From Biomaibacter acetigenes (GTDB lineage Bacteria > Bacillota > Thermosediminibacteria > Thermosediminibacterales > Tepidanaerobacteraceae): a stretch of DNA of 64,000 bases. The position numbers and the translations under genes are program-made. Position 1 is the first letter of the stretch. Each line of letters opens with the position of its first letter. The notes beneath the pieces are model-generated. The model saw nothing but the letters and a program-made list of their open reading frames with translations, was not told where the DNA came from and ran no database searches. The stretch covers positions 2,666,001 through 2,730,000 of the forward strand of contig NZ_CP033169.1 in assembly GCF_003691585.1 (NCBI RefSeq), in the 5' to 3' direction. Positions 1 through 64,000 of this stretch are shown here, in pieces.

Positions 1-13
1 TAAGATGCTCCAC
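1..13 (-). CDS. 5' tip of a gene running off the left edge
   Basis: On the minus strand a GGGGAGGTG ribosome binding site lies five bases ahead of a GTG at 13..11, starting a frame that leaves the window after four codons (V-E-H-L). It would follow mazF by about 20 bases in the same operon. Nothing can be said about its product. Confidence 0.25.
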
Positions 14-32
14 TTTGTCACCTCCCCTATGT

Positions 33-383
33 TTAAAATTCGGTAAGGCCAAGGCTTATTTTCAGGGCTTCATCCACTCTGACCATGATCTCCTGGTCGA
101 GAAAAGTAATCTTTTCCTTGAGTCTCCTTTTATCTATTGTTCTCAATTGTTCCAGTAATATAACCGAATCTTTTTCAAGTCCGTAATCCTCGCGCTTTAG
201 TTCCACATGGGTAGGAAGTTTGGCCTTGTCTATCTGAGATGTAATGGCAGCAATAATAACAGTGGGGCTGTATTTGTTCCCCACATCGTTTTGCACCACC
301 AGGACCGGCCTTATTCCACCCTGCTCTGAACCTATCACAGGGTTCAGGTCAGCATAGTATACATCCCCTCGCCTTACAAGCAC
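33..383 (-). CDS. mazF: Type II toxin MazF/PemK-family endoribonuclease (EndoA/NdoA-like)
   Basis: Sequence-specific mRNA endoribonuclease, toxin of a MazEF pair. The protein begins [15 protein letters not shown] and contains GSEQGG(I)RPVLVVQND, the MazF core that forms the RNA-binding groove, followed by the conserved LPTHVEL and DSVILLEQ(L)RTIDK stretches; it closely resembles Bacillus NdoA over its full length (about 116 aa). A longer frame exists to 422, but the GTG at 383 is chosen because it matches the family N terminus, sits one base after the antitoxin stop and has GGAG ten bases upstream. Position downstream of alr and the antitoxin matches the Bacillus alr-ndoAI-ndoA order. Expected to be co-transcribed with and neutralised by the upstream antitoxin. 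Confidence 0.93.
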
Positions 384-384
384 A

Positions 385-660
385 TTATTCACACTCCGAA
401 AGTCTTGTTTCGTAAAGAACAAAATCCTTCAAGTCCTCGTATAATCCCATTTCGGACAATTTGACATTGAGCTCGGCCATTTGCATGTAACCGCTTTTTA
501 GCTGTTCTCTCACTCTTATCTTTTCCCTTTCCCGGATATATAATCGCATGGCATCTCGGATAAATTCGCTGCGGTTTTTATTTTCCAGAGCCACGATACC
601 GTCTACTTCTTCCAGCAAATTATTAGGCAGACTTACAATTATCCTTTTCAAGTCGGCCAC
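385..660 (-). CDS. Ribbon-helix-helix antitoxin of the MazEF pair (CopG/EndoAI-like)
   Basis: Antitoxin and autorepressor. The N terminus ([19 protein letters not shown]) is a ribbon-helix-helix DNA-binding fold: one beta strand followed by helices with [17 protein letters not shown]. The C-terminal half, with GYMQMAELN, resembles the toxin-binding tail of Bacillus EndoAI. The GTG at 660 is preferred over the longer frame because GGGGGTG lies five bases upstream. It ends one base before the mazF start, so the two are translationally coupled, and it lies about 90 bases downstream of alr. Confidence 0.85.
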
Positions 661-751
661 ACCGGCACCCCCTAACAAATTTCGGAAACGCACACACGTA
701 TATATTTTATTATATATAAGTCAATATAATTATGTCAATCAAACAAGAAAA

Positions 752-1932
752 TTATACCTGTCCTGCCAAAAGATTTTTGACCTTAACAATCTTGCCATCC
801 CTGATATATACTCTGGGAACGCGCCTGGATACGCCGCAGACCACTTCGTAGTTGATGGTGCCTATGATCCTTGCTATTTCATCGGTGGAAACTGTGGGGT
901 CGCCCGAACCTCCGAAAAGCAGCACATCTTCCCCCGGTTCCACGGCACCCTGTATGTCGGTGACATCCACCATGCACTGGTCCATGCATACCCTTCCCAC
1001 TACCGGAGCCCTTTGTCCTTTTATCATCACCGAAGCTCTGGATGAAAGCAGCCTGGAGTAGCCGTCGGCATATCCCACCGGTAATGTGGCGATGATGCTC
1101 TGTCTTCTGGTGATGAAGGTACCGCCGTAGCTGATGGCCCTTCCTGCTCCAAGTATCTTAACGTGGGAAACCCTGGTTTTGAGGGACATAACGGGCTTAA
1201 GGTCAATTCTACTCTTATCCACCTCATCTGAAGGGTAAAGACCGTAAAGGATTATCCCCGGACGCACCATGTCAAGATGGGTATGGGGCAGTTCCATAAT
1301 GGCTGCGCTGTTGGCCGCGTGTTTTATAGGGATTTTATATCCATCTTTTTCCAGAGTTTCGACCACCGCCATGTATTTTTTGAACTGCTCCTCGGTGAAA
1401 GTCTTGTCCTTTTCATCGGCTTTGGAGAAGTGGGTAAACATGCCTTCCACTTCAAGGTTTTCCATGGAAAATAATTTTTTGATTTCGTCGATAGAAGAAG
1501 GTTCAGCCTGAAATCCTATGCGGCTCATGCCGGTATCCAGCTTGATGTGAATCTTTGCCTTTTTGTCCTGTTTTTGGCTTCCAGAGAAAGTTTTTGAGCC
1601 GATGATACATTATAAACGGTCTGGGTGATATCATGCTCTACTATTTTATCAAATTGTTCTTCAGGTGTAAAACCCAAAATAAGGATGGGAGCTTTTATGC
1701 CCTCTTTTCTTAGCTGCAGTGCTTCGTCCAGGAATGCCACGGCAAGGTAGGAAACTCCGCAGTCAAGGGCAGTTTGGGCCACTTCCAGGACTCCATGACC
1801 GTAGCCGTCGGCTTTTACTACGGCGCAGATTGCGGCCTGGGGGTCAGCAACCCGCCGTATCTCTTTGAGGTTGTGCTTGAGATTGTCCAGATTTATCTCG
1901 GCTCTGGTGGGCCGGAGGTGTGTAAGGTCCAT
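752..1932 (-). pseudogene. alr: Alanine racemase, frameshifted as read
   Basis: PLP-dependent interconversion of L- and D-alanine for peptidoglycan. The N-terminal part has the PLP lysine motif AVVKADGYGHG and ends in a wrong frame after KNRTK; the C-terminal part resumes at DTGMSRIGF and carries [19 protein letters not shown] and the catalytic-tyrosine region [13 protein letters not shown]. The break lies in a run of five A on the sense strand (T at 1560-1564); one extra A restores [21 protein letters not shown] and a 393-residue protein of normal length. Start ATG at 1932 has AGGAG eight bases upstream. Either a sequencing undercall or a real loss; if real, another racemase must supply D-alanine. 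Lies between nnr and mazEF as in Bacillus. Confidence 0.9.
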
Positions 1933-2085
1933 GGGGCATGCTCCTTTCTGGTGTGCTGGGTTCAAACATATGAATTTGTTTATCTCCGCTTCGCTAAGGG
2001 AATCTAAATGGCTTCACAACACAAGCTTTATGCAAGCCAGTTAACCCCCATCAAAGCTTTTTAATTTATAATCAGCCACATAACA

Positions 2086-3675
2086 TTAACCATCAATCGG
2101 CTGCGTATTCGAACTTCTAGCCTCGAACTTCGAGAATGCCTCTGGTAGAAAATCGAGCAGGTCACTCGCTATTAAAGAAATTTCGCCTTTGGCTGCAGCG
2201 GCAAGATCACCTGCCAGGCCATGGATGTAAGCACCCGCAGCTGCGGCCTCCCATGGTTCCATGCCTCTGGCCAGGAAGGCTGCTATTATGCCGGTGAGCA
2301 CATCGCCGCTGCCTCCGGTAGCCATGCCGGGATTTCCGGTGGGGTTTATCCAAAGGCTACCTTCAGGAGCGGCGATCATGGTCCGGGCTCCTTTTAACAG
2401 GGCGGTGCATTTGAATCTTTTTGTGGCTTCGCGGACCGCCCCCACCCGGTCCTCCTGAACCGCACCGGCATCGGTGGAAAGAAGCCTCGCCATTTCGCCG
2501 GGATGCGGAGTAATGATAGCCGGCACTTTAAGTCCTGCCAGGATTTCAGGTTTTTCTGCCAGGGCGTTGAGACCGTCGGCATCTATCACCATGGGCACTG
2601 GACAAGCCGCTACGAATTGCCTTATAAAATCCCGGGTCTCATCCTGCCGGGAAAGGCCCGGACCGATAGCTGCGGCGTCACACTGGGAAGAAAATTCGAG
2701 AGCTTTTCCCAGAGCTTTTATGGAAAAGCTTCTTTGAGGTGTCTCGGGCAAAGCAAGGGTCATCACTTCGGTGATTTTTGCTTCCATGATGTCGTTGAGG
2801 CTTTCGGGGGTCCCCAGGGTCACCAGGCCCGCACCGCTTCTTGCCGCCGCCAGGCTGCAGAGGGCGGCGGCTCCTGTCATGCCGGCCGAACCCGCCAGGA
2901 TAAAGACTCTGCCGAAAGTCCCCTTATGGGCATCGGGGGGATACGGTTTGAAAAGGCCGGCTACCTGATCCTTTTCCAGCAGTTCTGCTTCTGCCTTTAC
3001 GCTTTTCAATATACTGGAGGGCATCCCTATGTCGGCCACAATAATCTTCCCGGCATAGGCTGCTCCGGGATAAAGCACCATCCCCATCTTGGGAAGGGCC
3101 ATGGTCACGGTTTCCCGGGCCCTGACCGCAGCCCCCAGGACTTTTCCGGTCTCCCCGGAGATGCCCGAAGGTATATCTACCGCAACAACCGGAACATCCA
3201 GGCTGTTTATAAGTTCAATTGCCTGCCGGCCTGTGCCCTGGACTTCTCCTCTCAATCCGGTGCCAAAGAGGGCGTCCACTATAGCTGCGGCATCCCCGCA
3301 GTGTTCCCGGGCTTTATCCAGGTCCTCGCCGCTTTCGATGATTATTACGGAAATATCCATATTCAAAATTATATGGTAATTTATGGCGGCATCCCCTTTT
3401 ATTGCCTCAGGTTCTGCCACAAGGAAGATAATCGGTTCAAAGCCCATATTGGCCAGGTGACGGGCCGCCACAAACCCGTCGCCCCCGTTGTTGCCCTTGC
3501 CGCAAAAGAGTACTACTTTTCTTTTCTTTTTCAGGGGGTCTTCATCCCACAAGCGTTTTACCGCCAGGGCTACTTCCCGGCCGGCGTTTTCCATGAGCAC
3601 GATTCCGGGAACATTCATATCTTCAATGGCCTTCCTGTCCAGCTCCCTCATGGTGGAAGGGCTTACTACCTTCAT
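2086..3675 (-). CDS. nnr: Bifunctional NAD(P)H-hydrate epimerase / ADP-dependent NAD(P)H-hydrate dehydratase
   Basis: Repairs hydrated NADH/NADPH. The N-terminal YjeF epimerase domain (about residues 1-215) has VLMENAGREVA, CGKGNNGGDGFVAARHL and DALFGTGLRGEV; the C-terminal ribokinase-like dehydratase (about 225-515) has the KGTFGRVFILAGS opening, GPGLS, DADGLNAL, ITPHPGEMARLL, TALLKGARTMI and NPGMATGGSGDVLTG. Start ATG at 3675 is preferred over an upstream in-frame codon because GGAGGTGG sits just before it. It overlaps the end of acpS by 53 bases. Its last codons lie in a TTCGA-rich low-complexity stretch (about 2105-2134) of the kind also seen between genes here, so the C-terminal tail may be an acquired extension. 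Confidence 0.95.
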   Translation of the reverse strand: MKVVSPSTMRELDRKAIEDMNVPGIVLMENAGREVALAVKRLWDEDPLKKKRKVVLFCGKGNNGGDGFVAARHLANMGFEPIIFLVAEPEAIKGDAAINYHIILNMDISVIIIESGEDLDKAREHCGDAAAIVDALFGTGLRGEVQGTGRQAIELINSLDVPVVAVDIPSGISGETGKVLGAAVRARETVTMALPKMGMVLYPGAAYAGKIIVADIGMPSSILKSVKAEAELLEKDQVAGLFKPYPPDAHKGTFGRVFILAGSAGMTGAAALCSLAAARSGAGLVTLGTPESLNDIMEAKITEVMTLALPETPQRSFSIKALGKALEFSSQCDAAAIGPGLSRQDETRDFIRQFVAACPVPMVIDADGLNALAEKPEILAGLKVPAIITPHPGEMARLLSTDAGAVQEDRVGAVREATKRFKCTALLKGARTMIAAPEGSLWINPTGNPGMATGGSGDVLTGIIAAFLARGMEPWEAAAAGAYIHGLAGDLAAAAKGEISLIASDLLDFLPEAFSKFEARSSNTQPIDG

Positions 3676-4051
3676 TTTGACCACCTCCACGGGCCACCGC
3701 AAAGGCTATGGCATAGTCCCTGCAGTGGGATATGGTTACAAGAATTTTTTCAAATCCTCCTGATTTTAATATTTCTTCGGCCCTGCCTGACAGCACGGCA
3801 TAAGGCTTACCGTTATGATCGTTCAATATCTCTATTTCCCGCCACCGGAAATATCTGAAGCCGGTCCCCAGAGCCTTGGCCACAGCTTCTTTGGCCGCAA
3901 ACTTGCCCGCCAGGCGTTGATAAAAAATTGCCATTTTATTTTTATCAATACCAGAAAGTTCCTGATGGGTAAAAAATCTTTCTAAAAATCTTTTTCTCCG
4001 GCAGGCCCTTTTTATCCTGTCGATCTCAACAATATCAACGCCGATTTCCAT
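3623..4051 (-). CDS. acpS: Holo-[acyl-carrier-protein] synthase
   Basis: Transfers 4'-phosphopantetheine from CoA to apo-ACP. It begins MEIGVDIVEIDRIKRA with the Mg-binding Asp in GVDIVEI, and contains LAGKFAAKEAVAKALG, the second metal and CoA-binding motif, and ISHCRDYAIAFAVA near the end. At 142 residues it is longer than the usual ~125 because the reading frame continues past the start of nnr and overlaps it by 53 bases. First gene of the acpS-nnr-alr-mazEF run; GAGGTG lies seven bases before the ATG, and a TATAAT-like -10 is visible at 4079-4084. Confidence 0.94.
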   Translation of the reverse strand: MEIGVDIVEIDRIKRACRRKRFLERFFTHQELSGIDKNKMAIFYQRLAGKFAAKEAVAKALGTGFRYFRWREIEILNDHNGKPYAVLSGRAEEILKSGGFEKILVTISHCRDYAIAFAVARGGGQNEGSKPFHHEGAGQEGH

Positions 4052-4219
4052 TTAACACCTCAATACTTTGATTTCTATATTATATCCGATATATAAATGA
4101 AAAGTTTGCTGCTTGAATTTTTTAATTCAAAATGAAGCAAAATAATTGTAGTTTAATATAATAATTTCTATACAGGGCCTGTAAAACCTTCCGGAAGTAA
4201 AAAAAATTAAATTAAAATA

Positions 4220-4248
4220 TTGACCTTTCCTGACCTTCATGCTATAAT
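4220..4248 (+). promoter_or_regulatory. SigA-type promoter of hsp20
   Basis: TTGACC at 4220-4225 and TATAAT at 4243-4248 with a 17-base spacer, about 40 bases before the Hsp20 start. I see no CIRCE inverted repeat between it and the gene. Confidence 0.8.
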
Positions 4249-4289
4249 ATATAGTAACAAAGGTAATATATGTTAAAGGAGGAATTTTT

Positions 4290-4724
4290 ATGCGCGGCAG
4301 AGGTTTAGTTCCATGGAGACGTAGAGGAGGATTGCTCCCCGGGTTTTTCGACTTCGGCTTTGACTTTGATGACTTCTTTGACAATTTCTTTAATCTGCAG
4401 CCGGTAAGGGCCGATATGAGGGAAACTGAAAAAGAGTATATCGTCGAGGCGGACCTGCCGGGATATGACAAGAACAATATAGAGATCCGCTTTGAAAACA
4501 ATCTGCTCACCATTTCCGCCCAGCAGGACGAGACCACCGAAGAAAAGGGCGAAAACTATATCCACCGGGAACGCCGCCGCGGCAGTTTTTCAAGGTCCAT
4601 CCCCGTGCCCGAGAATGTCAACGGTGATGCCATAAAGGCCAGTTTCAACAACGGCGTGCTGCAGATAATACTGCCCAAGATCACGCCATCCAAACCCAGT
4701 GGAAGAAAGATAGACATCGATTAA
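4290..4724 (+). CDS. Hsp20/alpha-crystallin family small heat-shock protein
   Basis: ATP-independent holdase chaperone. The N-terminal 35 residues are rich in Phe, Gly and Asp, followed by an alpha-crystallin domain (about residues 38-135) with ADMRETEKEYIVEADLPG, the beta-6 loop region and FNNGVLQIILPK, matching the A-x-x-x-n-G-v-L signature. A short charged C-terminal tail follows; the canonical I-x-I anchor is seen only as KIDID at the very end. Length (144 aa) is normal. Start ATG has AAAGGAGG at ideal distance. Monocistronic: own promoter upstream and a hairpin downstream at 4793-4816. Confidence 0.95.
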   Translation: MRGRGLVPWRRRGGLLPGFFDFGFDFDDFFDNFFNLQPVRADMRETEKEYIVEADLPGYDKNNIEIRFENNLLTISAQQDETTEEKGENYIHRERRRGSFSRSIPVPENVNGDAIKASFNNGVLQIILPKITPSKPSGRKIDID

Positions 4725-4792
4725 CAAACAGGTTCATATCCGTCAGAAGCCCTCTTGCCGGGGGTAAAATACCCAACAGCATAAACCGTAAA

Positions 4793-4816
4793 AGGGCCAT
4801 CCGCAAGGATGGCTCT
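4793..4816 (+). terminator. Stem-loop downstream of hsp20
   Basis: Ten-base stem AGGGCCATCC / GGATGGCTCT (one G-U) with a GCAA loop, followed by a T-rich but interrupted tail. Plausible factor-independent terminator for hsp20; it also lies downstream of the convergent HD-GYP gene. Confidence 0.55.
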
Positions 4817-4912
4817 ATTTCATTTCACCCCCACTCTATTATTTCAGCACGCCCAAAATTTCGGCCCTGCATGGCGCCCTGAAGTTTCCTGTGGCAACCT
4901 TCTTCACCAACA

Positions 4913-6178
4913 TCAATCCACCGGCTGCAGAAATTTCTTATATTCTTCAGCCGAACCCGCCTGGGCCTCCATACGGCAGGAATTAATCTCATCAAAGTGA
5001 AGTCTCAGCAGGGATACAATATTTGAATCCAGGGCTGAACCGTCAGCCATCTGCTGGAGAACCTGCATGGCTCTCTCTTCAGGCATTCCCTTCCTGTAAG
5101 GGCGGTCTTCTGTTATAGCAGTAAACACATCCGCCACCGCCATGATCCGGGACCCCAGAGGCAGATCCTGACCTTTGTGGTGGAAGGGATAACCGCTGCC
5201 GTCCAGGCGTTCGTGGTGAAAGGAGGCCCAGGTATTTATTTCATAGAGATCGGCGATGGGCTCGAGGATGCGGTAAGTGTAGTATGTATGGCTGCGAATT
5301 ATATCGAACTCGGGCTTTGTCAGCTCCGACGGCTTTTCCAGTATCTCCGCAGGCACTGCCAGCTTTCCCAGATCGTGCAGGTAGCCCGCAATTCTCATCA
5401 TCCGGCACTCTCTTTCTGAAAACCCGACAAATCTGGCCAGCAACTCCGCACTGGCTGCAACGCCGCTGGAGTGGGTGGCGGTGAACCGGCTTCTGAAATC
5501 GATGATGCGAGAAAAAAGCCTGGCCAGGTTGAGCAGTTCCTCCATGTCCAGCTCGACGACCGGCAACGCCAGCCTCAGAGGCAGAACCGAGTCTGGCGAT
5601 GGAGAAGCAGCGTCGAGCCAGAAACTCTCTTTGGCAGCCAAATTCCTGAAGGCATCCACCAGTTCCGGCATGAACATTTTCCCGGACTGCCCATTTACCA
5701 TCTCGCAGATTCTTGCAGCTTCCCCCAGCACTTCCTGATGCTTGCCTATGAGCACGGCCACACGGTCGGCCAGATGCAAAATATGGCTGCCCTTCGGGAC
5801 TTTCTGCCCACTGAATTCGCACCCGGCCCCGCCGGCCCACGGCACGTGATGGAATCGCACGATACCGGCCGCACTGGAAAAAGGCCCGTAATCTTTGAGA
5901 AGTAAAAAGCCAGCTTCCGCGTGCCCGTGAGGATTCTCAAGTTCAAACTGCAGAGTGGCTATTCTTTCTTTGAGGGAAAAAGCTCCGATATCATGCAGCG
6001 CCCCTGCCAGCACCAGTTCCCGCAGCTCCGCCGCCGGTAGATTTAATTGTTTGCCTATGCAGAAAGCTATGTAGGCCACCTGCATATGATGATTGACCAC
6101 CGCTGGACTGACCAGATCTATAGCCCGGGACAAAGACATGATTAAATCGAATATCTGAATTCTTGGTTCCTTTATCAT
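4913..6178 (-). CDS. Two-domain HD / HD-GYP phosphohydrolase, probable c-di-GMP phosphodiesterase
   Basis: Predicted cytoplasmic metal-dependent phosphohydrolase. An N-terminal HD-type domain (about residues 10-170) has NHHMQVAYIAF, ALHDIG and VRFHHVPW. The C-terminal half (about 215-400) is a complete HD-GYP domain: HSSGVAASA, GYLHDLGKLAVP, IRSHTYYT, FHHERLDGSGYP and VADVFTAITEDRPYR. The HHE...GSGYP signature indicates hydrolysis of cyclic di-GMP. No sensor or membrane segment is seen. Start ATG at 6178 is chosen because AAGGGGG lies seven bases ahead and the upstream in-frame residues look non-conserved. With the GGDEF protein at 21694-23391 it suggests an active c-di-GMP network. Confidence 0.88.
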   Translation of the reverse strand: MIKEPRIQIFDLIMSLSRAIDLVSPAVVNHHMQVAYIAFCIGKQLNLPAAELRELVLAGALHDIGAFSLKERIATLQFELENPHGHAEAGFLLLKDYGPFSSAAGIVRFHHVPWAGGAGCEFSGQKVPKGSHILHLADRVAVLIGKHQEVLGEAARICEMVNGQSGKMFMPELVDAFRNLAAKESFWLDAASPSPDSVLPLRLALPVVELDMEELLNLARLFSRIIDFRSRFTATHSSGVAASAELLARFVGFSERECRMMRIAGYLHDLGKLAVPAEILEKPSELTKPEFDIIRSHTYYTYRILEPIADLYEINTWASFHHERLDGSGYPFHHKGQDLPLGSRIMAVADVFTAITEDRPYRKGMPEERAMQVLQQMADGSALDSNIVSLLRLHFDEINSCRMEAQAGSAEEYKKFLQPVD

Positions 6179-6352
6179 TCCGCAAGACCCCCTTGCCGTA
6201 TCGTTAGACCTCTTAAAAATTATATCATTATTTATAAAATTTTCCACTGAGGTTAAGGTAATATGCTTTTGCAGGGCTAGACCCTCAAGATGATATATAT
6301 AACATTTAAAACGAAATAGTTACCTTTTAAAAATCTATCAATTTATAAACAC

Positions 6353-6381
6353 TTGTTCGTAATATTATTTAGTATTATAAT
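6353..6381 (+). promoter_or_regulatory. Promoter of the LAGLIDADG gene
   Basis: TTGTTC at 6353-6358 and a perfect TATAAT at 6376-6381 with a 17-base spacer, 44 bases before the ATG. The gene therefore appears to have its own transcription signal. Confidence 0.6.
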
Positions 6382-6424
6382 TGCTTATAAGACTTACATT
6401 TTATTTTTATTAAAGGGTGATTAC

Positions 6425-6832
6425 ATGACAGACACTGAAAAAGCTTATATTGCAGGTATTATTGATGGAGAGGGTAGTATAACTTTAGTAAAGCAACATA
6501 AAAATAGAAATCCTTCACCAATGATTTCTGTAGCTTCAACTGATTTAGAGCTTTTAATTTGGATGAAAAAAACTATTAACGGTGGAACCATTATAAAAAA
6601 GAAGAACTATAATCCTGAAAATCATCTCAATTCATATGTTTTTAATTTGACCTACAATAAGGCATTAAAATTGCTGCAAGAAATAGAACCATATTTAGTA
6701 ATCGAACGAAAAAAGCAAAGAGCAAGATTGCTAATTAACGAATATAAACAGGTGACGCCAAGAAATGGAAAGTATAATGAAGAGCTGGCAAAAAAAAGAG
6801 AGAAATTTTATAAAACATTTATATCTCTATAA
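6425..6832 (+). CDS. Free-standing single-motif LAGLIDADG homing endonuclease
   Basis: Small (135 aa) LAGLIDADG-fold protein. The one visible motif, AYIAGIIDGEGSI, is at the N terminus with the acidic metal ligand in the GEG position, so the enzyme would act as a homodimer on a near-palindromic site. The middle has alternating strands and the C terminus is Lys-rich. ATG at 6425 follows AAGGGTGAT and matches the family start. It is more AT-rich than its neighbours, a sign of transfer. It is not inside an intron: it converges tail to tail on ssrA and shares the hairpin at 6838-6853. The intron-bearing T-loop of ssrA is about 320 bases away, so it may be the mobility enzyme of that intron; the target site is inference. 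Confidence 0.82.
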   Translation: MTDTEKAYIAGIIDGEGSITLVKQHKNRNPSPMISVASTDLELLIWMKKTINGGTIIKKKNYNPENHLNSYVFNLTYNKALKLLQEIEPYLVIERKKQRARLLINEYKQVTPRNGKYNEELAKKREKFYKTFISL

Positions 6833-6837
6833 AAAAA

Positions 6838-6853
6838 ACACCCTCGCGGGTGT
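6838..6853 (-). terminator. Bidirectional terminator between ssrA and the LAGLIDADG gene
   Basis: ACACCC TCGC GGGTGT hairpin. On the minus strand it is followed by eight T, an excellent terminator for ssrA ten bases after the CCA end; on the plus strand it is followed by AATTTTCTTTT and can end the LAGLIDADG transcript. Confidence 0.85.
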
Positions 6854-6880
6854 AATTTTCTTTTGGTGGAGGCGAGGGGA

Positions 6881-7150
6881 CACATAGTCCGGTATTTTCA
6901 TACCGGTGCTGACTATATCTTTGGCTTACTGCAAAGCCACCCGGCGTGTTATAGAAGCTTATTTTTGCTTGATGCTTCTATCCTAGTATTCCCTATGATT
7001 ATTAGGGAACCTATAAGTCGATACAGGGCTGTAAGCTTGCGCCTCATACCCCTCGGTGTTACCATATCACTGTTACAAGCAGTGATGAAGGTTTCACCGA
7101 TAAAGCCGAGTTTTCACCCGTATGTCACCATACGGGGCGACTCTTTATGA
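6881..7150 (-). ncRNA. Group I self-splicing intron in the tmRNA T-loop
   Basis: About 270 nt, without an internal ORF. Its conserved core includes the S-element AAAGATATAGTC (plus 6911-6922), followed by a CCGGTA/TACCGG P9-like hairpin and a terminal G. Exon 1 ends ...CGAT; its last four bases pair with GTCG at intron positions 10-13, giving the expected U-G pair at the 5' splice site, and the adjoining GGGG/CCCC can extend P1 across a two-base bulge. Removing 7150..6881 restores a perfect tmRNA T arm, which fixes the borders to within about one base. Group I introns have been reported at this position in some bacterial tmRNA genes; autonomous splicing here is inferred. Confidence 0.88.
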
Positions 7151-7367
7151 ATCGAACCCCTGTCCGAAGGCACATCAATAAAAGCGTCTACAGGCTTATC
7201 TCCCGCTTTTGTTCTCGCCGGTTTTTCTCCCGGGAGCAGGATAAAAGATCGGCCAGCTCTTTAATTTTCTCCTATAGTGCCAGAGCTGCACTACGGGAAG
7301 ATCCCGGATTTATGACACCCTTTTCCCGGCCGCCGGGCACCGCCGGGGAGGGTGCGCTGCTATTTAA

Positions 7368-7397
7368 TTAAGCAGCGAGTGCTAATTCGTCTTTGGC
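7368..7397 (-). other. tmRNA proteolysis-tag reading frame (AKDELALAA)
   Basis: Within exon 1, TAAAC precedes resume codon GCC, and the frame reads A-K-D-E-L-A-L-A-A before TAA. The ALAA end is the usual degradation signal recognised by ClpXP-type proteases. The charged KDEL core is unusual next to the common NDENYALAA/NDDNYALAA type tags. Confidence 0.85.
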
Positions 7398-7544
7398 GTT
7401 TATTTTACGCTTCCGGATTTACGAGTCGGAAAGCTCGACCTGCAGCTTTTATCTCTGCCGCCCCCGTCGAAACCAAACGCCCCCGTATTTATTTTTCTGC
7501 AAGATTATTATACAACAAAAAAAATATTATATCAAGAAAAGTCG

Positions 7545-7875
7545 CTATGGTTCATAGATCATCTTCCGGGTCATGCCACCGTCGATCACAAGATTTATGC
7601 CGGTAATGAAGCTGTTCTCATCAGCTGTAAGAAAAAGACATGCTCTGGCGATATCTTCGGGCTTTCCCACGCGGCCTGCGGGGTGATGGAGATGGTCTAT
7701 TTCCCGTAGTTTTTCGTAGTCGCCTGTTTCTATCCAGCCGGGACTTATGGTGTTCACCCTTATGCGGTCAGGGCCCAGAGAAAGCGCCAGAGCATGGGTG
7801 AGGGAAAGTATCCCTCCCTTTGATGCCGCCCCGTCCGGAGCCCGTGACCACCACCACTTTATCTTTGAAATTCAT
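7545..7875 (-). pseudogene. Remnant of a short-chain dehydrogenase/reductase with internal deletion
   Basis: Starts like an SDR at ATG 7875 (GGAGGGGGAG ahead) with NFKDKVVVVTGSGRG, the Rossmann glycine motif. It then jumps, out of frame, to ASKGGILSLTHAL, the helix after the catalytic Tyr-x3-Lys, followed by RIRVNTISPGW, GRVGKPEDIARACLFL and INLVIDGGMT to the stop at 7545. About 130 central residues, including the catalytic Tyr, are missing. The join lies in a GC-rich stretch (around 7825-7840). Immediately upstream of ssrA on the same strand. Confidence 0.8.
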
Positions 7876-7897
7876 GCCAGCTATCTCTCCCCCTCCG

Positions 7898-8269
7898 TCA
7901 TTGAGTATTATCAGGATAAATCCACACCGCCTCCTTCTCCAGTTGTCTGTAAAAGCGCCGGTTTTCAGCCCGCAATTTGCCGAACTCTTCTTCCGTATAA
8001 ATCAACAAATCCACTGGCACCGGTATTTCCATGACATCCCATTCCGTCGGCCTTTCATAAAAGGGCTTACCGGATTCCTTTATTACCACCACCAGATCAA
8101 GATCGCTTCCAACCCCCCAATCTTTTCGCGCATAGGACCCGAAGTAACCTATCTTTACAATATCCCTCCTGATTTGCAATACTCTTTTTGCCCATTTATC
8201 CAGCGAGCTGCGCACATCGTTTAAATCAGGCCATTTTAGAACGGACGAATTCAATGATCTCACCGGCAT
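7898..8269 (-). CDS. MNT-type nucleotidyltransferase domain protein
   Basis: Minimal nucleotidyltransferase (Pol-beta fold). The signature GYFGSYARKDWGVGSDLDLVVV contains the GSxxxxxxxxSDxD metal site. Such proteins usually pair with a HEPN protein; in MNT-HEPN toxin-antitoxin systems the MNT member acts as antitoxin by modifying the HEPN toxin. The partner here (8226-8439) is broken. The exact start is uncertain because the frame overlaps the HEPN C terminus; a GTG at the NDVRSSL position would fit the usual family start. The catalytic core is intact, so the protein could be active. Confidence 0.8.
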   Translation of the reverse strand: MPVRSLNSSVLKWPDLNDVRSSLDKWAKRVLQIRRDIVKIGYFGSYARKDWGVGSDLDLVVVIKESGKPFYERPTEWDVMEIPVPVDLLIYTEEEFGKLRAENRRFYRQLEKEAVWIYPDNTQ

Positions 8270-8439
8270 ACCTTACAGCCTCCTCACTCTGCAAAGGACC
8301 GTAATGCTCTTATAGCTTTTTCTCCCGCCTGCTGGGCGGCAAAACACGCCCATTCATGATGTCCACTGCACCGGGATTCCTGTGCATGTTTCAAATCCTT
8401 TATAGCCTGGTTCAACCAGTCAAAAGCCCGGTTTGGCAT
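8226..8439 (-). pseudogene. HEPN-domain protein remnant, internally deleted and frameshifted
   Basis: ATG at 8439 has GGGAGGG six bases ahead. The first 48 residues match a HEPN N terminus (FDWLNQAIKDLKHAQ, then ACFAAQQAGEKAIRAL) and stop early. In another frame the C terminus of the same family, SEEAVRYAGEIIEFV, follows directly and ends at 8226. Roughly 50-60 residues, including the R-x4-6-H RNase motif of active HEPN proteins, are gone. Partner of the adjacent MNT gene. Confidence 0.7.
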
Positions 8440-8684
8440 AGGATGCCCTCCCTTCACTCGTCCCTAATATGATATCAATTTTCAGACAGTTTGTAAACTA
8501 TATTGTGACAAAAATCATGCTCACATGTGACGGATGTTATATTTTTTGCCGGTAAGCAGTGATATTATAAATCTGGAAGACAGCCTTAAAAGGTAAAGGC
8601 AGTTGTTATTATGCACCCAGATTGGGAAAACTAAAAAATACGGGGTTTAATTCAAAAAAATAGTATGAAGGAGGAGGAAATAAA

Positions 8685-9467
8685 ATGGCAGACGTACGAG
8701 GGGTCAGGACTGAACGGTTAAAGGAGGTCTTGGAGAGGATCAATCGCGGGGAAAATCCAGAAAAAGTGCGCAAAGAGGCAAAGGATCTTATCGAAAACAT
8801 CGACGCGGTGGAGCTTTCGCTGGCAGAGCAAAAACTGATCGAGGAAGGAACCAGGCCCGAAGAATTGAGAGGACTTTGCACCATACACATGGAGATGTTG
8901 AAGGGCGAGCTGGAAAAACTCAAGGCAAAAGTTTCGCCGGGGCATGTGCTTCATACCCTCATTTCCGAACACGACGAGATACTTAAGTTTCTCGACATGC
9001 TGGAGGATTTGAACTTCAGGATTCAGAAGATGGAACGGTTCGACGCCAAATCCCCGGATTTCCCCAAGCTCGCTCATGTGGCAAAGCATCTTGTGGAGGC
9101 AGAGCTGCACCACAGGCGGGAGGAAGACGTGCTCTTTCCGGAGCTGGAAAAACGGGGCATCACCGGGCCGCCGCGCATCATGCGCATGGAACACTACGAG
9201 CTCCGGGGAAAGAAAAAGAGATTGCTGGAACTGGCCAATGCAGTAAGCACCATGAATTTCGAGGAATTCAAAAAAGAGCTCGATGAGGTGGCAAAATTCA
9301 TCATCTTCAATTTGAGGGATCATATATTCAAGGAAAATTACATTCTCTATCCTACAGCTCTGGAGAGCTTGAAGGACGAGGCTTTATGGGAAAACATGCG
9401 CAAAACCTGCGATGAAATAGGATACTGCTGCTTTACACCAAAGGAAGCCAGGCAGCCCGGATTATGA
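8685..9467 (+). CDS. DUF438 and hemerythrin HHE domain protein
   Basis: 260-residue cytoplasmic protein. Residues about 10-85 resemble DUF438 (ERLKEVLERINRGENPEKVRKEAK... with EEGTRPEELRGLC-x-IHMEML). Residues about 95-240 form a four-helix hemerythrin-like domain with iron-ligand candidates in SEHDEILKF, ELHHRREEDVLFPELE, RMEHYELR and RDHIFKENYILYP. Such proteins bind a di-iron centre and are linked to oxygen or NO sensing or repair. This member lacks the PAS domain that some DUF438 proteins carry. GGAGGAGG precedes the ATG; it is monocistronic with a strong terminator. A perfect ten-base palindrome, TCACATGTGA, lies at 8521-8530 in the upstream region. Confidence 0.87.
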   Translation: MADVRGVRTERLKEVLERINRGENPEKVRKEAKDLIENIDAVELSLAEQKLIEEGTRPEELRGLCTIHMEMLKGELEKLKAKVSPGHVLHTLISEHDEILKFLDMLEDLNFRIQKMERFDAKSPDFPKLAHVAKHLVEAELHHRREEDVLFPELEKRGITGPPRIMRMEHYELRGKKKRLLELANAVSTMNFEEFKKELDEVAKFIIFNLRDHIFKENYILYPTALESLKDEALWENMRKTCDEIGYCCFTPKEARQPGL

Positions 9468-9484
9468 CCCGGGCTGCTTTTTTT
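9452..9484 (+). terminator. Terminator of the hemerythrin gene
   Basis: GCAGCCCGG / CCGGGCTGC nine-base stem followed by seven T. The hairpin contains the stop codon of the gene. Confidence 0.92.
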
Positions 9485-9543
9485 ATAAAATCAGATACTT
9501 TAGTTTAAATTTACTGACGTAAGTAAAATCAAACAAAAACCTA

Positions 9544-9584
9544 TTGACTTCTGCAGCCTATCTGTATATAATGTATATATACAG
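9544..9584 (+). promoter_or_regulatory. Promoter with overlapping palindromic operator of the GntR operon
   Basis: TTGACT at 9544-9549, 17-base spacer, TATAAT at 9567-9572. An inverted repeat CTGTATAT-N7-ATATACAG (9562-9584) covers the -10 element, placed for repression by the adjacent GntR protein. Autoregulation is inferred from position. Confidence 0.75.
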
Positions 9585-9613
9585 TTATAACGCTATATAC
9601 GGAGGAGATGCCT

Positions 9614-9990
9614 TTGAAAATCATCATTTCCAATTCCTCCAACAATCCTATATACGAGCAGATAGCCGAACAGATCAAAAATCAAATATTGACGGGAGAA
9701 CTTTCCCCGGGAGATTCGCTCCCTTCCATCAGGAACCTGGCAAAGGAATTGCAAATAAGCGTGATAACTACCAAGCGGGCTTATGAGGAGCTTGAGCGGG
9801 AAGGCTTTATAGAAACAGTGGGGGGAAAGGGAAGCTTTGTATCGGGCGAGAACAAAGAACTTCTGCGGGAAAAGCGGCTCAAGATGCTGGAAGAAAAACT
9901 GGAGAAAGCGGTGGAAGACGCGCGGCTTTTGGGCTTAAGCCTTGCAGAGCTTCAGGAAATGCTGGAACTTTTTTATAGGGAGGGTGAAAA

Positions 9991-9994
<4 letters not shown>
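9614..9994 (+). CDS. GntR-family transcriptional regulator, YtrA type
   Basis: Short (126 aa) GntR regulator. The N-terminal winged helix (PIYEQIAEQIKNQILTGEL, PGDSLPSIRNLAKEL, TTKRAYEELEREGFIETVGGKGSFV) is typical; the C terminus is only a short helical dimerisation segment, as in YtrA/CdhR regulators that sit beside ABC transporters. The TTG at 9614 is preferred over ATG 9608 because GGAGGAG abuts the ATG but stands six bases from the TTG. It overlaps the ABC gene by four bases, so the two are coupled. Probably represses its own operon via the palindrome at 9562-9584. Confidence 0.9.
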
Positions 9995-10849
<855 letters not shown>

Positions 10850-10860
<11 letters not shown>

Positions 10861-11197
10861 CCTGGTATTAAAGGATTTTCTTATTCAGAAAAAGACATTT
10901 CTTATAGCGTTTGTATACAGCGTGTTTTTCTTTATAGTCTTTCGGGGGAATGTCTTCAAGGATTTTGTATATATCATGGGCTCTGTAGCTATCGGTTATA
11001 TTTACATCATGTATACCGTTAACCTGGATGAAAAGAATAAAAGCTATCTAATAATAAATAGCCTGCCGGTAACAAGAAGGCAGGTGGTGATGTCAAGGTA
11101 TTTATTTTACATCGCTGTGATATTTATCGGCATATTGATAATGTCGTTGGTAGGCATGATTCTTAAAACAGTCCCGGGATTTTCCGATCTTGGCTAA
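10850..11197 (+). CDS. ABC-2 permease, C-terminally truncated
   Basis: Membrane subunit partner of the upstream ATPase. Hydrophobic segments are visible at about residues 17-33, 40-58 and 88-106, with the loop NLDEKNKSYLIINSLPVTRRQVV that is typical of this permease family. Members usually have about 210 residues; this one stops at 115. A further transmembrane-like stretch (LTVTVNVAIAGAI) continues in another frame for about 15 codons and then runs into the terminator hairpin, so the C-terminal half was lost by frameshift plus deletion. The exporter is probably non-functional unless another permease substitutes. Confidence 0.75.
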
Positions 11198-11233
11198 CGG
11201 TTACGGTAAATGTCGCCATAGCAGGAGCAATTC

Positions 11234-11268
11234 AAAAGCAGGTTTGAAGATGCTTCAAACCTGCTTTT
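11234..11268 (+). terminator. Strong hairpin between convergent genes
   Basis: Perfect 16-base stem AAAAGCAGGTTTGAAG with a three-base ATG loop. T runs at the 3' side in both directions, so it can terminate the GntR operon and the convergent gltX-HD transcript. Confidence 0.9.
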
Positions 11269-11278
11269 GATGTTCAGA

Positions 11279-11851
11279 TTATTCGCCTTTCAGGCCTATT
11301 TCGTCTGCCACCTTTTGCATACCTTTGATGGTCTCATCGATGATCGTGTCTAAGTCCATGCCCAGCATCTTTGCGCCTTCTTCTATGACTTCGCGATTTA
11401 CTCCGGCGGCAAAACTCTTTTGTTTCCATTTCTTTTTGACGGATTTTACGGTGGTTTCCATGATGCTCCTGTCAGGGCGCACCAGGGCGGTGGCGGTCAC
11501 AAGGCCTGTCAGTTCATCGATGGTATATAAAACCTTTTCCATTTTTTCGGTGGGCTCTACATTACTGCAAAGTTTCCAACCGTGACTCTGGATGGCCTTA
11601 ATATATTCTTCGGGCCACTCTTTTTCGGTAAGGATCTCTTTTACTTTTTGACAGTGCTGCTCGGGGAATTTCTCATAATCAAGGTCATGCACCAGGCCTA
11701 TGATACCCCACTTTTCCACATCTTCCCCGAAAAGCTCGGCGAAGTGGCGCATCACGGCTTCCACAGTCAATGCATGCTTGATGAGGCTTTCGTTCTGGTT
11801 GTATTCTTTAAAAAGCGCAAAAGCTTCTTCTCGCGTAGGAACTTTAGACAT
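11279..11851 (-). CDS. HD domain phosphohydrolase
   Basis: 190-residue HDIG-type protein: KHALTVEAVM, GLVHDLDYEKFPEQH, IQSHGW and an extended helical C terminus. The HD doublet is GLVHDLD. Family members are conserved in Clostridia and are mostly uncharacterised phosphohydrolases; the substrate cannot be read from sequence. ATG at 11851 with GAGG upstream is preferred to the longer frame; it begins three bases after the gltX stop, so the two are co-transcribed. Confidence 0.85.
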   Translation of the reverse strand: MSKVPTREEAFALFKEYNQNESLIKHALTVEAVMRHFAELFGEDVEKWGIIGLVHDLDYEKFPEQHCQKVKEILTEKEWPEEYIKAIQSHGWKLCSNVEPTEKMEKVLYTIDELTGLVTATALVRPDRSIMETTVKSVKKKWKQKSFAAGVNREVIEEGAKMLGMDLDTIIDETIKGMQKVADEIGLKGE

Positions 11852-11853
11852 GT

Positions 11854-13332
11854 TTATAACCTCTTTTCCTTCCTTATCCACTCGGCGGCTTTTCTCATGC
11901 GCCTTGCAGTTTCTTCTTTCCCTAAAAGGATAATTATCTCAAAAAGGCCCGGACCTACGGTCCTGCCGGAAATGGCCAGGCGCGTGGGGTGGATCAGTTC
12001 CGCGGCCTTAAGACCCATGCTGTCTGTGAGGTCCCTGAAGGCCTTTTCGGTAGAATCATGGGTGAATTCCTCAAGTTTCTCCAACGCTTCGGCGCCCTTT
12101 ACCAGCAGTTCGGCGGCATGTTCCTTTTCAAAATGCTTCCTTATGCCTTTTTCCTCATATTCCGTTACATCCTTGAAGAAAAAGGCTATGGCGTCGGCCA
12201 GTTCGTCCAGGGTTCTGGACCTATCTCTGGAAATAGCTGTAACCTGTTTTATATATTCATATTTTTGCCCGACTTCCTCTTCGGTGATGATATCTTTCTT
12301 TACCAGGAAGGGAATGAGCTGTTTTGTAATATGGTCAAGGTCCAGTTCCCTCAAGTAATGGCCGTTTATCCAGGTAAGTTTTTTGACATCATATATGGCT
12401 GCGGTCTTGTTCACCCTTTCCAGGGAGAACTCCTTTATAGCCTTTTCCAAATCGAATATTTCCTCATTTCCTTCCGGCGACCATCCCAGAAGGGTCAGGT
12501 AGTTTACTATGGCCTCGGCGAGGTACCCCTGGTCCCTGAACTCCTCCACCGATGTGGCCCCGTGGCGCTTGCTGAGCTTGCTCCTATCGGGAGCCAGTAT
12601 CATGGGGACATGGGCAAACTTCGGGATATCATACCCTAAGGCTTTGTAAACCTGTATTTGCTTTGGTGTGTTGGAAAGATGCTCTTCCGCCCTTATTATA
12701 TGAGTTATTTCCATGGCGTTATCATCCACCACGCAGGCAAAATTGTATGTGGGAATGCCGTTGGACTTGAATATGATGAAATCATCCAGCACCGAGTTTT
12801 CAAATACCACCTGCCCCCGGATGAGGTCGTCTACCACAGTCTGGCCTTCCTGAGGCACTTTTATTCTTACAGTAGGTTTGCGGCCTTCGGCTTCGAATTT
12901 CTTTTTCTGTTCCTCCGTAAGTTCCCGGCAGCAGCCTTCATAACGGGGAGCCTTACCCGCCTTCAACGCAGCCTCCCGGCGCTCTGCCAGCTCCTCCGGC
13001 GTGCAGTAGCAATAATAGGCCTTACCCTCATCCAGAAGCCTTTGAACTTCTTTCCTGTAAAGCTCCAAACGCTGGGATTGAAAGTATGGACCGTATTCCC
13101 CGCCCTTTTCCGGCCCTTCATCCCAGTCCAGGCCCAGCCATCTCAGGGACCTTACTATTTGCCGGGCCGATTCTTCCGTGGAACGCTCGGTATCGGTATC
13201 TTCTATCCTGAGGATAAATTTTCCACCATTATGTCGTGCAAATAGAAGATTAAAAAGTGCCGTCCTGGCCCCGCCTATATGTAAGCTTCCCGTGGGGCTG
13301 GGAGCAAATCTCACCCGAACTTTATCCGACAT
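11854..13332 (-). CDS. gltX: Glutamyl-tRNA synthetase
   Basis: Class I aminoacyl-tRNA synthetase, 492 aa. The HIGH-type motif is in [29 protein letters not shown] is the KMSKS counterpart; [10 protein letters not shown] is conserved. Cysteines in CYCTPEEL and YEGCCREL suggest a zinc site. Full length with the C-terminal anticodon-binding helical domain. Start ATG is well placed; about 110 bases separate it from larC upstream. No T-box leader is visible. Confidence 0.97.
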
Positions 13333-13444
13333 TAAAAAACACTCCTATCGAACTAAATTTCTTAGACTAGTATACCATTGTAAGATGTCTTTTACAATGA
13401 TTTGGACAAATGAAACCTGTAATAAATAGACAAAACTTTAGTTG

Positions 13445-14674
13445 CTATCTTTGGTCATCCGGTTCTATTTCTTTTAAGACTTCCCCCCATACTTCAGCCA
13501 AAGGTCTTTCCTTTTGCTTGGCCAGCCTTTTCAAATCTTCATATTCTGGACTCATCCTTATGACTTTATTTCCTCTTTTAGAAATCTTGACATGGATCTC
13601 CCCTAGGGAGGTGTTTACCTTTTTTATTTCCCTGAAAAGTTTGGTGCGGGCCATTTCTATCTCCCGTACTCCCAGGGTGGTGGTATTTTCTAACATGGCC
13701 TTTATAAGCAAACCTTTTTTGTCTTCCGGGCATATACAGGTGAGCTTCACCGCCGGGCGGGTTTTTTTCATGATTATAGGAGTGAGATACACGTCCAGGG
13801 CGCCCTTTTCAAAAAGGCATTCCATGACTTCATCGTAAAGCTGGGGATTCATGTCATCGATGTTGGCTTCCAGCACGGCCACCCGGTCATGGTCAAAACC
13901 GTCGCGGCAGCAGAGGTCGCCTGGTAGCGACGGCGCAGCGCTATCGTCCCCATGAACCTCCACCTGCTCTATCAGCACAGCCCTGAGCACGTTTGGAGAG
14001 TTTCGCCGGGCTTTGCCCAGACCGTAGCCGGTCTTTTGGATAGATCCGGCCGGTATGGAGCCGAATTCGTCTACAAAGGTCGAAAGCAGCAAAGCTCCCG
14101 TGGGCGTGGTAAGTTCCCCTTCCTCACCCCTGGAATATACCGGCATTCCCTTGAGTATTTCCATGGTGGCCGGTGCGGGGACCGGAAGGATTCCGTGGGC
14201 GCATTTTACTGTGCCGGAACCCACATTGACCGAAGAAGCATAGACTCTATCGGGCTTTAGCATATCCATCAGGATGCATCCACCCACTATGTCCACTATG
14301 GAATCAACGGCCCCCACCTCATGGAAGTGGATTTGCTCCGGAGATTTGCCGTGGATTTTACCTTCGGCCATGGCAAGCTTCAAAAAAGCCTCCTTGCTCT
14401 TTTGCTTTACCTCAGGTTTGAGGCCGCTGCTGTCGATTATTTCATATATGTGCTTCAACCCTCGATGAGGGTGGTGTTCGTGGGCTTTAACGCATACATC
14501 GGTCCCGGCAACACCGCCGTTTTCTGATTTCTTTATTTCCACTTCGTAACCTTCCAGGGGCAGTTTGTGCAGCTCGTCCAAAAAAATTTTTTCATCCAGG
14601 CCCAGGTCCAGCATAGCCCCCAGGAACATGTCCCCGCTGATGCCGGAAAAACAATCAAGATACAATGTTTTCAT
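13445..14674 (-). CDS. larC: Nickel-pincer cofactor biosynthesis protein LarC
   Basis: CTP-dependent cyclometallase that inserts nickel into the pyridinium-3,5-bisthiocarboxylate mononucleotide cofactor of LarA-type enzymes. It starts MKTLYLDCFSGISGDMFLGA and has the His-rich HEHHPHRGL, IHFHEVGAVDSIVDI, and ELTTPTGALLL stretches. Here LarC is a single 409-residue frame, unlike the split larC1/larC2 frame of Lactiplantibacillus. It overlaps the upstream methyltransferase gene by ATGA. No larA is present in the window, so the cofactor must serve an enzyme encoded elsewhere. Confidence 0.94.
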   Translation of the reverse strand: MKTLYLDCFSGISGDMFLGAMLDLGLDEKIFLDELHKLPLEGYEVEIKKSENGGVAGTDVCVKAHEHHPHRGLKHIYEIIDSSGLKPEVKQKSKEAFLKLAMAEGKIHGKSPEQIHFHEVGAVDSIVDIVGGCILMDMLKPDRVYASSVNVGSGTVKCAHGILPVPAPATMEILKGMPVYSRGEEGELTTPTGALLLSTFVDEFGSIPAGSIQKTGYGLGKARRNSPNVLRAVLIEQVEVHGDDSAAPSLPGDLCCRDGFDHDRVAVLEANIDDMNPQLYDEVMECLFEKGALDVYLTPIIMKKTRPAVKLTCICPEDKKGLLIKAMLENTTTLGVREIEMARTKLFREIKKVNTSLGEIHVKISKRGNKVIRMSPEYEDLKRLAKQKERPLAEVWGEVLKEIEPDDQR

Positions 14675-15642
14675 GTCATTTCGGGTACGTTTTGAAACGC
14701 CCCCCCGACCTCCTTTTCCTCGAAATCCAACTTCTGCTGTTCTTGCATCTGTTCTTTCAAATATGAATCTATCCTGCTGTAAGACAGCTTTACATATTTT
14801 TCCTCTATGTCATACCCGACATAATGCCTCTGACATTTCAACGCCGCAAGGCATGTAGTTCCGCTTCCGCAGAATGGATCTAAAATTATATCTCCTTTGA
14901 ATGAGTATAACTGAATCAGCCTGTAAGGCAATTCCTCTGGAAAGGGCGCCGGATGACCTATGCTCTTTGCAGAAACCGCAGGAAATGTCCAGACACTTTT
15001 AGTCCATTCCAAAAACTGTTCCTTATTTATCGTACTCTCTTTATTAGCCCTTTTCCTTGTAAAAGATTCCTTAGAAAATATCAAAATATATTCATGGATA
15101 TCTCTTAGCACTGGATTTGCCGCTGAAAGCCATGTACCCCAGGCGGTTGACGGGCTTGCACTTGAAGCCTTATTCCATATAATCTCTCCTCTCATTAAGA
15201 AACCTATTTCCAGCATATCTTCAATTATATAGCTGTGCAATGGGATATAAGGTTTTCTGCCGAGATTTGCTATATTTATACATGCCCTTCCACCTGTGAC
15301 AAGTTTTTTGTAAGTCTCTTTGAAAACTCTTTTTAATAATTCTCTGTATTCTTCTAAAGATAAATCCTCATCATATTCCTTTTTTACATTATATGGAGGT
15401 GAAGTTATCATTAAATGTATACTATTGTCGGGCAGTTCATTCATATTTTCACTGGATTTGCAATATATCTTGTCTAATTTGTCAGGTGGAACCGGGTTTT
15501 CTATATATTTTACCGGCACTGGCATTTTTTTATCGGCATAAAGTTTACTATTATAAAATTCGGATGAGTCATGGTTTATCCTTCCAGACGTTCCGAAGGA
15601 GCTGGTCTTTGTACCGCGACGATTGTACATTGACTCCGGCAT
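14671..15642 (-). CDS. Site-specific DNA methyltransferase (beta-type, TSPPYN), orphan
   Basis: S-adenosylmethionine-dependent amino-methyltransferase. The catalytic motif IV is TSPPYN (about residues 80-85) and comes before the SAM-binding motif I DPFCGSGTT (about 265), the order of beta-class enzymes that make N4-methylcytosine or N6-methyladenine. The N terminus contains GRINHDSSEFYNSKLY. No restriction or specificity gene adjoins it; it lies instead between larB and larC, with ATGA overlap into larC and 17 bases after larB. ATG at 15642 is chosen for its GGAGGTG. Methylated base and recognition site cannot be read from sequence. Confidence 0.9.
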   Translation of the reverse strand: MPESMYNRRGTKTSSFGTSGRINHDSSEFYNSKLYADKKMPVPVKYIENPVPPDKLDKIYCKSSENMNELPDNSIHLMITSPPYNVKKEYDEDLSLEEYRELLKRVFKETYKKLVTGGRACINIANLGRKPYIPLHSYIIEDMLEIGFLMRGEIIWNKASSASPSTAWGTWLSAANPVLRDIHEYILIFSKESFTRKRANKESTINKEQFLEWTKSVWTFPAVSAKSIGHPAPFPEELPYRLIQLYSFKGDIILDPFCGSGTTCLAALKCQRHYVGYDIEEKYVKLSYSRIDSYLKEQMQEQQKLDFEEKEVGGAFQNVPEMT

Positions 15643-15659
15643 CCTCTCACCTCCCGATA

Positions 15660-16418
15660 TCAACCTCCCAGTTTGTTTATCTGATGGGCGGCGAATCCTG
15701 CTCCGAAGCCGTTGTCGATGTTGACCACGGTAATGCCTCCGGCGCAGGAGTTGAGCATGGTGAGCAGCGCCGAAAGTCCGTGAAAGCTTGCGCCATAACC
15801 CACACTGGTAGGAACGGCTATGACGGGTTTGTCCACCAGGCCCGCCACCACGCTGGCCAGAGCCCCTTCCATGCCCGCCACCACTATGACCACCCGGGCT
15901 TTATGCAGGACATCCATATTCATAAAAAGCCGATGTATCCCCGCCACACCTACGTCGTAGAGCCTTTCCACCTCATTCCCGAAGACTTCGGCGGTAACGG
16001 CGGCCTCTTCGGCCACAGGGATATCGGAAGTTCCTGCAGAAACCACGGCTATAACACCTTTATTCTGCGGCAATTTTTCCCGCTCTATCAGGAAAATCCT
16101 GGCATCATCATAGTATTTTGCATCGGGGGCAATTTTTTTTACTTCTTCAAAGATGTTTTTATCTGCCCGGGTTCCCATGACAACACTGTTTTTTACCAGC
16201 ATATGCCGGACTATCTCTATTATGCGGTGCAGAGTCTTGCCCTGGCAAAATATGACCTCCGGCACTCCTCGCCTCAGCGCCCGGTGATGGTCGATCCTGG
16301 CAAACCCCAGATCCTCATAAGGAAGGTCCCGGAGATTTTGTATGACTTTATCTATGGTCACTCTGTCATTTTTATAATCTTCAAGGAGCTCTCTAATATT
16401 TTCCAAATTAATTTCCAT
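15660..16418 (-). CDS. larB: Nickel-pincer cofactor biosynthesis protein LarB
   Basis: Carboxylase/hydrolase that converts nicotinic acid adenine dinucleotide to the dicarboxylated mononucleotide, first step of nickel-pincer synthesis. It has the PurE-like C-terminal core: [43 protein letters not shown] and a Gly-rich end. N-terminal region [14 protein letters not shown] is also typical. ATG at 16418 has AGGTG upstream; a GTG nine bases earlier is possible. Seventeen bases before its start lies the larE stop, so larE-larB-MTase-larC read as one operon. Confidence 0.94.
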
Positions 16419-16435
16419 CTTTTGCACCTACTATT

Positions 16436-17284
16436 TTAATTTATCCAGGCGGCCTTTTCTCCTTCTTTTAACACTTCGTTCATGCTGCCGGTCCTGTAAC
16501 CTAAAAGGTCAAGTGTTACATAGCTAAAACCCGCTTGTTTTATTTTCTGCGCCACCTGTTCCCGCAAATCCCTGTCAAAGAACCGGCTCATCTCCCCGGG
16601 CTCCACCTCTATGCGGGCTATATCACGGTGGCTCCTCACCCTGTACTGAGAAAATCCTGCGTTCCTTAAAACTTCTTCAGCCCGGGCTACCCTGTTCAAC
16701 TTTTCTTTAGTTATTTTTTCACCATAAGGAAATCTCGACGAAAGGCACGCAAAGGAAGGTTTATCCCAGGTAGGAAGGCCCATTTTTTTTGAAAGAGCCC
16801 TTATATCGTCTTTGGTAATGCCCGATTCCTTTAAAGGACTTCTTACCCCCAGTTCCCTGACAGCTCTCATGCCCGGTCGGAAATCTGCCGTATCGTCAAA
16901 GTTGGAACCATCCACCACGAAATTTAAGCCTTCCTGGCGGGCAATATCCAACAATTTACCAAAAAGTTCCTTTTTACAATAGTAGCAGCGTTCCGGTGGA
17001 TTATCGGAAAAGCCGGGGATGTCCAGTTCTTCTGACTCTATAATTTTGTGGCGGGCTCCCAGCATGCCGGCAAGCCTTACGGCATCCTGTAATTCCCTTT
17101 CGGGATATGTGGCAGACTTTGCCGTCACTGCCAGAACATTATCACTTCCCAGTGTATCCAGACAAACTTTCAACAAAAAGGTGCTGTCCACACCCCCCGA
17201 AAAAGCCACCAGTACACTGGTTAAGCCTTTTATCACCGACTTCAGTTGCTGTAACTTTTGCTCTAAATCCTGTTCAGTTGGCAT
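16436..17284 (-). CDS. larE: ATP-dependent sulfur transferase LarE
   Basis: Activates and thiolates the LarB product in nickel-pincer synthesis. SGGVDS (residues 29-34) is the PP-loop. Cys180 in PSFACLSSRFPYG corresponds to the sacrificial cysteine of single-cysteine LarE enzymes, but Cys100 and Cys103 (RCYYCK) are also present. A three-cysteine set is the arrangement described for [4Fe-4S]-dependent, catalytic LarE, so this protein may not be sacrificial; that is inference. First gene of the lar operon; 155 bases separate it from recD2 upstream. Confidence 0.94.
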   Translation of the reverse strand: MPTEQDLEQKLQQLKSVIKGLTSVLVAFSGGVDSTFLLKVCLDTLGSDNVLAVTAKSATYPERELQDAVRLAGMLGARHKIIESEELDIPGFSDNPPERCYYCKKELFGKLLDIARQEGLNFVVDGSNFDDTADFRPGMRAVRELGVRSPLKESGITKDDIRALSKKMGLPTWDKPSFACLSSRFPYGEKITKEKLNRVARAEEVLRNAGFSQYRVRSHRDIARIEVEPGEMSRFFDRDLREQVAQKIKQAGFSYVTLDLLGYRTGSMNEVLKEGEKAAWIN

Positions 17285-17439
17285 TTAAAAGCCCCCTTTT
17301 TTTAAAAATGATTACTGATTATGATGAGAACGGCAGGCTGAGCGGAGGTGCCGGACCATCTCCCGGCAGGAATGCGACTTTTAAAACCGCAATCATTATT
17401 TGCTTATGTGTCAATGGAACCGTCCCCGTGACACACACG

Positions 17440-19632
17440 TCACACCAGCCTTGCACCTTTAAACTCCTCCACAACCCTGTCGGCCAGGCGGCTGTAACGC
17501 ATCAATGCCCTGTTGTTATGTATTGCTATGCTCAGGGCCTGTTTTGTGCCCACCAGTACCAGTAGTTTTTTCGCCCGGGTAATGGCCGTATAGAGCAGAT
17601 TTCTCTGAAGCATCACGTAGTGCTGAGTGGTGATGGGCATCACCACCGCCGAAAACTCGTTGCCCTGGCTCTTGTGGACCGAAAGGGCATAAGCCAGGCT
17701 GAGCTCTTCCAGGTCCTGGGCCTGATAAACCACTTCCCGATCCTGTCCGGGTTCGGTAAAGGCCACCAGCACTCTGCCCTCTTCATCAATCTTTATTATC
17801 CTCCCCAGGTCGCCGTTAAACACTTCCTTGTCATAATTGTTTTTTATTTGCATGACCCTGTCACCTTCCCGGAAGGTAAGGGAACGGAAGCGCCATTCCT
17901 TTTTACCCGTGTCAGGAGGATTTAAAAGCTGCTGCAGTTTTTCATTGAGGTTCATTACTCCAACTATTCCTTTTTTCATGGGGGTTATGACCTGAATATC
18001 TTCCATGGGATCAAGGCCGGCGTATCCCGGCAGTCTGGTTTTAACCAGGGCCAGAACGGTATTCAAAATCTCTTCCGGCGGGATCACCTGTTCAAAGAAA
18101 AAATCCTTGCCCTTTACATTGAGATACGGGAAAAATCCCTGATTTATCCTGTGGGCATTTACCACTATCATGCTTTCCCGGGCCTGCCGGAAAATCTCAT
18201 CCAGTACCACCACGGGTACTTTGCCGCTGGCTATAACTTCCCGGAGCACGCTGCCGGGGCCAACAGATGGAAGCTGGTCTTTGTCACCCACCAGGATGAG
18301 CCTTGCCCCGGGCTTCAATGCCGAAAGCAGGTGGTGCATCAGGATGATGTCCACCATGGAGGTCTCATCGACGATTATTACATCTTCATCCAGCGGTTCA
18401 TCCTGGTTTTTACCGAAGGCCATGCTTCCCTCTTCATAGGCCTTGTATTCCAGGAGGCGATGTATGGTTTTGGCTTCCTGCCCGGTGGCTTCCGCCATAC
18501 GCTTGGCGGCCCGGCCCGTGGGGGCTGCCAGGGCCACTTTGAGTTTTTGCCCCTGGAAAAATTCTATGAGGCTTTTCACCGTGGTGGTCTTGCCGGTTCC
18601 CGGGCCTCCTGTGATGACCAGGACGCCTGAAGATGCGGCCGCCTCCAGCGCTTCCCGCTGCCTTTTTGCAAGTTTAATGGAACATTTTTTCTCGATACGG
18701 TCAATGTGTTCTGCGGAAATCTTAAGGGGTTTGTCCCCCATGACGGCCAAAAGAAACAGCCGCCGAGCCACGGCCTTTTCCGAAAGATAAAAGCCTGCAA
18801 GGTAAATTTCCTCCCTGCCCCAGGTTTTTTCTATCACCACATCTTCTTTTTCCGCCAGTGCCCGTAGAGATTGTTCCAATAAAGATTCGTCTTCTATTTC
18901 CAGAAGATCCTTGGCTTTATGTATGAGTTCCTGTTTCGGCAGAAATACATGACCGTCTTCCGCGGCATTCAGAAGGGTATATTTCAGGCCTGAGGAGAGT
19001 CTCTCCGTAGAATTTTCGGCCATTCCCATCTTGAGGGCAATCTTATCGGCGGTCTTAAAACCTATACCGTAGACCTCGTCCGCCAGCCTGTAAGGGTTTT
19101 CTTTCAGGACTTCTATAGACTTTTCCCTGTACTTTTTATATACTTTTACAGCCACGCCCGGCCCTATACCGTATTGCTGCAAAAACAGCATTATCGCCCT
19201 GGTCTCCTGCTGTTCCCTGAAAGACTCCGCAATCATTTCTTTCCTTTTCTCGCCGATACCCTCCAATTCCAGAAGTTCATCGGGAGATTCCCCCAAAACC
19301 TCCAGGGATCTTTCGCCGAACTTCTCAACTATTTTTTTAGCTGTCACAGGCCCGATACCTCGGATTACTCCTGAAGCCAGATAATTTTCAATATCTTTTA
19401 TACCGGCGGGCATCACCGTCTCATAATACTCCACTTTGAGCTGGTATCCGTAATCCTTGTGCATCACCCAGTTCCCCCGGAGCTTGAGCACTTCCCCCAC
19501 TTCCAATGAGGGAAAATACCCGACGGCCGTCACTATGTCGTTATTCTCTTTTATAGAAACTCTTACTACTGTAAAGCAATTTTCCTCATTGTGATAGGAA
19601 ATCCTCTCTACGGTGCCTTCCATCTCCACCAT
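17440..19632 (-). CDS. recD2: ATP-dependent DNA helicase RecD2
   Basis: SF1B 5'-3' helicase, RecD-like but not part of RecBCD. N-terminal OB-like and helix-hairpin-helix region (about 1-320; SGVIRGIGPVTAKKIVEKFG, LELEGIGEKR, YGIGPGVAVK) is followed by the helicase core: Walker A GGPGTGKTTTVK, Walker B VDETSMVD, VGDKDQLPSVGPG, LDEIFRQ and the C-terminal ALSVHKSQGNEF and LLYTAITRAKK. Length (730 aa) is typical of Firmicute RecD2. ATG at 19632 with GGAG eight bases upstream is preferred over GTG 19641. Roles in replication and mismatch or recombinational repair are known in Bacillus and Deinococcus. Confidence 0.95.
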   Translation of the reverse strand: MVEMEGTVERISYHNEENCFTVVRVSIKENNDIVTAVGYFPSLEVGEVLKLRGNWVMHKDYGYQLKVEYYETVMPAGIKDIENYLASGVIRGIGPVTAKKIVEKFGERSLEVLGESPDELLELEGIGEKRKEMIAESFREQQETRAIMLFLQQYGIGPGVAVKVYKKYREKSIEVLKENPYRLADEVYGIGFKTADKIALKMGMAENSTERLSSGLKYTLLNAAEDGHVFLPKQELIHKAKDLLEIEDESLLEQSLRALAEKEDVVIEKTWGREEIYLAGFYLSEKAVARRLFLLAVMGDKPLKISAEHIDRIEKKCSIKLAKRQREALEAAASSGVLVITGGPGTGKTTTVKSLIEFFQGQKLKVALAAPTGRAAKRMAEATGQEAKTIHRLLEYKAYEEGSMAFGKNQDEPLDEDVIIVDETSMVDIILMHHLLSALKPGARLILVGDKDQLPSVGPGSVLREVIASGKVPVVVLDEIFRQARESMIVVNAHRINQGFFPYLNVKGKDFFFEQVIPPEEILNTVLALVKTRLPGYAGLDPMEDIQVITPMKKGIVGVMNLNEKLQQLLNPPDTGKKEWRFRSLTFREGDRVMQIKNNYDKEVFNGDLGRIIKIDEEGRVLVAFTEPGQDREVVYQAQDLEELSLAYALSVHKSQGNEFSAVVMPITTQHYVMLQRNLLYTAITRAKKLLVLVGTKQALSIAIHNNRALMRYSRLADRVVEEFKGARLV

Positions 19633-19641
19633 GCGGCCCAC

Positions 19642-20010
19642 TCCTGATGTGAAATTATCTTTAAAAGGCCAGGAAAAATCCTGCGTTCATTGTACCATTT
19701 TTTTATGTATCGTGCAACATAGCCCTCTAATTTTCGAGGTTCGAGATTCGAAGTTCGAGGTTTGATTAAGTTGGAATTGTCCTTTATGGCAATTCCCTCT
19801 ATTCGAATTACGAACGTCTAACTTCGAGCATGCCGTCTCCTTCTTTTCTTTGTCTGACCTCCGGCTTCCAGCTTCCGGCCTCCGAATTTTGCCAGATTCC
19901 AAAAAAGAGGAAAAGGTGGACTTTTGTCGAATAAAATAGTGTTTTAGCAAATAAATTCTAGTAAAAGAATTTAATGAATTTTGAATAAGTGAATAAATAG
20001 TGCCTGGCAC
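19642..20010. repeat. Intergenic island of TTCGA-type degenerate repeats
   Basis: The 370-base gap between divergent recD2 and the GH18 gene has no convincing gene. It contains tandem and inverted TTCGAGG/TTCGAAG units (19732-19763), ATTCGAATTACGAACG (from 19800), a CTTCCGGC/CTTCCAGC run (19858-19887) and short hairpins such as GGAATTG/CAATTCC (19773-19795). Similar text occurs at 31313-31345 and inside the 3' end of nnr (2105-2134). These look like a dispersed genomic repeat. Confidence 0.6.
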
Positions 20011-20012
20011 CT

Positions 20013-21692
20013 TTGGAGGGATACCTTATTTTAAGAAAAATTTTTCTTGTCCTGGTCCTTATTTTTGCAGCTTCATATTATACCTTGCTTTTTATGAGCC
20101 TTAATTCAGTTTCGGTATATTCCGGGGGAAAGCCCGTCCTGGTTATAGAAAATAAGGTTTTCGAAAGTATCCAACCATTTATCATGGAAAACGGACATGT
20201 CCTGATTTCATATAATATTATAAAGGAAAATCTTGATCCCTATATTTTCTGGGACCCGGGAGAAAACAAGGTCACCATCACCACATATAACAAGACGGTC
20301 CGCCTGAAGACCGACAGCCTCACGGCCATGATAAACACAAAACCTGTAGAGATCTCATTTCCGGTAAAAGTACTGGATGAGCCGTACATACCTATAAGGC
20401 TTCTGGAAGAACTCTATGGAATAAGTGTCAAAGTATTATCCGAGCACAACAGGGTTATTATCGATAAACAACACCCCGTCAGGAAAATGGCCGGGATTCG
20501 AGGGCGGGAAATTGCAGTTAAACTTTCCCCGTCATGGTTTTCCCCGACGGTGGAGAAAATGAAACAAGGCCAAAAGCTTATTGTTTACGGCAATGAAAAA
20601 GGATGGTACCAGGTGAGGACCGAAGATGGTGTGGTAGGTTTTGTGCCCGGGAAAAAATTGGAGGTTTTTGAAATGAATTTCGAGCTGAAAAAAGCTCCTG
20701 AACAGTTTAAGTGGAATCCCGGCCGTGGAAAGCTCAATATGGTGTGGGACTACATTCGCAGTAGCACTCCCGATATGCGTCGGGAAAAAGCTCCTAAGGG
20801 CCTCGATATAATTTCCCCCACCTGGTTTTCTATCACCGATGGCAGGGGCACCATCGAAAGCAAGGCCGATATATCATATATAGAATGGGCCCACAAGAAT
20901 AACCTGGCGGTATGGGCTCTGATTGACAACAGTTTTGATCCGGACATAACCCATGAATTTTTAGAAAGCTCCGAAACACGGGAAACCATCATCCGCCAGA
21001 TTCTCATGTATGCCGAGCTGTTTCATTTGGATGGCATAAATATAGATTTTGAAAACATCAAGCTGGAGGATAAACGCCTTCTGGTGCAGTTCATGCGGGA
21101 GCTTGTACCTATAATGCATGAAGCCGGCATCACCGTATCCCAGGATATCACCGTAAAATCCCAGAGCGCCAACTGGTCTTTGTGCTATGACCGTAAAGAA
21201 CTCGGGAAAACCGTGGACTATCTGATTTTAATGGCATATGACGAACACTGGGCCAGCAGCCCCGAAAGCGGTTCGGTGGCTTCCATAGGCTGGGTGGAGC
21301 GTGGAATAAAGTCACTTCTGGAAGATGTTCCTCCCGAAAAAGTGATTCTTGGCTTGCCTTTCTATACCCGGGAATGGGAAGAAACCCCGGGGTCTGACGG
21401 AACACCCGTGGTAAAATCTAAAGCTCTTTCCATGGCTCAGGCCCGGGAAACTCTGAAAAAAAATAAAGCCCGAATGTCATGGGATGAAACTTCCGGACAG
21501 AATTTTGCCTATTATACTAAGGGAGATTCAGTTTACAAAATCTGGCTTGAAGATGAAAGATCCATCAAGCTCAAGACTTCACTTGTAAAGAAATATAATC
21601 TTGCGGGGACAGCCGCCTGGAGAAAGGGCTTTGAGGAACCCGCCATATGGGATGTGATTTTTGAAGTTTTAAAAAGCCCGGGCAAGATTTAA
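20013..21692 (+). CDS. GH18-family cell-wall/spore hydrolase with copper-amine-oxidase-like and SH3 domains
   Basis: Secreted or membrane-anchored glycosidase. A hydrophobic signal or anchor segment (KIFLVLVLIFAASYYTLLFM) is followed by a copper-amine-oxidase N-like domain (about 35-155), an SH3b domain (about 165-222, GQKLIVYGNEKGWYQVR) and a GH18 barrel (about 230-555). The catalytic motif DGINIDFE (Glu347 counted from TTG 20013) is complete, and the layout resembles SleL/YaaH-type spore cortex hydrolases. The start is unclear: the only start codon is TTG 20013, without a ribosome site; GGAGGG at 20015-20020 is seven bases ahead of an ATT (20028), which may be the true initiator. Promoter not obvious. 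Confidence 0.88.
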   Translation: MEGYLILRKIFLVLVLIFAASYYTLLFMSLNSVSVYSGGKPVLVIENKVFESIQPFIMENGHVLISYNIIKENLDPYIFWDPGENKVTITTYNKTVRLKTDSLTAMINTKPVEISFPVKVLDEPYIPIRLLEELYGISVKVLSEHNRVIIDKQHPVRKMAGIRGREIAVKLSPSWFSPTVEKMKQGQKLIVYGNEKGWYQVRTEDGVVGFVPGKKLEVFEMNFELKKAPEQFKWNPGRGKLNMVWDYIRSSTPDMRREKAPKGLDIISPTWFSITDGRGTIESKADISYIEWAHKNNLAVWALIDNSFDPDITHEFLESSETRETIIRQILMYAELFHLDGINIDFENIKLEDKRLLVQFMRELVPIMHEAGITVSQDITVKSQSANWSLCYDRKELGKTVDYLILMAYDEHWASSPESGSVASIGWVERGIKSLLEDVPPEKVILGLPFYTREWEETPGSDGTPVVKSKALSMAQARETLKKNKARMSWDETSGQNFAYYTKGDSVYKIWLEDERSIKLKTSLVKKYNLAGTAAWRKGFEEPAIWDVIFEVLKSPGKI

Positions 21693-21693
21693 C

Positions 21694-23391
21694 TTATTTC
21701 AAATTTTTTTTAAACTGAACAACCTTGTTTCTACCATCCTGCTTGGCCCCAAACAAGAGTGCATTGTCTGCTTTCCTCACCAGGTCATCCACCGAAAGGG
21801 CATCGTCAGGATAGGATGCCACACCGGCGCTCACCGTAATGTATAGACTTTTGCCTGAAACGGTTCTGGAAAGTTCGGTTTTTTCCACCACTTGCCTTAT
21901 CCTTTCGGCGATGCCCGCAGCTTCCACTGACGATATATCCGGCAGTATGATGACAAATTCTTCACCGCCATAGCGTCCTACCACATCTTTTTCACGCACA
22001 TTGTCTTTTAAGACTTTTGCTAAATTCTGTAAAATTTCATCGCCTATCAAGTGGCCGTACATGTCATTAATGGTTTTAAAATGGTCCACATCTATGATAA
22101 TGAGGCTGAAAAAGCCGCCCTTGTATTTTACCCTGTTAACCTGGCGCTCCAGTTCATCATAAATGTAGCGGTAATTATATAGTTTTGTCAGGCCGTCGGT
22201 GATGGCCATCTGGGCCGTCCTGTCGAAAAGTCTGGCATTGGAAATGGCCACAGCCGCCTGGCTTGCCAGAATGCTCATCAAGGTGAGGTGTTTCTGTGTA
22301 TAAACAAAGTTTTTCGAACTGGTAAGGGAAATGGCCCCTATGAGTTCGCTGCCGCTTATCAGGGGAACGACCATCATGGACTTGGTATCTTGGGGCAGGC
22401 CTACAACATGAAAAAATCTGGGGTCTTTTTGACAATTATTTACAATTTCACCCTTCCCCTTTAAAAGACTGGAACCAGTGATTCCTTCTCCCGGTTTTAT
22501 CCTTACATCTCTAAACTTGCTGTCACAGAAACCGTCATACACCGCAGGCACCAGAGCATTCTGCCGGTATATATACAAGCATGCCGTGTCCCAGGGGGCC
22601 AGATTTTCTATGGATACCAGCACAATTTCCAGTACTTCATCTATGTCCAGGGTGGATGTCATGGTAGCTGCTACATCATAAAGGGCACGAAGTTCCCGGT
22701 TGGTGGCTATGAGGTTCATGTATAATCTGTAAATATACACAATTATTATGTAAGGAACAAAAACAAGAAATATGGCGTAAAGGCCAAGACGATTATAGGT
22801 TTCCGACATGATTATACCTGCCGGTACCGCTATTATATAGGTTGTGGCATCATTTATTAAAGACTGCCCCAGTTTTAAAAAGGGCTTCTTATTCCTGTCC
22901 AGGTATATGTAAGCTTCCACCATAAGATTATTCAAAAAAAAATATACCAGTATTGCTACACCTCGGGCTAAAGCAGTATAAATTGTACCATTGCCCGCAA
23001 AGATTTTAACCGCAAGGAAATAAGAACCGATCGCTCCAAAAAAACTTATCATGTACTGCCCTATATTAAAAAATATGAGGCGAAATTTTTCCTTGAATTC
23101 ATACCTCCTGCGCAGGTAGCCCTGGGTAATAAGGGTGCTCAAAAACTTCATGACAGCGGCAGGAATGGGACCAAAAATTAACACAGAAGCATATACGAAT
23201 CCGAATTCCATTGTTAAATAGCTCTGATTAATATTTATTGCATGAAGCTCCGATATCATCATAAGTATCAGAAATGTCAGGAAGTGTTCCCATGATTGCT
23301 GCATTGTAAAACCGTAAATTCCGATAAATGTAAATAATAGCCCGAGACCAAGCCCTGCCACTAACCAGGCATATTTTTTTACAGAAAGCAT
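21694..23391 (-). CDS. Membrane GAF-GGDEF diguanylate cyclase
   Basis: Synthesises cyclic di-GMP. The first 215 residues contain about six to seven hydrophobic segments (a MASE-like sensor), residues about 235-390 are a GAF domain (TLDIDEVLEIVLVSIENL ... VPLISGSELIGAISL), and 395-560 a GGDEF domain with ITDGLTKLYNYRY, IDVDHFKTINDMYGH and an intact GGEEF catalytic loop. A classical RxxD I-site is not seen four residues upstream of GGEEF. Convergent with the GH18 gene (one base apart); a terminator upstream separates it from the GT2 gene. Confidence 0.93.
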   Translation of the reverse strand: MLSVKKYAWLVAGLGLGLLFTFIGIYGFTMQQSWEHFLTFLILMMISELHAININQSYLTMEFGFVYASVLIFGPIPAAVMKFLSTLITQGYLRRRYEFKEKFRLIFFNIGQYMISFFGAIGSYFLAVKIFAGNGTIYTALARGVAILVYFFLNNLMVEAYIYLDRNKKPFLKLGQSLINDATTYIIAVPAGIIMSETYNRLGLYAIFLVFVPYIIIVYIYRLYMNLIATNRELRALYDVAATMTSTLDIDEVLEIVLVSIENLAPWDTACLYIYRQNALVPAVYDGFCDSKFRDVRIKPGEGITGSSLLKGKGEIVNNCQKDPRFFHVVGLPQDTKSMMVVPLISGSELIGAISLTSSKNFVYTQKHLTLMSILASQAAVAISNARLFDRTAQMAITDGLTKLYNYRYIYDELERQVNRVKYKGGFFSLIIIDVDHFKTINDMYGHLIGDEILQNLAKVLKDNVREKDVVGRYGGEEFVIILPDISSVEAAGIAERIRQVVEKTELSRTVSGKSLYITVSAGVASYPDDALSVDDLVRKADNALLFGAKQDGRNKVVQFKKNLK

Positions 23392-23458
23392 GTATATGCC
23401 CCCAAATATTTATTTTTATATATATTCTACACAAATAGTATATTTCCTTTTTTGATGT

Positions 23459-23487
23459 AAAAAAAAAGACCCTCAACTTTCAGGGTC
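23459..23487 (-). terminator. Terminator after the GT2 gene
   Basis: GACCCT / AGGGTC stem with eight-base loop followed on the minus strand by nine T. It ends the degS-degU-GT2 transcript ahead of the GGDEF gene. Confidence 0.8.
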
Positions 23488-23608
23488 AACACCACGAAAG
23501 AAAGGGGGGGCATAAAAAGAACTAAGGGGTAAAACTTTGAGAAGAAATAGGGCTTTTACAATTATAATTATAAGATGTATTGGAAAAAATTGATATCACT
23601 CGGTTGTC

Positions 23609-24067
23609 CTAATTTTTATAGTTTTTTAGACCCATTTCGACACTTTTCTGTCCTTGAAAAAAAATGTCATCAATGTGTTCGGGATATGCAACTAAATCAA
23701 TGAAGAGTATCACCGGTTTATCAATATATTTCAATACTTCCTGCATACATGCTTTTGAAGGCAAATCCGGAAGCATCAACACCTTCAATCCCGGAAAAGT
23801 TAGTGAAAGTTTTTCAAGGATCTCTGTTGTCTGGTCTGAAGAACCACCATCAACAATCCAGAGTTCATCCGAGTGATTGAGGTAGTGTCGGTAAAAGTTC
23901 CTGACAATGCCTTCTATTCTTTCCTGGGCGTTTTTGACGATAATCACTGTTTCGTGTTTTATTTCGGGGTTTTTGTGAAAAAATACCATGATTAAACTCT
24001 GAAACACATATAACACTCCGAACACGGCAAGTACCGTCATAAAGATGAATTTAATGTCGAAAGGCAC
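23609..24067 (-). CDS. Small membrane-anchored GT2-like glycosyltransferase domain protein
   Basis: 152 residues: one N-terminal membrane segment (IKFIFMTVLAVFGVLYVFQSLIMVFF) then a truncated GT-A-like fold with TVIIVKNAQERIEGIVRN, ELWIVDGGSSDQTTEILEKL and ILFIDLVAYPEH. The DGSSxD-type nucleotide motif is clear, but the acceptor half of a normal GT2 enzyme is absent, so a catalytic role is uncertain. GTG start with GGGGGGG six bases upstream. Follows degU by about 70 bases and probably belongs to the same transcript. Confidence 0.7.
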   Translation of the reverse strand: MPFDIKFIFMTVLAVFGVLYVFQSLIMVFFHKNPEIKHETVIIVKNAQERIEGIVRNFYRHYLNHSDELWIVDGGSSDQTTEILEKLSLTFPGLKVLMLPDLPSKACMQEVLKYIDKPVILFIDLVAYPEHIDDIFFQGQKSVEMGLKNYKN

Positions 24068-24133
24068 GTTTTTCCCCCCCCTATCTTAAAGCTCTTTTAT
24101 ATTCATATTATTCGGAGGGGGGTAGCGCCGTTA

Positions 24134-24775
24134 CTATACCAGCTTGTTTTTAAGTGCGAAAACTGCCACCTGAGTTCTGTCCTGAAGGTCTAATTTTCTC
24201 AAAATACTACTCACATGGTTTTTGACGGTTTTTTCACTGATGCCGAGCTTGTTTGCAATCTCGTTGTTGTTCATGCCGTCGGCTATGTATGCCATGACTT
24301 CCTTTTCCCTGGCTGTGAGCGGTTTCCTGGCGCCGGCTATGGGTTGGGTTATGCGGTTGTATTCGGCTATCAGCGCCCGGGTAAGGTTGGGCTGAATGTA
24401 GGTTTCCCCGCGGTTGACAGACCTTACGGCATCTATCAAGCCCTTAGGGTCTATATCCTTAAGTATGTATCCCGATACTCCCATCTTGATGAGCTCCAGA
24501 AGATATTCCCGGTCGTCATAGATTGTAAGGATTATTATCTTTGTGTCCACTCGATCCTTCTTTAATATTTTTGTGACTTCTATGCCGTTCATCTGCGGCA
24601 TATTGATATCCAGCAGAACCACCCGGGGTTTTTTTGCCTTTATCTCTTGAACGGCAGAGGGACCATCCGAAGCCTCTCCTACTACTTCGATATCTTCCTC
24701 CATCTCCAGTATTTTTTTAAGACCCTTGCGTACCAGCACATGGTCATCAGCCAGAACCACTGATATCTTGTTCAT
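24134..24775 (-). CDS. degU: NarL/LuxR-family response regulator, DegU-like
   Basis: Receiver domain (1-120) with ADDHVLVRKGL, phospho-acceptor Asp in VVLLDINMPQMNGIE, conserved Thr and Lys (LTIYDD, YILKD); a C-terminal LuxR helix-turn-helix (about 150-210) has LTAREKEVMAYIADGMNNNEIANKLGISEKTVKNHVSSI. High similarity in order and motif to Bacillus DegU. Starts 15 bases after the sensor kinase; GGAGGGAGA precedes the ATG. Expected targets are exoenzymes, motility or biofilm functions. Confidence 0.92.
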   Translation of the reverse strand: MNKISVVLADDHVLVRKGLKKILEMEEDIEVVGEASDGPSAVQEIKAKKPRVVLLDINMPQMNGIEVTKILKKDRVDTKIIILTIYDDREYLLELIKMGVSGYILKDIDPKGLIDAVRSVNRGETYIQPNLTRALIAEYNRITQPIAGARKPLTAREKEVMAYIADGMNNNEIANKLGISEKTVKNHVSSILRKLDLQDRTQVAVFALKNKLV

Positions 24776-24790
24776 CTCAGTCTCCCTCCT

Positions 24791-25945
24791 CTATTTTCCC
24801 TTTACGGGAATTGTAATAAAAATTTTCGTACCCTTGCCCGGAGCGGATTCTATGTTTAGTGAACCATTTAAAAGTTCAGTGCGTTCTTTTATGCTCATAA
24901 GCCCAAAGTGGTCCTGCATTTCGGAATCGTCCGTCCGGGTATTTAATTCAAACCCGCTGCCATCGTCAGCTATAATGAGATTTATCAGGCCCTTCCCGGT
25001 TTCAAGTTTTATAACCGCATTTTTTGCGCCGGCATGTTTTTTTATGTTTGAAAGGGCTTCCTGGATTATCCTGAACAGTGTGACTTCTATGCTTGAGTCC
25101 ATCCTCATTTTATCGCCAAATATTTTGAAATCGGTATTTATTCCGGTGTCTTCCTGGAATTCGGAGCATGAACGTCTTACCACTGCCTCGAGTCCCAGGT
25201 CATCCAGGGCTGAAGGTCTTAGATTAAATATAATCTTGCGCAGTTCCTTGAGGGAACCCCTTACAATCTCTTTCAACTCTTTAAGTTCCCGTTTTGCCCT
25301 GTCTATGTCTTTTTCAAAGAGTTTTTCGCATATCTCTGCCTGGATTATAATATTTGCCATGGTTTGGGCCGGACCGTCGTGGATATCCCTGGCTACCCGC
25401 CTTCGTTCCTCTTCCTGGGCTTTAATGATCTGGGATGCAAAGTTACGCTTTTGGGCCGCATCAGTAAGCTGATCTGAGATATCCTCCAGATTGCCCTTGA
25501 GAAAGCTCAGGGCGACCCCCACCTGCATTGTGAGATGCTCGGCCTGGTTCAGGATGGTCATCATGCTTTTATAATTTCTTTCCAGGTCGTCTCTTTTTTC
25601 TCTAAGCTGGGCCTCCCTTTCCTTTTCGAGAGATAGCTTTATCTGAATATCCCTGGCTTCTTCGTAAGCGTTTTTTATGTCATGTTCACTATATTTCTTA
25701 AAATCCCGGCTTACCATCATGAGCTTGAATCTCACTGCTTTTTCCTGCTTTTCCAGAGCATCGACCCTTTCTATGGTCTCTTTTGCCCTCTGTTTTACCT
25801 GGAGCAGTTCTTTTTCAAGACGTTCACATTCGCGCTTTGAGTGCTCCGCTATGTTGAAAATTTCCTTCTGGCCTTTTTCCACCGCCTCTATAGTAGAGTC
25901 AATAATTTTATTGAGGTAAAATATTTCCAGCCGGTTTTTTTTCAG
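24791..25945 (-). CDS. degS: Cytoplasmic sensor histidine kinase, DegS-like, with probable CTG start
   Basis: N-terminal coiled coil (about 1-190) of the DegS sensor type, then the HisKA_3 dimerisation box EEERRRVARDIHDGPAQTMAN with phospho-His, and an HATPase domain (ALSNIKKHAGAKNAVI, DDGSGF, GLMSIKERTELL, GKGTKIFI). No membrane segment. The first ordinary start codon (GTG 25882) has no ribosome site and would cut conserved residues. The open frame extends to a CTG at 25945 with GGGGGGTGG six bases ahead, adding 21 residues (YLNKIIDSTIEAVEKG...) that align with the Bacillus DegS N terminus. I therefore propose CTG initiation. Confidence 0.88.
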   Translation of the reverse strand: MKKNRLEIFYLNKIIDSTIEAVEKGQKEIFNIAEHSKRECERLEKELLQVKQRAKETIERVDALEKQEKAVRFKLMMVSRDFKKYSEHDIKNAYEEARDIQIKLSLEKEREAQLREKRDDLERNYKSMMTILNQAEHLTMQVGVALSFLKGNLEDISDQLTDAAQKRNFASQIIKAQEEERRRVARDIHDGPAQTMANIIIQAEICEKLFEKDIDRAKRELKELKEIVRGSLKELRKIIFNLRPSALDDLGLEAVVRRSCSEFQEDTGINTDFKIFGDKMRMDSSIEVTLFRIIQEALSNIKKHAGAKNAVIKLETGKGLINLIIADDGSGFELNTRTDDSEMQDHFGLMSIKERTELLNGSLNIESAPGKGTKIFITIPVKGK

Positions 25946-26006
25946 ACGGGACCACCCCCCTTATCAGATAATATTCGACAAAGCCAGCGTATTTCCTTCT
26001 TTTTAA

Positions 26007-26034
26007 CAAAAATAGCAGCCATTTACAGGCTGCT
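26007..26034 (-). terminator. Terminator of metK
   Basis: AGCAGCC / GGCTGCT stem spanning the metK stop codon, followed by ATTTTTG on the minus strand. Confidence 0.8.
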
Positions 26035-27219
26035 GGCTTGTTTCTTCAAAATTTCAGCTTTATCGGTTTTTTCCCAGGAAAGATCCAGGTCGGACCTTCC
26101 AAAGTGGCCGTAAGTTGCCACCTGCTTGTATATGGGCCTTCTCAGGTCCAGGTCTCTGATAATGGCTCCGGGTCGCAGGTCAAAGTTTTCTACAATAAGT
26201 TTCTGGATTTTTTCATCGGATATGACTCCGGTACCGAAAGTGTCGACCATGATGGATACAGGATGTGAAACTCCTATGGCATATGCCACCTGGACTTCAC
26301 ATTTTTTTGCCAGGCCTGCGGCCACGATATTCTTGGCTACATATCTTGCAGCATATGCTGCAGAGCGGTCCACCTTTGTGGGATCCTTGCCGGAAAAGGC
26401 TCCTCCTCCGTGCCGGGCATAGCCGCCGTAAGTATCCACTATTATTTTGCGGCCTGTAAGCCCCGAATCCCCGTGGGGTCCTCCTACCACGAACCTCCCG
26501 GTAGGATTCACATATATTTTGGTGGCGCTGTCCATGAGGTGTTCCGGCACAACTTTTTTTATCACATGCTCGATGATATCAGCTTTAAGAGTTGACAGTT
26601 CCACCGCTGATTTATGCTGGGCAGAAACCACAATCTTGTCCACTCTCACGGGCTTCGAATCCACATATTGAACCGTTACCTGGGTTTTACCATCGGGCCG
26701 CAGATACGTGAGCAATTTTGATTTTCGCACTTCCGACAGCCTCCTGGCAAGCTTGTGGGCCAGGGAAATGGGCATTGGCATAAGCTCCGGCGTTTCATCT
26801 ACCGCAAAGCCGAACATCATACCCTGGTCGCCGGCTCCTATCCTGTCCAGGTCATCATGGGCTTCCCGGTCTTCCCTTAGCTCATAGGCGTTGTCGATGC
26901 CCATGGCGATGTCCGGAGATTGTTCATCAATGGATGTAATTACAGCACATGTGTCACAGTCAAATCCGAATTTTGCCCGGGTGTATCCTATTTCCCTTAT
27001 GGTGTCCCGGGTGATTTTGGGTATATCCACATAACAGTCTGTGGTTATTTCCCCCATAACCATCACAAGGCCCGTAGTGACGGCGGTCTCGCAAGCTACC
27101 CGTGCATAGGGGTCTTTTTCGAAAATGGCATCCAGTATGGCATCGGAAACCTGGTCGCATATCTTGTCGGGATGACCTTCTGTAACCGACTCTGAAGTAA
27201 ACAAGAAATCCTTTCCCAT
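26023..27219 (-). CDS. metK: S-adenosylmethionine synthetase
   Basis: Makes SAM from methionine and ATP. The N-terminal [34 protein letters not shown] signature and the P-loop-like [18 protein letters not shown] are all intact over 398 residues. ATG at 27219 with AAGGAGGT is preferred. The start lies 21 bases after the HEAT-like gene, so metK is read from an upstream promoter; no SAM riboswitch is visible directly ahead of it. Its product feeds the methylthioadenosine salvage genes at 28902-30394 and the methyltransferase at 14671-15642. Confidence 0.97.
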
Positions 27220-27239
27220 TTTATACCTCCTTTTTAATA

Positions 27240-28823
27240 TCATTCAAAGGCATCAGGATTTACTCTCATATCAAAGCCATTTTTCATGTTGTTCAGGGCT
27301 ACCCTGATACTCTCAATAATCATCCTCTGTATGAAGGGATGGTAATAAAGGGGTCTTATATTCATATGAAGCAGCGCCGAAAGAGCCACCTTTGCCAGCT
27401 CTTTTTGACCGGCTCGGTCAAGAAAATCTGCCGACAGCTCCATCATTCTTTTAATCACATGGATTTGGGGCTCGATTAATTCCTGCGTAAATTTTGAAAA
27501 CAGCTTTTCTGCCCTCTGCTGGGTCATTTTTTTAATTATATAGCCTTTTCTTGACCTGTTTTCATCGGCATAATCGTAAACCCTGGGCTCCGCTATGAAC
27601 CAGTCGTCGAAAAGCCGGTAATTGAACAGGTCAAAGGTCTTTTTAAAGTGTTCCTGGTTATTTAAGATTTCTTCCATATCATATTTTTCAAAGGATGGTT
27701 TGTATACTTTAGGCTTCAGGTTATAATTTTGTTCCAGCAGATGCTTCCAGAAAAAAAACTGGTACGGTATTTCAATGCCCTTTTCCTGATTGAGATGAAG
27801 CGCATCCCTTATCAGCGTAATTGCATATTCCATATTGCATTCTGCTATGAGGGTGGTTTTGGAAAGGTCTTTAATCGAGGAGTTGAATTCCCTTGTGCTT
27901 ATCTGCGGCACCCCCCAGCAGTCTTTTATTCCCGTGTCGGCATTGAGCAATAGGTTCATGGAAGTGAGCTTCCGGGTTTTTAAAGGGTTTTTCCAGGCAA
28001 TCCACAGTGCCCGGCTTCCAAGACCATCTATAGAAGAAACAATTATTTTTACAGGATTTGCAAGCTTAACCGGAGAAGGGGGTATCTCCATCTGCACACC
28101 GCTGAATTTCAACCTTTGAATCTCTTTTTCAACGATTCTTCGGGTGCAGTCATCATTTATAAGATTGGCTAATCTGCTAAGGGCAAAAAGGGATTTGCCG
28201 GATTTTATCTTTCCAAGAGCTTTTATGGCCTCCTGGGCCAGGGGAATATCATCCATCGAGGCGATGATTTCCAGTAGTTTCACTGCCCTCTCATCTTTGA
28301 GGTCACCGATGTCTTTTACATACGACAGTTTCATATCGGGCGGAAATTCTTCCATATCGTCAAGGATATATAGAATCAGGAAATAATCTTTGTCTATGTC
28401 CTCCAGCATCTCTGTGAGAGATTCGGAAGCAACCCTGTCAAAATCTTTCATTATCATGTTCAGGGGCAGTTCTCCTGCATCTACACCGTAATGGGACAGC
28501 ACCGTAAGTATTCTTGCCTTTACCTTGTCTGAAATATCCGGCATGATCAGAATATCCATCAATGGGGCAACCACATCGTAATTATCTGCAAACTCCAGAG
28601 CGTAACAGACTACAGGAGCCAGCACCTCATCATTTTCCCTGAGTTTGGCAAGGCATACCTGCACCACCTGTTCCCCCATGCTGAAAAGTTTCTTCATGGA
28701 TTCGTTCATCTGCCAGACGGTGTATTCTTTGTCCTTTAAAGATTCCAAAAAATCCACTATTTTTCTTTTATATAAAAGCCGGTAATCGACTTTAGAAGCT
28801 TTTTTAGGGGTTCTTTTTTGCAT
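27240..28823 (-). CDS. HEAT-like repeat protein of unknown function
   Basis: 527 residues with no catalytic motif that I recognise. Residues about 20-235 are alpha-helical repeats with HEAT/armadillo character (e.g. [58 protein letters not shown]). The central and C-terminal parts (about 250-525) are mixed, with [21 protein letters not shown] and a Tyr/Asp-rich segment before [11 protein letters not shown]. No signal peptide or membrane span. AGGAG precedes the ATG. It is directly upstream of metK and likely co-transcribed; whether it has a role in SAM metabolism is unknown. Confidence 0.75.
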
Positions 28824-28901
28824 GGGCCGCTCCTTTCCTTAATTTGCGAAATGCCACTTTGTCTATTATATTACAATTGTCTTTTTTGTGCAATGCCGCT
28901 A

Positions 28902-29555
28902 CTATTTTTCCATATTCTGACCGTAACAGCTTCTGTAAAAGTCTCTCAAATGGCATACTTCGTCCCTGTCCAGGGAATAAGGCTGACCTAATATCCTGGA
29001 CTTAATAAATATCTCCGCTGTTTTTTCCACCATAAGGCTCAGTTTAAAGGCTTCCTCAAGGCACCTGCCAACAGTCACCACTCCATGGTTGGCAAGTATC
29101 ACGGCATTTCTATCTTCAAGGGCGGCAAGTACATTATCGGCCAGCTTCTGGGTGCCTGTAGGGGCGTATTCGGCCACCTTTACCGGCCCGCCCACCATAG
29201 ATGCCATATCTTCCATGATGCAAGGTATTTCTACCCTGGCTGCCGCGCAGGCGCTGGCGTTGATGCTGTGAGTATGAATAATGGCCTTTACATCCGGTCT
29301 TGCCCTGTATATGGCCGCATGCATTGGTGTTTCTACCGAAGACTTTCTGCCGGGACCGACGGGATTTCCGGTAAAATCCACTGCGACAATGTCTTCCGGC
29401 TCCAGCACTGTATAATTCATTCCGCTGGGGGTGATAACAAATACTTTCTCGTCCTCTTCTCTGGCACTCAGGTTCCCCCAGGTGGCTACAACCAGGCCTT
29501 CTTTCACAATCTTTTCTCCGTATTCGACTACCATCTGTTTAAGCTTGAGTAACAT
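28902..29555 (-). CDS. Class II aldolase/adducin family, probable methylthioribulose-1-phosphate aldolase
   Basis: Zinc-dependent aldolase (217 aa) of the fuculose-1-phosphate aldolase family: TWGNLSAR, ITPSGMNY, catalytic Glu in SSVETPMH, zinc ligands in IIHTHS and ILANHGVV. Sequence alone fits fuculose-, ribulose- or methylthioribulose-phosphate cleavage. It lies 35 bases downstream of mtnP, and that pairing fits the DHAP-shunt variant of MTA salvage, in which this enzyme splits 5-methylthioribulose-1-phosphate to DHAP and an aldehyde. The isomerase MtnA is not in the window, so substrate assignment is inference. Confidence 0.88.
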   Translation of the reverse strand: MLLKLKQMVVEYGEKIVKEGLVVATWGNLSAREEDEKVFVITPSGMNYTVLEPEDIVAVDFTGNPVGPGRKSSVETPMHAAIYRARPDVKAIIHTHSINASACAAARVEIPCIMEDMASMVGGPVKVAEYAPTGTQKLADNVLAALEDRNAVILANHGVVTVGRCLEEAFKLSLMVEKTAEIFIKSRILGQPYSLDRDEVCHLRDFYRSCYGQNMEK

Positions 29556-29590
29556 AAAATCACCTGACCTGCATTAAAAGTGGTTAAGTC

Positions 29591-30394
29591 TTATGCCATC
29601 CTTGCACTCTTTAGTTCCTCGCCGCACCGGCAGTTCCTTTTTTCCGGAATACGTCTTATTATATCATAAAGCAGGTCTTTTAGCTTGCCTATGTTTTCAT
29701 TAAATACCTTCAAGACCATTTCATGGCTCACAGGCTGTATATCCGGATTTCCTTCCAGACCCACATCATAGTCGGTGATGAGGGTAATGTTAGCATAGCA
29801 AATTTCCATTTCCCGGGCGAGAACCACTTCGGGGTACTGAGTCATGTTTATGACTTCCCAACCGTGGCTGGAAAATTCCCGGCTTTCCGCTTTTGTAGAA
29901 AACCGCGGCCCCTGAATCACTACCATGGTCCCCCTTTCATGCACCGGCAGGCCCTTTTCCCTGGCTGTTTCGATGGCGATTTTGCGGAGCTCCGGGCAAT
30001 AGGGTTCGGCACCACCGATATGGGTGGTGATGGGACCATCGTAAAAGGTGTCCTTCCGTCCCCAGGTGCGGTTTACAAACTGGTCGCAGATTACAAAATC
30101 CCCGGGCTTTACATGGGGTTGAAGGCTGCCGGATGCGCAGGGCCCCAGTATCCTTGTTACCCCCAGTTGCTTCATGGCATATATATTTGCCCTGTAGTTT
30201 ATCATATGGGGCGGAAGAGTATGGCCCTTGCCGTGCCTCGGCAAAAATGCCACTGTCTTTTCACCTATCTTTGCTAGGGCTATCTTATCACTGGGCGGCC
30301 CATAGGGGGTCTCCACAGTTATCTCCCTGACGTCATCCAGGAAGGAATAAAAACCTGATCCTCCGAAGACGCCGACATCGGCTTTATATTCCAT
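29591..30394 (-). CDS. mtnP: S-methyl-5'-thioadenosine phosphorylase
   Basis: Phosphorolysis of MTA to adenine and 5-methylthioribose-1-phosphate. PNP-fold features: GVFGGSGFYSFL at the N terminus, FLPRHGKGHTLPPHMINYRAN, PGDFVICDQFVNRTWGR, MVVIQGPRFSTKAES and NMTQYPEVVLAREMEICYANITLITDYD, with the Asp that prefers 6-aminopurines. Family alternatives are MTI phosphorylase or a purine nucleoside phosphorylase. Begins a short minus-strand run with the class II aldolase. Confidence 0.93.
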   Translation of the reverse strand: MEYKADVGVFGGSGFYSFLDDVREITVETPYGPPSDKIALAKIGEKTVAFLPRHGKGHTLPPHMINYRANIYAMKQLGVTRILGPCASGSLQPHVKPGDFVICDQFVNRTWGRKDTFYDGPITTHIGGAEPYCPELRKIAIETAREKGLPVHERGTMVVIQGPRFSTKAESREFSSHGWEVINMTQYPEVVLAREMEICYANITLITDYDVGLEGNPDIQPVSHEMVLKVFNENIGKLKDLLYDIIRRIPEKRNCRCGEELKSARMA

Positions 30395-30447
30395 AAGTTT
30401 TTACCTCCTGTTATTAAATTTATACACATATTTTACTACTATATGCT

Positions 30448-31236
30448 TTATTTTACACTATTTTTTTGCTGATGGGCAAATATCTTTTCGAGGGCATTTA
30501 AAATTTTTAAATTTGCCTCCTGGTTTTTCATAATATTTTTTCTGTCTTCCATGCTGTGGAAAATCTCATCTGCCGGGGCGGGCCATTCTCCGCAGATATC
30601 AGCACCTACAATCTTTGCGGCTTTTTTTATTATGCTCAAAAAATCCAGAAGCTCATCCAGTTTCATGGACCCTTGATCCCAGTTGGTAAAAGCCTCTCCG
30701 AATAAAAGCACATCTTTGTCTATGCTTATATACACCGGTTCGGGGGAATCAAAAATTTCCTTCATTACTCCCGCCACCTTATGTTCATGGGGAAGGTCTG
30801 CCGGGAAAAAAGAGGCGTTTAATCCAGTTTTTTGACCGGTAAAAGCTTCGTCTCGAGGATTCACGCCTACCACAATACATTTTTTAATCCTATGTTCCCG
30901 GATAGCCAGTCTAACCCATGAACCGCAGCTGATGGTTCCCGGGGGAGACTCCATCATATCCGAATGATGGTCGAAAAGCAGAAGTTGTGGTGTAAGAAAT
31001 AGTTTATCTAAAAAATGCAGGCTGAGATGATGAAAATCCCCTGCCCCCAGAAATGAGATTCCAGGTTCAAGATTGCACAAATTTTTTTTTAGATTTAAAA
31101 AGTCCTTCATTTCCGCGCAGAACCTCACCCCTCTCATATTGCTCAGGTCTACTACCGATGTGGCTCTTTTAATCAAATCCTTCTGGAAGCCGAGACTGCT
31201 GTGGCTCTTTATAACATTTACCTTTGTCAAACCCAT
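30448..31236 (-). CDS. Arginase/agmatinase-fold protein with divergent active site
   Basis: Ureohydrolase fold of about 262 residues. Metal motifs GAGDFHHLS and LLFDHHSDM match the GxGDxHxx and DxHxD motifs, and ISIDKDVLL matches SxDxD, but the usual following DP(x)xAPG is replaced by LFGEAFTNWDQGSM. It still has a late acidic motif, GADICGEWP. Probably binds two metal ions; substrate (arginine, agmatine, guanidinobutyrate, formimino compounds or other) is not predictable. It stands 54 bases upstream of mtnP. A polyamine link would be attractive because MTA is a by-product of polyamine synthesis, but that is speculation. Confidence 0.8.
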   Translation of the reverse strand: MGLTKVNVIKSHSSLGFQKDLIKRATSVVDLSNMRGVRFCAEMKDFLNLKKNLCNLEPGISFLGAGDFHHLSLHFLDKLFLTPQLLLFDHHSDMMESPPGTISCGSWVRLAIREHRIKKCIVVGVNPRDEAFTGQKTGLNASFFPADLPHEHKVAGVMKEIFDSPEPVYISIDKDVLLFGEAFTNWDQGSMKLDELLDFLSIIKKAAKIVGADICGEWPAPADEIFHSMEDRKNIMKNQEANLKILNALEKIFAHQQKNSVK

Positions 31237-31407
31237 ATTTATTCCTCCAAATATTCAATTATACAACATATTTGATCCGGTGTAAAAAGCCGCTTTCGGT
31301 TGTTGTGACTCTATTTCGACTTCCGATATTCGACATCTGGCATCCTAACCCATATTATTTATATTCTATTATTTTGCTTATTTTCCTGTATGTTTTTTCA
31401 AGCAGAA

Positions 31408-31435
31408 AAAGGGACTTTCTTTCGAAAGTCCCTTT
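31408..31435 (-). terminator. Terminator after the NSS transporter operon
   Basis: Perfect 12-base stem AAAGGGACTTTC / GAAAGTCCCTTT with a four-base loop (GAAA on the minus strand), ending in TTTTTC there. Confidence 0.9.
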
Positions 31436-31472
31436 GAATGTTTAATCTAAAATTCTAAAATTACGGACCTTA

Positions 31473-31583
31473 CTATTGGGATTTAGTCTTTTCGCGGGAA
31501 CCGGCTATACTTGCGAAGTAGACAAAGCCACCGAAATATATGAGAAGCATAATTAGCATCCATATAATAGTTTGAAATGTCAT
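31473..31583 (-). CDS. MetS-like small subunit of the NSS transporter (36 aa)
   Basis: Tiny ORF that starts with ATG directly after the TAA of the transporter gene. It has one transmembrane helix (IIWMLIMLLIYFGGFVYFASI) and a short charged C-terminal tail (GSREKTKSQ). Small single-span proteins of this kind are encoded immediately downstream of bacterial methionine/alanine NSS transporters (MetP-MetS) and are needed for activity. Followed by the terminator at 31408-31435. Confidence 0.8.
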   Translation of the reverse strand: MTFQTIIWMLIMLLIYFGGFVYFASIAGSREKTKSQ

Positions 31584-33086
31584 TTATTTCCCCTCCTTAA
31601 TTCCTGCTCCTACATTGAGAGCTTCAAGCTGCGGAGAAGAACCTTTTATCCAGCCGGCAAGCCAGTTATTTAGTATAATCCAGATAACAGCGGATACCAC
31701 CCACTGCACCACCATGGTGCCGGGGCTGTAAGTCTCCAGCGGGTTCCACCAGGTGTCGGGATACCATGTGTAGCTCTGCCATACCCACCATCCGAAGATA
31801 ATGGCGAACATGACAGGGAAGAGGCCAATGCAGTAGTTCCACCATTTGCCCACATAAATGTCGCTGGTCTTGTTGATAACTTCATTTCTGACACGGTCGA
31901 TACCATGATTATATGCGGCATAGGCATAAATGAGACCGCTGATGAGAAGTCCTACACCCCATACCATATCCTGGTTGTTTAAAAATTCCACACTGTAAGC
32001 CGAGGGGACTCCGAGGAGGAATCCTCCGATGGAAATAATGATAGTAGCTTTTTTCCTGTCATAACCAGCATCCATAAAGTTACGCACACCTACTTCGATC
32101 ATAGGCAGCAGCGATGATAGGGCTGCCAGGGTGAGCGCCAGGAAGAATATAGCAGCAACCAGTTGGCCTCCAGGCATGGTGGGGAATAATTTTGCAAGAT
32201 AAATGAATGTTAGGCCGGTATTGCCGGCTTTCAAGGCTTCCATGGCAGCATCCGGAGTTGCCGAGAGGGCAAAAACCGTAGGCAAAACGCACATTCCCGC
32301 CAGGATAGCAGCGGATGCATCGCCCAGAACTATCATAAAGCTGTTGACTCCAATATCCTCATTTTCCTTCATATAAACTGCATAAGTAGCAATAAGGGCC
32401 CAGCCTGCACCCGTGGACCATGCCGACTGTGTAAAGGCATTGAGCCATACATCGGCCTTACCCAGTGATGCCCACTTGGGTACAAACAGATATTCCAGAC
32501 CCAGAATCGCACCGGGTTTTGCTATAGCCCATACTGCAGCGATTATGAGAGATATAAACAGTGCTGGAATCATTATTTTATTGGCTTTTTCCAGGCCACC
32601 CTGAACCCCGCGGTATACTATAAGCCCACCAATCAGTATGGCTATGAAGTGGAAAAGTATGGTCTGTGAAGGATTGCCGATAAAGCCGTTCCACAATGCT
32701 TCGGAATCCACCCCGGCTTTAATAACACCTGAAACGGCGTAAACGAAATATCTCAAGGCCCAGCCCATAATAACTGCGTAATAAAACATTATACCAAGGC
32801 ATGTAAAGCCAACCCATGCGCCGAGCCATGCGCTTTTCCTACCGATGAAATCTCTGAAAGAGCCAATGGTCCCGAGCCTGGTTGTCTTACCCATGACCAT
32901 CTCCATCATCAACAGCGGAACCGCCCATATAAGGTTTGCCACCAGATAGGCAATCAAGAATGCACCACCATCATTAGTTCCTGCGACCCGTGGAAACCTC
33001 CAGATATTACCTGTTCCAACAGCCATACCCAGGGAAGCCAGGATAAATCCTAGCCTGCTGCCCCATTGTTCGCGTTTTTCGGCCAT
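31584..33086 (-). CDS. Sodium-dependent amino-acid transporter, NSS/SNF family
   Basis: Na+-coupled symporter in the cytoplasmic membrane (500 aa, LeuT fold, about 11-12 TM). It opens with REQWGSRLGFILASLGMAVGTGNIWRFPRVAG, the conserved TM1 Na+/substrate site, and GGGAF-like NDGGAFLIAY. The 12-TM length and the attached MetS-like subunit favour a methionine/alanine type, with tyrosine an alternative. GGAGG lies before the ATG. A 370-base leader with repeat and pseudoknot potential precedes it, so expression is probably controlled at the RNA or operator level. Confidence 0.93.
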   Translation of the reverse strand: MAEKREQWGSRLGFILASLGMAVGTGNIWRFPRVAGTNDGGAFLIAYLVANLIWAVPLLMMEMVMGKTTRLGTIGSFRDFIGRKSAWLGAWVGFTCLGIMFYYAVIMGWALRYFVYAVSGVIKAGVDSEALWNGFIGNPSQTILFHFIAILIGGLIVYRGVQGGLEKANKIMIPALFISLIIAAVWAIAKPGAILGLEYLFVPKWASLGKADVWLNAFTQSAWSTGAGWALIATYAVYMKENEDIGVNSFMIVLGDASAAILAGMCVLPTVFALSATPDAAMEALKAGNTGLTFIYLAKLFPTMPGGQLVAAIFFLALTLAALSSLLPMIEVGVRNFMDAGYDRKKATIIISIGGFLLGVPSAYSVEFLNNQDMVWGVGLLISGLIYAYAAYNHGIDRVRNEVINKTSDIYVGKWWNYCIGLFPVMFAIIFGWWVWQSYTWYPDTWWNPLETYSPGTMVVQWVVSAVIWIILNNWLAGWIKGSSPQLEALNVGAGIKEGK

Positions 33087-33143
33087 ACGTTAACCTCCTT
33101 CACTTTTTTGATGAGTAATTTTTAAATCTAATATGTTGCATTC

Positions 33144-33216
33144 GAGACGGCAATGGTTATTTTCGATTTTTTACCGGCCATTCATGCGGGCCCGTCTCTC
33201 ATCCCATATGAATGGC
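33144..33216 (-). promoter_or_regulatory. Leader RNA with crossing complementary segments upstream of the NSS gene
   Basis: Two complementarities interlock: ATGAATGGC/GCCATTCAT (33177-33185 with 33208-33216, 9 pairs) and GAGACGG/CCGTCTC (33144-33150 with 33192-33198, 7 pairs). The order along the strand is A, B, A', B', which is an H-type pseudoknot arrangement. It lies 58 to 130 bases before the transporter ATG. I do not recognise a known riboswitch; its identity as a regulator is inferred. Confidence 0.45.
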
Positions 33217-33242
33217 ACATCCTCCATCCCCCCTTTTTTTAT

Positions 33243-33294
33243 GGTATATTGAATGGTATACTGAGTTGCCCCGTCGGTATACTGGGTAACCCAG
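33243..33294. promoter_or_regulatory. Three GGTATA direct repeats and a hairpin upstream of the NSS leader
   Basis: GGTATA occurs at 33243, 33255 and 33276 (spacings 12 and 21), two of them as GGTATACTG, next to a CTGGG-TAA-CCCAG hairpin (33282-33294). Just beyond, on the minus strand, is a TATAAT-containing AT-rich stretch near 33300-33310. This looks like an operator region at the promoter of the transporter. The rest of the 33087-33457 gap is AT-rich without a gene. Confidence 0.4.
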
Positions 33295-33417
33295 TTTGAA
33301 TATTATATTATTTCTACAATAAATATAAAATTCCTGCTTTTTGTAAAAGATTTTCAAAATATTTTTATCAGGGAATGTTTTTGCATTAATAATTAAAAAG
33401 ATTAACGGATATTTAAA

Positions 33418-33444
33418 AAGGCAAGAGGGCGAAGCTCCTGCCTT
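33418..33444 (-). terminator. Terminator of the FBP aldolase/phosphatase gene
   Basis: AAGGCA(G)GAG / CTC(T)TGCCTT hairpin on the minus strand followed by TTTTT. Confidence 0.8.
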
Positions 33445-33457
33445 ATTTATATTTTGT

Positions 33458-34546
33458 TTAATTAAACCTGTCTTTTAACTTTTCCATGACCTGAGGCATG
33501 GATGTGTACTCCATCTCGTCCAGGGGCAGCCTGTGGGGTTCAAAAGGTCCGAGCTGCCGAAGGTAATCGGCTATTTCCAGAGCTTTTTGCCTTGCCCTGT
33601 CATAAGCCACATCGGCGAAGAGGTCCTGGGGGCCGATGAGCTTTCCTTCTGCCAGTTGGAACCCCAGGGCAATGACTCTTGGCGGTCCATCAAAGCGTGT
33701 AGGGGTGGATTCTTTCTGAGAGACGGGAATGATAGGGCCGAAGTGGGATCCGCGCATCCAGCCCGCCACAAGGTGGGGATTGGAAAAAGGTTCTAGTGCC
33801 TCTCCCACCGCCGGCAGGCCGTTCTGGCAGCGCACTATAAGCACCGGATCATCCTTTCCCACATACCTGCCTGCCATCAGGTTCATTCTCTGGGTTGAAG
33901 ACACCGCAGCTATTTCCCCATTTTTGCGGTATACAGCCTTGACCGCATACCTGTTGGCCGCTCCCAGAAACACCAATAAATCATATAATTCTTCCGGGCA
34001 GGAAAAGGTCACTTTTTTGTTTTCGATGAGATCTAAAACCTCGAATTTAAAACCTTCATGCATCTTGGGATCTATTACCAGGCCGATGGTGTTGAAGGGG
34101 TCTGCAAACATCTTGTAAAGCGGCAGATTCCAGGCCCCGGGCTCGGTCTTGTCGGCCATGAAAACTATTATGGGTTCGCTGGGACGCTCCTCAAATTCCA
34201 TCTCCGCCACTCCAGGCCCCATACCCTTGATATTTCCCGAAAAGGCATCGGACAGCAAGTCCTGCCCCGCTCCGTAAAGCTTTAATCTTCTGGCAATCCG
34301 AGTGCATGATAGGAAGGTTTCCCATGCCAGCTTGTGAATTTGCTCATTGTCTATTCCTTTCCGGTGAGTCATCACAAGGTTGATATCATCACCCACACAG
34401 GTCACTTTGAAGTCCTCAAGAAGGTCCTGACCTCTTTGCCCCAGGGTTTTTTCTGCCTCCTGCAAAAGTTCCGGATGGACGCTGCTGTGGCCTACAAAAC
34501 CTCCAATATCAGCCTTGATTACGGATAATGTGATTTTTTCACTCAT
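33458..34546 (-). CDS. Fructose-1,6-bisphosphate aldolase/phosphatase (archaeal-type, class V)
   Basis: Bifunctional gluconeogenic enzyme that condenses triose phosphates and dephosphorylates the FBP product. Motifs: TLSVIKADIGGFVGHSSVHP (first metal-binding block), CVGDDINLVMTH, PIIVFMADKTEPGAWNLPLYKMFADPFNTIGLVIDP (with the Schiff-base lysine region), RGSHFGPIIPV and a C-terminal RFDGPPRVIALGFQ. 362 residues, full length. This family is typical of archaea and deep-branching thermophilic bacteria, so it supports a thermophilic anaerobe. ATG at 34546 with GGAGGT; it has its own terminator. Confidence 0.95.
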   Translation of the reverse strand: MSEKITLSVIKADIGGFVGHSSVHPELLQEAEKTLGQRGQDLLEDFKVTCVGDDINLVMTHRKGIDNEQIHKLAWETFLSCTRIARRLKLYGAGQDLLSDAFSGNIKGMGPGVAEMEFEERPSEPIIVFMADKTEPGAWNLPLYKMFADPFNTIGLVIDPKMHEGFKFEVLDLIENKKVTFSCPEELYDLLVFLGAANRYAVKAVYRKNGEIAAVSSTQRMNLMAGRYVGKDDPVLIVRCQNGLPAVGEALEPFSNPHLVAGWMRGSHFGPIIPVSQKESTPTRFDGPPRVIALGFQLAEGKLIGPQDLFADVAYDRARQKALEIADYLRQLGPFEPHRLPLDEMEYTSMPQVMEKLKDRFN

Positions 34547-34814
34547 AAAAAAATACCTCCTGACATTTAATAACAATTATGCATAAATATATAATTAGGA
34601 TGTCATTATATATTTATTGTGCTATACTAAATATATATTCTACACAAAATAAAACTTTCCTTCTGGAATATTATATTTTAATATACTTTTAATATTGAAT
34701 AGTATAACATTTAATTAGATATAATCGTCTACATGTGAATTTTTTGTCATTTCTTTAATTTTTTTATATTTTGGATTATAATATAAGTACAATAATGAAA
34801 GGGGGTTTTAATCT

Positions 34815-35246
34815 ATGGATTTTCCCAGGGTGAAAATAGGGTTAACCGGGGTTGTTCAAAAAACAATAGAAAAAGAAGACACCGCCCTTGCCATAGGCAG
34901 CGGTGCCCTGAAAACTCTTCTTGCTACGCCGGCTCTGGTAGCCATGATGATCGAGGCATCAGTCAAAGCCGTTGATCCTCTGCTATTGGAAGGTTTCATC
35001 ACCGTAGGAAAAGCGATAGATATAACCCATGAAAAGCCCACCTGCCAGGGGATGACCGTAACTGTAAAGTCAGTGCTAAAGGCTATTGACGGAAATAAAT
35101 TGACTTTTGAGCTGACCGCTTATGACGAAGTGGGTATAATCGGAAAAGGTTATCATGAACGCCATATTGTCAGTCAGAAAGGCATCCTTCAAAAAGCTGA
35201 AGAGCGCAGAAAACTTCTAGAAAGCGGAATGGCTAAAGCACTTTAA
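34815..35246 (+). CDS. Hotdog-fold thioesterase, FlK-like
   Basis: 143 residues resembling the fluoroacetyl-CoA thioesterase family (YbgC/FlK-type hotdog). The Thr-Glu-His catalytic candidates are in LLATPALVAMMIEAS and AIDITHEKPT. Physiological substrate unknown; most such genes in Clostridia are housekeeping acyl-CoA thioesterases. AAAGGGGG lies before the ATG. It diverges from the FBP aldolase gene across 268 AT-rich bases and converges with aroB. Confidence 0.87.
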   Translation: MDFPRVKIGLTGVVQKTIEKEDTALAIGSGALKTLLATPALVAMMIEASVKAVDPLLLEGFITVGKAIDITHEKPTCQGMTVTVKSVLKAIDGNKLTFELTAYDEVGIIGKGYHERHIVSQKGILQKAEERRKLLESGMAKAL

Positions 35247-35252
35247 CGGTAT

Positions 35253-36326
35253 CTATGGGGCAATAGCCTGCAGAATTTCCTTTGCTGTTATATCGGAATA
35301 AACACCAACCCTACCCAACCTTTCAGGCAGTATAAAAGTGATCTTTTCATTTAAATTCTTTTTATCGAAGCTCATACTTTCGATAAGGCTATCCGGATCG
35401 GGGCGGTGCGGTAAATCTTTCGGCACGGCGGATTTAACCAGGCCTTCGATGCGCAAAAAGGTCCTTTCATCAATAAGCCCTCGGTTGAGGGCTATTTTTG
35501 CTTCAAAAACCATACCCAGAGCCACTGCCTCTCCGTGCAGCAAGGTACCATAGCCGAAAACCGCTTCCAGAGCATGCCCTACCGTGTGACCAAAATTCAA
35601 AACCATTCGAAGCCCGCATTCGGCTTCATCTTCAGAGACGATTGCCGCCTTTATTTCACATGACCTCTTTATGGCGTGCACAAGGTCGGCTGTATTTTGC
35701 CTTAGATTTTTTATATATTGCTCCAGCCAGCGGAAAAAATCCTCATCCCTTATTATACCGTATTTGATAACTTCCACCAGTCCCTCGGCAAACTCCCTTT
35801 CCGGGAGACTCAAGAGAGTATCGGGATCAATAATCACCAATTTGGGCTGGTAGAAGGCTCCCACTATATTTTTGGCCCGGGGAAGGTTCACTGCCACCTT
35901 ACCCCCCACACTGCTATCTACCTGGGCCAGGAGTGTGGTAGGAACCTGTATGAACCCTATTCCTCTCATATATGTAGCCGCTATAAAACCCGCCAGGTCC
36001 CCAACTACTCCGCCTCCCAGCGCCAGGATGGCGGACTTCCTGTCGAGCCTGTGGTCAAGGGCTGCGTTATAGAGGTCTTCGGCCCGGGCGAGGGATTTGC
36101 TGGCTTCGCCGGCAGGGACAACCTCGACAAAAGTTTGAAATCCTTCATTTTCCAATCCTGCCGCAAGCTGCCGGGCATATAAATCCACCACATTGCTATC
36201 CGTTATGACCAGGATCTTCCGGCCGGAAAAATACTCTCTTACAATTTTACTAATATTACCCAGAATTCCATGCTCTATAAAAATCGGATAAGACCTTTTG
36301 CCCAAATTTACATTAATACGTTCCAT
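35253..36326 (-). CDS. aroB: 3-dehydroquinate synthase
   Basis: Second step of the shikimate pathway; NAD- and zinc-dependent. GGGVVGDLAGFIAATYMRGI, VPTTLLAQVDSSVGGK, EGLVEVIKYGIIRD, LNFGHTVGHALE and LLHGEAVALGM cover the NAD and Zn-binding sites. ATG at 36326 has AGAGGTG upstream; the longer frame to 36407 overlaps aroC and is rejected. Four bases separate aroC and aroB, so they form an operon. Confidence 0.96.
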   Translation of the reverse strand: MERINVNLGKRSYPIFIEHGILGNISKIVREYFSGRKILVITDSNVVDLYARQLAAGLENEGFQTFVEVVPAGEASKSLARAEDLYNAALDHRLDRKSAILALGGGVVGDLAGFIAATYMRGIGFIQVPTTLLAQVDSSVGGKVAVNLPRAKNIVGAFYQPKLVIIDPDTLLSLPEREFAEGLVEVIKYGIIRDEDFFRWLEQYIKNLRQNTADLVHAIKRSCEIKAAIVSEDEAECGLRMVLNFGHTVGHALEAVFGYGTLLHGEAVALGMVFEAKIALNRGLIDERTFLRIEGLVKSAVPKDLPHRPDPDSLIESMSFDKKNLNEKITFILPERLGRVGVYSDITAKEILQAIAP

Positions 36327-36330
36327 GTTT

Positions 36331-37470
36331 TCACCTCTTTCTTTCTTGATGAATAGTTGCATTATATTCGTGAAAATTCTTTTGCATTTCCTCAATGCTG
36401 TCGCCACCGAACTTCTCCACCATGGCCCCGGCCAGAACCCAGGCCATGGCCGCTTCCCCCACTATGCTGGCGGCCGGCACGGCGCAAATGTCTGACCGCT
36501 CAATGCTGGCGGCAAAGGGCTCTTTTGTTTTAATATCAACGCTTCTAAGAGGTTTATATAATGTAGGGATAGGCTTCATAGCAGCCCTCACCACTATGGG
36601 GCAACCGTTGGAGATGCCCCCTTCCAGCCCTCCGGCATTGTTGGTCTTTCGATAAAACCCCTGGCCTTTCTCGTAAAAGATCTCATCATGCACCTCGGAA
36701 CCCTTTTTATGGGTCGCCTCAAATCCCAGGCCTATCTCCACCCCCTTTATGGCCTGAATACTCATGAAAGCCCAGGCTATAAGGCCGTCAAGCTTCCGGT
36801 CCCAGTGGACATGGCTTCCCAGGCCTACCGGGATATTCAAAGCCGCCACCTCAAACACCCCTCCCAGAGAGTCACCTTGAGCCCTGGCTTCATCTATGGC
36901 CTGCATCATCTGTTTTGAAACCGCTTCATCTATACAGCGCACCGGGGACCGGTCAGCAGCGGCTAAGTCTTTAATGGAATAACCTCTGGAGTTTAAACTC
37001 ACATCACCTATTGATATCACATGGCTCATTATTTCAATTCCAAAAACCGAGAGCAACTGTCTGGCCACAGCTCCCACTGCGACCCTGGCAGCGGTTTCCC
37101 TGGCGCTGGCCCTTTCCAGCACATTTCTTATATCCTCCTGGCTATACTTTATAGCACCCGCCAGGTCTCCGTGGCCGGGCCTGGGCTTTGTCACCGGAAG
37201 CGCTTCCCTGTCTTTCCAGTTGTCATAGTCCAGGTTTTTTATCATGAGCGCAAGAGGGCTTCCGATGGTTTTACCCTTTCTTAATCCGCTCAGGATTTCT
37301 GCTTCATCCTTTTCTATCTTCATTCTTCCGCCGCGGCCGTAACCTTGCTGGCGCCTGAAAAGCTGCCTGTTTATATCCTCTTCATTTATCTTAAGATTTG
37401 CTGGCAGCCCCTCGATTATGGCCACCAGAGCTTTGCCGTGCGATTCTCCCGCTGTCAAAAACCTTAACAT
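36331..37470 (-). CDS. aroC: Chorismate synthase
   Basis: FMN-dependent final step to chorismate. [69 protein letters not shown] and [16 protein letters not shown] are the family signatures; 379 residues. Operon with aroB. Confidence 0.97.
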
Positions 37471-37490
37471 GAATTAAACCCCCTTGCAGT

Positions 37491-38948
37491 TTATTTGCCT
37501 TCACCTTGAGATTCCGGCTTCACCACCCTCCAGGCGGTCTTGTCTGCATACCTTCCCGCCGTGGAAGTAATGGCATTTAAAAATACTTTTTGCGGATCAC
37601 CTATATAGTCTTTTGGTATGGAAAACCATATCCTTTTTTTATAAACGCTGACCGGAATCTGCTGCTTTAAAGCAATGCTTTCATCATTTTCCGAGATAGA
37701 GGTTGCCTTGAAATTTCTGATAAATACTTTCAATCTCCTGATGTCTCTATTTTTATATATAAAAATGGCATTCAATGTGTAATCGGTATTTTTTTCCACA
37801 TTGCCGCGGGTCTCTATGGCAAAAAAGTATTTATCCCCTCCCTGGACCAATCCAACAGCTTTTATATCATCATTGCCTTCCACCCTGAGCAGGGGATTAT
37901 CCATTATACTGGCTGTAACCACTTTATAGGGGAGTTCCCTTCCTTTTTTAAAATCAGGGACCTCACCGGTTTTTTTATAGTATTTATTTTCATATGTGCC
38001 GAAAAGCTCGTTTCTCCTGACAAAGGCATCCAGAAAGGTGCCCATGATTTTAAACTGGGTCCTGTACTCCCGTACGGCTTTTTCCTTAGCTTTCTCCGCT
38101 TCCGGATTTATCCGGTAGATGTGCCACCTGGTTCCTACGTTTTGCAGGGAAAGCGGCGGGTAAAGTGCCGCAGCCGGCAAGAGCGCCCAGGGTTCGGGCC
38201 ACTGGTAATGGTGGACAAGATATGAGTACATGTGGGCTTTATAATCATACAATTCCACCGTGAATTTAACAAAATTGCTTACAGCCCAGTGGTCGGGATG
38301 CATGTCGTCAGGGTCCGGGTAGAAAATATCGGTGGGTTTAAAATCATCTATTATCTGCCGGAGGTTTTTTACCAGATTCTTTCCGCAGTATATTGCATTT
38401 TTATCGAAGCTGTTATCATATGGAGTTTTTGTATTGCCGTTTCGACTCATATGCGGATTGTCATAGTCCCAATTCTCCTCCCAGAGGTCTCTTATACTCC
38501 CATCAGCATAACCTAAAAATATTATATCATCCTTTGAAAGTCCAAGCTGCCGCATGGCGCTTATGGTTTCCTTTTGTCTCATGAGGCCGAGTTTGATATA
38601 GTCTTCGGGTTCTATATTTTTAGGCTTGATGTTGTTTTTCACGGCTCTTTTAAATCCGTCGCCATTTGTTACAACCACAACCTTTATCTTCTTCCCCAGT
38701 CTGGTTTCATTATATATAAGGCCACCCATGCCCACATTTTCATCATCAGGATGGGGTGCAATGATTAATATCCTGTCACCGATATCGATGGAACCAGCAT
38801 ATAATTTATCCCTGCTTCTGTCAATGGCATAACCTATATTGGTATAAAAATATGCAAAAAACCCCATTCCGTAAAAAAGAACAAAAGCAATTATCACTAA
38901 CCCTGTCATGAAGTGTTTTTTCTTAGCAAAATTAAAATTTCGGCCCAT
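37491..38948 (-). CDS. PIG-L family N-deacetylase, membrane-anchored
   Basis: Zinc-dependent deacetylase of GlcNAc-type substrates (LmbE/PIG-L fold). One N-terminal membrane helix (MTGLVIIAFVLFYGMGFFAYFY) then the catalytic domain from ILIIAPHPDDENVGMGG; the distal His is in DPDDMHPDHW. A C-terminal domain of about 150 residues, mostly beta strands, has no family I recognise. Probably acts outside the membrane on polysaccharide. AAGGGGAA precedes the ATG. It lies downstream of the pstA terminator, on the same strand, where pstB would be expected. Confidence 0.85.
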   Translation of the reverse strand: MGRNFNFAKKKHFMTGLVIIAFVLFYGMGFFAYFYTNIGYAIDRSRDKLYAGSIDIGDRILIIAPHPDDENVGMGGLIYNETRLGKKIKVVVVTNGDGFKRAVKNNIKPKNIEPEDYIKLGLMRQKETISAMRQLGLSKDDIIFLGYADGSIRDLWEENWDYDNPHMSRNGNTKTPYDNSFDKNAIYCGKNLVKNLRQIIDDFKPTDIFYPDPDDMHPDHWAVSNFVKFTVELYDYKAHMYSYLVHHYQWPEPWALLPAAALYPPLSLQNVGTRWHIYRINPEAEKAKEKAVREYRTQFKIMGTFLDAFVRRNELFGTYENKYYKKTGEVPDFKKGRELPYKVVTASIMDNPLLRVEGNDDIKAVGLVQGGDKYFFAIETRGNVEKNTDYTLNAIFIYKNRDIRRLKVFIRNFKATSISENDESIALKQQIPVSVYKKRIWFSIPKDYIGDPQKVFLNAITSTAGRYADKTAWRVVKPESQGEGK

Positions 38949-39078
38949 AACAGTTCCCCTTTAATTTTTAAATTTGGCCGGTAATTTACATTTTGCCCAA
39001 AACGGTATAAAAAATTATGGGAGAAAACTTCAATTGCTTTTTTAAAAAATAATATCATTTTTGATGATAAGTGTAAAG

Positions 39079-39098
39079 AAAAACGGCTTTTCAGCCGT
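39079..39098 (-). terminator. Terminator of pstCA
   Basis: ACGGCT-GAAA-AGCCGT stem-loop followed by TTTTCTTT on the minus strand, directly after the pstA stop. It closes the pst operon without pstB. Confidence 0.8.
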
Positions 39099-39099
39099 C

Positions 39100-39987
39100 T
39101 TAATTTCCTGTCATTCTTTTGTAGAGCCATCGCCCAAGCCATCTGGAAACTATATTGAAAAATAACACCATGACTATCAATATGGCCGAGGCTCCGTCGG
39201 CTATTTGCCTGGCATCGGGAGCAAGACCTTCGCTGTTGACCTTCCAGATATGCACGGCAAGGGTTTCAGCCGGACGGAATATATATAAAGGAGAATTAAT
39301 ATGAAAGGGATTCCAGTTGTTGAATTGAAGGCGCGGCGTGGTAATGCCCGCAGTATAGAGGAGCGCCGCAGCTTCACCGAACACCCGCCCGGCAGTGAGG
39401 ATAATGCCGGTCACGAGCCCAGGAATGGCAGCCACCAGCACCACATGCACTATGGTCTGCCACTGGGTGGCCCCCAGGGCAAGGCTTGCTTCCCTCAATT
39501 CCCTTTTGACACTCCTCAGAGTGTCTTCCGATATTCTTGTCATAACCGGAAGATTAAGTACGGTCAACGCCAGAGCTCCCGCTATAAGGGAAAATCCCCA
39601 TTTTAAAACTGTGACGAAGAATAACAGACCGAAAAGCCCTATGACTATGGATGGAAGGGATGCCAGGGTTTCTGTGCAGATCCTGATAATTCTTGTCCAC
39701 CTGTTCTCTCGGGCAAACTCGGCAAGGTAAATACCTGCTCCAAGGCCCAGTGGAATGGTAAAAACCATGGTCAGAACCAGCAAAAGAAAGGAGTTAAAAA
39801 TCTGAGGTCCTACTCCTCCTCCTTTCCTGAAAGCGTTGGGGGGGCTCGTCAGAAAATGCCAGTTGATTACTCCCAGGCCATGATACAGTATAAATCCTAT
39901 AAGTGCTATTAATAATAATGAAACAAAAAAGGCTATAAAATAAAAGATAAAGGTGGCGATTTTATCAGAAGTTCTGGCATTTATCAT
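39100..39987 (-). CDS. pstA: Phosphate ABC transporter permease PstA
   Basis: Membrane subunit of the high-affinity phosphate importer. 295 residues with six TM helices; IYLAEFARENRWTRIIR, LPSIVIGLFGLLFFV and the EAA loop REASLALGATQWQTI are typical. ATG at 39987 overlaps the pstC stop (ATGA); longer frames run into pstC and are rejected. The permease expects PstB as ATPase, not found nearby. Confidence 0.95.
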   Translation of the reverse strand: MINARTSDKIATFIFYFIAFFVSLLLIALIGFILYHGLGVINWHFLTSPPNAFRKGGGVGPQIFNSFLLLVLTMVFTIPLGLGAGIYLAEFARENRWTRIIRICTETLASLPSIVIGLFGLLFFVTVLKWGFSLIAGALALTVLNLPVMTRISEDTLRSVKRELREASLALGATQWQTIVHVVLVAAIPGLVTGIILTAGRVFGEAAALLYTAGITTPRLQFNNWNPFHINSPLYIFRPAETLAVHIWKVNSEGLAPDARQIADGASAILIVMVLFFNIVSRWLGRWLYKRMTGN

Positions 39988-40874
39988 TTTATAGCCCTCC
40001 TGCTCTCGATGGCCCTGATGAGCATGATAAACATAAATGATATGAACATCAACAACAGCGCAATAGACCAGAGGGCATTGTTCCACACGGTCCCCATCAC
40101 CGTATTGCTCATCTCCATCGTTATTATGCTTGTCATGGTATGCATGGGCTTTAAGAGGGAATCGGGCATCCTGATGGCATTTCCTATGACCATCTGTACC
40201 GCCAGGGCTTCTCCGAAGGCTCTCGCAAGGCCCAGGACAACACCTGTTAGAATCCCTGGAAGAGCTGCAGGAAGAAGCACCATCTTTATGGTCTGCCAAC
40301 GGGTGGCCCCCAGAGCCAGAGACGCTTCACGTATATCATTGGACATGGCCTGCAAACTGTCGGTGGAGACACTTGCTATGGTGGGAAATATCATGATGGC
40401 CAGAACTATGGATCCTGCCAGAAGGCTGAACCCCAGGCCTCCTACATGGTTTCTAATAAAAGGCACCAGCACGCTGAGGCCTATCCATCCGTAAACTACT
40501 GATGGTATGCCCACGAAAAGCTCAATTACAGGCTGAAGGGCTTTGCGGCCCCATCCGGGGGAAATCTCGGACATGAAAATAGCTACACCAAGGCTGAAGG
40601 GAGTACTCAGAATAAGTGCGAGCAGGGATACCGCCACGGAACCCGCTATAAACGGCAGCGCTCCAATCAGCGGTCCTCCCTCGGATTTAGGTGCGTCGGG
40701 CCGCCAGACCGTAGTGAATAAAAAATTTGTTATAGATACCCCATCTTTTATAAAGGTAGATAAACCTTTTGAGGTAATGAAGAAAATTATCGAAATAGTT
40801 GTTACGATAAGAAGGCTGGCACATAAAAACGTAAAATTCCTGCCCAGTTTATTCACGAGCTTCTGGTTAGCCAT
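39984..40874 (-). CDS. pstC: Phosphate ABC transporter permease PstC
   Basis: Partner permease, 296 residues, six TM. FIAGSVAVSLLALILSTPFSLGVAIFMSE, GIPSVVYGWIGLSVLVPFIRNH and REASLALGATRWQTIKMVLLPAALPG match the family. It is preceded by its own Pho box (40935-40973) and separated from pstS by a terminator, so it has a promoter of its own. Confidence 0.95.
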   Translation of the reverse strand: MANQKLVNKLGRNFTFLCASLLIVTTISIIFFITSKGLSTFIKDGVSITNFLFTTVWRPDAPKSEGGPLIGALPFIAGSVAVSLLALILSTPFSLGVAIFMSEISPGWGRKALQPVIELFVGIPSVVYGWIGLSVLVPFIRNHVGGLGFSLLAGSIVLAIMIFPTIASVSTDSLQAMSNDIREASLALGATRWQTIKMVLLPAALPGILTGVVLGLARAFGEALAVQMVIGNAIRMPDSLLKPMHTMTSIITMEMSNTVMGTVWNNALWSIALLLMFISFMFIMLIRAIESRRAIK

Positions 40875-40934
40875 ATATATGTCTCCTTCAAAATTTTATT
40901 CCATTAAAATCATAGCAAGTTTACGTTTAAATCA

Positions 40935-40973
40935 TGTTAAAAAATTGTTAAGTTTATGTAAAGTTTGTGTAAA
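40935..40973 (-). promoter_or_regulatory. Pho box of pstC: four tandem PhoP hexamers
   Basis: On the minus strand TTTACA, TTTACA, TTAACA and TTAACA begin exactly 11 bases apart (plus 40968, 40957, 40946, 40935), i.e. hexamer plus five-base spacer. This matches the TT(A/T)ACA direct-repeat PhoP box of Bacillus. It starts 61 bases upstream of the pstC ATG. Confidence 0.88.
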
Positions 40974-41044
40974 TTTAGGTGCCGCTGGTTTCATGCCGCT
41001 GTCCGAAAATTTCAGCCCTAACTCTGTGTCTTTTCCATATAAAA

Positions 41045-41067
41045 GCCCGGGTTTTTAGCACCCGGGC
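41045..41067 (-). terminator. Terminator between pstS and pstC
   Basis: GCCCGGG / CCCGGGC stem with a nine-base loop and TTTTAT tail on the minus strand; 16 bases after pstS. Confidence 0.85.
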
Positions 41068-41082
41068 GTAATTTTCCTTAAA

Positions 41083-41973
41083 TTAGTTGTCCCTTGAAAC
41101 TTTCATATCTGAAATTGCTATATAACCAAGCTGCTCTACTAGGGGTTTCACTTCATCGCTTACCATGTAATCGAGGAATGCTTTTGTAAGACCGGTGGGC
41201 TCACCCTTTGTATACATATGTTCGTAAGACCAGATGGGATATTTGCCACTGGTGATGTTTTCTTTTGTAGGTTCCTCACCTTCCAGCTTGAGTGCTTTAA
41301 CACTGCTGTCCACATAGGATAATGCGAGATAGCTGATGGAACCCGGTGTATCGGCCACAACCTTTTTGATGGCGCCGGAGTTTTCTTCGGTTAAAGCTAT
41401 ACCCTGGGCTTCCTCCTGACCATTAAGGGCGTATTTCTTGAAGGTGGCCCTGGTGCCGGAGCTGGTGGGCCTGTTAATAATTACTATCTTCTGGTCATCT
41501 CCGCCGAGTTCTTTCCAATTTGTTATCTTGCCGGTAAAAATATCGATCAACTGCTGCTTTGTCACATTGTCCACTTTTACATTGGGATTGACCACTGTGG
41601 CGAATCCTACCACACATACCTTATGGTCTACAAGCTCTTTAGCCTTGTCCGCGTCTAACTTTTCATTGGCGAATATATCGGAGTTTCCTATGTCAACACT
41701 GCCTTCTGAAACCAGCTTGAGCCCCGTGCCGCTGCCACCTGCCTGAACATTGATCCTGGCATTGGGATTCTTGCTCATAAACTGAGCTGCAGCTTCTTCT
41801 ACTAGAGGCAACAGTGCGGAGGAACCTGCTGCGGTGATGCTGCCGGAAATTTCGCTGCCGGAGTTGTCTGCCGGAGCCTGATTTGCCGCTTTATTTCCGC
41901 AGCCGGCGATCACTAAAAGACCTGCGAGAAGAATGGCTATTACAATAGCAATTTTTTTCCGACCTTTAAACAT
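41083..41973 (-). CDS. pstS: Phosphate-binding lipoprotein PstS
   Basis: Periplasmic-type phosphate receptor anchored as a lipoprotein: signal peptide with lipobox VIAGC (Cys25). SITAAGSSALLPLVE, QAGGSGTGLKLVSEGSVDIGNSD, NRPTSSGTRATFKKY and TPGSISYLALSYVD are the phosphate-binding loops. 296 residues. Induction under phosphate limitation is predicted from the Pho box at 42030-42068. Confidence 0.96.
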   Translation of the reverse strand: MFKGRKKIAIVIAILLAGLLVIAGCGNKAANQAPADNSGSEISGSITAAGSSALLPLVEEAAAQFMSKNPNARINVQAGGSGTGLKLVSEGSVDIGNSDIFANEKLDADKAKELVDHKVCVVGFATVVNPNVKVDNVTKQQLIDIFTGKITNWKELGGDDQKIVIINRPTSSGTRATFKKYALNGQEEAQGIALTEENSGAIKKVVADTPGSISYLALSYVDSSVKALKLEGEEPTKENITSGKYPIWSYEHMYTKGEPTGLTKAFLDYMVSDEVKPLVEQLGYIAISDMKVSRDN

Positions 41974-42029
41974 TTAATAACCCCCCGGAATTTTTATGTT
42001 TGGTTTACATTAATAGTATACAAGCTTAT

Positions 42030-42068
42030 TGTAAATAGGATATTAAGGGGCTGTTAAGTTTTTGTAAA
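42030..42068 (-). promoter_or_regulatory. Pho box of pstS: four tandem PhoP hexamers
   Basis: TTTACA, TTAACA, TTAATA and TTTACA on the minus strand at perfect 11-base spacing (plus 42063, 42052, 42041, 42030). A TATACT -10 candidate follows nine bases later (42015-42020). There is no separate -35 hexamer, as usual for PhoP-activated promoters. Confidence 0.9.
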
Positions 42069-42072
42069 AAAT

Positions 42073-42108
42073 AAGGTATGAGCAACACTTTGATGTTGCC
42101 CATACCTT
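42073..42108 (-). terminator. Terminator of guaA
   Basis: 15-base near-perfect stem AAGGTATGGGCAACA / TGTTGCTCATACCTT followed by ATTTTTT on the minus strand. It abuts the pstS Pho box. Confidence 0.9.
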
Positions 42109-42122
42109 AAAAAGTGTGTCCT

Positions 42123-43658
42123 TTACTCCCACTCAATTGTAGACGGCGGTTTTGAGGTGATGTCGTAGACTACTCTGTTGACCCCGGGGACTTCGTTGAC
42201 TATCCGGGTGGAAATGTTGTCCAGGACATCGGCGGGAAGTCTCGCCCAGTCTGCGGTCATGCCATCTTCGCTTACGACGGCCCTGACAGCTACTGTATAG
42301 GCATAAGTGCGTTCGTCTCCCATAACGCCAACGCTTCTTATATCCGGCAGCACCGCAAAAGCCTGCCATAATTCCCTGTAGAGGCCGGCCTTTTTTATCT
42401 CTTCATACACGATGGCATCGGCCTCTCTCAAAATATCGAGCTTTTCCGGAGTCACATCGCCCAGCACCCTTATGGCAAGGCCGGGCCCCGGGAAGGGCTG
42501 GCGGTAAACTATTTCTTCGGGAAGGCCCAACTGGGCGCCAATCCTCCTTACCTCATCCTTGAATAAATCTCTCAAGGGCTCTATGAGTTCAAATTCCACG
42601 TCTTCCGGCAGTCCTCCCACATTGTGGTGACTTTTTATGACCGCAGCGGTCTCGGTGCCGCTCTCTATGACGTCCGGATAGAGGGTCCCCTGCACCAGAT
42701 AATCTATCTTCCCCAGTTTTGCCGCCTCATTTTCAAAAACCCTTATAAATTCCTCGCCTATGATTTTCCTCTTTTTCTCCGGGTCCTTCACTCCTTTCAA
42801 CTTTTCGAGGAACCGCCTGGATGCATCCACAGCTATCAGGTTGATATGAAACTTATCCCTGAAGGTTTTCTCCACGCTTTGAGCCTCATTTTTTCTGAGC
42901 AGGCCATGGTCCACGAAAATGCAGGTGAGGTTGTCCCCCAGAGCTTTATGGGTGATGAGTGCCGCCACCGAGGAATCCACCCCGCCGCTCAGGGCGCACA
43001 GTGCTTTTTTGTTCCCTACCTTTTCCCTGATAAGCTTTACCTGTTCTTCAACGAAAGCCTTCATGGACCAGGTGCCGCTCAAACCTGCAATACCGAAGAG
43101 GAAATTGTTGAGAATTTCTCTCCCCCGGGGAGTATGCGCCACCTCTGGATGAAACTGCACTCCGAAGAGATTTTTGCCGTTGCCAACGGCGGCATGGGGC
43201 GTATTTTTTGTATGAGCCAGAGTCTTAAACCCTTCAGGTAGAGCCAGAATTGAATCACTGTGGCTCATCCACACGGTCATTTTTGTCTCAAGGTCCTGGA
43301 ACAGCCCTCCGTCTTCATCCACAAAAAGCTCCGCGCGACCGTATTCCCGGGCCCTGGCGGGTTCCACCCTGCCTCCGAGCAGGTGGCACATGAGCTGCAT
43401 GCCGTAGCATATTCCCAGAATAGGGATCCCCGAGTCAAAAAGCCTCCTGTCGCATACGGGCGCATTTTCCGAATATACGCTGGCGGGACCCCCGGAAAAA
43501 ATGATGGCCTTTGGTTTTCTTGCAACTATTTCCTCCAGCGGTGTCTTGTAGGATAATATTTCACAGTACACATGAGCTTCGCGCACGCGCCTTGCTATGA
43601 GCTGGCTGTACTGACCGCCAAAATCCAGAATGATGACATTTTCCTTAACATCCGGCAT
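42123..43658 (-). CDS. guaA: GMP synthase (glutamine-hydrolysing)
   Basis: Amidates XMP to GMP. The N-terminal class I amidotransferase has [18 protein letters not shown], nucleophile Cys in [11 protein letters not shown] and [10 protein letters not shown]; the ATP-pyrophosphatase domain has [16 protein letters not shown]; the C-terminal dimerisation domain ends in [17 protein letters not shown]. 511 residues, normal. I see no purine riboswitch in the leader. Confidence 0.98.
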
Positions 43659-44009
43659 TAAAAAACCTCCATTTCCGATACATAAAAATCCGGTTATATT
43701 TTATATTATCCCATAAAATTTGAAGCTTTTCCATAATATATAGTAAAAAAGTTGATTGAGTTGATAATCTTTTACAGGAAATAAAAATGTGATTGATGAT
43801 TTGTAAAATTTAATTTTTTATCTGTTGTTTTCTGTATTTTTTTGTTATTATAAGTTACTTCTTGAATAAAATGTACTGTAATATTCCCAATCTTTTGTCC
43901 CGGTTGAATTTTATTAATAGAGTGAGAGGGGGGGGTGAGATAAGGTTGTTTCTTTTTATTTTTAAACCTTTAAATTAATATCATAACAAATTTTATAAGG
44001 AGGGATATC
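43659..44009. other. AT-rich intergenic region between divergent guaA and the symporter
   Basis: About 350 bases, very AT-rich, no credible ORF on either strand. It must hold the guaA and symporter promoters, but no -35/-10 pair stands out. A GAGAGGGGGGGGTGAG stretch at about 43922-43938 on the plus strand resembles a ribosome site but has no start codon in a long frame after it. Confidence 0.5.
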
Positions 44010-45236
44010 ATGAAACTCAATGTGACAACTAAAATTTTCATCGGCCTTGTCCTTGGTGTCATAGTGGGGTTATTCTTTACATCAGCTCCCGATGCGGCAA
44101 AAACGTATATTAAACCCTTCGGAGACCTGTTTTTAAATCTCATCAAGATGATCATTGTGCCACTGGTTCTTTCATCCCTTGTAGTGGGCGCCGCCAGCAC
44201 TGGTGATGTTAAAAAACTCGGGAGGATCGGAGTCAAAACCCTCACATATTATCTCCTTACTACAGCTTTTGCCGTAACCCTGGGACTTATTCTTGGCAAT
44301 ATATTAAACCCCGGTCTCGGAATGAATTTACCTGCCGGTGCCAAACCTGATGTAAGTAAGGTCCCATCCATTATCGAAACTCTATTAAATATAGTGCCGT
44401 CAAATCCCATAAAGGCCATGGTAGATGTTAACATGCTTCAGATCATTGTTTTCGCCCTTTTCCTGGGAATTGCAATAACATTAATAGGGGATAAAGGAAA
44501 GCCGGTTCTGAATTTCTTTGAAAGTCTTGCCGAAGTCAGCTATAAAATAGTGGCGCTCATCATGTCCTATGCCCCCATAGGCGTGTTCGGTTTAATCGTG
44601 CCGGTCGTGGCTGCCAACGGTCCTGCAGTGTTGCTTCCTCTTTTAAAAGTGATTATAACAGTGTATATAGGTGTGGCCCTTCACGCAGTTTTGGTGTATT
44701 CTTCCCTGGTCTATATCTTCGCAAAGATGAACCCATTGAAGTTCTTTAAGGGCGCTTCTCCGGCCATGGTAGTGGCATTTACCACCAGCAGCAGTTCTGG
44801 AACTCTACCGGTCACCATGGAATCTGTAGAAAAAAATCTCGGCGTGCCAAAAACAATCAGCAGCTTTGTACTTCCCCTGGGGGCTACCATTAACATGGAT
44901 GGGACGGCCCTGTACCAGGGAGTATGCGCTCTTTTTATAGCACAGGTATTTGGAATTCACCTTACATTGGCCCAGCAAATGGTAATCATCCTCACTGCCA
45001 CTCTTGCATCCATAGGTACCGCCGGCGTTCCCGGAGCCGGGCTTATAATGCTCACCATGGTTCTTCAATCGGTGGGTCTGCCGCTGGAGGGTATTGCCCT
45101 TATAGCCGGAATTGACAGGGTCCTGGACATGGCCAGAACCTGCATAAATGTCACCGGCGACATGGCGGGTTCAGTAGTAGTGGCGGCCTCGGAAGGCGAG
45201 CTTCAAAAACCCGGCGTTAAAACTGTAAGCGCATAA
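44010..45236 (+). CDS. Dicarboxylate/amino-acid:cation symporter (DAACS, GltP type)
   Basis: Na+- or H+-coupled transporter of glutamate, aspartate or C4-dicarboxylates; 408 residues. Family motifs: PFGDLFLNLIKMIIVPLVLSSLVVG, the Ser-rich hairpin TTSSSSGTLPVTMESVEKNLGV, FVLPLGATINMDGTALYQGV, ATLASIGTAGVPGAG and the substrate-binding DRVLDMARTCINVTGD. AAGGAGGG lies before the ATG. Monocistronic with a downstream hairpin. The final helix DMARTCINVTGD suits acidic amino acids or dicarboxylates without deciding between them. Confidence 0.94.
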   Translation: MKLNVTTKIFIGLVLGVIVGLFFTSAPDAAKTYIKPFGDLFLNLIKMIIVPLVLSSLVVGAASTGDVKKLGRIGVKTLTYYLLTTAFAVTLGLILGNILNPGLGMNLPAGAKPDVSKVPSIIETLLNIVPSNPIKAMVDVNMLQIIVFALFLGIAITLIGDKGKPVLNFFESLAEVSYKIVALIMSYAPIGVFGLIVPVVAANGPAVLLPLLKVIITVYIGVALHAVLVYSSLVYIFAKMNPLKFFKGASPAMVVAFTTSSSSGTLPVTMESVEKNLGVPKTISSFVLPLGATINMDGTALYQGVCALFIAQVFGIHLTLAQQMVIILTATLASIGTAGVPGAGLIMLTMVLQSVGLPLEGIALIAGIDRVLDMARTCINVTGDMAGSVVVAASEGELQKPGVKTVSA

Positions 45237-45302
45237 AGAGCTCAAGTCACCGAAGTAATAACTACAGAATGGAAAAAAAATAACTATTTTTAAGGATAAT
45301 AT

Positions 45303-45351
45303 AAAAGCTCTACCCTTGTAAGATATGTTACAATACAGGGGTGGAGCTTTT
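45303..45351 (+). terminator. Terminator of the symporter gene
   Basis: AAAAGCTCTACCCTTGTA pairs with TACAGGGGTGGAGCTTTT (minor wobble), with a TTTATATTT tail. Confidence 0.8.
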
Positions 45352-45354
45352 ATA

Positions 45355-45437
45355 TTTAAACCAGTTTAAACCGTCTAATATTTTAAACCATATTGCAGGA
45401 TTGACTCATTGTTATCAAATATTCACACCATTATAAT
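45355..45437 (+). promoter_or_regulatory. Promoter and operator region of the AfuABC-like operon
   Basis: TTGTTA (45409-45414) and TATAAT (45432-45437) with 17-base spacing. Upstream are three direct TTTAAACC copies at 45355, 45365 and 45382. Placed before the -35, they are plausible sites for the AraC-type response regulator encoded at the end of the operon. Confidence 0.6.
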
Positions 45438-45473
45438 AAAACTAAATAAATTAAAAACGGGGGTGTTCAGGAA

Positions 45474-46532
45474 TTGAAAAGATTTATTTCCATTTTTCTA
45501 TGTCTTCTCCTGGTTGTAAGTGTTATAGCCGGCTGCGGTCAGGGAAACGCCGCCAAAGAACAATCTCAAGATACCGGGCAAAAAAGTGAAAGCTCTGCCG
45601 CAGAATCCAAAAGCGTAACAGTCTATACATCACACCCGGCAGAAATAGTAAACTCCATAATCAAGGAATTTCAGGAAAAAACCGGCATTAAAGTCGACCT
45701 GGTGGAAGCCGGAACAGGGGAACTTTTGAAGAGAATTCAGGCGGAAAGCGGCAATCCCCTGGGTGATGTGATGTGGGGTGGCGGAGCCGAATCCCTTGAT
45801 GCGTACAAACTATATTTTGAATCCTATAAGACTTCTGTAGACGATAAGATACCTGCATCATATAAAGACCCGAACAACACCTGGACAGGTTTCACTACCC
45901 TCCCCATGGTAATCATGTACAATAAGAAACTCGTAAAAGAAAGTGAAGTGCCCGATTCCTGGGGTAGTCTATTGGACCCCAAATGGAAAGGCAAGATCGC
46001 TTATGCAGACCCCTCGGCTTCCGGTTCATCCTATACAATCCTTGTCACTATACTTACGGCATACGGAAAAGATGACGGCAAGGGGTGGGATTTCATCCGC
46101 AAATTCGTAAAAAACCTCGATGGAAAGATTCTTTCAGGCTCTTCCGGCGTCTATAAAGGCGTGGCCGATGGAGAATATTCTCTGGGCCTTACGCTGGAAG
46201 AATCCGCTGTCAGGTACTTAAAATCCGGGGCAGATGTGGGCATCGTCTATCCCAAGGAAGGGACATCGGCAGTACCTGACGGTGTGGCTCTTATAAAAGG
46301 TGCCAAACATCCAGAAACCGCAAAGACCTTTATTGAATTCGTTTTAGGTAAAGATGTTCAGCAGACCATGGCGAACGACTTTTATAGAAGATCTGTAAGA
46401 ACGGATATAGATTCCCCCGGAGAGATAAAACCTTTAAAAGACATTCCAATGGTTGTTTATGACTTTACATGGGCATCCAAGTATAAACAGGAAGTTCTGA
46501 CACAATGGAAAAATATTGTTACCGGTAAATAA
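45474..46532 (+). CDS. Solute-binding lipoprotein of an Fbp/Afu-type ABC importer
   Basis: Extracellular receptor, family 1/type 2 fold. Signal peptide with lipobox VIAGC (about residue 22), then SVTVYTSHPAEIVNSIIKEFQEKTGIKVDL, GDVMWGGGAESLDAY, WTGFTTLPMVIMYN and YADPSASGSSYTIL. The ferric-iron tyrosine pair of FbpA is not evident, and the Ser/Thr-rich pocket fits a phosphorylated substrate, as in AfuA (hexose phosphates) or phosphonate/phosphoglycerate receptors. TTG start after GGGGGTG. First gene of the operon; a 13-pair hairpin downstream may favour its expression over the later genes. Confidence 0.88.
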   Translation: MKRFISIFLCLLLVVSVIAGCGQGNAAKEQSQDTGQKSESSAAESKSVTVYTSHPAEIVNSIIKEFQEKTGIKVDLVEAGTGELLKRIQAESGNPLGDVMWGGGAESLDAYKLYFESYKTSVDDKIPASYKDPNNTWTGFTTLPMVIMYNKKLVKESEVPDSWGSLLDPKWKGKIAYADPSASGSSYTILVTILTAYGKDDGKGWDFIRKFVKNLDGKILSGSSGVYKGVADGEYSLGLTLEESAVRYLKSGADVGIVYPKEGTSAVPDGVALIKGAKHPETAKTFIEFVLGKDVQQTMANDFYRRSVRTDIDSPGEIKPLKDIPMVVYDFTWASKYKQEVLTQWKNIVTGK

Positions 46533-46542
46533 AAAAACATGG

Positions 46543-46572
46543 ATGAGGACATTTCGAAAGAAATGTCCTCAT
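46543..46572 (+). terminator. Perfect stem-loop between receptor and ATPase genes
   Basis: ATGAGGACATTTC-GAAA-GAAATGTCCTCAT, 13 pairs with a GNRA-type loop and no continuous T run. More likely a processing/stabilising or partial-attenuation element than a full terminator, since the next genes lack a clear promoter. Confidence 0.6.
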
Positions 46573-46608
46573 AAAATCTTATTATCTTTAAGAAAGGATA
46601 TATGAACT

Positions 46609-47694
46609 ATGAGCTACCAGGTTTCAATAAAAGGTGTTTCCAAGTTTTACGGCAATTTCACTGCATTAAATAATGTAACCCTGGAAATTCAAAAAGGTGA
46701 GTTTTTTACGCTTTTAGGACCTTCCGGATGTGGTAAAACCACTCTATTGAGGATGATTGCCGGTTTTAACACCATTGATAGCGGAGAAATATATTTTGAC
46801 GATATGTTCATAAATAATATCCCAGCCCATAAGAGGAATACCGGAATGGTATTCCAGAACTATGCCGTATTCCCTCATTTAAATGTCTTCCAGAATGTAG
46901 CCTACGGCCTGAAAGCCCGAAAGTTTAATGTAAATACCATAAATGCTAAAGTAGAAGAAGCGCTGAAGTTGGTGCAGATAAGTGATATGAAAGCCAGGCG
47001 GCCGTCCCAATTGAGCGGCGGCCAGCAGCAGAGGGTAGCTCTTGCCAGGGCTATAGTAATTCAGCCCGATGTGCTTTTAATGGATGAACCGCTTTCAAAT
47101 CTCGATGCAAAACTCCGGGTCCAGATGCGTTCCGATATAAAAAAACTGCAGAAAAACCTGGGCATAACCACCATTTACGTTACCCACGACCAGGAGGAAG
47201 CACTGGCAATCTCAGACAGGATCGCCGTGATGTGTGACGGAACGGTCATGCAGGTGGGAACGCCGGAGGACATTTATAAAAAACCGGCAAACCCCTTTGT
47301 GGCGGGTTTTATAGGAAAGTCAAATTTTTTAGATGGTTTTATAGAAAATATTGACAGTAATTCGAAGGCGGAATTAAACATTTTAAATACAGTTATCCAG
47401 GGCATTTTCGTTAAAAGAAATTATAAGGGGAATGTACGGATAGCTGTAAGGCCTGAGGGGATAATGCTTGAAGAGGCCGGAAAAGGAGATATCACGGGGG
47501 AAATAATCGCATCTACATTCCTTGGAGATTTTATCTGTTATGAAGTTAAATTGGAAAGCGGTCAGGTCCTTGAAATCAATGAATACACAAAGGACATGAA
47601 AAACACCAAAAAAATTGGCGAAAAAGTGGGGATCATTTTCCCGCCACAAAACATGATTTTATTTGATTCAGAGAGAGGAGAATTGCTCTCATGA
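46609..47694 (+). CDS. ABC transporter ATP-binding protein (Fbp/Afu/Pot type)
   Basis: 361 residues. Walker A GPSGCGKTT, Q-loop MVFQNYAVFPHLNVFQNVAYGL, signature LSGGQQQRVALARAI, Walker B VLLMDEPLSNLD and H-loop VTHDQEEA are complete. A C-terminal TOBE domain (about 240-355) is present. It overlaps the permease start by ATGA. Confidence 0.95.
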   Translation: MSYQVSIKGVSKFYGNFTALNNVTLEIQKGEFFTLLGPSGCGKTTLLRMIAGFNTIDSGEIYFDDMFINNIPAHKRNTGMVFQNYAVFPHLNVFQNVAYGLKARKFNVNTINAKVEEALKLVQISDMKARRPSQLSGGQQQRVALARAIVIQPDVLLMDEPLSNLDAKLRVQMRSDIKKLQKNLGITTIYVTHDQEEALAISDRIAVMCDGTVMQVGTPEDIYKKPANPFVAGFIGKSNFLDGFIENIDSNSKAELNILNTVIQGIFVKRNYKGNVRIAVRPEGIMLEEAGKGDITGEIIASTFLGDFICYEVKLESGQVLEINEYTKDMKNTKKIGEKVGIIFPPQNMILFDSERGELLS

Positions 47695-49370
47695 TATGTC
47701 GTAAAACTTCAAGAACTAAAGTTCATAAGCACCCGACCAGTTTTGAACCCTGGGCAGCCATATCTTTTTTAATTTTTTTAATGACCATTGCCTTTATTAT
47801 ATATCCTTTTTATAATTTGTTCTTACAGAGTTTTAAATCGACATCAGGAATCTTATCACTTGAACACTACAGGAATTTTTTTAGTACACCTTATTATTAT
47901 AAAGTTCTCTTTAACAGCCTTTATATTTCTTTCTTTTCTACAATCTTTGCGGCCCTTCTGGGCATTCCCATGGCATATTTTGTCACAAGGTATAATATCC
48001 TGGGCAAAAAAATGATAAATCTCATGGTAATTCTTTCTCTCATGTCACCCCCTTTTATCGGCGCATACTCATGGATATTGCTGCTTGGGAGGAACGGTTT
48101 TTTGACGAGGCTATTAAATTCAATAGGCATTAATATTCCAAGTATTTACGGTCCGGTGGGGATTATCCTTGTCTTCACCTTAAAATTTTATCCTTATATA
48201 TACCTATATGTCAGCGGAGCCATAAACAGCATCGACAGTTCCATGGAAGAGGCTGCCGAAAACCTCGGAGTGCACGGAATTAAAAAACTTTTTACCATCA
48301 CCTTTCCCCTCATTCTGCCAACGATACTGGCAGGAGCTCTTATGGTGTTCATGTCTTCTCTGGCTGACTTTGGAACACCGGTATTAATAGGTGAAGGTTT
48401 TAAAGTGCTTCCCGTTTTGATTTACCAGGAATATATGAGTGAAGTGGGCGGCAACGCAACCTTTGCCAGCGCTGTTAGCGTTATAATTGTAATAATCTCC
48501 ACATTGATGCTTTTGTTTCAAAAAAAAGTGGTGGAAAACAGGAACTATAACATGAGTGTGTTGAGGCCGCCCGCCATTATTAAATTAAAACAGCCGGTTC
48601 AAATTCTGTTATCCGCCATATGTTTTATGGTAGCGTTTATTTCCATGTCCCAGCAGATAGTAGTGGTGATCACTTCATTTATTAAAACCAGCGGACCCAT
48701 TTTTGTAAGGGGTTTTAGTACCGCAAGCTACATAACTGTTATGCACAAACTCGGTCACAATATTTTCAACACTTTTTCATATGCTACCATTTCCATCATT
48801 ATTATGATTATTCTGGGAATGTTGATTTCATATATAAACGTGCGCAAACCATCAAAACTTTCCAATGTAGTAGACACTTTGATGATGGTACCCTATGTCA
48901 TTCCGGGTTCGGTTCTTGGTTTGAGCCTTCTCATCGCATTTAATAGAAAACCCATATTATTGAGCGGCACCATGTTCATAATGATCATCGCTTATGTCGT
49001 CAGAAAAATACCATATACCGTCAGGTCCAGCACTGCCATTTTATATCAGTTGGATGCCAACATAGAGGAGGCTTCTATAAACCTGGGAGTTACTCCCTTA
49101 AAGACCTTTTTCAAAATCACTGCAAGACTTATGGCTCCCGGCGTCATATCGGGAGCAATGCTGAGCTGGATTGCCACCATAAATGAATTGAGCTCTTCCA
49201 TTATCCTTTACACAGGAAAAACCTCTACAATTTCGGTGGCTATATATACAGAAGTGGTAAGGGGAAGCTTCGGGACTGCGGCAGCTCTTTCTTCAATGCT
49301 TACTATGGCAACGATTGTTTCGATTCTTATTATAAACAAAATATCAGGCGTGCAGAATGTTTCTATATAA
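47691..49370 (+). CDS. Fused two-domain ABC permease (FbpB/AfuB type)
   Basis: 559 residues with about 12 transmembrane helices and two binding-protein-dependent transport domains. EAA loops are in DSSMEEAAENLGVHGIKKLFTITFPLILP and NIEEASINLGVTPLKTFFKITARLM. The fusion is typical of Fbp/Afu and 2-aminoethylphosphonate systems. Same operon as the receptor and ATPase. Confidence 0.94.
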   Translation: MICRKTSRTKVHKHPTSFEPWAAISFLIFLMTIAFIIYPFYNLFLQSFKSTSGILSLEHYRNFFSTPYYYKVLFNSLYISFFSTIFAALLGIPMAYFVTRYNILGKKMINLMVILSLMSPPFIGAYSWILLLGRNGFLTRLLNSIGINIPSIYGPVGIILVFTLKFYPYIYLYVSGAINSIDSSMEEAAENLGVHGIKKLFTITFPLILPTILAGALMVFMSSLADFGTPVLIGEGFKVLPVLIYQEYMSEVGGNATFASAVSVIIVIISTLMLLFQKKVVENRNYNMSVLRPPAIIKLKQPVQILLSAICFMVAFISMSQQIVVVITSFIKTSGPIFVRGFSTASYITVMHKLGHNIFNTFSYATISIIIMIILGMLISYINVRKPSKLSNVVDTLMMVPYVIPGSVLGLSLLIAFNRKPILLSGTMFIMIIAYVVRKIPYTVRSSTAILYQLDANIEEASINLGVTPLKTFFKITARLMAPGVISGAMLSWIATINELSSSIILYTGKTSTISVAIYTEVVRGSFGTAAALSSMLTMATIVSILIINKISGVQNVSI

Positions 49371-49433
49371 ATGCTGTAATTTAAAAGGATTTCTTTTAAA
49401 TTTATCGAAATTATATACCGGGAGGATGCAATT

Positions 49434-50180
49434 TTGAAATACTTTGACCTGCACACTCATAGCATTTATTCCGACGGCGATGCCAGCATAGAGGAATTAA
49501 AAAAAATGGCAGATGAGAAAGGATATGGTCTGGGGATTTCCGACCATATATTCTGCCCTCCTATTCTTGAGACTGATGATATAAAAAATTACCTTGACAT
49601 TCTTGATAATTATCCGGTTTTAAAGGGAGTTGAGGCAAACATCGGCCAAGATGCCTTACTTCCCGACAGTATTTTAAAAAGATTGGATTATGTTATCGCC
49701 AGCGTCCACTGGTTGCCTTATAATGGTAGCATTTTATATCTCTCGGAGTATTTTGGATACAGGGCCGGACATAGAGATATGTATGTACAAAAATATGATA
49801 AAAGGTATTCCGAAAATCTGCTGGAGATTTGCCTGAAGATAATCGAAAAAACCTTTACATCCACAAGGGTGGATATATTGGGACACCCCACCGTACTACC
49901 CTTTTATGAAGATTTAATCGGAAGCAGTTTTTTGGAACACTGGGAAGACGAAGTCATAAACCTTTGTATAAAACACAATGTTGCAATTGAAATCAGCGGA
50001 TTGTGGAAAGAACCCGGCAAAAGTTTTATAAAAAAAGCTTATAATAAGGGAGCATTTTTTTCCTTTGGAAGTGACTGCCATAAAATAGAAGAAATATGTG
50101 ACCTGGATTATCCCATAAAAGTTGTAAAAGAAGCCGGAATTCCGTTTGAAAGGATTTATATACCTGAAGGGGCCAGTTAG
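49434..50180 (+). CDS. PHP-domain phosphoesterase
   Basis: Metal-dependent phosphoesterase, histidinol-phosphatase-like (248 aa). PHP motifs: YFDLHTHSIYSDGDAS, LGISDHI, LKGVEANI, VIASVHWLP, DILGHPTVLPF and FSFGSDCHKIEEI. Encoded inside a transporter/two-component operon, it may remove phosphate from an imported phosphorylated compound; that is inference from context. TTG start with GGGAGG upstream; ends two bases before the kinase start. Confidence 0.87.
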   Translation: MKYFDLHTHSIYSDGDASIEELKKMADEKGYGLGISDHIFCPPILETDDIKNYLDILDNYPVLKGVEANIGQDALLPDSILKRLDYVIASVHWLPYNGSILYLSEYFGYRAGHRDMYVQKYDKRYSENLLEICLKIIEKTFTSTRVDILGHPTVLPFYEDLIGSSFLEHWEDEVINLCIKHNVAIEISGLWKEPGKSFIKKAYNKGAFFSFGSDCHKIEEICDLDYPIKVVKEAGIPFERIYIPEGAS

Positions 50181-50181
50181 A

Positions 50182-51950
50182 TTGAAAGTAAAGTTAAATC
50201 TGTTTCAAAAACTTGTATTGTTATTTGTAGCCATTTACCTCATACCTATGGTATTTCTAGGGACTCTGTCTTACCAGATATCCAACCGCACGCTAAAAAG
50301 ACAAATGGCAGAAAATGCCTTAAGATCTGTAAACAATATGACAAAAAATTTGGATGATTTTTTTGAGGATTATGGAAAAATATCGGATGACATTTATCAT
50401 GATGAATTGATAAACGGCATACTTTCCGGGAAAATTCCGGCTGATTACGATTTGAAGAAATAAACAGGAGGGTTTACTCCCTTTTTGCCGGTAAAAAATA
50501 TAAGACACCTGTTTATATTCTGGACAAAAATGGAAGTCCCATCTATAATTCATTTCCCCTACCAAAAAAATATTTGTATAAAAAAGAAAATAAGAACTGG
50601 GGCATTTTCAGAGAGGTGCTAAACGCCCCGGGAATAAAGGTGTATTATCCCGAGAGTTACATGGATTATCAGGGCAATACAATTTCACTCAGCATTGCCC
50701 GAAGTGTTTTTAATAAAAACAATGAATGCATGGGTTTTATTTTTCTTGATGTTTATAACAGTCATATCAGAGATATATTGAACGGATTAAATTCTATGGT
50801 AGCCCAGGACATTATAATTATCGATAAGAACAATTATATATTATACAATTCCAGGGTTCCGACCGATGAAGGTTCCTTTTTAAATGCCCCGTATATGGCG
50901 GATATCAAACATGGCCAGGGGTATTTCTTCAAACAGTTTGACAAAAAACCGTTTTTGATGGCTTATTCGACCTCACAGCTTACCGGATTAACTATTATCG
51001 GAATTACTTCAATGAAAACCTTTTTTGAAAATACCGCTTCTATAACAAAAATGACCGTAACGGTTGTCATCGGCGTATTTTTCATTTGTATACTAACTGC
51101 CATATTTTTTGCCAATTACATTTTTAAACCCATAAAACAATTAGTCAACGCCATGAAAAATGTGGAGGCCGGAGATCTCTCCACCAGAGTTTGCCTTCAT
51201 ACATGGGATGAAATTCAGGAAGTCGGCGAGAGCTTTAATAAAATGGTAATAAGAATAAAGGAATTAATTGAAACGGCTGTGGAAAGGCAAAAAAGGCTCA
51301 GGATGGCGGAGATCAAGGCACTTCAAGCCCAAATAAATCCCCATTTTATTTACAACACATTGGATACCATAAACTGGATTGCAAGGCTTTATAATGTTTA
51401 TGATATTTCAAATATAGTAAATGAATTTGGCAAACTTCTGCGTTCCACTATCAACAATGAGGATGACTTAACTACTGTTCGGGACAACATCGCCATAATA
51501 AACAGTTACCTCAGTATTGAGAAGATCCGCTACGGAAATAAATTTGACGTTATAATAGATGTGGATGAAAATCTGTATGATTATTGTATCCCCAAATTTT
51601 TACTTCAGCCCTTGGTGGAAAACGCAGTGATTCATGGCCTGGAAAAGAAGATGGGAAAAGGGTCTCTTACAATACGTGGCTATCGAGATGATAGGGATAT
51701 GATTTTCAAAATTGCCGACGATGGAGCCGGCATGGACCAAAAGGATATTGAAGAAATATTAAACAGCCACCCGGGGAAAACCCGCCACTCTATCGGTATA
51801 TATAATGTCAACAAAAGGCTCAAACTTTATTTCGGAGAAAGTTACGGTCTAGAAATACACAGCCAGAAAGGAGAAGGAACAACAATTATTATAAGGGTCC
51901 CCCTTAACTGGAAAGGAGAGACTTTTCTTGATAAAGGTTGTAGTTGTTGA
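50182..51950 (+). pseudogene. YesM/LytS-type sensor histidine kinase, frameshifted as read
   Basis: N-terminal TM helix (LVLLFVAIYLIPMVFLG), extracellular Cache-like sensor, second TM (VTVVIGVFFICILTAIFFANYIF), HAMP, His_kinase box KALQAQINPHFIYNTLDTINWI and HATPase (LLQPLVENAVIHGLEKK, DDGAGM). A stop at 50461-50463 ends the first part after DLKK; in the next frame the sensor continues at once (INRRVYSLFAGKKY...). One extra A in AAGAAATAAA (50458-50463) would join both into about 590 residues. TTG at 50182 is taken as start. Overlaps the response regulator gene by 23 bases. Confidence 0.85.
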
Positions 51951-52722
51951 AGATGAGTATTTTGTAAGAAAGGGAATAATAATGACTACTCCATGGGCGA
52001 AATTCGGATGTGAGGTTATTGGAGAAGCAGAAGATGGTGTAAACGGGGAAATGCTTATAGAAAAGCTTCATCCAGACCTGGTCCTGGCAGATATAAGGAT
52101 GCCGGGCATCGATGGGCTTGACATGATCCGACATCTGAAGGAAAATAAGGTGGCCGATGATATAGAATTCATTATAATTTCAGGGTATGACGAATTTAAT
52201 TATGCCCAGCGGGCATTGAAATTGGGTGTAAAGGACTATATATTAAAGCCAGTAGATATTACGGAACTGAATAATACCCTGGATAATATATCCGGAGTCA
52301 TAAATTCCAGAAAACTTAAAAAGAAGCTGGAAGAAAAAATAGATAAACTGGTGGACTCAAACCTTGCAAATTTTAAAGAATATATATCCAGCAGCGGCAC
52401 AGACCTGAAAGAAAATTATATTGAAAGGATAATCCAGTATATTAAGGAAAATTACATGTATGACATCAACATCCAGGATGCAGCAGAAAAGTTATTTATA
52501 AGCCCGAGCTATATATGTAAATTGATAAAATCCAAAACCAGTTATACTTTCATGGAGTATCTCACCAGCTTCAGAATAAAAAAAGCCATGGAATTGTTAA
52601 AAGATCCGGAAGCTAAAATCTATGCCGTGGCAAACTCCGTGGGCTACAAAGACTCCCGGTATTTCAGCCAGGTCTTTAAAAAACATGTGGGGATGACCCC
52701 CCAGGAATACAGACAAAAATAA
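51928..52722 (+). CDS. AraC-type response regulator (YesN family)
   Basis: 264 residues. Receiver domain with VVEDEYFVRKG, phospho-Asp in LVLADIRMPGIDG, SGYDEFNYAQ and DYILKPVD; C-terminal AraC helix-turn-helix pair (about 165-262) with NIQDAAEKLFISPSYICKLIK and VGYKDSRYFSQVFKKHVGMTPQEYR. TTG start with AAGGAG. Cognate of the upstream kinase and probable regulator of the operon promoter at 45355-45437. Confidence 0.92.
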   Translation: MIKVVVVEDEYFVRKGIIMTTPWAKFGCEVIGEAEDGVNGEMLIEKLHPDLVLADIRMPGIDGLDMIRHLKENKVADDIEFIIISGYDEFNYAQRALKLGVKDYILKPVDITELNNTLDNISGVINSRKLKKKLEEKIDKLVDSNLANFKEYISSSGTDLKENYIERIIQYIKENYMYDINIQDAAEKLFISPSYICKLIKSKTSYTFMEYLTSFRIKKAMELLKDPEAKIYAVANSVGYKDSRYFSQVFKKHVGMTPQEYRQK

Positions 52723-52726
52723 AAGA

Positions 52727-53311
52727 TTAATTGTATATGGTATTCTCGGTAATAATTAAATCCATCTTTACATCATGTTCTTCAGCTGGAAGGCTGTCGG
52801 TCACCTGTATTTCGAAGGCAACGGCCACTTTTTTAACCTCCGGCCGGAGCTTCGGCAAAAAGCTGTCATAATACCCCGCCCCGTAACCCATGCGGTTGCC
52901 CCTTTTGTCAAAGGCCACGCCGGGGACCACCACCAGGTCTATTTCTTCCGGCGAAATGCCTTTTTCTCCGGCAGGCTCCAGAATGCCGAAGGTGCCCGGT
53001 GAAAGCTCATCAAGGCTTTTTATCTCAATGGCCAGCAAGCCATACCCCTTTTTTACTTTAGGCACCACTACCCTTTTCCCTTCCGATAGAGCTTTCGTGA
53101 GGCCATCTCTGGTTTTAACCTCATTTCCGGCATCCACGTAAAACATTATCGTTTTAGCTCCCCGAAATTCTGAGAGGGAAAAAAGCCTGGACATGATTTT
53201 TGCGCTTTTTTCTATTATGTCTTCTGCGGCAAGTTCCGACCGGGTCTTTAAAAATATTCTTCTCAATTCTTTTTTATAATTCCGGGCATCTTTCTCTGCT
53301 ATCACACTCAT
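52727..53311 (-). CDS. fthC: 5-formyltetrahydrofolate cyclo-ligase
   Basis: Converts 5-formyl-THF to 5,10-methenyl-THF with ATP. Features: KKELRRIFLKTRSEL, FYVDAGNEVKT, the PAGEKGISPEEIDLVVVPGVAFDKRGNRMGYGAGYYDSFLP block with the ATP loop. ATG at 53311 starts within the tail of the dpnI-like frame. Convergent with the response regulator gene. Confidence 0.93.
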   Translation of the reverse strand: MSVIAEKDARNYKKELRRIFLKTRSELAAEDIIEKSAKIMSRLFSLSEFRGAKTIMFYVDAGNEVKTRDGLTKALSEGKRVVVPKVKKGYGLLAIEIKSLDELSPGTFGILEPAGEKGISPEEIDLVVVPGVAFDKRGNRMGYGAGYYDSFLPKLRPEVKKVAVAFEIQVTDSLPAEEHDVKMDLIITENTIYN

Positions 53312-54091
53312 ATTTTTTATACACACCCCTCCCCAGGAATTCAATGATTTTATTGTCTCTAAGTATTTGAAGCTGCTGTCTTATTTTAGCCTCGATGTTA
53401 TTATTATTTGGATGTAAGCTTCTTAAATATGGAACATAAGCATAGACATCCTTTAGATAGAAAACCTTTTTCTTAATTTGCGTTATAACATTCATAACAT
53501 CCGCAATCCAACCTCTACCTTCAATATCCTTAATTTTTCTATAAAAGTTTATTCTTTCTACCATTGCTCTTACTTCCTGTATATCGACTACGTTTTTGTC
53601 TTTTATTACGTATATCTTACCAGCATCAGGAATATCTTTCAAAACAATATTACAGCCTGTCCATCCTGCCCTCTTAGCAAAATGTGATAAAGGCTTCCTT
53701 TTTTGAATAATTCCAGGCAATATAAATTCCTTGGAATAATAATTAAATCATTGATACAGTCAAAATTAAGACCGTAACTCATAAATAAAAAATTGGGTAC
53801 TGAATTCTTGTATATAGCATCTATCATTTTGTTATATTCACCGTCTACAACGATATTACCCAATTTTTGTCTTTTCGATTTCAACTGAAATTCCTCTCCG
53901 CAAAAATCGCAAAAAAAGTCCGCAACAGGATGATTATTATTATAAATATTTATTCTTTCTCTTGTACAAAATGGGCAAAACATATTGTCTTTAAACCAGT
54001 TTTCAGAAATTACTCTGATCAACTGCGATTTACTTTTGTATGCTGCATTATATTCCAGATAATAACTATAAAGAGTTGAATCAATTTTCAT
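53274..54091 (-). pseudogene. DpnI-like methyl-directed restriction endonuclease, frameshifted as read
   Basis: Homologue of DpnI, which cuts G(6mA)TC. The first part has the Cys4 zinc site (Cys39, 42, 61, 64) around NHPVADFFCDFCGEEFQLKSK, the PD-(D/E)xK core; Asp58 and Lys71 align with the DpnI catalytic residues, while the usual Glu is Gln69. The second part has IIQKRKPLS-x-FAKRAGWTGCNI, GRGWIADVMNVI and a winged-helix C terminus KIRQQLQILRDNKIIEFLGRG. The parts are joined by restoring one A at 53731 (IPKEFILPGIIQKR). A second missing A near 53312 would end it with KKI at 53308. More AT-rich than neighbours, as expected of a mobile restriction gene; no partner methylase adjoins. Confidence 0.88.
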
Positions 54092-54311
54092 AAATTGACC
54101 CCTTTACTTATAATTGGCCCTTTCTATATTATACATCGGAGAAATCATCTTTTTGATCTATATTTTCAGGGTCAGAATTTTCTGCGGACAACTTTAGCGC
54201 CTTTTACATCCAAAAATCTGCAAATAGAAATCAGTCCTCACTTTTTGATGCGCATCTGTAAAATCATCCACATACCATATCAGACAATATTTATCAGCTC
54301 ATCCATTAAGA

Positions 54312-55259
54312 TCACTTTCTCATAGAGTACCCCATCCTGCGGTAAGTGTGCCTTTTGCCTCTTATGGCAGTAGATAGCTCCATTATGTTTTCCGGCAGGG
54401 CGATGCCTGAAAATCCGGCGTCTCCGATGTGTTGAATGTCCGCTCCGGCCATCTTGGACATCAATGCAAATTGTTCAATGGTGCTTTCGTCAGAACCCTC
54501 CTGGGATGTGCCGATAGCGGTCAGGGCCAGAGCTCCTTCTTCATGGATAGCTTCAATTTGCTTTCCGGCCAGTTCCAGGTCCACTCCCGGCACGGTCCCC
54601 GGCGCCGGGATTAAAACCACGTCGGCTCCAGCCACGGCAAAACTTCTCAATGTATCGGGGTCGTATATGTTATTACCTCCTGCGCCGTGCATTTTGCCGG
54701 CTATTATCATTAATCTGTCTTTGAGGATGGCCGACGCCCGCCGGATGCCATCCAGTATGGTCCCGTCAGTCACGCCGGTTTTGGGATTGCCTGTTATCAT
54801 AATGTAGTCAAATCCCCACTCCAGAGCTTTCTTAAGATTCGACTCATTTAAAACCCTTCCCTCAGGATAATCGATTCCCTCCGGCACGGGTTCCAGATTG
54901 ACCCCCAGAAATCTTCCTGTGATATTTTTTACTTTTTTTATATACCCCGGATTTTCCAGGTTTTCCCGAACCCTGGAGGGGATATTGTCAAAAGCCTCTA
55001 ACCCCCGAAAAAAATCTATACCCAGATCATCAATGCCGAAAATAAAAGGAAAGTTGAAATCAAAAGCGTTCAATGTTATCATATCCGCCCCAAAAGCCGC
55101 TGCCAGCTCCGGATTGCTCACTCCGTACACAAGAGGGGGACAATTAATGATTACTTCCGCCATAACGGTCCTGCCTTCGGAAGCTCTTATCGTCTCAATT
55201 AAATCCCGTTTTTCCATTGCCATAATTTCGCTATGACACAATTCGAATATTCTTTTCAT
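54312..55259 (-). CDS. Conserved protein of unknown function, PTS-linked (DUF7916-like), copy A
   Basis: 315 residues. Similar to copy B (57474-58430), roughly 65% identical by eye and over 80% near the C terminus. Conserved blocks: VYGVSNPELAAAFGADMITLN, LEPVPEGIDYPEGR, ITGNPKTGV, IIAGKMHGAG, TAIGTSQEGS, MAGADIQHIGDAGFSGIALPENI. The repeated strand-loop pattern and Gly-rich phosphate-type loops suggest a TIM barrel. Database names such as 'HAD-like' do not fit what I see: no DxD motif. Divergent from the PTS operon; GGAGG before ATG 55259. Perhaps a sugar-phosphate-metabolising enzyme; unproven. Confidence 0.75.
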   Translation of the reverse strand: MKRIFELCHSEIMAMEKRDLIETIRASEGRTVMAEVIINCPPLVYGVSNPELAAAFGADMITLNAFDFNFPFIFGIDDLGIDFFRGLEAFDNIPSRVRENLENPGYIKKVKNITGRFLGVNLEPVPEGIDYPEGRVLNESNLKKALEWGFDYIMITGNPKTGVTDGTILDGIRRASAILKDRLMIIAGKMHGAGGNNIYDPDTLRSFAVAGADVVLIPAPGTVPGVDLELAGKQIEAIHEEGALALTAIGTSQEGSDESTIEQFALMSKMAGADIQHIGDAGFSGIALPENIMELSTAIRGKRHTYRRMGYSMRK

Positions 55260-55352
55260 ATACATGCCTCCGTTCAAAAATTGGTTGTTTATCAACATAA
55301 TACTTCTACATTAAAAATAAAAAATCCTTTTAATCCCAATTTATACTAGATT

Positions 55353-55409
55353 AAAACTAATACACTCTATTCAAAACACATTTTCATCAAGGGAATACAC
55401 ATTAGTTTT
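55353..55409. promoter_or_regulatory. Inverted repeat upstream of the sigma-54 promoter (candidate activator site)
   Basis: AAAACTAAT (55353-55361) and ATTAGTTTT (55401-55409) are inverted, centred about 100 bases upstream of the candidate sigma-54 promoter. The motif TAATACACT beside the left arm recurs at about 61398 upstream of levR. Position suits an upstream activating site for the LevR-type activator; binding is inferred. Confidence 0.4.
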
Positions 55410-55480
55410 TCACGGTCTGGTTTTAAAACACATTAATACATATGCAATGTTGTACCGATAAAATTTAGGTATTACAATGA

Positions 55481-55496
55481 TGGCATGACTCTTGTA
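55481..55496 (+). promoter_or_regulatory. Candidate sigma-54 promoter of the PTS operon
   Basis: TGGCATGACTCTTGTA fits the -24/-12 consensus TGGCAC-N5-TTGCA with exact GG-N10 spacing; the -12 GC is GT. It lies 31-46 bases before the EIIC start, in an operon beside a LevR-type sigma-54 activator. Confidence 0.6.
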
Positions 55497-55535
55497 TATT
55501 TTATATGAAAAAAATCACACGAAAGGATGATTTTT

Positions 55536-56786
55536 TTGGAAGCCATCATTAAATTTTTGAATGACCGTTTTATGCCGTTTGCCGGCAAGCTCGCAGAACA
55601 AAGGCATCTGAAAGCACTGCGCGAAGGTATCGTTGCAGTAATGCCGCTTTTATTAATTGGTTCCTTATTCTTAATCATAGCTTATCCTCCTATAGAGAGT
55701 CTCGACAAAGCGATCGAACCTTTTAGAAATGATCTTTTAAAAGTATCCCGCGCTACATTTGGTATAATGGCTTTGGCGGCTTCTTTTTCAATCGCGTACT
55801 CCCTTGCAGCATCTTACAGGCTTGATAGTCTCGCATCAGGAATAATAAGCATATCGGCATTTTTGCTTTCGGTGCCTGCCGCAAAAGATGGAGGTCTTGC
55901 AACGGAATGGCTGGGTAGCAAGGGCTTATTTGTAGCAATGGTTCTTGCCCTTTTAGCCGTCGAGATTCAGAGGACATTTATGAACAAAAACTTTTTTATA
56001 AAAATGCCTTCCGAAGTGCCCCCATTTGTGTCCAGGTCTTTTGCAGCGTTGCTGCCTGGTTTTGCAATGTTGTTTTTGGTTTGGATAATTAATATCCTAC
56101 TGTTAAGAATTACAAACTTGACCTTGCCTGAAGCCATAAATAATGTTCTGGGAATACCCATTATGAATCTGGGCTCTTCACTTCCCGCCACTCTTATTGC
56201 CATAATTGTTATTCAACTTCTCTGGTGTGTCGGAATACAGGGAGCGGATATTGTGGCCGTATTTTTGGGGCCCGTATGGCTCTCCTTATCAGAGCAAAAT
56301 GCGGCGGCCAAAGCGGCCGGTGAAATATTGCCAAACATCATTTCAAATCAGTTTATTTATATCTTCGTGTTTGTTGGCGGAGCCGGCGCCACATTTGCTC
56401 TCGCACTCTTGCTGTTGTTTAACGTTAAGTCTTCTCAGTTAAAAGCAATTGGAAAAGCAGGTATCTGGCCCACGTTGTTCAATGTCAATGAACCCATAAC
56501 TTTTGGTATGCCGATAATAATGAATCCCATAATGTTCATACCGTTCATACTGGCCCCTCTGGTGGCTGCTATTATCACATACATGGCAATGGCAATGAAC
56601 ATAGTCGCAAGGCCGTATGCCATAGTCCCCTGGACAACTCCCGCCCTCATCAGCGGTTTTCTGACAACCGGCGATTGGAAAGCCATAGTTTTGCAACTGG
56701 TCAATCTCGCAGCCACCGGCATTGTATATTACCCGTTTTTAAAGGTATGGGACAGGATGAAACTTGAGGAAGAATCCAAGAAATAG
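55536..56786 (+). CDS. PTS EIIC, lactose/cellobiose (lichenan) family
   Basis: Membrane-spanning sugar channel of the phosphotransferase system, about 416 residues, 9-10 TM. Motifs: FMPFAGKLAEQRHLKALREGIVAVMPLLLIGS and VNEPITFGMPIIMNPIMFIPFILAPLV, the conserved substrate loop. TTG 55536 has AAAGGA eight bases upstream and is preferred over ATG 55527, which abuts that site. First gene of EIIC-EIIB-EIIA-copy B. Substrate a beta-glucoside or chitobiose-like disaccharide by family; not certain. Confidence 0.92.
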   Translation: MEAIIKFLNDRFMPFAGKLAEQRHLKALREGIVAVMPLLLIGSLFLIIAYPPIESLDKAIEPFRNDLLKVSRATFGIMALAASFSIAYSLAASYRLDSLASGIISISAFLLSVPAAKDGGLATEWLGSKGLFVAMVLALLAVEIQRTFMNKNFFIKMPSEVPPFVSRSFAALLPGFAMLFLVWIINILLLRITNLTLPEAINNVLGIPIMNLGSSLPATLIAIIVIQLLWCVGIQGADIVAVFLGPVWLSLSEQNAAAKAAGEILPNIISNQFIYIFVFVGGAGATFALALLLLFNVKSSQLKAIGKAGIWPTLFNVNEPITFGMPIIMNPIMFIPFILAPLVAAIITYMAMAMNIVARPYAIVPWTTPALISGFLTTGDWKAIVLQLVNLAATGIVYYPFLKVWDRMKLEEESKK

Positions 56787-56798
56787 GGAGGAAACACC

Positions 56799-57107
56799 GT
56801 GAACATATTACTGGTCTGTGCAGGAGGTATGTCAACAAGTTTACTTGTAGAAAAGATGAAAAAAGAAATTGAAAAAAGAAATTTAAAAGATATTAATGTC
56901 GAGGCCAATGCAATTGAAAAACTGGAGAGTATCATCGGCGATTATGATGTGATACTGGTAGGCCCGCAAATCAGATATAAAGAGCCTTATATAAAAAGCT
57001 TATGCGAGGAAAAGGGAAAGCCATATATCGTCATCCCTCCTGCCGTGTACGGGTTGGTGGATGGGGCAAAAACACTGGATCTTGCCATAAATCTTAAAAA
57101 CAGCTAA
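56799..57107 (+). CDS. PTS EIIB, lactose/cellobiose family
   Basis: Cytosolic phosphocarrier, 102 residues. Phosphorylated Cys7 in LLVCAGGMSTSLLV, followed by the VILVGPQIRY stretch typical of the family. GTG start after GGAGG. Twelve bases after EIIC. Confidence 0.93.
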   Translation: MNILLVCAGGMSTSLLVEKMKKEIEKRNLKDINVEANAIEKLESIIGDYDVILVGPQIRYKEPYIKSLCEEKGKPYIVIPPAVYGLVDGAKTLDLAINLKNS

Positions 57108-57122
57108 AAAGGGAGTTTCAAA

Positions 57123-57449
57123 ATGGATTATGAAAAAATTATTTTCACTATTATTGCTCATGCAGGCAATGCTCGCAGTCTCTGCTTTGAAGCACTGAAA
57201 TTTGCAAAACTCGGCGATCCAGATAAGGCTTATGAAAAGGTAAGTGAAGCCAAAGAGGAATTGCTTAAAGCGCATAATATACAAAGTGATATGCTGCACA
57301 CGGAAGCCGCCGGAGAAAAACATGAATTCAGCCTTCTGTTGGTTCATGCGCAGGATCATCTCATGTGCGCCATGCTGGTAAAAGATCTTGTTGAAGAGTT
57401 CATAGAACTGTATAAAACCATTTTTAAAACCAAAGACCACATTGGCTGA
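57123..57449 (+). CDS. PTS EIIA, lactose/cellobiose family
   Basis: All-helical trimeric phosphocarrier, 108 residues. Starts with IIFTIIAHAGNARSLCFEAL and carries the phospho-His in LLLVHAQDHLMCAML. GGGAG lies before the ATG. Confidence 0.93.
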   Translation: MDYEKIIFTIIAHAGNARSLCFEALKFAKLGDPDKAYEKVSEAKEELLKAHNIQSDMLHTEAAGEKHEFSLLLVHAQDHLMCAMLVKDLVEEFIELYKTIFKTKDHIG

Positions 57450-57473
57450 AAAACTTACTGGAGGGGTTTTTAT

Positions 57474-58430
57474 TTGAAAAGAATATTTGAATTGAGCTAT
57501 GAAGATATAATGAATATTTCAAAAAAGGAACTGCTTGAATCAATAAAGTCATCCGAAGGAAGGGTAGTTATGGCTGAAACTGATATAGCCAAGCAGCCCA
57601 TAGTTTATGGTGTGAGCAACCCGGAACTGGCTGCATCCTTCGGTGCTGATTTGATTACGCTGAATCTGTTTGACTTTAATGCTCCCTTTATTTTCGGCAT
57701 AGATGACTGCCAATTAAAGATATCCGGAGCCTATGATATGGTGAGTAAATGCAATGAAATTAATAAAATAATAAGCAAGAACCGCGCCGATAAAGATTAT
57801 ATAAAAAATGTAAAGAGGATAATTGGAAGATTACTGGGGGTAAACATGGAACCTGTACCGGATGGGATAGACTATCCCGAAGGGAGGAAGCTTAATGAAG
57901 AAAATTTAAAAAAGGCCCGGGAACTCGGCTTTGACTATGTGGTCATTACCGGAAACCCTAAAACGGGAATCACCAACCAAACCATTTTGAGCGGAATAGA
58001 AAAGGCTGCTCGGATACTGGGAGATGAGACAATAATCATCGCAGGAAAAATGCACGGCGCCGGAAATGGAAATATTTACGATCCACAGGTGCTGCGGGAT
58101 TTTGCTAATGCCGGTGCCGACATAGTTTTAATTTGTGCTCCGGGCACCATACCCGGCATGGATTTTGAGCTTTGCCGTCGTCAGATAGAGGCAATTCATG
58201 AAACGGGGAAAATGGCTATGACAGCTATAGGAACTTCTCAGGAAGGGTCAAGCCGCAAGGTGATAGAACAAATTGCTTTGATGTCAAAAATGGCCGGGGC
58301 GGACATACAGCACATAGGAGATGCCGGCTACAGCGGCATAGCTCTACCTGAAAACATAATGGCTCTTTCCATTGCAATAAGGGGAAAGAGGCACACATAC
58401 AGGAGAATGGGATATTCATTAAGAAAATAA
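57474..58430 (+). CDS. Conserved protein of unknown function, PTS-linked (DUF7916-like), copy B
   Basis: 318 residues, paralogue of the protein at 54312-55259 with the same blocks (VYGVSNPELAASFGADLITLN, MEPVPDGIDYPEGR, ITGNPKTGI, IIAGKMHGAG, QHIGDAGYSGIALPENI). It differs mainly in a longer segment around residues 80-115 (KISGAYDMVSKCNEINKI). TTG start with GGAGGGG upstream. Last gene of the PTS operon and directly before its terminator, so it is expected to act on, or sense, the phosphorylated sugar delivered by the PTS. Confidence 0.78.
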   Translation: MKRIFELSYEDIMNISKKELLESIKSSEGRVVMAETDIAKQPIVYGVSNPELAASFGADLITLNLFDFNAPFIFGIDDCQLKISGAYDMVSKCNEINKIISKNRADKDYIKNVKRIIGRLLGVNMEPVPDGIDYPEGRKLNEENLKKARELGFDYVVITGNPKTGITNQTILSGIEKAARILGDETIIIAGKMHGAGNGNIYDPQVLRDFANAGADIVLICAPGTIPGMDFELCRRQIEAIHETGKMAMTAIGTSQEGSSRKVIEQIALMSKMAGADIQHIGDAGYSGIALPENIMALSIAIRGKRHTYRRMGYSLRK

Positions 58431-58436
58431 AGTGGT

Positions 58437-58461
58437 CGGCGGTGGTTCACCGCCGGTTTTT
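58437..58461 (+). terminator. Terminator of the PTS operon
   Basis: CGGCGGTG-GTT-CACCGCCG stem-loop followed by GTTTTTT. Confidence 0.92.
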
Positions 58462-58575
58462 TATGTTTTTTTATTTGGAATATATATCACAAAAAATTTA
58501 ATGAGTATCTCCATTTTTAAATAAATTTTGTTTTCAAGTATTTTTTATTATTTATTCTTAATTCCGAAGATGATA

Positions 58576-61338
58576 TCATAAAAAGTGTATTATTTTAATG
58601 AAATTGATATACTCCTCCTCGGGCAGCTTGACATTGAAAGATTTCTCCATGGGCGTCAGAGCTTCCTTAATTATATCAAAATCACTTTTATATTGTTTCG
58701 CTAAAGATTGTTTCGCTAAAGTATCAGTTTGAACGGCAGTATTCCCATGTTTTGGAAGACTGCCAGTCATCATTTTTTCTATAGCACAGGCGAGATGCAG
58801 AACCAACCCCACCAGCATATCTTCGTTTAAATTTATTCCATGAGCTTTCAAGCTTTTATACAGATCAATAAATCCGTCAATATACTTTTCCGCATCAATT
58901 TCTATATTTTCCCTTATGACATCCCTCATCCGGTTCAGAATCACTATATTTTCATCTTTTTCATCGGATTGTTTGGAACAGGCGAGTTTTAAAATCAAGT
59001 CATCCACTTTACCCTCGATAAGATCCTTCGGAGAAATATATGTCAGCGTTTCATCGTCCGGCTTAATAGCGCTTATTACCGCAATTATATTTTTTTCCCG
59101 TTTTATTTGAGAAAGCTTTCTATTGTATTCTTCAATAGAAGCAATGTCTATCGGAATTATATCCGCTTTTTTGTCGCTATCTTTTATAAGCTTCTCCAGT
59201 ATGTTTTTCATCTTTACGGCAGCGCCGGTACCCGTTATACACGCCGTTATAATGACATCATCCTTTATTCTGCTCTCATAGGCTGTACCGCTCATGTATA
59301 TGCGCCCCAGATATGGACTTAAGTTAACAACCGAATAATACACCTCTTCAAGGCTAGACATCATCAGCGCCTTTCTGGCGGCTTCCAGCACCATGGGAGT
59401 GCTCACCATTTCTACTGTTTTTATGGGTATGCCGGTTCTTTCATATATCATATCCCCGAAGAATACCAGGGAACCCATATCCACCAGCATCAACACTCCC
59501 CTGCCCTCGTTGACTTCTCGTGCCAGCTGCGTGAGGTTTTTCAGTGCAGTCTCAGGTTTCTGATCGAGAGGCATGTTGTAACCCACTGCGTGCTTTTCCC
59601 CCAGCAGTCTTGCAGCCACATTCCACCATGGAAGTTGCAGTGCTATCACCGTGCATCGCAACGATAACGCCCACTCTGGCATGATCTTTTTTATGAGCGT
59701 AATCATCCAGTACCAAAAACATGGTAATAAATCCAATTTCATCTTCCGGCACATCAATCCCGAAATTTTCTTTGAGGGACCGCCCCAGAATTGAAGCAAC
59801 GCCGAATTCTACAGGATATGATTTTTTTATCTCATCCAGATGAGGGTTGAATATGGATTTGCCGTTTCTAATTCTTTCCAGGGTGCTGGAAATATGGATG
59901 GACATACCGTAAAGTATTTTTTCGGCAAAAGTTTTTTTCATTTTTTCTGAGGCAAAGTAAAGAAAGTTTCTCGTAATCTCTACAATTTTTTTGTCAACTA
60001 TCTTATACAATTGTTCCACGTTTTCTCCGTCGAGCTTTGACATGTATTTTCTGATGAATGTCTCTATATCCAGGCTTAAAATAAGATTTATATCGTTTTC
60101 GTTAAGCCCTTTTTCTTTCAATAACCACATTTTTTCTTCCAGAGCTTCGTAAATATTGAATGAATCGGAAGGTTTTACAGTATTCACGTTTTCTCCATCC
60201 GACTCGAATACTATCGATTCATCCCCAATTCCCAACTGCCGCAGGTTTTGTCGGAATTCCTTGTATCGAAGGAGACCCGTGCGGACATATTCTGGAAGAT
60301 CTTCACTGTGAATAATCAGTCCAGTGTCTTTATTTGACATATACTGGATGAAAGCTCTCGCACAGCTGAGCTTAATATCGGTTTTAAGTTGACCTATGTT
60401 ATTAGGGCAGTCATATAGCAAAAAGGCTTTTATGGAGTTGGCGGAAACTGTAATTTTGGTTTTTAAATAATCCGCCTCCTCCTTGAAAAAGGCTTTGATG
60501 AGCTGCCAGCGCTCACTTAAGGTTCGTTCCCTCAGGGACGGAAGTTTTATAATCATGGGGATCCGGCGTATAAATGTACGCAATAAAGCGGATTCCAGGT
60601 TTTCGGTGGTGGCGCAAATGATCAAGACCCGAGCTCTGTGAGTGGCGTCAATTTCGCCAAGGCTCCTGTACATTCCCTTATCAATAAGGTAAAACAACAT
60701 TTCCTGTCCTTCCGGGGGCAGGCGGTGGACTTCGTCAAGAAAGAGAATACCGCCGCTGGCTTTTTCGACAAGGCCGGCCCTGTCTCTGTCGGCACCGGTA
60801 TAAGACCCCTTTTTACCCCAAATAACTGGGATATCAAGAGCTGGGGATTATGAGCATAATCCGCGCAGTTAAAATAAATAAACGGAGCGTTGGCCCCCAG
60901 CCGACCAATTTCCTGGGCGTAATTGAACATGGCCTCAGCAAACATGGACTTTCCTGTGCCGGTCTCTCCAAGCAGCAAAGTATGAAGGCCCATGGGAGGA
61001 TACATCATGGCGGCTTTTGCCTGTAAAACGGCGGTCCTCAGGCTTTCTTTCGCACCGATGATTTCATCCAGTGCGGTTGACTTCAAAGGACTCGTTTGAT
61101 TTTTCCCGCTCCCATTATCGTCCTTTGCCATGATCCTGTATAAAACCGGTTTTCCTTCGATTTTTTCGATCCTGTTTTCTTTTACAAGCAGGTTTAAATC
61201 GTTTGACGCATTGGGCCGGTGAATGCTCAGCCGCCTGGCGATTTCCTCGGTGCAGACCCCTGAAATTTTTCCCGTACTTTTTAACTGTTCCTCGCATAAT
61301 TCCTTCACAGTTTCAAAAACCTTTTCAATTCTCTTCAT
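58576..61338 (-). pseudogene. LevR-family sigma-54-dependent activator with PTS regulatory domains, two frameshifts
   Basis: Order along the protein: N-terminal HTH (CTEEIARRLSIHRPNASNDLNLL), AAA+ domain with Walker A GETGTGKS and GSYTGAD (the GAFTGA-type sigma-54 loop), IPMIIKLPSLRERTLSERW, PRD, EIIA-Man-like domain starting VIVAMHGDSTATSMVE, EIIB-like part and a second PRD. The frame breaks twice: a run of five A (60810-60814) needs a sixth to give GVKKGSYTGAD, and an extra base at 59620 shifts EIIA after TSMVE. With both corrected it is 920 residues, normal for LevR. Start ATG 61338. Likely activator of the sigma-54 promoter at 55481, its activity tuned by PTS phosphorylation. Confidence 0.88.
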
Positions 61339-61431
61339 AAAAAATTCCCCCTTTTTGTATTTTAACATAATTCTGGGGGATTGGAAAATACAGATTAATA
61401 CACTGTTTCATTAATTATAGATTAAATCGCT

Positions 61432-62331
61432 TCAAACAACAGCATCTATAGCTTTTCTTATATGCCCCTCATTTTTCTCCAGTAGTTTCTCCGCTTCATC
61501 TTTGCGCAAACCTGTAAAGATCATAACAATTGCCAGTTTAACGTTAAATTCTGTTTCTTCCAGAGCCTTCTCTATAATATCCTCCCCGGCACCGGTAGCC
61601 TGTTTTACTATTCTCCTGGCCCGCTGCACCAGTTTTTCGTTTGTGGCCCGGACATCCACCATGAGGTTGCTGTATACTTTGCCCAGTTTAATCATGACAC
61701 CGGTGGAAATCATGTTGAGCACAAGTTTCTGGGCTGTACCGGCTTTCATGCGGGTGGAGCCGGTAATAACTTCGGGACCGACGACAGGGGTAATCATTAT
61801 ATCAGCGTATTTTTCCATAAGGTTTTCAGGAGTGCAGCAAATGCCGACAGTTAAAACGCCAATGCTTCGGGCGTATTCCATGGCTCCCAGGACATAAGGC
61901 GTCCTACCGCTGGCCGCAAGGCCCACCACCGCATCTTTCGAACTCAAATTTTTGCCCATTAAATCTATTTTGCCCTGCCCTGCATCATCTTCGACGCCTT
62001 CCATGGACTTCCGAATGGCAGTATCACCGCCGGCGATGATACCCTGGACCATTTCCGGGTCCACGCCGTATGTTGGCGGGCATTCGGAAGCGTCAAGCAC
62101 CCCCAGCCGGCCGCTGGTACCTGCTCCGATGTAAAACAGTCTGCCCCCTTCCCGAAGCCTTTGAGCTATCACATCCACCGCCTTTGCGATATTAGGTATC
62201 TCTTTTTCCACTGCCAGCGGGACTTTTTTATCCTCGTTATTTATTTTTTTCAGCATTTCCTTGGTTTCCAGCATATCAATATCCATTGTATCGGGATTTC
62301 TTCCCTCGGTTACAAGTTTTGCCAGGTCCAT
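61432..62331 (-). CDS. murQ: N-acetylmuramic acid 6-phosphate etherase
   Basis: Cleaves the lactyl ether of MurNAc-6-phosphate to GlcNAc-6-phosphate and D-lactate. SIS-domain protein (299 aa): [61 protein letters not shown] and [23 protein letters not shown]. Four bases after mupG, same operon. Confidence 0.97.
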
Positions 62332-62335
62332 TGTT

Positions 62336-63421
62336 TCAACCCTTTCTGAATCTAAATTTAGTCCCGGGATTTATTTGACTGACAAGAATATGTTCATCCT
62401 CAGGAATGAAGCCTACCACATTTACCCTCCCGTCAGCCGGCAGGTCTTTTAATACTATCTGGAGCTCTCCTGAATATCTCAGGTATTTTTCATTATCGAT
62501 GGTTACACTGAAAGCTCGACGTTCCACGGTATTCCTGGGTTTGATTTTTTCTCCTATTTTCGCATATCCCCGGGACTCCTCTGATCTTATTATAATGTCC
62601 GATGTATCAAGCCTATTAGTATGCACCGGAGCAAAAACAATGTTTTTTTCTTCGCAACTTATACCAGGTGTTAGTTCTATGGAAAGGTCAATGATTTCAG
62701 GATCTATATCCATCACTTCTTTTATTTCACTGTAGGAAGCATATGCGTCGCCGAAATACACGCCGTCTATCAGGCAGGTATATATCAGATGCCTCGCCGC
62801 AATGCCGGGTTTTATATTCCTATGCATTTCCAGGGTCGGCAGACCATCATATATGGGACCTCTGCGCCCTTCCCGGGATGGTATGAAAGCATAGACTGGA
62901 AGCCCGAAACTTTTGAGAAGTTTGGTCTTCTCAAAGAAAAATTTATAAGAAAGCCCGGTTTCCGGCCTTGGATAGAAATTGTGGCAGGAAGATATTCTGG
63001 TAAAATCGGCTTCAAACTTTTTTAATGCCTCCAGTTGTGCGGGTGTTATAGTGCTGGCATTTATCTGTATTTTTATATCAAATTCATTGCGGGTCATTGT
63101 CGAGATTTCTTCAAGGTCAAAGCCGTAGTCTACCCTGATGCAATTCACTCCACTCTCGCTGAAAGTTTTAAGATTGTCGACAGAGGAGTTCAGCACATTC
63201 ATGGTATATGGCGATATATCGACGGTGAAGTTCATTCCCCGGGACTTAACCTCTTTTGCCAGAGCAAAAAATTCATCGAGTTTTTCTTCGTAATTTATCT
63301 CGGGTAAGTGCAGTGAAGTAAACACGGAATTCATGCCATGTTGTCTTGCCATATCGATATAATTTATATTTTGATGAAAATTATAATCTTTTGTAAGGTA
63401 AACCGACATGCCGAAATCCAT
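62336..63421 (-). CDS. mupG: 6-phospho-N-acetylmuramidase MupG (DUF871)
   Basis: TIM-barrel glycosidase (about residues 1-230) plus C-terminal cyclophilin-like domain. Cleaves MurNAc-6P-GlcNAc to MurNAc-6P and GlcNAc, as shown for the Staphylococcus enzyme. Visible features: [37 protein letters not shown]-like N terminus, [34 protein letters not shown] and the C-terminal [22 protein letters not shown]. Placed between a PTS EIIC and murQ, which fixes its pathway. TGAGGAG precedes ATG 63421. Confidence 0.94.
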
Positions 63422-63435
63422 TTATGCGTCGCTCC

Positions 63436-64000
63436 TCAAAACAGATTACGCATTGAAGGAGAATCCGTTGTTTTTTCGCCACATCTTCTTCCACGGGATC
63501 GTCAAACCCCAGAAGATAGGTGGCAATAAAGCCCATTATATATGATATCACCAGACCCAACAAATAGTAAATTATTTTATCGGGTTGTATCAAGGCTGCC
63601 AGCGGGATACCCGAAATACCCAGACCTTTTGCTCCCACTGTAAACAATGCCTGGAAGGCTCCACCAAATGCGCCTCCTATGCATGCGCCTATAAAAGGTC
63701 TTCCAAGAGGCAATGTAACGCCGTAAATAAGAGGTTCGCCTATTCCGAGAATGCCTACCAGTATGGATCCCTCGATAATCTTTTTGAGCTGTTTGCTCCT
63801 GGTCTTTACGTAGACTGCCAGGGCGGCCCCCACCTGTCCGGCACCCGCCATGGCTAGGATAGGCAGAAGCACCGTTACCCCGGTAGATTCAATCAGCTGG
63901 ACATGGATGGGAGTCAAGCCCTGATGAAGTCCGGTCATTACGAGAGGCAAGAATGTGCCTGACAGAATGAATCCTGTAATAAAACCGGCTTTCCCCGCTA
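63436..64000 (-). CDS. PTS EIIC (MurP-like) C-terminal part, cut by window edge and frameshifted near its end
   Basis: C-terminal portion of a glucose/sucrose-family EIIC, open to the right edge: SGTFLPLVMTGLHQGLTPIHVQLIE, GAALAVYVKTRSKQLKKIIEGSILVGILGIGEPLIYGVTLPLGRPF. These are family hallmarks. As read, the frame runs past GFDDPVEEDVAKK into a non-homologous tail ending at 63381. One extra A in the run of six (63471-63476) instead gives TTDSPSMRNLF and a stop at 63436, whose TGA is part of the mupG ribosome site. By context it imports MurNAc or MurNAc-GlcNAc; the EIIB domain, if fused, lies outside. Confidence 0.85.

Follow-up and report, generated by a model that had tools for sequence, protein, structure and literature searches.

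A tmRNA group I intron and an adjacent free-standing LAGLIDADG gene as a candidate collaborative homing pair on a bacterial chromosome

Introduction

How does a group I intron that encodes no endonuclease come to occupy the same position in the tmRNA genes of many bacteria? The question is raised by a 64,000-nucleotide stretch of the Biomaibacter acetigenes chromosome (the window), in which the T-loop of the tmRNA gene is interrupted by such an intron. Group I introns in tmRNA were reportedly described by Williams in 2002. A survey counts 883 tmRNAs of the intron form, distributed among 21 phyla and predominantly in Bacillota, with T-loop position 7 as the main site, a U before the intron, a G at its end and an average length of ~293 nt (PMC11915505). 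The intron alone is therefore ordinary and belongs to a known class. The T-loop, which a sequence-only reading of this DNA had called a reported but rare site, is the major known one, and "rare" needs qualifying, as we found the intron in 48 of 207 Clostridiaceae genomes and in ~18 of the 398 genomes of a phylum sample.

What remains a question is how these introns spread, since they occur in 21 phyla and yet only ~4% encode an endonuclease: a LAGLIDADG gene was found inside 36 of the 883 (4.1%), in P7.1 and P9 (PMC11915505). The fraction with an endonuclease gene is 54% among the group I introns of archaeal rRNA (PMC11915505). The survey counted in-intron endonucleases only, and flanking ones are absent from its report. 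Here we describe a LAGLIDADG gene just outside the tmRNA gene, which lies beyond the coordinates covered by the sequence-only reading and was missed there. The flanking endonuclease is what is new, the intron in the T-loop being already known.

Results

The split tmRNA gene and its joined exons

An Rfam covariance search detected the tmRNA with 161 bits (E 7.6e-65), split into two exons (Table 1). Exact removal of 270 nt joins the exons as AGGGG-TTCGATT-CCCCT-CGCCTCCACCA, an intact T-arm, and the joined T-arm and acceptor, AGGGGTTCGATTCCCCTCGCCTCCACCA, recur unchanged in 15 of 16 intronless tmRNAs from the same family or order. This bears out the earlier proposal that the T arm is rebuilt once about 270 nt are taken out. 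ARAGORN called no tmRNA in the window, as expected for the intron form. If this is the sole tmRNA gene, functional tmRNA would have to depend on splicing.

Just upstream of the tmRNA gene is a short-chain dehydrogenase-like remnant (7547-7880, minus strand) that has kept its start and end and lost its middle. Elsewhere in the window, an alanine racemase-like gene is split into two overlapping frames (752-1965, minus strand) by a frameshift or a sequencing error.

Table 1. Positions of the tmRNA gene, its intron and the neighbouring endonuclease gene in the window.
Feature	Position	Strand	Details
Split tmRNA gene	7484..6864	-	T-loop interrupted by intron, 7150..6881
tmRNA exon 1	7151..7484	-	5' acceptor strand to T-loop base 6; GGGGGCG...AGGGGTTCGAT; last bases TTCGAT, final base at 7151
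tmRNA tag reading frame	7368..7397	-	AKDELALAA-stop; read by eye
Group I intron	6881..7150	-	270 nt; U precedes, terminal G; P7.1 and P7.2 between P7 and P3'
Internal guide GAGTCG	7138..7143	-	P1 pairing with exon-end CGAT and intron TC
P2 hairpin	7117..7136	-	Double changes in 8/8 pairs
P7.1 hairpin	6989..7009	-	Consensus fold
P7.2 hairpin	6951..6981	-	Region that houses the in-intron endonuclease in phage relatives
P8 hairpin	6923..6938	-	Double changes in 5/5 pairs
S element AAAGATATAGTC	6911..6922	-	Includes P7 3' strand
P9 hairpin	6889..6906	-	
tmRNA exon 2, TCCCCTCGCCTCCACCA	6864..6880	-	T-loop base 7, T-stem, acceptor 3' strand, CCA
Terminator hairpin	6838..6853	both	T-run on each side; usable by tmRNA and endonuclease gene
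LAGLIDADG homing endonuclease (predicted)	6425..6832	+	Free-standing, 135 aa; preceded by AAAGGGTGATTAC; convergent with tmRNA
Segment with endonuclease, missing in G001	6198..6837		Boundaries approximate

The insert is a group I intron

The insert has a complete core, P1 to P9 with the P3/P7 pseudoknot, and the placement of P7.1 and P7.2 suggests what we take to be a group IA-like layout. The sequence-only reading had proposed the tmRNA and Intron_gpI covariance models as a check; both matched, Intron_gpI (RF00028) with 35.3 bits (E 1.7e-6), which is under its gathering score of 50, a curated threshold and not a biological requirement. RF00028 scores low for this subgroup generally (30-39 bits for two relatives), and the tmRNA intron is its one match in the genome. 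A model built from relatives gave 292 bits, though the window is among its seeds, and the intron fold has a z-score of -6.1.

Covariation was strong across an alignment of 15 homologous introns. An unbiased consensus fold of these sequences recovered P1, P2, P3, P4, P6, P7.1, P7.2 and P8 and also paired the T-stem halves across the intron, with compensated changes. Once the P7 pseudoknot had been put in manually, double changes were seen in 44 of 76 pairs, compared with a mean of 29 in shuffled alignments, and none of 500 shuffles reached 44; similarly, 90% of cells were paired, compared with 32-42% when the partners were slid. For the pseudoknot, 89.5% of P3 cells and 98% of P7 cells were paired in the 15 sequences. 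P3 is backed by double changes, while P7 is nearly invariant, so that its backing comes from conservation and position rather than covariation. The U.G at the 5' splice site (P1) and the 3'-terminal G were invariant in all 15 aligned introns, and a U before and a G at the end were present in 51/51 distinct introns among the fetched loci. The insert is thus a real group I intron, and chance is excluded as its source; the coordinates, guide pairing, S element and terminal G of the sequence-only reading were all correct to the base. Given this structure, the pre-tmRNA is likely to splice itself.

A free-standing LAGLIDADG gene faces the tmRNA gene

Between the tmRNA CCA and the endonuclease gene are ~32 bp, taken up solely by a hairpin that has a T-run on each strand, and the spacing between intron and endonuclease gene is less than 60 bp. 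The 135-aa protein matched Pfam LAGLIDADG_1 with 23.4 bits (cut-off 23.1), and its relatives with 29.7-31.1 bits. An AlphaFold model made from an alignment with 16 relatives (mean pLDDT 93.9) has the I-CreI fold, with Z ~14 over 122-124 residues against I-CreI and I-MsoI, and the acidic residues of the LAGLIDADG motif, D14 and E16, are invariant in the alignment with these relatives. For close homologue pairs, dN/dS was 0.035-0.31, which places the protein under selection. We therefore regard it as a predicted homing endonuclease that would cleave DNA, probably, given its single motif, as an I-CreI-type homodimer. A search of plasmids returned zero relatives of the protein.

The presence of an endonuclease gene next to the intron speaks for a mobile element and not for a regulator. 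The sequence-only reading had suggested that splicing efficiency sets tmRNA supply, and splicing would necessarily precede tmRNA maturation, but no regulatory element was seen and the intron is missing from most relatives in the family. We consider a regulatory role extremely unlikely.

Intron and endonuclease gene are associated on chromosomes

A scan of genome contigs returned 21 endonuclease loci. Most of them, from Clostridium, Schnuerera, Anaerovorax, Tepidanaerobacter and other genera, follow an intron-bearing tmRNA at ~40 bp in convergent orientation. The layout of the window recurs in Tepidanaerobacter sp. GT38 (G003), G031, G230 and Clostridium and Tissierellia relatives. Among the 207 Clostridiaceae genomes, the tmRNA intron was present in 23 of the 26 with a near-complete endonuclease and in 25 of the 181 others (odds ratio 48, Fisher p 2.6e-14, a test that ignores relatedness and so overstates the evidence); for the phylum sample, it was present in 6 of 8 endonuclease genomes. 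Of the Clostridiaceae endonuclease copies and fragments that share a contig with an intron-bearing tmRNA, all 33 were downstream and convergent, 20 of them 40-150 bp from the CCA and the others 0.3-55 kb away. Distant endonucleases with a tmRNA 3'-end piece beside them (L038, L044 and L047) are interpreted as genomic islands that have integrated at this gene. In one genus of five species, three species have both intron and endonuclease and two have the endonuclease only. The arrangement found here, an intron with no endonuclease gene of its own next to an independent one, is that of a collaborative homing pair.

A LAGLIDADG protein of a different, two-motif type is encoded directly behind an intron-bearing tmRNA, on the same strand, in G219 (L064 1801-2946, plus strand) and G133 (L065 292-1386, minus strand); its N-terminus matches an FCS-like zinc finger below the cut-off. 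Such a flanking position may have originated on more than one occasion. In G219:C60 (L064/L075) and G196:C37 (L066/L076), a further partial tmRNA 3' end, carrying an intron of its own, follows the first at 2.2 kb and 1.4 kb, respectively, as if left over from an inserted element. In G121 (L074), the intron model matched weakly at a DNA-polymerase-like reading frame and not at tmRNA, and this locus was excluded.

The two parts also occur apart

The nearest relative, G001, carries almost the same intron (the alignment shows three differences) and no endonuclease at the locus, where the next gene begins almost immediately past the terminator; a search of its genome found no homologue of the endonuclease. 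This weakens the reading of the LAGLIDADG protein as chiefly a maturase for splicing of the tmRNA intron. LAGLIDADG maturases do exist, for example that of a Thermotoga 23S rRNA intron cited in PMC3984707, but for 15 of the 48 Clostridiaceae introns no endonuclease was detectable in the genome, and L040/L045 are intact, intron-free copies under purifying selection (dN/dS 0.045). A maturase role therefore appears very unlikely.

Endonuclease sequence in the absence of an intron was found in G414, G416, G442 and L051, and an intact endonuclease together with an intronless tmRNA in G414, G416 and G592. In at least five endonuclease-only genomes (G442, G458, G523, G525 and G608), a piece lies directly behind an intact intronless tmRNA, and in several more it lies behind a displaced tmRNA end. 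The simplest rival to collaborative homing is suggested by such endonucleases and remnants behind intronless tmRNAs (L051, G442, G525, G458, G523, G608 and G007): the endonuclease would home alone to the 3' end of the tmRNA gene, neither part helping the other and the intron gaining at most incidentally, and both would simply favour one conserved gene. The Clostridiaceae odds ratio of 48 argues against this. An altered T-loop in endonuclease-bearing intronless tmRNAs, as a form of resistance, was dropped as an idea, given that a C before the intron site was present in 6 of 8 intronless Clostridiaceae tmRNAs with an endonuclease (≥75 aa) and in 71 of 104 without (p = 1.0). Distance matrices of endonuclease, intron and exon 1 were correlated (r 0.74-0.75, partial r 0.45), a result that does not separate joint horizontal transfer from vertical descent.

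Phage relatives cluster at tmRNA genes

Viral contigs (IMG/VR) contained 57 relatives of the endonuclease, and 24 of the best 30 were inside or at most 200 bp from a tmRNA gene. Three layouts were seen. For the first, the endonuclease gene is antisense within the P7.2 region of the T-loop intron, as a full reading of L183 showed; L171, L173, L176, L177, L184 and L186 have split intron-model matches like those of L183. We know of no description of phage tmRNA introns with an internal antisense LAGLIDADG gene, as in L171, L173, L176 and L183. For the second, the endonuclease is directly behind the tmRNA gene (L180, L185, L187, L189, L192 and L196), and for the third, it is at or inside permuted tmRNAs (L172, L174, L175, L178, L182, L188, L194 and L195), in which no intron was called. 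These permuted genes fit an endonuclease that homes alone, but the occurrence of the family inside the intron in phages speaks against it, and we consider solo homing unlikely overall. Among annotated phage records, we found no relative of the intron and only distant relatives of the endonuclease (29-39% identity). An Omnitrophica MAG (L052, 3485-4510) has, in this order, an intact tmRNA, a LAGLIDADG gene and a sequence resembling the 3' half of a T-loop intron.

The simplest reading of these loci is a tmRNA-focused endonuclease family. We lean towards the stronger view that a LAGLIDADG lineage has specialised in the tmRNA gene and tracks its standard, intron-bearing and permuted forms in bacteria and phages, its members occupying the intron, the space behind the gene, or a site within or next to permuted genes.

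Some endonuclease relatives adjoin ordinary phage tRNA genes (L181 3902-4595, in a large tRNA array, and L179 3705-3978). Pistol ribozymes near phage tmRNA genes, and in L185 a GOLLD RNA, were also detected (L183 5342-5409, L184 6106-6174 and L185 2788-3202).

Discussion

Collectively, the anatomy and conservation of the intron, its association with the endonuclease gene, and the fold of and selection on the protein make it probable that the T-loop intron and the free-standing LAGLIDADG endonuclease form a two-part mobile unit that moves by collaborative homing on a bacterial chromosome. We propose that the pre-tmRNA self-splices through the group I pathway, as its structure suggests, and so restores the T-loop. 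The endonuclease, probably an I-CreI-type homodimer, would cut uninterrupted tmRNA genes at or near the T-arm and acceptor, and the intron would split this cut site and keep the carrier's own tmRNA gene safe. Repair from the carrier could then copy the intron, the 17-bp exon 2 and the endonuclease gene jointly, over the short distance seen in the window. After fixation, either the endonuclease or the intron may decay separately; the absences and remnants described above would be the outcome, in whichever order they arose.

If true, the movement of tmRNA introns has a direct explanation in an endonuclease dedicated to the gene and encoded right beside it, and collaborative homing extends from phages, where the searchable literature places it, to bacterial chromosomes and non-coding RNA. 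A tmRNA-specialised lineage, if real, would explain the spread of introns that rarely encode their own endonuclease. The copies inside, outside and lost are material on whether endonucleases invade or leave introns, and such a lineage would offer a natural series for movement in both directions. Collaborative homing at tmRNA was not reported in the literature we searched, the coverage of which does not extend to the earliest tmRNA intron papers.

I-CreI and I-MsoI are encoded within group I introns. The window protein shares their fold and single LAGLIDADG motif at 18-24% identity but, unlike them, is encoded by a free-standing gene at tmRNA. The phage loci L171, L173, L176 and L183 have a homologous intron site and endonuclease (39-48% identity), antisense to the tmRNA as in the window; they differ in having the endonuclease gene within P7.2 of the intron, whereas that of the window lies outside. 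With the tmRNA introns of PMC11915505, the window intron has in common T-loop position 7, the preceding U and the terminal G, whereas its LAGLIDADG gene is outside both intron and tmRNA and on the opposite strand. Collaborative homing has been described in cyanophage S-PM2 and T7-like phages (PMC6083498, PMC3984707, PMC10448857). For F-CphI and psbA of S-PM2 (Zeng, Bonocora and Shub 2009, as presented in PMC6083498 and PMC3984707), cleavage was demonstrated, where for the window endonuclease it is predicted. F-CphI is an Endo VII-type enzyme acting on a phage protein-coding gene, in contrast to the LAGLIDADG protein encoded convergently with a chromosomal non-coding RNA gene; in both systems, an endonuclease-free intron lies beside a free-standing endonuclease gene.
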